Source: Thermoleophilia bacterium
GTDB taxonomy: Bacteria > Actinomycetota > Thermoleophilia > Gaiellales > SKUG01
DNA length: 17,274 bases
Direction: 5' to 3'
Assembly: GCA_020438525.1 (NCBI GenBank)
Contig: JAGQUL010000095.1
Span: 1-17,274, forward strand
In this document: piece by piece, positions 1-17,274 of the stretch
Numbering within the stretch: position 1 is the stretch's first letter
Layout of the letters: every line of letters starts with the position of its first letter
Position numbers and translations under genes: made by a program
Notes under the pieces: model-generated
Seen by the model: the letters and a program-made list of their open reading frames with translations, nothing else
What the model was told of the DNA's origin: nothing
Databases searched by the model: none

Positions 1-599
<599 letters not shown>

Positions 600-600
600 C

Positions 601-1908
601 ATGACGACGATGACCACCGCCCCCGCACTCGACTCGCCATTCCTGAACGGCGTTCGCGACACCGGCGCCGCCGCATACGAGCGCGCCCCGATGCCCACCC
701 GCAAGGACGAGTACTGGCGCTTCACCCGCCTGCGCGGCGTGGAGCTCGACCAGGTGCCGGCATTCGTGCCGGCCGGCGATGCCGACCAGGTCGAGTTCGC
801 ACGCGAGCGCACGGCGCGCAGCCTCACCGCCTCCACCACCGTGGCCGGCGAGCTGCTGCACGTCAACTACGAGACCGTCGAGGACTCGATCCGCACCGAG
901 GCGCTGCCCGAGGGCGTCGTGTTCACGTCGCTCGCGACCGCGGCCCGCGACCATGGCGACCTGCTCGCCCGGCACTTCGGCACCGTCGTCCCCACGGGCG
1001 AGACGTGCGACGACAAGTTCGTCGACCTCAACACGGCCAACCTCGCCGGTGGTGCGTTCCTGTACGTGCCGCGCAACACCACCGTGGAGCTCCCGTTCCG
1101 CGCAGACGTGGTGATGACCGCCGGTGGCGCTGTCAACTGGCGCGCGCTGATCGTGCTCGAAGAGGGCGCCGAGGCGACCTTCGTCGAGGAGTTCCTGTCG
1201 ACCGACTCGGAGGCCGGCGGCTTCTCGAACGCGGTCGTGGAGCTCGTGGCGGGTGCGAACGCGCGCCTGCACTACGTGACGGTGCAGGACTACGCCGTGC
1301 CGGTGCAGCACTTCGCGACGCACCGCGTCACCGCGGACCGCGACGCCCAGGTGCAGTGGAGCGCCGTGGGCCTCGGCGCGAGCATGGGCAAGAGCCGCAT
1401 GGAGGCGCACCTGCTCGGTGAGGGCTCGAACGTGAAGCTGACCGGCGCGTACTACGTCGACGGGCAGCAGCAGATCGACTACGACACCTACCAGTGGCAC
1501 AAGGCGCCCAACGCGACGAGCGACCTGTTCTTCAAGGGCGTGCTCGACGACAAGGCGCACGCCGTGTGGCGCGGAATGATCGCCGTGGCGCCCGGCGCGC
1601 AGGGCACCGACAGCTTCCAGAACAACAAGAACCTGGTGCTCAAGAGCGGTGCCCACGCCGACAGCGTCCCCGGCCTGCAGATCGAGGCGAACGACGTGCG
1701 CTGCACGCACGCATCGACCACCTCGAAGGTCGACGCCGAGCAGCTGTTCTACCTGCAGGCCCGCGGCATCACCCGCGAGGACGCGATCCGCGAGATCGTG
1801 CGCGGCTTCTACGCCGACGTGCTCGCGCGCATCGAGGTCGAGCAGGTCCGCGACCAGGTTCGCGATGCGCTCTGGCAGCGTCTCGAGCATGGCCTCGTCG
1901 GCCGCTGA
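601..1908 (+). CDS. sufD: Fe-S cluster assembly protein SufD
   Basis: 435 residues, normal for SufD, the partner of SufB in the SufBC2D scaffold complex. The N-terminal part has the PTRKDEYWRFT segment typical of SufD. The middle is a beta-helix, and the C-terminal part carries NDVRCTHASTTSKVDAEQLFYLQARGI. H370 (codon 1708-1710) lies where E. coli SufD has its essential His360. The C-terminal block is clearly related to that of SufB upstream. The start at 601 has a purine-rich ribosome-binding site (GGAAGGAAG, 581-589) inside the end of sufB; Met codons at 610 and later are possible alternatives. sufC, which usually sits next to sufB/sufD, does not follow; an unrelated membrane protein gene begins 14 bases downstream. 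Confidence 0.95.
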   Translation: MTTMTTAPALDSPFLNGVRDTGAAAYERAPMPTRKDEYWRFTRLRGVELDQVPAFVPAGDADQVEFARERTARSLTASTTVAGELLHVNYETVEDSIRTEALPEGVVFTSLATAARDHGDLLARHFGTVVPTGETCDDKFVDLNTANLAGGAFLYVPRNTTVELPFRADVVMTAGGAVNWRALIVLEEGAEATFVEEFLSTDSEAGGFSNAVVELVAGANARLHYVTVQDYAVPVQHFATHRVTADRDAQVQWSAVGLGASMGKSRMEAHLLGEGSNVKLTGAYYVDGQQQIDYDTYQWHKAPNATSDLFFKGVLDDKAHAVWRGMIAVAPGAQGTDSFQNNKNLVLKSGAHADSVPGLQIEANDVRCTHASTTSKVDAEQLFYLQARGITREDAIREIVRGFYADVLARIEVEQVRDQVRDALWQRLEHGLVGR

Positions 1909-1922
1909 CACCGTCGACTGAC

Positions 1923-2573
1923 ATGGGCGACGACGACCGGCCGGTCGAGCTGCCGAGCGGCTTCGTTGCCGTGGTGCGTGGCGCGCGACGCGTCGGCGAG
2001 CGACCCGTGGCCGTGCTCGTGTCGCTGGCGATGAGCGCGCTGCTGCTGCTGCCGCTGGCGACCGCGGTCTCGGCCGATGCGCGATCGATGGCAGGGTGGC
2101 TCGTGCCGCTCATGCTCGTGCCCGTGCTGCTGCTGCCGTCACCTGATCCGGGGGTGCGGTCCACGCTCGCTGTGCTCTCTGTGACGTTCGCGGTGTCGGT
2201 GCTGCTGAGCGCGGCGTGGCTGCCGGCGCCGTTCAACGTGCTGGCGCTGCCTGCGCAGCTGCTCGTGCTTCCGCTGGTTGCGCTTCCTGCGCTTCGCTGG
2301 CACCTCGGCAGCTGGCAGGCGGCGACGGTCGCCACTGCGGCGCTGCTCAGGCCGCGCTGGCCCAGCACGGTGCTGGCGGCGCTCCTGGTGTTCGCAACGA
2401 CGGGCCTGGTGCTCGCCCTGCCCGCGTGGGTGCTGCTGAAGCCGCTCGTCGACGACCGGATCGCCTCGATCGCGGTCACTGCGATCGGCGCGACGGTGGT
2501 GGCGATCGCAGCCACGGGATGGGCGCTCGTTGCGGCGGAGACATCGCCGCGAGCGGATCGCCCGGAGCTCTAG
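1923..2573 (+). CDS. Hypothetical membrane protein with about six helices
   Basis: 216 residues that I cannot assign to a family. After a short charged N-terminus it is almost wholly hydrophobic, with likely membrane segments near residues 28-49, 56-73, 82-100, 104-124, 147-172 and 180-205 and a short polar C-terminal tail. The ATG at 1923 lies 14 bases after the sufD stop. No clear Shine-Dalgarno is seen, so it may be translated by read-on from sufD; it probably belongs to the same transcript. Nothing in it resembles a transporter signature, a catalytic motif or a known Suf accessory protein (SufC, SufT, SufR), so a link to Fe-S assembly rests only on position. Its TAG stop shares the tetranucleotide CTAG with the stop of the convergent gene on the other strand. 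Confidence 0.75.
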   Translation: MGDDDRPVELPSGFVAVVRGARRVGERPVAVLVSLAMSALLLLPLATAVSADARSMAGWLVPLMLVPVLLLPSPDPGVRSTLAVLSVTFAVSVLLSAAWLPAPFNVLALPAQLLVLPLVALPALRWHLGSWQAATVATAALLRPRWPSTVLAALLVFATTGLVLALPAWVLLKPLVDDRIASIAVTAIGATVVAIAATGWALVAAETSPRADRPEL

Positions 2574-2878
2574 CCAGCCATGAAGAAGAGCGCGCCGCCG
2601 AACGCGCCTGCCGCGCCACCGATCGCGGCGCCGAGCGGACCGAGCGCAAGGAAGCCAAGCCCGCCGCCGACCACGCCGCCGGCCGCTGCCGCGATCGGCA
2701 TTGCCGCTCGCCCGAAGTGATCCTCGAGCCAGTTGTTGATCTTCATCCGCACGCTCTTCGGGGCGGGGGTTCCGGTGTCGTCCGGAACAGGCGGAGGATC
2801 GCTCGGAAGCGGCGGGGGAAGGGTCCCGCCGGTCGTGGGCGGCGGAGGAGTTGCTGCAGTCGCTGCGAGTGCTGCCAT
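2570..2878 (-). CDS. Small Pro-rich protein with C-terminal Gly-zipper membrane segment
   Basis: 102 residues if it starts at the ATG at 2878-2876. The first 40 residues are low-complexity and rich in Pro, Thr and Asp, followed by a short amphipathic stretch with Lys and Arg (about residues 41-58). The rest is a Gly/Ala-rich hydrophobic hairpin (61-102) with repeated GG and GxxxG spacing, as in glycine-zipper membrane proteins. The frame stays open upstream for much longer, but that extension is Arg/Thr-rich shadow sequence opposite the neighbouring + gene, so I chose the short form. No convincing ribosome-binding site is seen. It is divergent from the gene at 2958 and overlaps the preceding + gene by four bases at its stop. 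Function unknown; association with the membrane is inferred from composition. Confidence 0.55.
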   Translation of the reverse strand: MAALAATAATPPPPTTGGTLPPPLPSDPPPVPDDTGTPAPKSVRMKINNWLEDHFGRAAMPIAAAAGGVVGGGLGFLALGPLGAAIGGAAGAFGGALFFMAG

Positions 2879-2957
2879 GCCTGCTTGTCGGCCGCAACAG
2901 GCAGGCTGTTTCGGCAATTGCGGCCACGCGGTGGCCGCTCGTTCGGAGTCCCGTCTC

Positions 2958-3419
2958 GTGGGGAACGACGCAGCAGTGCGACTGCCGCTGCAGACACGAT
3001 TCGCAACCGACCCGACCGGCACACGCTGGCGCGTCTCGGTCCGATGGATGCCGTGGGGGCTGCGCTTTCGTGGCGGTGACGAGGCGCTGGGCGTGTTCGA
3101 CCTCGGCTCGTTCGCTGGCTTCAGCGACGGCTGTGCCGTGTTGTTCGTCATCCTGGTCGTGCTCGCGATGATCCCCGTGGCGTTCTTCATCGTCGAGCTG
3201 GGCGTGTTCCTCATCGTGTTCGCGGTGGTGGTGCTCCTCGGCGGCCTGACCGGCCTGCGACAGTGGGCGATCGAGGTGGAGTCGGTGCCGTCCGGAACCG
3301 TTCGCTGGATCGTGTCGCGCCAGCGAGGCGTCGGTGCGGCAGATGCAGCGCTGACCGCGGTTGCCGAAGCGATCGAGCACGGGGCCTGGACGCCCCCGCG
3401 CCACACGCCCGAACCGTGA
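2958..3419 (+). CDS. Hypothetical two-helix membrane protein
   Basis: 153 residues from a GTG at 2958, preceded by GGAG at 2945-2948. The frame is open upstream to an ATG at 2733, but that part is opposite the Gly-zipper gene and reads as its shadow. Seen: a basic and aromatic N-terminal domain with a WRVSVRWMPWGLRFRG stretch, two adjacent membrane segments (about 57-79 and 80-100), then a soluble tail (101-153) with a QWAIEVE motif and an amphipathic helix. I recall similar two-helix proteins with a tryptophan-rich N-terminus as uncharacterised actinobacterial proteins, but I cannot name the family. The next + gene begins 67 bases after the stop and could share the transcript. Confidence 0.6.
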   Translation: MGNDAAVRLPLQTRFATDPTGTRWRVSVRWMPWGLRFRGGDEALGVFDLGSFAGFSDGCAVLFVILVVLAMIPVAFFIVELGVFLIVFAVVVLLGGLTGLRQWAIEVESVPSGTVRWIVSRQRGVGAADAALTAVAEAIEHGAWTPPRHTPEP

Positions 3420-3486
3420 CGCGCGAGCGCGCAACGAACCCATCGGCCCGCTCGATATCCGGGCAGGGGCGACCAGGGGCCGGCAC

Positions 3487-4926
3487 GTGGATGTCACGGG
3501 GATTTCCAGATCGATCGCGAGCGGCGAGCTGCCGGTGGCAGTCGTGCGCGTGGTCGAGCGCGCCGACCTGCCGCATCACCTCGGTGCCGCAGGCGAGGCG
3601 ATTGATGTCGCGCTGCACCTGCGCCCCGGATCGCTCACGCCGGTGGCCGACGCACGCGATGCCGCGCAGCTCGTGATGCGCCGCGCCGGCGAGTACGACG
3701 CCGTGTGGAACGGCTGGAAGCCCGGTGTGGTGGACGAACGCTTCCCCTTCCATGCCGCGCTGATGGACGGTTCCGGGCACTGGCACGTCGCGTCCCTCGA
3801 CCCCTACGTGGCCGGTGAGCGGGTCGTGAACGCACCGCTCGCGGGTTACGTGCTCAACAACTCCACCGACCACATCGCCACGCGCACCACCGACGAGCTT
3901 CGGCTCGTCGCCCATCGCGGCTTCGGATTCTCGTTCCGCCCCGGCGATATGCAGGTCGCCGGACGACGCATCCACGAGATGCCGCTTCGAGCGCTCGGCG
4001 ACACCTATCGTGCCCCGGTGGTGGACGCCCAGGTTCGCCGCGTCGTCGAGCACCTCGACGAGCTCGCAGGCACGCTCGACGACATCGCGCCGCAACGCCA
4101 TGGTCTGGAGCTGCGCCCCTCGATCCGGCTCGGCGACCCGGGCGTGTCGACTGCGCACGCCCAGCGCAGCGCGGCCGACCAGCGCCTCCAGGACGCGATC
4201 GAGGAGCTCGGCCGGCCGATGCCCGACGAGGTCACGACCGCCACGCCCGACGCAGCGCTGCGAGCCGCGGCGGATCAGCTGCGCACCACCCTCCGCGCAG
4301 TTCGCGAGGACATCGCGACGACGTATCCGCGCTCCCATCAGGAGACGATCGACCCGGACGCGTGGCGACCGATCATCGATCGCTCACGCGCAACGCTCCG
4401 CGCGCTTGAGGGGGCTCCCCGCGCAGCGGACCAGCGGCCGCTGGCCGCGTTCGATGCGCTCGTCGAGCGACTGCGCGGCGCAAGCCGCGACTCGCGCGAG
4501 GCATCGATTCGCTCGTTCCGCTACGAGGAGTTCGGTCGCACGCCGGGCGAACGGATCCGCAACTTCGCGGTCGCGTACGAGGCGCTCGAGGACGGCGTGG
4601 GCTTCTCCGACGCCGCGGTCGCCCGCCTCAAGTCCTGGCTGCGCGCGATCGCCGACGACGCCGCAACGCTCCGCTCCGAGCTGCCCGAAGACCAGCAGAA
4701 GCTGGTGCCGCTGCTCGACGCGGTGGAGGAACACGCACGTCGCAACGGCGTGCCCGGGGTCGTCGTCAACGCCCAGGGAATCGCCGGCTACGACGTGTTC
4801 CCCGACTTCGCGGAGATCGGCCGGATGAGCGCATCCCTGCGCACGTACCTCGCGATCGACGACGCGACCGGCGCGGCCGGTGCCGCGAAGGACGTGCCGA
4901 TCGCGGGCGAGCTGCTCACCTGGTAG
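3487..4926 (+). CDS. Hypothetical protein of unknown function, 479 residues
   Basis: I do not recognise this protein. The chosen start is the GTG at 3487, with AGGGG ending seven bases upstream; the frame is open further 5' but overlaps the preceding gene. No signal peptide or membrane segment is seen, so it is probably cytoplasmic. Residues 1 to about 165 look like a beta-rich globular domain with many aromatic and His residues, for example WNGW near 74-77 and GHWHVASLDPY near 97-107. From about 180 to 420 it is mostly charged and helical, with Arg/Glu/Asp/Ala-rich helices that could be coiled. The end (about 421-445) carries a GVPGVVVNAQGIAGYDVFPDF segment that looks like a small folded element. 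Codon use is like that of the neighbours. It is transcribed toward pcm, with a hairpin between the two genes. Confidence 0.8.
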   Translation: MDVTGISRSIASGELPVAVVRVVERADLPHHLGAAGEAIDVALHLRPGSLTPVADARDAAQLVMRRAGEYDAVWNGWKPGVVDERFPFHAALMDGSGHWHVASLDPYVAGERVVNAPLAGYVLNNSTDHIATRTTDELRLVAHRGFGFSFRPGDMQVAGRRIHEMPLRALGDTYRAPVVDAQVRRVVEHLDELAGTLDDIAPQRHGLELRPSIRLGDPGVSTAHAQRSAADQRLQDAIEELGRPMPDEVTTATPDAALRAAADQLRTTLRAVREDIATTYPRSHQETIDPDAWRPIIDRSRATLRALEGAPRAADQRPLAAFDALVERLRGASRDSREASIRSFRYEEFGRTPGERIRNFAVAYEALEDGVGFSDAAVARLKSWLRAIADDAATLRSELPEDQQKLVPLLDAVEEHARRNGVPGVVVNAQGIAGYDVFPDFAEIGRMSASLRTYLAIDDATGAAGAAKDVPIAGELLTW

Positions 4927-4953
4927 GACGCGCCGCCCGACGAGCGGCGTGTC
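4927..4953. terminator. Hairpin between convergent genes, likely bidirectional terminator
   Basis: Ten-base arms (4927-4936 and 4944-4953) with one G-T wobble and a seven-base loop start directly after the stop of the 479-residue protein gene and overlap the stop codon of pcm on the other strand. There is no T tract, as is common in high-G+C genomes, so termination is inferred from position and stem strength. Confidence 0.6.
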
Positions 4954-5629
4954 AGTCGCCCACCGTTCCCGGCAGCAGCGGCACGTAGCGAACCTCGCCG
5001 AGCGATCCTGCAGCAACCACGTGGTCGCCGTGTCGGTCGAAGCGCAGCAGCTGGGTGCCGTCGTCGGACTGGACCGGCACGATCAGTCGCCCGAGATCGG
5101 CGAGCTGGTCGAGCAGGTCCGCCGGAACCCGCGTGCAGGCAGCTGCCACGATGATCGCAGCGAACGGTGCGTCGTTGGGCGCACCGAGCATGCCGTCGCC
5201 CGCGCGAACACGCACGTCGATGCCGCGATCGCGCAGCTGCGGCGTCGAGGTCGCGGCGGCGATGCAGCGACGCGCATGCCGTGCCAGCCGCGCATCGCGC
5301 TCGATCGTCACCACGTGGCCACCCGGCGCGACGAGCACGCCCGCAAGCGTGGCCTCGTACCCGGTACCGGTACCGACCTCGAGCACCCGCGAACCCGGCC
5401 GCAGGTCCAGGTCCTCGAGGATTCGCCCGACCAGCGACGGCTGCGACGTCGTCTGCCCATGACCGATCCCGATCGGCGCGTCCTCGCCCGCGAGCTCCAC
5501 CGCTGCCGCCGGTACGAACTCCCGTCGATCGACCACGTCGATCGCGTCGAGCACGCGCGCATCGCGCACGCCCGCCTGCGCCGCCGCCAGTCGAAGTGGT
5601 CGATCCGTGTCGAGCGAAGCACCCATCAT
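4952..5629 (-). CDS. pcm: Protein-L-isoaspartate O-methyltransferase
   Basis: 225 residues, the usual length. The enzyme methylates isoaspartyl residues of damaged proteins with S-adenosylmethionine so that they can revert to aspartate. Seen: the family-specific GHGQTTSQPSLV segment (residues 56-67), the SAM-binding motif I LEVGTGTGYEA (83-93), the acidic residue after the second strand (IER, E110), the GDG motif (144-146), and the C-terminal RYVPLLP that corresponds to the family's FVPL ending. The gene may start at either of two adjacent ATG codons (5629 or 5626). A TAGGCA hexamer six bases upstream of the first one suggests leaderless transcription. It is divergent from the GNAT gene at 5753 and convergent with the gene ending at 4926. 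Confidence 0.94.
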   Translation of the reverse strand: MMGASLDTDRPLRLAAAQAGVRDARVLDAIDVVDRREFVPAAAVELAGEDAPIGIGHGQTTSQPSLVGRILEDLDLRPGSRVLEVGTGTGYEATLAGVLVAPGGHVVTIERDARLARHARRCIAAATSTPQLRDRGIDVRVRAGDGMLGAPNDAPFAAIIVAAACTRVPADLLDQLADLGRLIVPVQSDDGTQLLRFDRHGDHVVAAGSLGEVRYVPLLPGTVGD

Positions 5630-5635
5630 GCGTGC

Positions 5636-5641
5636 TGCCTA
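5636..5641 (-). promoter_or_regulatory. Likely -10 box for pcm, leaderless arrangement
   Basis: On the minus strand TAGGCA ends six bases before the ATG of pcm. This leaves no room for a Shine-Dalgarno and would place the transcript start at or next to the start codon. The same spacing recurs at several other genes in the window. No clear -35 is seen. Confidence 0.45.
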
Positions 5642-5740
5642 CCCCGTGATCGATCCGTGCCACGTCCGGATCCTCCGGTTGCCGGGGCCGGACCCGGCCG
5701 CAAGCCGGAACCACGATCGGTCCGGCGGTCGAACGTCTGA

Positions 5741-5746
5741 TACGGT
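5741..5746 (+). promoter_or_regulatory. Likely -10 box for GNAT gene, leaderless arrangement
   Basis: TACGGT (in the context GATACGGT) ends six bases before the ATG at 5753, fitting a TANNNT -10 element and a leaderless mRNA. The 123-base divergent region upstream also holds nested CCGG-rich inverted repeats (5675-5708). Confidence 0.45.
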
Positions 5747-5752
5747 CAATGC

Positions 5753-6385
5753 ATGGCCGCCGACGTGGAAAACCCGATCGAGACGGTGATCGCCGAGCAC
5801 GTGCCGACGCTCGCGATCGAAGGAGAGATCGCTGCGCTGGGCCCGCTCAGCCGCGACCTGCTGCCCGTGTACCACCAGTGGAACAACTCGCTGGACGTGA
5901 TTCGCGGGCAGGCGCGCGAGGAGCTGCTCACCCTCGAGCACATCGAGGAGTGGTACGAGCAGGTCACCGATCGCAGCAGCGACGACGCCTACTTCACGAT
6001 CTACGAGCGCGACGACATGCGCCCCGTCGGTCGAACCGCGCTCAAGAAGATCGACCACCGCCACGGCACCGCCACCTTCTCGATCTACGTCGCCGACGGC
6101 CGCGGCCGCGGAGTCGGCACCGAGGCCACCCGCCTCACGCTCGACTGGGCGTTCAACCACCTCGGCCTCGTGAACGTGATGCTCGAGGTGGACGGCTGGA
6201 ACGAGCGTGCCGTGCGCGCCTACGAGAAGGCCGGCTTCCAGGTGATCGGTCCGCGCCGCGCCGCCACCTTCAACATGGGCGAGCGCCACGACGAGCTGCT
6301 CATGGACATCACCGCCGACGACTTCCGCGACCTGCCGTGGGAGGGTCCGGTCGCGGACTTCGACGCGCTGCTCACCACTTCCTGA
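5753..6385 (+). CDS. GNAT family N-acetyltransferase (RimJ/RimL-like)
   Basis: 210 residues. It is a predicted acetyl-CoA-dependent acetyltransferase; the acceptor is unknown. The order of elements fits the RimJ/RimL-type branch: an N-terminal strand-helix part with LGPLSRDLLPVYHQWNN (29-45), a central sheet with FSIYVADGRGRG (109-120) leading into the acetyl-CoA pyrophosphate-binding loop RGRGVGTEA (117-125), and the motif-B helix NERAVRAYEKAGF (150-162). The first 25 residues extend beyond the usual start of the fold, and a short acidic tail follows it. The ATG at 5753 is supported by a -10-like box six bases before it. It stands alone, divergent from pcm; a hairpin region separates it from the next gene. 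No substrate can be inferred from context. Confidence 0.88.
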   Translation: MAADVENPIETVIAEHVPTLAIEGEIAALGPLSRDLLPVYHQWNNSLDVIRGQAREELLTLEHIEEWYEQVTDRSSDDAYFTIYERDDMRPVGRTALKKIDHRHGTATFSIYVADGRGRGVGTEATRLTLDWAFNHLGLVNVMLEVDGWNERAVRAYEKAGFQVIGPRRAATFNMGERHDELLMDITADDFRDLPWEGPVADFDALLTTS

Positions 6386-6469
6386 CGCTTTCACGTCGGA
6401 ACGCGGCAAGATTCGTCGTTACACCTCGAATTCGTGAACCCGTGTGAGGGCTCCGGGCAATCCGGGTAG

Positions 6470-6507
6470 GCAACCGCCGAACCGCGGTTGCGTACGTCTG
6501 CAACCGC
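6470..6507 (+). promoter_or_regulatory. Three-arm inverted repeat that can form two exclusive hairpins
   Basis: GCAACCGC (6470-6477) is followed by its reverse complement GCGGTTGC (6484-6491) and then by a second copy of GCAACCGC (6500-6507). The middle arm can pair perfectly with either outer arm (loops of 6 and 8 bases). The element ends 31 bases before the GTG of the lipoprotein gene and 18 bases before its ribosome-binding site. It may be an RNA switch or attenuator, or a three-half-site operator for a DNA-binding protein; the sequence does not decide between them. Confidence 0.5.
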
Positions 6508-6538
6508 CATTGACGAGAACCCCCCGGGAGATACCTTC

Positions 6539-7225
6539 GTGAAGCTTCGCCACGTGTTCCTGTTCCTTGCGGCCGCCATGCTGGTCGCAGCCGGCTGCGG
6601 CAGCGACTCCAAGGACGACAAGTCCAGCGACAAGAAGATGTCCAAGGCCGACAAGGCCATGGCCAAGGACCAGGAGAACAAGGACAAGAACGTCAAGGCA
6701 GCACAGAAGACCTTCGACAAGGCGAAGGACGACGTCGATGCCTGCCGCAACCTGGCGATGGCCTGGATCGCGAAGGCGTCCCCGGCCTCGAGCTCCGATC
6801 CGAAGGAGCCGGCCAAGCTGCCCGAGGATCGCGACAAGAGCCTCGGCAAGGCCGTCGACACGCTCGAAGGCTGCGTGAAGATCGACGCGAAGAACCGCGA
6901 CGTCAAGCAGATGCTCGCGTCGACCTACATGGCGACCAACGACTACGACAAGGCAACGCCGCTGCTCGAGTCGCTCGCCAAGACCGCCAAGGCACCCGAG
7001 AAGCCCAATGCCTACTACGCCTGGGGCCTCGCCGCATCCAACGCGCAGGACTACGACGCCGCGATCTCCGCGTGGACGAAGTTCGTCGCCATCGCACCGA
7101 AGAAGGACCCGCGCATCGACCAGGTCAAGCAGTCGATCAAGGCGCTCCGCGCTGCGAAGAAGGCGCCCTCGACCGCGGCATCCGGCGACGCATCGAAGGA
7201 CTCCGCAGCCTCATCCGACAAGTGA
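6539..7225 (+). CDS. Lys-rich TPR lipoprotein
   Basis: 228 residues from the GTG at 6539, which has GGGAG eight bases upstream. An in-frame ATG at 6488 would put 17 residues in front of the signal peptide, so I rejected it. The N-terminus is a lipoprotein signal: KLRH, a hydrophobic core, then the lipobox LVAAGC with the lipidated Cys at residue 20. A Lys/Asp/Ser-rich linker (22-60) follows. Two TPR-like helical pairs are seen near 119-152 and 157-190, and the tail is Ala/Ser/Lys-rich. Lipidated TPR proteins anchor to the outer face of the membrane and usually act as assembly or scaffold factors; the partner here is unknown. Cys70 and Cys112 could form a disulfide. The gene is convergent with another TPR-like gene that ends 12 bases away. 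Confidence 0.82.
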   Translation: MKLRHVFLFLAAAMLVAAGCGSDSKDDKSSDKKMSKADKAMAKDQENKDKNVKAAQKTFDKAKDDVDACRNLAMAWIAKASPASSSDPKEPAKLPEDRDKSLGKAVDTLEGCVKIDAKNRDVKQMLASTYMATNDYDKATPLLESLAKTAKAPEKPNAYYAWGLAASNAQDYDAAISAWTKFVAIAPKKDPRIDQVKQSIKALRAAKKAPSTAASGDASKDSAASSDK

Positions 7226-7237
7226 CCAACCCCACGC

Positions 7238-7714
7238 TCAGGCGTCGCGACGAAGCGCGCCGAGCAGCATCGTGAGCCGGCGCCTGTGCACGGCGAGCGA
7301 GCGATCCGGATCATCCGACACGAGCGCGGCGTACATCGAGTGCGCCGCGCTCGTCGCGTCTCCGGCCAGCAGCCGCGCTGCGCCGAGCGCCGCCGGCAAC
7401 GCCGCAACGTCCGGGTGCGCGCGCCAGGCATCACCCAGCACGACCTCCGCCCGCGGCGCGTCGCCCGCCAGCACGGCAGCGACCCCGTCGACGATCGCCA
7501 GGTACGGCACCAGCTCGGCGGGCACGCCGTGTGCGCGCGCCTGCAGCGCCGCCTCGACCGACCCCGCAACGTCACCCGCATCGAGCAGGTCGACCGCGGC
7601 ACGCAGCCGCGCGACTCCCGCATGGTCGAGGTCCAGGTGCGCGTCGAGCGGATCAGGCGCGGGGCCGTGCTCGCCGAACGGGTCGTCGCCACCGGATGTT
7701 GCATGCTCGTCCAC
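7238..7714 (-). CDS. Small TPR-like helical protein, function unknown
   Basis: 158 residues from a GTG at 7714. The frame is open upstream to 7789, but the extension would overlap the start of sufS and is Arg/Gly-rich, whereas the GTG has a TATCGT box six bases before it. The N-terminal 30 residues are acidic and Gly/Pro-rich and likely disordered. The rest is a series of Ala/Leu-rich helices with TPR-like spacing (LLDAGDVAGSVEAALQA, VLAGDAPRAEVVLGDAWRAHP, LLAGDATSAAHSMYAAL), probably three repeats. No signal peptide or membrane segment is seen. It is divergent from sufS with only 62 bases between the starts, so both promoters overlap, which hints at joint control. No specific function can be named. 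Confidence 0.72.
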   Translation of the reverse strand: MDEHATSGGDDPFGEHGPAPDPLDAHLDLDHAGVARLRAAVDLLDAGDVAGSVEAALQARAHGVPAELVPYLAIVDGVAAVLAGDAPRAEVVLGDAWRAHPDVAALPAALGAARLLAGDATSAAHSMYAALVSDDPDRSLAVHRRRLTMLLGALRRDA

Positions 7715-7720
7715 GTGGCG

Positions 7721-7726
7721 ACGATA
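7721..7726 (-). promoter_or_regulatory. Likely -10 box for the TPR-like gene, leaderless
   Basis: TATCGT on the minus strand ends six bases before the GTG at 7714 and supports that start. There is no Shine-Dalgarno. Confidence 0.45.
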
Positions 7727-7762
7727 GCCGCACCCGCCGACGCACCCACGCCCCTGCGGCCG

Positions 7763-7768
7763 TAGGAT
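7763..7768 (+). promoter_or_regulatory. Likely -10 box for sufS, leaderless
   Basis: TAGGAT ends eight bases before the ATG of sufS and fits TANNNT. There is no Shine-Dalgarno between box and start. Confidence 0.45.
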
Positions 7769-7776
7769 CAGACCCG

Positions 7777-9054
7777 ATGAGCGACGCACCCATGCACTCC
7801 CCGACTCCCGCCGCGACGATCGACCCCGAGCGCGTCAGCGCCGACTTCCCGATCCTCCAGGTCGGCCCCAACACGGGCCGCCGGCTCGCGTTCCTCGACA
7901 GCGCCGCCAGCGCGATGAAGCCGAACGCCGTGATCGACTCGCTGCGCGAGACCTACGAGACCGCGTACGCGAACGTGCACCGCGGCGTGTACCACCACGC
8001 AGCCGTCGCCACCGATCGCTTCGAGTCGACGCGCGAGAAGGTCCGCGCGCTGCTCAACGCGCGCAGCGCCCGCGAGGTGATCTTCACGCGCGGCACCACC
8101 GAGGCGATCAACCTCGTCGCCTACTCCTGGGGACGCGCGAACCTCGGCCCGGGCGACATCGTGGTCACCACGCAGCTCGAGCACCACTCCAACCTCGTGC
8201 CGTGGCAGCAGGCCTGCGCCGCGACCGGCGCCGAGCTCCGCTTCATCGAAGTGGACGACGACGGCGTGCTCGACACGTCCGACCTCGAGCGCCTTGCCGC
8301 GGGAGGTCGCGTTCGAATGGTGGCCGTGGTCCACGCATCCAACTCGCTCGGCACCATCGTTCCGCTCGACGTCGTCGTGCCGTGGGCGAAGTCGCACGAC
8401 GCGCTCGTGCTCGTCGACGGCGCACAGAGCGTGCCGCACCGCCCCGTGGACGTGCAGGCGCTCGGCATCGACTTCCTCGCGTTCAGCGGGCACAAGCTGA
8501 TGGGCCCGAGCGGCGCCGGTGCCCTCTGGGGTCGCGAGGAGCTGCTCGCCGAGATGCCGCCGTGGCAGTTCGGCGGCGAGATGATCCGTCGCGTCAGCTA
8601 CGACGCGACCACGTTCAACGACCTGCCATGGAAGTTCGAGGCCGGCACTCCCGCGATCGCCGAGGTGATCGCGATGGGTGCCGCGATCGACTACCTCCAC
8701 TCGATCGGCGGCCTCGCCGCGATCCATGCGCACGAGCACGACGTGACCGGCTACCTGCACCAGCAGCTGCTCGAGATCCCCGGCCTGCGCGCGCTCGGCC
8801 CGCCGCCCGGCGTCGAGCGAGGCGGCGTGGTGAGCTTCACGATGGAGGGCACGCACCCGCACGACATCGCCACGCTGCTCGACCAGCAGGACGTGAACGT
8901 GCGCGCCGGCCACCACTGCACGCAGCCGCTGATGCAGCGCCTCGGCGTGCACGCCACCGCCCGCGCCAGCACCTACGCCTATACGACCCGCGGGGACGTC
9001 GATCGGCTCGTCGAGGGCCTCGACGAGGTCCGGCGCGTGTTCAAGCTGGCCTGA
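7777..9054 (+). CDS. sufS: Cysteine desulfurase SufS
   Basis: 425 residues. This PLP enzyme takes sulfur from L-cysteine as a protein persulfide for Fe-S assembly. Seen in order: FLDSAASAMKP near the N-terminus, the NVHRGVYHHA segment, TRGTTEAINLVA, the QLEHHSNLVPW motif, the PLP-binding DGAQS (Asp214), the Schiff-base Lys240 in FSGHKLMGPSG, the FEAGTPAI segment, and the catalytic Cys381 in RAGHHCTQPLM. The last two motifs are typical of the SufS group (type II) rather than IscS. The start at 7777 has a -10-like box just before it; Met6 is an alternative start. sufU follows after 39 bases. sufB and sufD lie about 5.9 kb upstream on the same strand, separated by unrelated genes. Confidence 0.96.
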   Translation: MSDAPMHSPTPAATIDPERVSADFPILQVGPNTGRRLAFLDSAASAMKPNAVIDSLRETYETAYANVHRGVYHHAAVATDRFESTREKVRALLNARSAREVIFTRGTTEAINLVAYSWGRANLGPGDIVVTTQLEHHSNLVPWQQACAATGAELRFIEVDDDGVLDTSDLERLAAGGRVRMVAVVHASNSLGTIVPLDVVVPWAKSHDALVLVDGAQSVPHRPVDVQALGIDFLAFSGHKLMGPSGAGALWGREELLAEMPPWQFGGEMIRRVSYDATTFNDLPWKFEAGTPAIAEVIAMGAAIDYLHSIGGLAAIHAHEHDVTGYLHQQLLEIPGLRALGPPPGVERGGVVSFTMEGTHPHDIATLLDQQDVNVRAGHHCTQPLMQRLGVHATARASTYAYTTRGDVDRLVEGLDEVRRVFKLA

Positions 9055-9080
9055 GCATCCACGCAACTCGGCGATCCCGA

Positions 9081-9086
9081 TAGGCT
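9081..9086 (+). promoter_or_regulatory. Likely -10 box for sufU, leaderless
   Basis: GATAGGCT carries TAGGCT at 9081-9086, seven bases before the GTG of sufU. If real, sufU and the antiporter have their own promoter inside the 39-base gap after sufS. Confidence 0.4.
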
Positions 9087-9093
9087 TGGGCCC

Positions 9094-9525
9094 GTGAGCG
9101 ACGATCTCTACAGGGAATACATCCTCGAGCACTACCGCAACCCGCAGAACTACGGGACGCTCGAGGCACCCACGTTCGAGGCGGAGGGCCAGAACCCGCT
9201 CTGCGGTGACGAGCTGCACGTGCAGGTGCAGGTCGACGACGACGATCGCATCACCGCAGTGAAGTTCACCGGTCAGGGCTGCGCGATCAGCCAGGCCGCG
9301 ATGTCGATCCTCAGCGACGAGCTGATCGGCAAGACCTTCGCGGAGGTCGAGCAGATGAACCGCGACGACATCGTCGAGCTGCTCGGCATCGAGCTCACGC
9401 CTGTGCGCCTCAAGTGCGCGCTGCTCGGGCTCGTCGTGGTGAAGATGGGCATGCACGACCATGCCGGCACCGCGGCGCCTGCGGGCTGGGAAGGCGCGGA
9501 CGAGATCAGCTGGGGCCGCGAATGA
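9094..9525 (+). CDS. sufU: SufU-like sulfur acceptor / Fe-S assembly protein
   Basis: 143 residues from the GTG at 9094. In Gram-positive bacteria SufU binds zinc through three Cys and an Asp and takes the persulfide from SufS. Seen: YREYILEHYRNPQNYG, the first ligand pair Cys37 and Asp39 in PLCGDE, Cys63 in GQGCAISQAA, and Cys108 in VRLKCALLG. The Lys before the third Cys is the SufU pattern; IscU has His there. However, the spacing 37/63/108 is close to that of IscU (37/63/106 in E. coli). Thus the insertion of about 18 residues between the second and third Cys that marks Bacillus-type SufU is absent. A tail rich in Gly and Ala and ending in EGADEISWG follows. sufS lies immediately upstream, and the antiporter gene overlaps the stop by four bases. 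Confidence 0.88.
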   Translation: MSDDLYREYILEHYRNPQNYGTLEAPTFEAEGQNPLCGDELHVQVQVDDDDRITAVKFTGQGCAISQAAMSILSDELIGKTFAEVEQMNRDDIVELLGIELTPVRLKCALLGLVVVKMGMHDHAGTAAPAGWEGADEISWGRE

Positions 9526-11276
9526 CGGCTGCCGCGCTGGTCGCGGCAAGCTCCGCCGTCGAGACCCACAAGTCGGTCGGCGTGCTCGGCGACGTGGTGA
9601 TCGTGCTCGCGCTGTGCGTCGTGTTCGGGCTCGCGGCTCGCAAGCTCGGCCAGAGCGTGCTGGTCGGATACCTGATCGCCGGCGTGGTGGCTGGTGGCCC
9701 CACGTCGCTGCGGTTGATCGACGACCCGGCATCGCTGTCGTTCATGGGCGAGGTGGGCGTGGCGCTGCTTCTGTTCACCGTGGGTCTCGACCTGCCGCTC
9801 TCGAAGCTGCGCAAGCACGGCAGCACGGCGCTCGCTGCCGGCACCGGGCAGGTGCTGCTCACGAGCATCGTCGCCGGTGCGATCGCGAACGCGCTCGGTC
9901 GTCCCCATGCTGCGGCGTTCGTGGTGGCGGTGGCGGTGAGCCTGTCGAGCACCGCGGTGGTGATCCGCGTGCTGGCCGATCGCGCCGAGTCCGACAGCGT
10001 GCACGGGCTGGTCACCACCGGCGTGCTGATCGTGCAGGACGTGTTCGTGGTGCTGGTGCTGCTCGTGATCCCGCTGCTGCCCGGCTCGACCGCGGCAAGC
10101 GCCGATGCCGGTCTCGCCGCATCGATCGGAATCGCACTCGCGAAGCTCGTCGCCATCGTGGTGGGCATCGGTGCGGTCGAGCGGATCGCGCTGCGCAGGA
10201 TGTTCCGCGCCGCGAACGGCCACACGGCCCGCGAGCTGCTGGCGCTCGCCTCGCTCACGATCTCGCTCGGCGCGATCGGTGCGTGCTGGGCGCTCGACCT
10301 GTCTCCGGCGCTCGGCGGGTTCATCGCCGGCATCGTGATGGCCGATGCGGCGTACGCGCCGCAGGTGCGCAGCGAGATCGCGCCGATCCGGATGGGGCTG
10401 CTCGCCGTGTTCTTCGCGTACGTCGGCATGCTCGCCGACCTCGACTGGATGCTCGACAACCTGTGGGCGGTCGTGCTCGCGCTCGTCGGGATCATCGTCG
10501 GCAAGGCCGCGCTGGCGTTCGTCGCCGCGACCATCGCCCGCGTGCCGCGACCGGCAGCGATCATGTCGGCGGCATCGCTCGCACAGGTCGGCGAGTTCTC
10601 GTTCGTGGTGCTCACGCTCGGCACCAGCGTGGGGCTCGTGCATCCCGACACGCTGCAGCTGCTCGTCTCCACCTCGGTGCTGAGCCTGCTGCTCACGCCG
10701 GCGCTGATCCAGACCACGAGCCGCATGCAGCACGCACACACGCTCTCGCGCGGCGAGGACCTCGACGTGGACGACATGCCCAACGAGCATGCCGGGGGTG
10801 GGCAGGCGATCGTGGTCGGAGTCGGCCCGTCCGGGCGTAGCGTCGCTGCCGCGCTCGCTGGAAGCGGCGTGCCGCTGGTGGTGGTGGAGCTGAATCCGCG
10901 GCCCGACACGGGGCCGGGGGACGACGACGGTCTTCCCGCCGGCACGCGCGTGGTGTTCGGCGACGCCGGACGCCCCGAGATCCTCGCGCGCGCGGGAATC
11001 GCCGAAGCGCGCATCCTCGTGGTCACGGTGCCGGACCCCGTGGCGATCCGCACGATCATCCAGCAGTCACGCCAGCTCGCGCCGGACGTGCCGATCGTTG
11101 CGCGTGGTCGATACAACCGGTTCGTCGACGAGGTACGCGCGGCGGGCGCCGACGACGTGGTGGACGAGGAGAACGTCACCGGTCGCGAGCTCGCCGAGGT
11201 CGCCCTGCGCAGGCTCGTGCTCGCAGGCGACGTGGAGCGTCGTCGCAGCGCCGACCGACGTGGCTCGTCGTCGTAG
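9522..11276 (+). CDS. Kef-type monovalent cation/proton antiporter with C-terminal TrkA-N (RCK) domain
   Basis: 584 residues from an ATG that overlaps the sufU stop (ATGA, 9522-9525), which implies translational coupling. Residues about 20-400 form a CPA2-type antiporter domain with a dozen or so helices. Signs are GYLIAGVVAGG (49-59), EVGVALLLFTVGLDL (77-91), SLSSTAVVIRVLAD (140-153), VLIVQDVFVVLVLL (168-181, the conserved Gln-Asp), ALGGFIAGIVMAD (263-275) and AQVGEFSFV (354-362). Residues about 428-550 are a Rossmann-type TrkA-N nucleotide-binding domain with GVGPSG (433-438), an acidic residue ending the second strand (Glu456) and FGDA near 479-482. No TrkA-C domain is present. It should exchange K+ or Na+ for protons across the cytoplasmic membrane, gated by a bound nucleotide. 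Ion specificity cannot be read from the sequence. Confidence 0.92.
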   Translation: MTAAALVAASSAVETHKSVGVLGDVVIVLALCVVFGLAARKLGQSVLVGYLIAGVVAGGPTSLRLIDDPASLSFMGEVGVALLLFTVGLDLPLSKLRKHGSTALAAGTGQVLLTSIVAGAIANALGRPHAAAFVVAVAVSLSSTAVVIRVLADRAESDSVHGLVTTGVLIVQDVFVVLVLLVIPLLPGSTAASADAGLAASIGIALAKLVAIVVGIGAVERIALRRMFRAANGHTARELLALASLTISLGAIGACWALDLSPALGGFIAGIVMADAAYAPQVRSEIAPIRMGLLAVFFAYVGMLADLDWMLDNLWAVVLALVGIIVGKAALAFVAATIARVPRPAAIMSAASLAQVGEFSFVVLTLGTSVGLVHPDTLQLLVSTSVLSLLLTPALIQTTSRMQHAHTLSRGEDLDVDDMPNEHAGGGQAIVVGVGPSGRSVAAALAGSGVPLVVVELNPRPDTGPGDDDGLPAGTRVVFGDAGRPEILARAGIAEARILVVTVPDPVAIRTIIQQSRQLAPDVPIVARGRYNRFVDEVRAAGADDVVDEENVTGRELAEVALRRLVLAGDVERRRSADRRGSSS

Positions 11277-11537
11277 CCCGAGCCGTGCGGCGCCGGCCCC
11301 CTGCGGCCCCGCCGCGGCCCCACCCTGCCAACGCCTGCCCGAACCTGCGACACCGCCGAGCCCCGGTTGCGATGGAGGGGTGAGACACATCGACCGCCCC
11401 CATGGCGATGACGGCCACGCGCTCCACACCGAGCACGCGGACGCCACGGGAACCAGGCGGATCGACGGTCCACCCTCGCACAGACGCCGACCCATCCCCT
11501 TCCCCCCTCGGGCGGCGCACACCAGGAGGCAATCCCC

Positions 11538-12080
11538 ATGGCAGTACGCATCCGCGTGTACCCACAGACCGGCGCAATGGGCGGTCTTGGCATGAACGGG
11601 TACGGAGGCGCAGTCAGCGCCCAGACCTACTACAACAGCAAGCTCAACTCCCAGAAGCAGGTCTCCAACCTGCAGCTCGGATACGAGCGAGCCCTCGCCG
11701 ACGAGCGCATCGAGCGCGTCCGGCTCGAGGAGCGGCTCAAGAATCCCTACCTCCAGACAGCCGGGCTCGGCGCGTACGGCGCACTGCCGCTGCTCGCCGG
11801 CATGGGCGGTCTGGGTGGCCTGCCGCTCGCCTCGGCGTTCGGTGCCGGCCAGCTGCCGATCGCGACCCAGCTGCCGATGATGGCAGGCATGGGCAGCGGC
11901 CAGACGAACATCACGAACCAGACGTCGACGGGCGGTGCCGCACAGTCGGTCACCAACAGCAACGTCAACAACGTCTCGAGCGTCGTTCGCCCGATGGTCA
12001 CCCCCGGTGGCTGGGGCTACCCCCAGACCCCGTTCGGCGGCGGCGGATTCCTCTCCGGCCTGCTCGGCGCGCTCATCTAG
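11538..12080 (+). CDS. Small Gly/Ala-rich protein with NQT/VTNSN motif (paralogue-like partner of the gene at 12509)
   Basis: 180 residues, family not recognised. AGGAGG (11524-11529) lies eight bases before the ATG and is one of the two strongest ribosome-binding sites in the window, which suggests high expression. Layout: a short basic strand (RIRVYPQTG), a Gly-rich stretch with Tyr, a charged helix likely to be coiled (about 38-69), a Gly/Leu/Ala/Met-rich segment (75-120), then NITNQT (124-129) and QSVTNSN (136-142), and a Gly/Pro/aromatic tail ending in a hydrophobic GGFLSGLLGALI. No signal peptide is seen. The gene at 12509 repeats the NxTNQT and QxVTNSN motifs in the same order. The 261 bases upstream hold no gene and no clear terminator for the antiporter. 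The composition suggests a structural, self-assembling or surface protein, but this is inference only. Confidence 0.78.
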   Translation: MAVRIRVYPQTGAMGGLGMNGYGGAVSAQTYYNSKLNSQKQVSNLQLGYERALADERIERVRLEERLKNPYLQTAGLGAYGALPLLAGMGGLGGLPLASAFGAGQLPIATQLPMMAGMGSGQTNITNQTSTGGAAQSVTNSNVNNVSSVVRPMVTPGGWGYPQTPFGGGGFLSGLLGALI

Positions 12081-12148
12081 GCGCCAACGAGCTTTCTCCA
12101 CCCCCTGGTGAAGGCCCCTGGCCGGGCCGTATCCGCTGGCAGCTGCGT

Positions 12149-12186
12149 CGTGCAGCGTGCGACGACCGTCCGTTGCACGCTGCATG
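12149..12186 (+). repeat. Long hairpin, 16-bp stem with six-base loop
   Basis: Arms 12149-12164 and 12171-12186 pair over 16 positions with two G-U wobbles when read as + strand RNA; the loop is ACCGTC. It lies 69 bases after the stop of the gene at 11538. It is the strongest stem I found in the window. It is not followed by a T tract. Confidence 0.75.
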
Positions 12187-12203
12187 CCGCTCGCCCCTGG
12201 ATG

Positions 12204-12233
12204 CGGAAACGGCCCGGCCCGTGGCCGTTTTCG
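12204..12233 (+). terminator. Terminator-like hairpin, 11-bp stem with TTTT in 3' arm
   Basis: Arms 12204-12214 and 12223-12233 pair with one G-U wobble around an eight-base loop. The G/C-rich part is next to the loop and the 3' arm ends GTTTTCG, so the T run lies inside the stem base. This fits an intrinsic terminator for the gene at 11538 only loosely, and it may instead act together with the hairpin just upstream. Confidence 0.45.
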
Positions 12234-12329
12234 AGCACCAGAGCCCCACATGACGAGGCCATCGACGTAGCCACGTGGCCCTCGCAAAATACCTGCAAGG
12301 AACAGCATTCCATCGCTCGCTGATCCCCT

Positions 12330-12372
12330 TGCGGCCACCACCGGCCAGCCGCATGCCCCCGCGGTGGCCGCA
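12330..12372 (+). repeat. Perfect 10-bp inverted repeat with 23-base spacer
   Basis: TGCGGCCACC (12330-12339) and GGTGGCCGCA (12363-12372) are exact reverse complements. This could be an RNA stem in the leader of the gene at 12509 or a protein-binding site. Confidence 0.55.
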
Positions 12373-12466
12373 TCCTCCCCCCGCAGCCCGCAACGCTGCG
12401 ATGCCCACTCCCGGATAGACGGTTGCATGCTCGGCCACACCGCCCGGCATGCACGGAGTGGAGGTA

Positions 12467-12487
12467 CCCCGATCAGACCGATCGGGG
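12467..12487 (+). promoter_or_regulatory. Hairpin directly upstream of ribosome-binding site
   Basis: CCCCGATC and GATCGGGG are perfect eight-base arms around AGACC. The stem ends five bases before AGGAGG (12493-12498), which serves the ATG at 12509. Such a stem could stabilise the mRNA 5' end, keep the ribosome-binding site open, or be an operator. Confidence 0.6.
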
Positions 12488-12508
12488 CCAACAGGAGGAG
12501 ACGGCCGA

Positions 12509-12949
12509 ATGGCTACCGTCCAGAGCGCACCCGCGGTCACGCCGCAGGTGCAGTCACTGCCGACCACGGCGCTTGCGAGCCCGTACGACGGCACCAACCC
12601 CGCCGGCGGCATGCCGATCATGGGGAACCAGGTCGGAGGTGCGGTCCCGCAGCTCACCGGCCTCTCGAGCGGCCGACCGCAGGTCAACGCGACCAACCAG
12701 ACGGCGCTCGCCCAGGGAGACGTCAACCAGACGGTGACGAACTCCAACCAGTACACGAACAAGTACTACAACATCGTCGTGCCGAACGGCTACGGCGGTA
12801 TCGGGAGCTCCTTCGGAGGGATCTCGAGCCTGTTCGGCGGCTGGAACTCACCCGGGAACTCGTTCATCGATCCCAAGACAGGCGTGCTGTACGTGCAGCA
12901 GGAGACCGGATTCACCGGTTGGCTCAAGCGCCTGTTCCGGGGGTACTGA
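12509..12949 (+). CDS. Small Gly/Asn/Ser-rich protein with NQT/VTNSN motif
   Basis: 146 residues, family not recognised. The ATG at 12509 follows AGGAGG at 12493-12498; an in-frame ATG at 12449 would run through the hairpin and ribosome-binding site and was rejected. Layout: a Pro/Gln/Thr-rich start (1-50), a polar Asn/Gln/Thr block with NATNQT (60-65) and QTVTNSN (74-80), a Tyr/Asn stretch, a Gly/Ser/Phe-rich segment (93-117), and a small folded-looking tail (FIDPKTGVLYVQQETGFTGW) that ends in a basic helix, LKRLFRGY. The NxTNQT and QxVTNSN blocks also occur in the gene at 11538, with gaps of six and eight residues between them. This suggests two members of one family that diverged outside the motif. 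No signal peptide is seen. Function unknown; polymer-forming or surface roles are guesses from composition. Confidence 0.78.
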   Translation: MATVQSAPAVTPQVQSLPTTALASPYDGTNPAGGMPIMGNQVGGAVPQLTGLSSGRPQVNATNQTALAQGDVNQTVTNSNQYTNKYYNIVVPNGYGGIGSSFGGISSLFGGWNSPGNSFIDPKTGVLYVQQETGFTGWLKRLFRGY

Positions 12950-13095
12950 GATTCGATCGTGGTGACGCGTCCGAACCATGGCGACTGGTCCTCGCCCGGA
13001 TGCGAACCTCACCGCTTCGCCAGCAACGCCTGACGGTCCTCGTTGCGGCAGCGATCGAACATCGCAGTACCCCCCTCCCTCGCATCGCCGATTCC

Positions 13096-13128
13096 GGCCC
13101 GACGCGCGCATCGTTCGCACGTCGGGCC
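13096..13128. terminator. Hairpin between convergent genes
   Basis: GGCCCGACG (13096-13104) and CGTCGGGCC (13120-13128) are perfect nine-base arms around a 15-base loop. They lie between the + gene ending at 12949 and dcd, which ends at 13176 on the minus strand. A bidirectional terminator is likely from position; there is no T tract. The rest of the 226-base gap shows nothing I can name. Confidence 0.5.
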
Positions 13129-13175
13129 TCGGCTCTTCCCCGGCTCCGCCGACGCGGACGCGCGGCGCCGCGCGC

Positions 13176-13745
13176 CTACGCGAAGTTCAGGTGGTACTTC
13201 GACTCGGTCGGCTCGACCTGACCCTTGTACTTCGACGTGCCGCTCAGCGAGCCGCTGCCGTAGGGATTGTCGGCCGGCGTGGTCATCTGCAGGAAGCTGA
13301 TCTGGCCGATCTTCATGCCCGGGTAGATCGTGATCGGCAGCGTCGCGACGTTGCTCAGCTCGAGCGTGATCGTTCCCTCGAAGCCCGGATCGATGAACCC
13401 GGCAGTGGAGTGGATGAGCAGCCCGAGCCGCCCGAGCGAGCTCTTGCCCTCGAGCCGCGCCACGAGGTCGTCGCCGATCCGCACCTGCTCGGCGGTGGCG
13501 CCGAGCACGAACTCGCCCGGATGGAGGATGAACGGATCATCCTCGCCGGCGGTGATCAGCTCGGTCAGCCCCTCGGCCGACTCGCGCACGTCGATGCACG
13601 TGCGGCGATTGTTGCGGAACACCCGGAAGTGCGGGCCGACGCGAAGGTCGACGCTCGACGGCTGCACCAGCTCGTCGTCGAACGGCGTGATTCCCACGCG
13701 TCCTTCGGCGATCGCCTCGCGGATGGATCGGTCGCTCAGCACCAT
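13176..13745 (-). CDS. dcd: Bifunctional dCTP deaminase / dUTP diphosphatase
   Basis: 189 residues, very close to the roughly 190-residue actinobacterial Dcd. The enzyme converts dCTP to dUMP, the thymidylate precursor, without releasing dUTP. Seen: MVLSDRSIREAI at the start, DELVQPSSVDLRVG (24-37), LHPGEFVLG (74-82), the nucleotide-binding KSSLGRLGL (101-109), the catalytic block HSTAGFIDPGFEG (112-124) and TLELSNV (127-133) with the general-base Glu129, PGMKIGQISF, and a C-terminal SKYKGQ segment. HSTAGF is the form known from the bifunctional enzymes of Mycobacterium tuberculosis; the E. coli monofunctional enzyme has a different sequence there. The start at 13745 has GGGAG seven bases upstream on the minus strand. 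The longer open frame upstream overlaps the DUF2254 gene and is a shadow. Confidence 0.95.
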   Translation of the reverse strand: MVLSDRSIREAIAEGRVGITPFDDELVQPSSVDLRVGPHFRVFRNNRRTCIDVRESAEGLTELITAGEDDPFILHPGEFVLGATAEQVRIGDDLVARLEGKSSLGRLGLLIHSTAGFIDPGFEGTITLELSNVATLPITIYPGMKIGQISFLQMTTPADNPYGSGSLSGTSKYKGQVEPTESKYHLNFA

Positions 13746-13816
13746 GGTGTCACTCCCTCGCTCGCGTGCGGCACGTCGTGGATTGTCGCACGCCGTCCGG
13801 CGCGGCGCGCGGCGCG

Positions 13817-15118
13817 TCAGCCGATGCCGATCATGTCGGCGGTCGCGGCCGCTGCGCGGTCGAGCGGATCGGGGAACGTCTCGAGCACAGCCCGCTCGAC
13901 TGCGTCGCGCTGCGTCTGGAGCGGGGGACGACGACCGGCCGGTGCGTGCTCGAGCAGGTCGTCGAGCAGCGCGAGCAGGCGCCGCTGCACCTGCAGCGAA
14001 CCGCGGCCGGCGACGCGGATCTCGTCGAGCGCGAGCGATACCCGGTCGCTCCATGATGCGACCGGGATCCATGCGCGTGGGTGCCCGTCGTCGCCCCTGA
14101 TCCAGGGATCCGGATCGGCGCGGGTCGCGAGCAGGGCCAGCGCATCGTGGATCCGATCGATCGCCTGCACGGCAGTGGTCGGATCGTTCACGCCCGGCGA
14201 CAGCGCACGCAGCGCGATGTCGACGAGCTGGCGCAGGCCGAAGGAGAGGTCGTCCTGCATCGTGCGCTCGACGTCGAACGACATCGCGGCCGCAACCTCG
14301 GCAGCGGGAAGCTGCGCTCCCGGGGCGAGGCCGTGCACGCGGGCGACTGCAGCGCCGGCTCGAACGAAGGAGCCGCCCCTGACCAGCAGCTCGATCACGC
14401 AGCCATGCCTGCGTGCGGCGTTCGCCAGCTCGCTGCGATCGACGTGCACGAGCACCGCGCCTGCGGCATCGTGGTGCAGCAGCGGCCCGTCGTCGCTGAA
14501 CGGATCATGGCTCGGGTCGATGCCGAGTGGCTCGGTCTCGTAGGGCCTGAGGTCGTCGACGATGGCAGAGCGCAGCTCGGCAGCGATCGTCTCGATGATG
14601 TTCACGGCACGGATCGAGTGGGAGATGTGGTCGATGTAGGCGATGAAGAGCGCGATCGAGCCCAGCGTGAGGACGAACAGGCCCGTCATCGCCAGGTCGG
14701 GCACGACCACGCCGGAGCCGTCGACGTGGCGGATCAGCAGCAGCGCGTAGGCGAGGGTCGACACGTACGCGCCGAGCGTGACCTTGGTGAGCCGGTCGCG
14801 CAGGAACCCGCGCAGCGCGCGCGGCGAGAACTGGCTGGAGGCGAGCTGGAGCGCCACGACGGTGATCGAGAACACCACGCCGATGAAGCCCATCATCGCG
14901 CCGGCGATCGTGGAGGCGATGTCGCGGGCGGCCTTCGGATCACCGCTGAACGCGAGCAGCTCGGGCAGGTCGTGCTGCTGCTCGTCGAGGCGCAGGAGCA
15001 GCGCGAGCGTCGCGAGCGACACCGCGACCATCACGGTGGGCGTGAACCACAGCGACGCGCGGATGCGCTCGGTGAGGTTCTCCAGGGACGGTCGGCGACG
15101 GTGCACGAGACGGGTCAT
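13817..15118 (-). CDS. DUF2254 family membrane protein
   Basis: 433 residues from the ATG at 15118. Four membrane segments are likely near residues 24-43, 68-92, 112-129 and 142-164. A large cytoplasmic or periplasmic soluble domain follows, with the family signature LSPGVNDPTTA (306-316) and a helical C-terminus. This is the layout of the uncharacterised DUF2254 family, whose function is unknown. The open frame extends to 15247, but the extra 43 residues are Arg-rich and overlap the start of the aminotransferase gene, so I chose the inner Met. It has only GCGGGA right before it, so the start is not certain. The gene is upstream of dcd on the same strand (71-base gap) and divergent from the aminotransferase. 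Confidence 0.87.
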   Translation of the reverse strand: MTRLVHRRRPSLENLTERIRASLWFTPTVMVAVSLATLALLLRLDEQQHDLPELLAFSGDPKAARDIASTIAGAMMGFIGVVFSITVVALQLASSQFSPRALRGFLRDRLTKVTLGAYVSTLAYALLLIRHVDGSGVVVPDLAMTGLFVLTLGSIALFIAYIDHISHSIRAVNIIETIAAELRSAIVDDLRPYETEPLGIDPSHDPFSDDGPLLHHDAAGAVLVHVDRSELANAARRHGCVIELLVRGGSFVRAGAAVARVHGLAPGAQLPAAEVAAAMSFDVERTMQDDLSFGLRQLVDIALRALSPGVNDPTTAVQAIDRIHDALALLATRADPDPWIRGDDGHPRAWIPVASWSDRVSLALDEIRVAGRGSLQVQRRLLALLDDLLEHAPAGRRPPLQTQRDAVERAVLETFPDPLDRAAAATADMIGIG

Positions 15119-15195
15119 TCCCGCTGCAGCGTGGCGGAAACGATCGCCGTGGCTCGTGGCGCGCCTCGCGCGCACGCGGGGAACAACTGCGCTGC

Positions 15196-15201
15196 TAGCA
15201 T
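15196..15201 (+). promoter_or_regulatory. Possible -10 box for the aminotransferase gene
   Basis: TAGCAT lies 33 bases before the ATG at 15235, which has its own ribosome-binding site (GGAAGGA, 15223-15229). This gives a normal short leader, unlike the leaderless boxes elsewhere in the window. No -35 is evident. Confidence 0.4.
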
Positions 15202-15234
15202 CGAGGCGAATCCATCTCGACCGGAAGGACCCGC

Positions 15235-16581
<1,347 letters not shown>

Positions 16582-16597
16582 CGGGTATGGCGTGGCC

Positions 16598-16993
16598 ATG
16601 TCCACGCTTGCCTTGATCGGTGTCGCCGGCGCAGTCGCCGCATCCGCACTGCACGTCGCGTTCTGGTGGCTCGAGAGCATCACGTTCCGCCGACCCGCGG
16701 TGTGGAGCCGCTTCGGCGTCGAGTCGCAGCGTGACGCCGACGTGATCGCGCCGATGGCCTTCAATCAGGGCTTCTACAACCTGTTCATCGCGATCGGCAC
16801 GCTCGTGGGCGTGGTGATCCTGCTCGACGGCGACACGCAGCTCGGCTGGTCGATCATGCTGTTCGGCTGCGGCATGATGGTCGGCGCGGCGTTCGTGCTC
16901 GCATCCACGACCTTCCAGCTCTGGCGCGCAGCGGTCATGCAGGGCGGTCCGCCGCTCGTGTGCATCGTGACCGGCGTGTTCGCGCTCACCTGA
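16598..16993 (+). CDS. DUF1304 family small membrane protein
   Basis: 131 residues with four membrane segments near 4-27, 55-77, 83-104 and 115-130. The hallmarks of the uncharacterised DUF1304 family are seen: a His and Glu in the first helix region (ALHVAFWWLESITF, 17-30), a polar stretch with a Phe-Gly turn (RFGVES), and an Asn-Gln-Gly motif opening the second helix (FNQGFYNLFIAIG, 55-67). The ATG at 16598 is 16 bases after the aminotransferase stop, so the two may be co-transcribed. A GTG two codons upstream is an alternative start. TATGGC ends six bases before the ATG and could be a weak leaderless -10. The repeat array begins 10 bases after its stop. The function of the family is unknown. 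Confidence 0.85.
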   Translation: MSTLALIGVAGAVAASALHVAFWWLESITFRRPAVWSRFGVESQRDADVIAPMAFNQGFYNLFIAIGTLVGVVILLDGDTQLGWSIMLFGCGMMVGAAFVLASTTFQLWRAAVMQGGPPLVCIVTGVFALT

Positions 16994-17003
16994 CGAGGCG
17001 CGG

Positions 17004-17274
17004 GTAACGAAGTTGGGCGTATGGCCGCATTTCGTTACGTGGGTGATTGGAACGGGCCGTGCTCGTCGGGGTGCACGTAACGAAAGTGGGCTATATGCCG
17101 CATTTCGTTACGCGGGTGATTGGAACGGGCCGTGCTCGTGGGGGTGCACGTAACGAAGTTGGGCGTATGGCCGCATTTCGTTACGTGGGTGATTGGAGCG
17201 GGCCGTGCTTGTGGGGGTGCACGTAACGAAAGTGGGCTATATGCCGCACTTCGTTACGCGGGTGATTGGAACGG
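17004..17274 (+). repeat. Tandem array of a 73-bp palindromic repeat, A-B-A-B, open at window end
   Basis: Four units begin at 17004, 17077, 17150 and 17223 with an exact 73-base period; the last is cut by the window end after 52 bases. Each unit starts with a 35-base imperfect palindrome whose arms are GTAACGAA and TTCGTTAC, with an inner GGC/GCC stem and a five-base loop. A conserved 38-base linker ending in GTGCAC follows. Units 1 and 3 (A) have loop GTATG; units 2 and 4 (B) have loop TATAT and differ from A in two bases near the outer stem and one base just after it. Units two apart are more alike than neighbours, so the copied block is the 146-base A-B pair. The stretch contains no gene. 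It directly follows the DUF1304 gene. Confidence 0.93.

Follow-up and report, generated by a model that had tools for sequence, protein, structure and literature searches.

The final 271 bases (positions 17004–17274) of the 17,274-nt window, i.e., the whole stretch of Thermoleophilia DNA that was analysed, form a tandem array in which palindromic units of two types follow each other head to tail, in one orientation and in the order A-B-A-B. With a probability of about 0.7, we regard the array as a locus-specific intergenic minisatellite, each unit of which consists of a hairpin-forming palindrome and 38 bp of flanking sequence, located behind the last visible gene of a probable operon. It is a real yet fairly ordinary bacterial tandem repeat, REP- or VNTR-like in character, and no new mechanism is needed to account for it.

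Organization of the tandem array

Four units were found on the forward strand at an exact spacing of 73 bp (starts at 17004, 17077, 17150, and 17223), in agreement with an earlier note on this DNA. Unit 1 (type A, 17004–17076), unit 2 (type B, 17077–17149), and unit 3 (type A, 17150–17222) are each composed of a 35-nt palindrome (17004–17038, 17077–17111, and 17150–17184, respectively) followed by a 38-nt linker (17039–17076, 17112–17149, and 17185–17222, respectively). Unit 4 (type B, 17223–17274) has its palindrome at 17223–17257 and a linker that ends at the window edge at 17274, with 52 of the 73 bases present. Tandem Repeats Finder described the array both with a period of 73 bp (3.7 copies, score 426, 88% matches) and with a period of 146 bp (1.9 copies, score 514, 96% matches), the latter outscoring the former. 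A search of the window with the palindrome pattern at ≤ 3 mismatches yielded eight matches, i.e., the same four places on both strands and no further copy elsewhere in the window, compared to 0 matches in 200 shuffles.

Units 1 and 3 differed at 3 of 73 positions, all of them in the linker, and units 2 and 4 at 1 of 52 positions, on the 3′ side of the palindrome, while type A and type B units were separated by 9 or 10 differences. As A-A and B-B pairs differ less than A-B pairs, we infer that the A-B dimer was duplicated after the two types had split. The earlier proposal that an A-B block of 146 bp was duplicated recently is thus upheld, both by these differences and by the higher score of the longer period. 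The alternation itself was also confirmed, with all five loop bases differing between type A (GTATG) and type B (TATAT), although by eye a shifted common TAT would also describe this change, in place of five substitutions. Two constant differences had been missed previously, namely a T → G change at position 10, which abolishes a T-A pair in the register used, and a T/C difference at position 37. Compared with the A loop, the B loop agreed at 0/5 bases in direct orientation and at 3/5 after reverse complementation; an inversion of the loop between the types was considered on this ground, although five bases are too short for a judgement.

Assemblies frequently break at repeats, and the array does reach the last base of the window, as an assembly artefact at a contig end might. 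However, the units differ at several places, the longest exact repeat within the array measures 48 bp, and the longest window suffix recurring earlier is 25 bases long. The array is therefore not one unit walked repeatedly, and we consider an artefact extremely improbable.

Predicted folding and variation of the stem

Each unit opens with its 35-nt palindrome, which comprises eight perfect outer pairs, variable positions 9–12, an inner GGC/GCC stem, and a 5-nt loop. Of the eight- to nine-base inverted repeat described earlier, the eight arm pairs were perfect in 4/4 units, whereas the ninth pair was absent from unit 4 (hereafter B4). Single-strand folding of all four plus-strand palindromes resulted in −15.6 to −17.5 kcal/mol (z −4.95 to −5.9 against shuffles of the same letters), and two minus-strand palindromes folded at −12.3 and −14.6 kcal/mol (z −3.7 and −6.1). 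Two linkers were folded as well, and their stability did not exceed that of shuffles (z +0.86 and +0.68), and whole 73-nt units reached only z −1.7 to −2.0. The fold of the full array (z −9.9 against shuffles) is expected of repeated palindromes as such, since pairing then also occurs between the arms of different units.

The stability of the array hairpins is ordinary against the G+C-rich background of the window (69.5% G+C). In 40 random 130-nt stretches of the window, the best hairpin averaged −18.5 kcal/mol (sd 4.1, strongest −26.7), with 22/40 stretches reaching −17.2 kcal/mol. Among 12 gene ends, which were chosen by eye, the first hairpin of the array with its flanks (−22.2 kcal/mol) ranked seventh; six of the 11 other ends carried a stronger hairpin, three of these near −31 kcal/mol.

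Stem variation was evaluated pair by pair. In the register pairing positions 9 with 27 and 10 with 26, type A units contain G.T and T-A, unit B2 contains A-T and a G.A mismatch, and B4 contains A.C and G.A. The earlier proposal that the ninth position remains paired (a G-T wobble in type A, A-T in type B) accordingly holds for A1, A3, and B2 and fails for B4. In an alternative register with A9 bulged (G10-C27, T11-A26, G12-C25), B4 folds at −17.5 kcal/mol, so that its one change strengthens an alternative stem; yet it is a single, one-sided change. Over all 13 pairs, 11 were invariant, one varied on one side, one departed by unpaired cells only, and none changed on both sides. The proportion of paired cells (92.3%) was no higher than the shuffle mean (93.2%), with only three distinct rows entering the comparison. 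Stem covariation or preserved pairing, as claimed earlier, was consequently not recovered, with shuffles doing at least as well.

The inner stem and the outer arms are kept, as had been stated, with 22 stem bases identical in 4/4 units; both 8-bp arms are invariant, as are other columns. The chance of sparing all 22 stem bases was estimated at ~0.08 for ~7 separate change events and at 0.014 when the changes are taken singly (12 in number). This invariance in four units is compatible with selection without demonstrating it. The stronger statement that the fold is under selection was not borne out, given 0/13 pairs changed on both sides, a paired share at shuffle level, and a stem-sparing P of ~0.08.

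Genomic context

The array is preceded on the plus strand by a gene for a DUF1304 protein (16598–16993, 131 aa; Pfam PF06993 at 94 bits with a cut-off of 26.9, query from 16601; start and stop codons checked), whose product had no NCBIfam match. Ten nucleotides separate its stop codon from the first palindrome. Upstream, at a distance of 16 nt, lies a plus-strand gene for a class-III aminotransferase of the 4-aminobutyrate transaminase type (15235–16581; Pfam PF00202, 371.5 bits), for which the best NCBIfam models were GABA transaminases, all under their cut-offs. Judging from the short gap, the two genes probably form one operon. The nearest relatives of the aminotransferase bearing an organism name were Thermoleophilia MAGs, and in the genome_contigs collection the nearest loci were L001 (82% identity; genome G001) and L002 (79%). 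No comparable array was present 3′ of the aminotransferase gene in these two nearest genomes. DUF1304 was detected in 1/129 genomes of the order of G001, at a locus of 3,360 bases (L114) that contained no arm 8-mer and, as tandem repeat, a single weak one of 27 bp.

A protein-coding array was rejected, as the longest inner frame spans 59 aa and the 73-bp period is not a multiple of three. A canonical intrinsic terminator (stem-loop with T-run) was called 0 times in 15001–17274, compared to a shuffle mean of 1.1, and a known structured RNA family was likewise rejected with 0 Rfam matches at gathering score in the window. A CRISPR array was dismissed, since the 38-nt linkers are near identical instead of being unique spacers. 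Integron attC core sites read GTTRRRY / RYYYAAC; by eye, the arms of the array show GTTACGT or GTTACGC and ACGTAAC and do not fit this pattern.

Elsewhere in the window, strong hairpins of ~−31 kcal/mol without a T-run behind them were noted at 7320–7354, 12146–12189, and 13096–13128. By their appearance, the latter two are more promising as terminators than the hairpins of the array, and the one at 7320–7354 falls within an opposite-strand frame. A 521-aa open frame at 3361–4926 had no Pfam match at E ≤ 0.001.

Distribution of the unit and its arms

The exact 35-nt palindrome pattern was found 0 times in both the genome_contigs and the viral_contigs collections, and blastn of 16994–17274 against plasmids and phages gave no match at E-values up to 1. 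Within the order of G001, blastn at E-values up to 10 gave matches in 129/129 genomes, with five candidates scored in each (best E-value 0.0016 among the matches listed); those listed spanned roughly 16–36 nt, mostly of G+C-rich linker, and were taken as chance. A full copy of the unit was not found in 399 genomes of the class. Allowing ≤ 3 mismatches, the palindrome was matched in 2/399 class genomes, with 0 control matches among the matches listed. Neither match was accepted as a copy of the palindrome: the first (L112), located within long open frames, retains the inner GGGC/GCC while its arms are altered at three positions, and the second (L113), a single hairpin that is intergenic by eye, has both arms at equal spacing but a different inner stem. 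The arm-only pattern GTAACGAA...TTCGTTAC occurred in 3/399 class genomes, the backwards control also giving three (G213, G274, and G386); in smaller sets, it gave 0/3 and, for the order of G001, 1/129, the control being without a visible match in the latter set. As no collection searched contained a full unit, the unit is private to the host lineage so far as those collections reach. The Y1_Tnp domain of REP-associated tyrosine transposases was found in 0/2 relatives and in 5/14 control genomes. Among the matches listed, no publication on this array was recognised by title or abstract opening in literature searches on Thermoleophilia palindromic repeats, actinobacterial minisatellites or hairpins, higher-order arrays, and MIRUs.

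With a looser arm pattern, 22 loci with one such palindrome apiece were retrieved from the viral_contigs collection, and the linker piece of the host array that was searched for was found in none of them. One of these loci (L156, IMGVR_UViG_3300046789_000016) carries 12 copies of GTAACGAA/TTCGTTAC at 221–494, partly as an inverted set and in a stretch that is non-coding by eye; four of the 12 belong to an 11-bp tandem repeat (GTAACGAAAAC × 4.6). By eye, the stretch resembles a group of clustered sites for protein binding, or a region of iteron type. Another locus (L158, IMGVR_UViG_3300040980_000031) holds six copies of the GTAACGAA 8-mer at 7523–7815 and two more elsewhere (eight in total); some copies form short inverted repeats in non-coding-looking sequence and appear operator-like by eye.

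Tandem arrays in relatives

A baseline for arrays of this kind was obtained from 901,874 bases, made up of 200,000 bases of G058, 200,000 of G065, 310,825 of G001, and 191,049 of 14 other loci. Tandem Repeats Finder reported eight rows with a score ≥ 200 and a period ≥ 30, located at six places, and every period was a multiple of 3. The one examined in more detail (L122:17419–18319 in G058, order of G001) consists of a 189-bp unit × 4.8 with 99% matches. Its start coincides with the stop codon that closes a gene for a GYD-domain protein, and ~80 bases separate its end from an opposite-strand frame without a Pfam match. Minus-strand frames with borderline Pfam matches only cross this array, and its period is a multiple of 3; in our own reading, it is non-coding despite these frames. 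It resembles the host array in having near-identical tandem copies, hairpin-forming segments, and a start directly behind a gene, and differs from it in its unrelated sequence, longer unit, and period divisible by three.

Comparison with known repeat and terminator classes

Head-to-tail copies at one locus, which characterise minisatellites and VNTRs, are present in the array (73 bp × 3.7 and 146 bp × 1.9). The MIRU/VNTR minisatellites of mycobacteria are likewise intergenic tandem repeats of actinobacteria with about the unit size of the host array. MIRUs, however, constitute a family at many loci, whereas the host array occupies one known locus and its unit is a hairpin.

As a 35-nt palindrome behind the DUF1304 stop codon, the unit has the length (20–40 nt) and extragenic position of a REP. 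According to the available text of PMC3733652, REPs are defined by a GTAG or CGTC tetranucleotide at one end; the unit begins with GTAA instead. BIMEs share the regularly spaced extragenic palindromes with the host array, but as far as described in the accessible part of PMC2817692, they are linked to RAYTs and their palindromes alternate in orientation, head-tail pairs being rare, whereas 4/4 host units point the same way and Y1_Tnp was not found in the two relatives. Closest in arrangement are the SMAG elements of Stenotrophomonas maltophilia, a GTAG-tagged REP family whose palindromic monomers and dimers are repeated in tandem together with flanking DNA, as the palindromic units and dimers of the host array are (PMC2613905, in the text available). 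In contrast to the GTAA-ended host unit, for which no dispersed copy was found, SMAGs are GTAG-ended, occur chromosome-wide, and make up ~0.5% of the genome (same source, same part). For three Actinomycetota genomes, RepRanger gives 152–705 putative REPs in one table column, whose heading lies outside the available part of PMC12306157, and these counts carry no weight in the present comparison. The array behaves like a REP-type tandem cluster but is not classed as REP.

Hairpins within ≤ 80 nt of the stop codon, often clustered and without need of a U-run, were described by Gupta and Pal as marks of bacterial termination, including in two actinobacteria, and the authors cite gyrA of M. smegmatis, where two tandem hairpins behind the gene terminate better than a single one (PMC8355165, available part). 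In the same part of that paper, a hairpin cluster is defined by hairpins < 15 bases apart, and the discussion asks that hairpins be no closer than 30 nt to the stop codon. The host array resembles such clusters (as described there) in having several T-run-free hairpins within 80 nt of the stop codon, beginning at 10 nt and thus inside the 30 nt; its hairpins differ in being near-identical copies 38 nt apart.

Discussion

That the array is one cluster of a genome-dispersed, REP- or BIME-like palindrome moved by a REP-associated tyrosine transposase would agree with the 35-nt palindrome, the mismatches within its stem, its extragenic position directly behind a gene, and the two alternating types. 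We nevertheless hold this to be unlikely, as the GTAG or CGTC end is lacking, no second copy occurs in the window, of the two near matches among 399 class genomes one lies inside long open frames with altered arms and the other lacks the inner stem, Y1_Tnp was found in 0/2 relatives, and all units share one orientation, unlike the BIMEs described in PMC2817692 (available part). With no dispersal found, no Y1_Tnp in the two relatives, and no Rfam match at gathering score, the dispersed-element, small-RNA, and attachment-site readings suggested earlier are all unsupported. Less probable still is a cluster of binding sites in which a protein reads GTAACGAA half-sites in double-stranded DNA and the hairpin is a by-product of their pairing. 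The arms invariant in 4/4 units (other columns likewise), the period of 73 bp corresponding to 6.95 and hence close to 7 helical turns, and the 8-mer clusters in 2/22 viral loci speak for it. Yet a distance of 27 bp (2.57 turns) separates the two half-sites of each palindrome, which is awkward for a single dimer, such a protein would have no need of the inner GGC/GCC stem or of the linker, the remaining 20/22 viral loci hold just 2–4 copies of the 8-mer and none of the loci has the linker piece, and the arm search in the class genomes equals its control (three and three). On the basis of the clusters in L156 and L158, one might go further and suppose that a DNA-binding protein common to this Thermoleophilia-like lineage and some phages, by descent or convergence, recognises GTAACGAA as its half-site, and that the 73-bp array serves this protein as a platform of many helically phased sites with interchangeable loops; this we consider very improbable.

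The weighing of an entirely functionless array, grown by slippage at the hairpin, against one with a role for its hairpins takes place within the minisatellite interpretation. Neutrality agrees with the lack of stem covariation, the lack of a second copy in the genome, viral, plasmid, phage, and class-genome searches, and the few changes, whose placement by chance is plausible (P ~0.08 that 7 events would leave all 22 stem bases untouched). Against it stand the arms unchanged in 4/4 units, the similar position of the L122 array directly behind a gene, and the G+C content of the array (58.7%), which is below that of the window. The earlier note named four conditions for a neutral minisatellite, namely an array ending within a unit or two, no occurrence elsewhere, no stem covariation, and no transcript; by the second and third of these, the array leans to a minisatellite. 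With so few units to judge by, we rate pure neutrality as somewhat short of an even chance. Because the array adjoins a gene end, starting 10 nt behind the DUF1304 stop codon, its most natural function would be one at the mRNA 3′ end. If transcribed, the hairpins could conceivably act there in termination or end protection; with only the stem being important, the loop could vary freely. The absence of a called terminator in 15001–17274, the ordinary first hairpin (−22.2 kcal/mol, with 6/11 other gene ends stronger), and both the 38-nt spacing and the 10-nt distance set against the < 15 bases and at least 30 nt in the available part of PMC8355165 count against this proposal. We put the odds of a real 3′-end role at roughly one in three, and those of plain neutrality a little above this.

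Under the preferred reading of a locus-specific minisatellite, the array most likely grew through slippage or unequal exchange, which would have acted first on a hairpin-bearing unit and later on the A-B dimer. An ancestral 73-bp unit would have been duplicated, the two copies would then have drifted into types A and B, and the A-B dimer would have been duplicated afterwards by either process.

The array adds one documented palindromic tandem array, with two unit types and a dimer period, for a poorly studied actinobacterial class, and the L122 array is a second, unrelated example in the order of the nearest relative. If arrays behind genes are common in Thermoleophilia, they would be useful as strain markers and would allow testing for an influence of repeated hairpins on the 3′ ends of mRNAs in bacteria rich in G+C.
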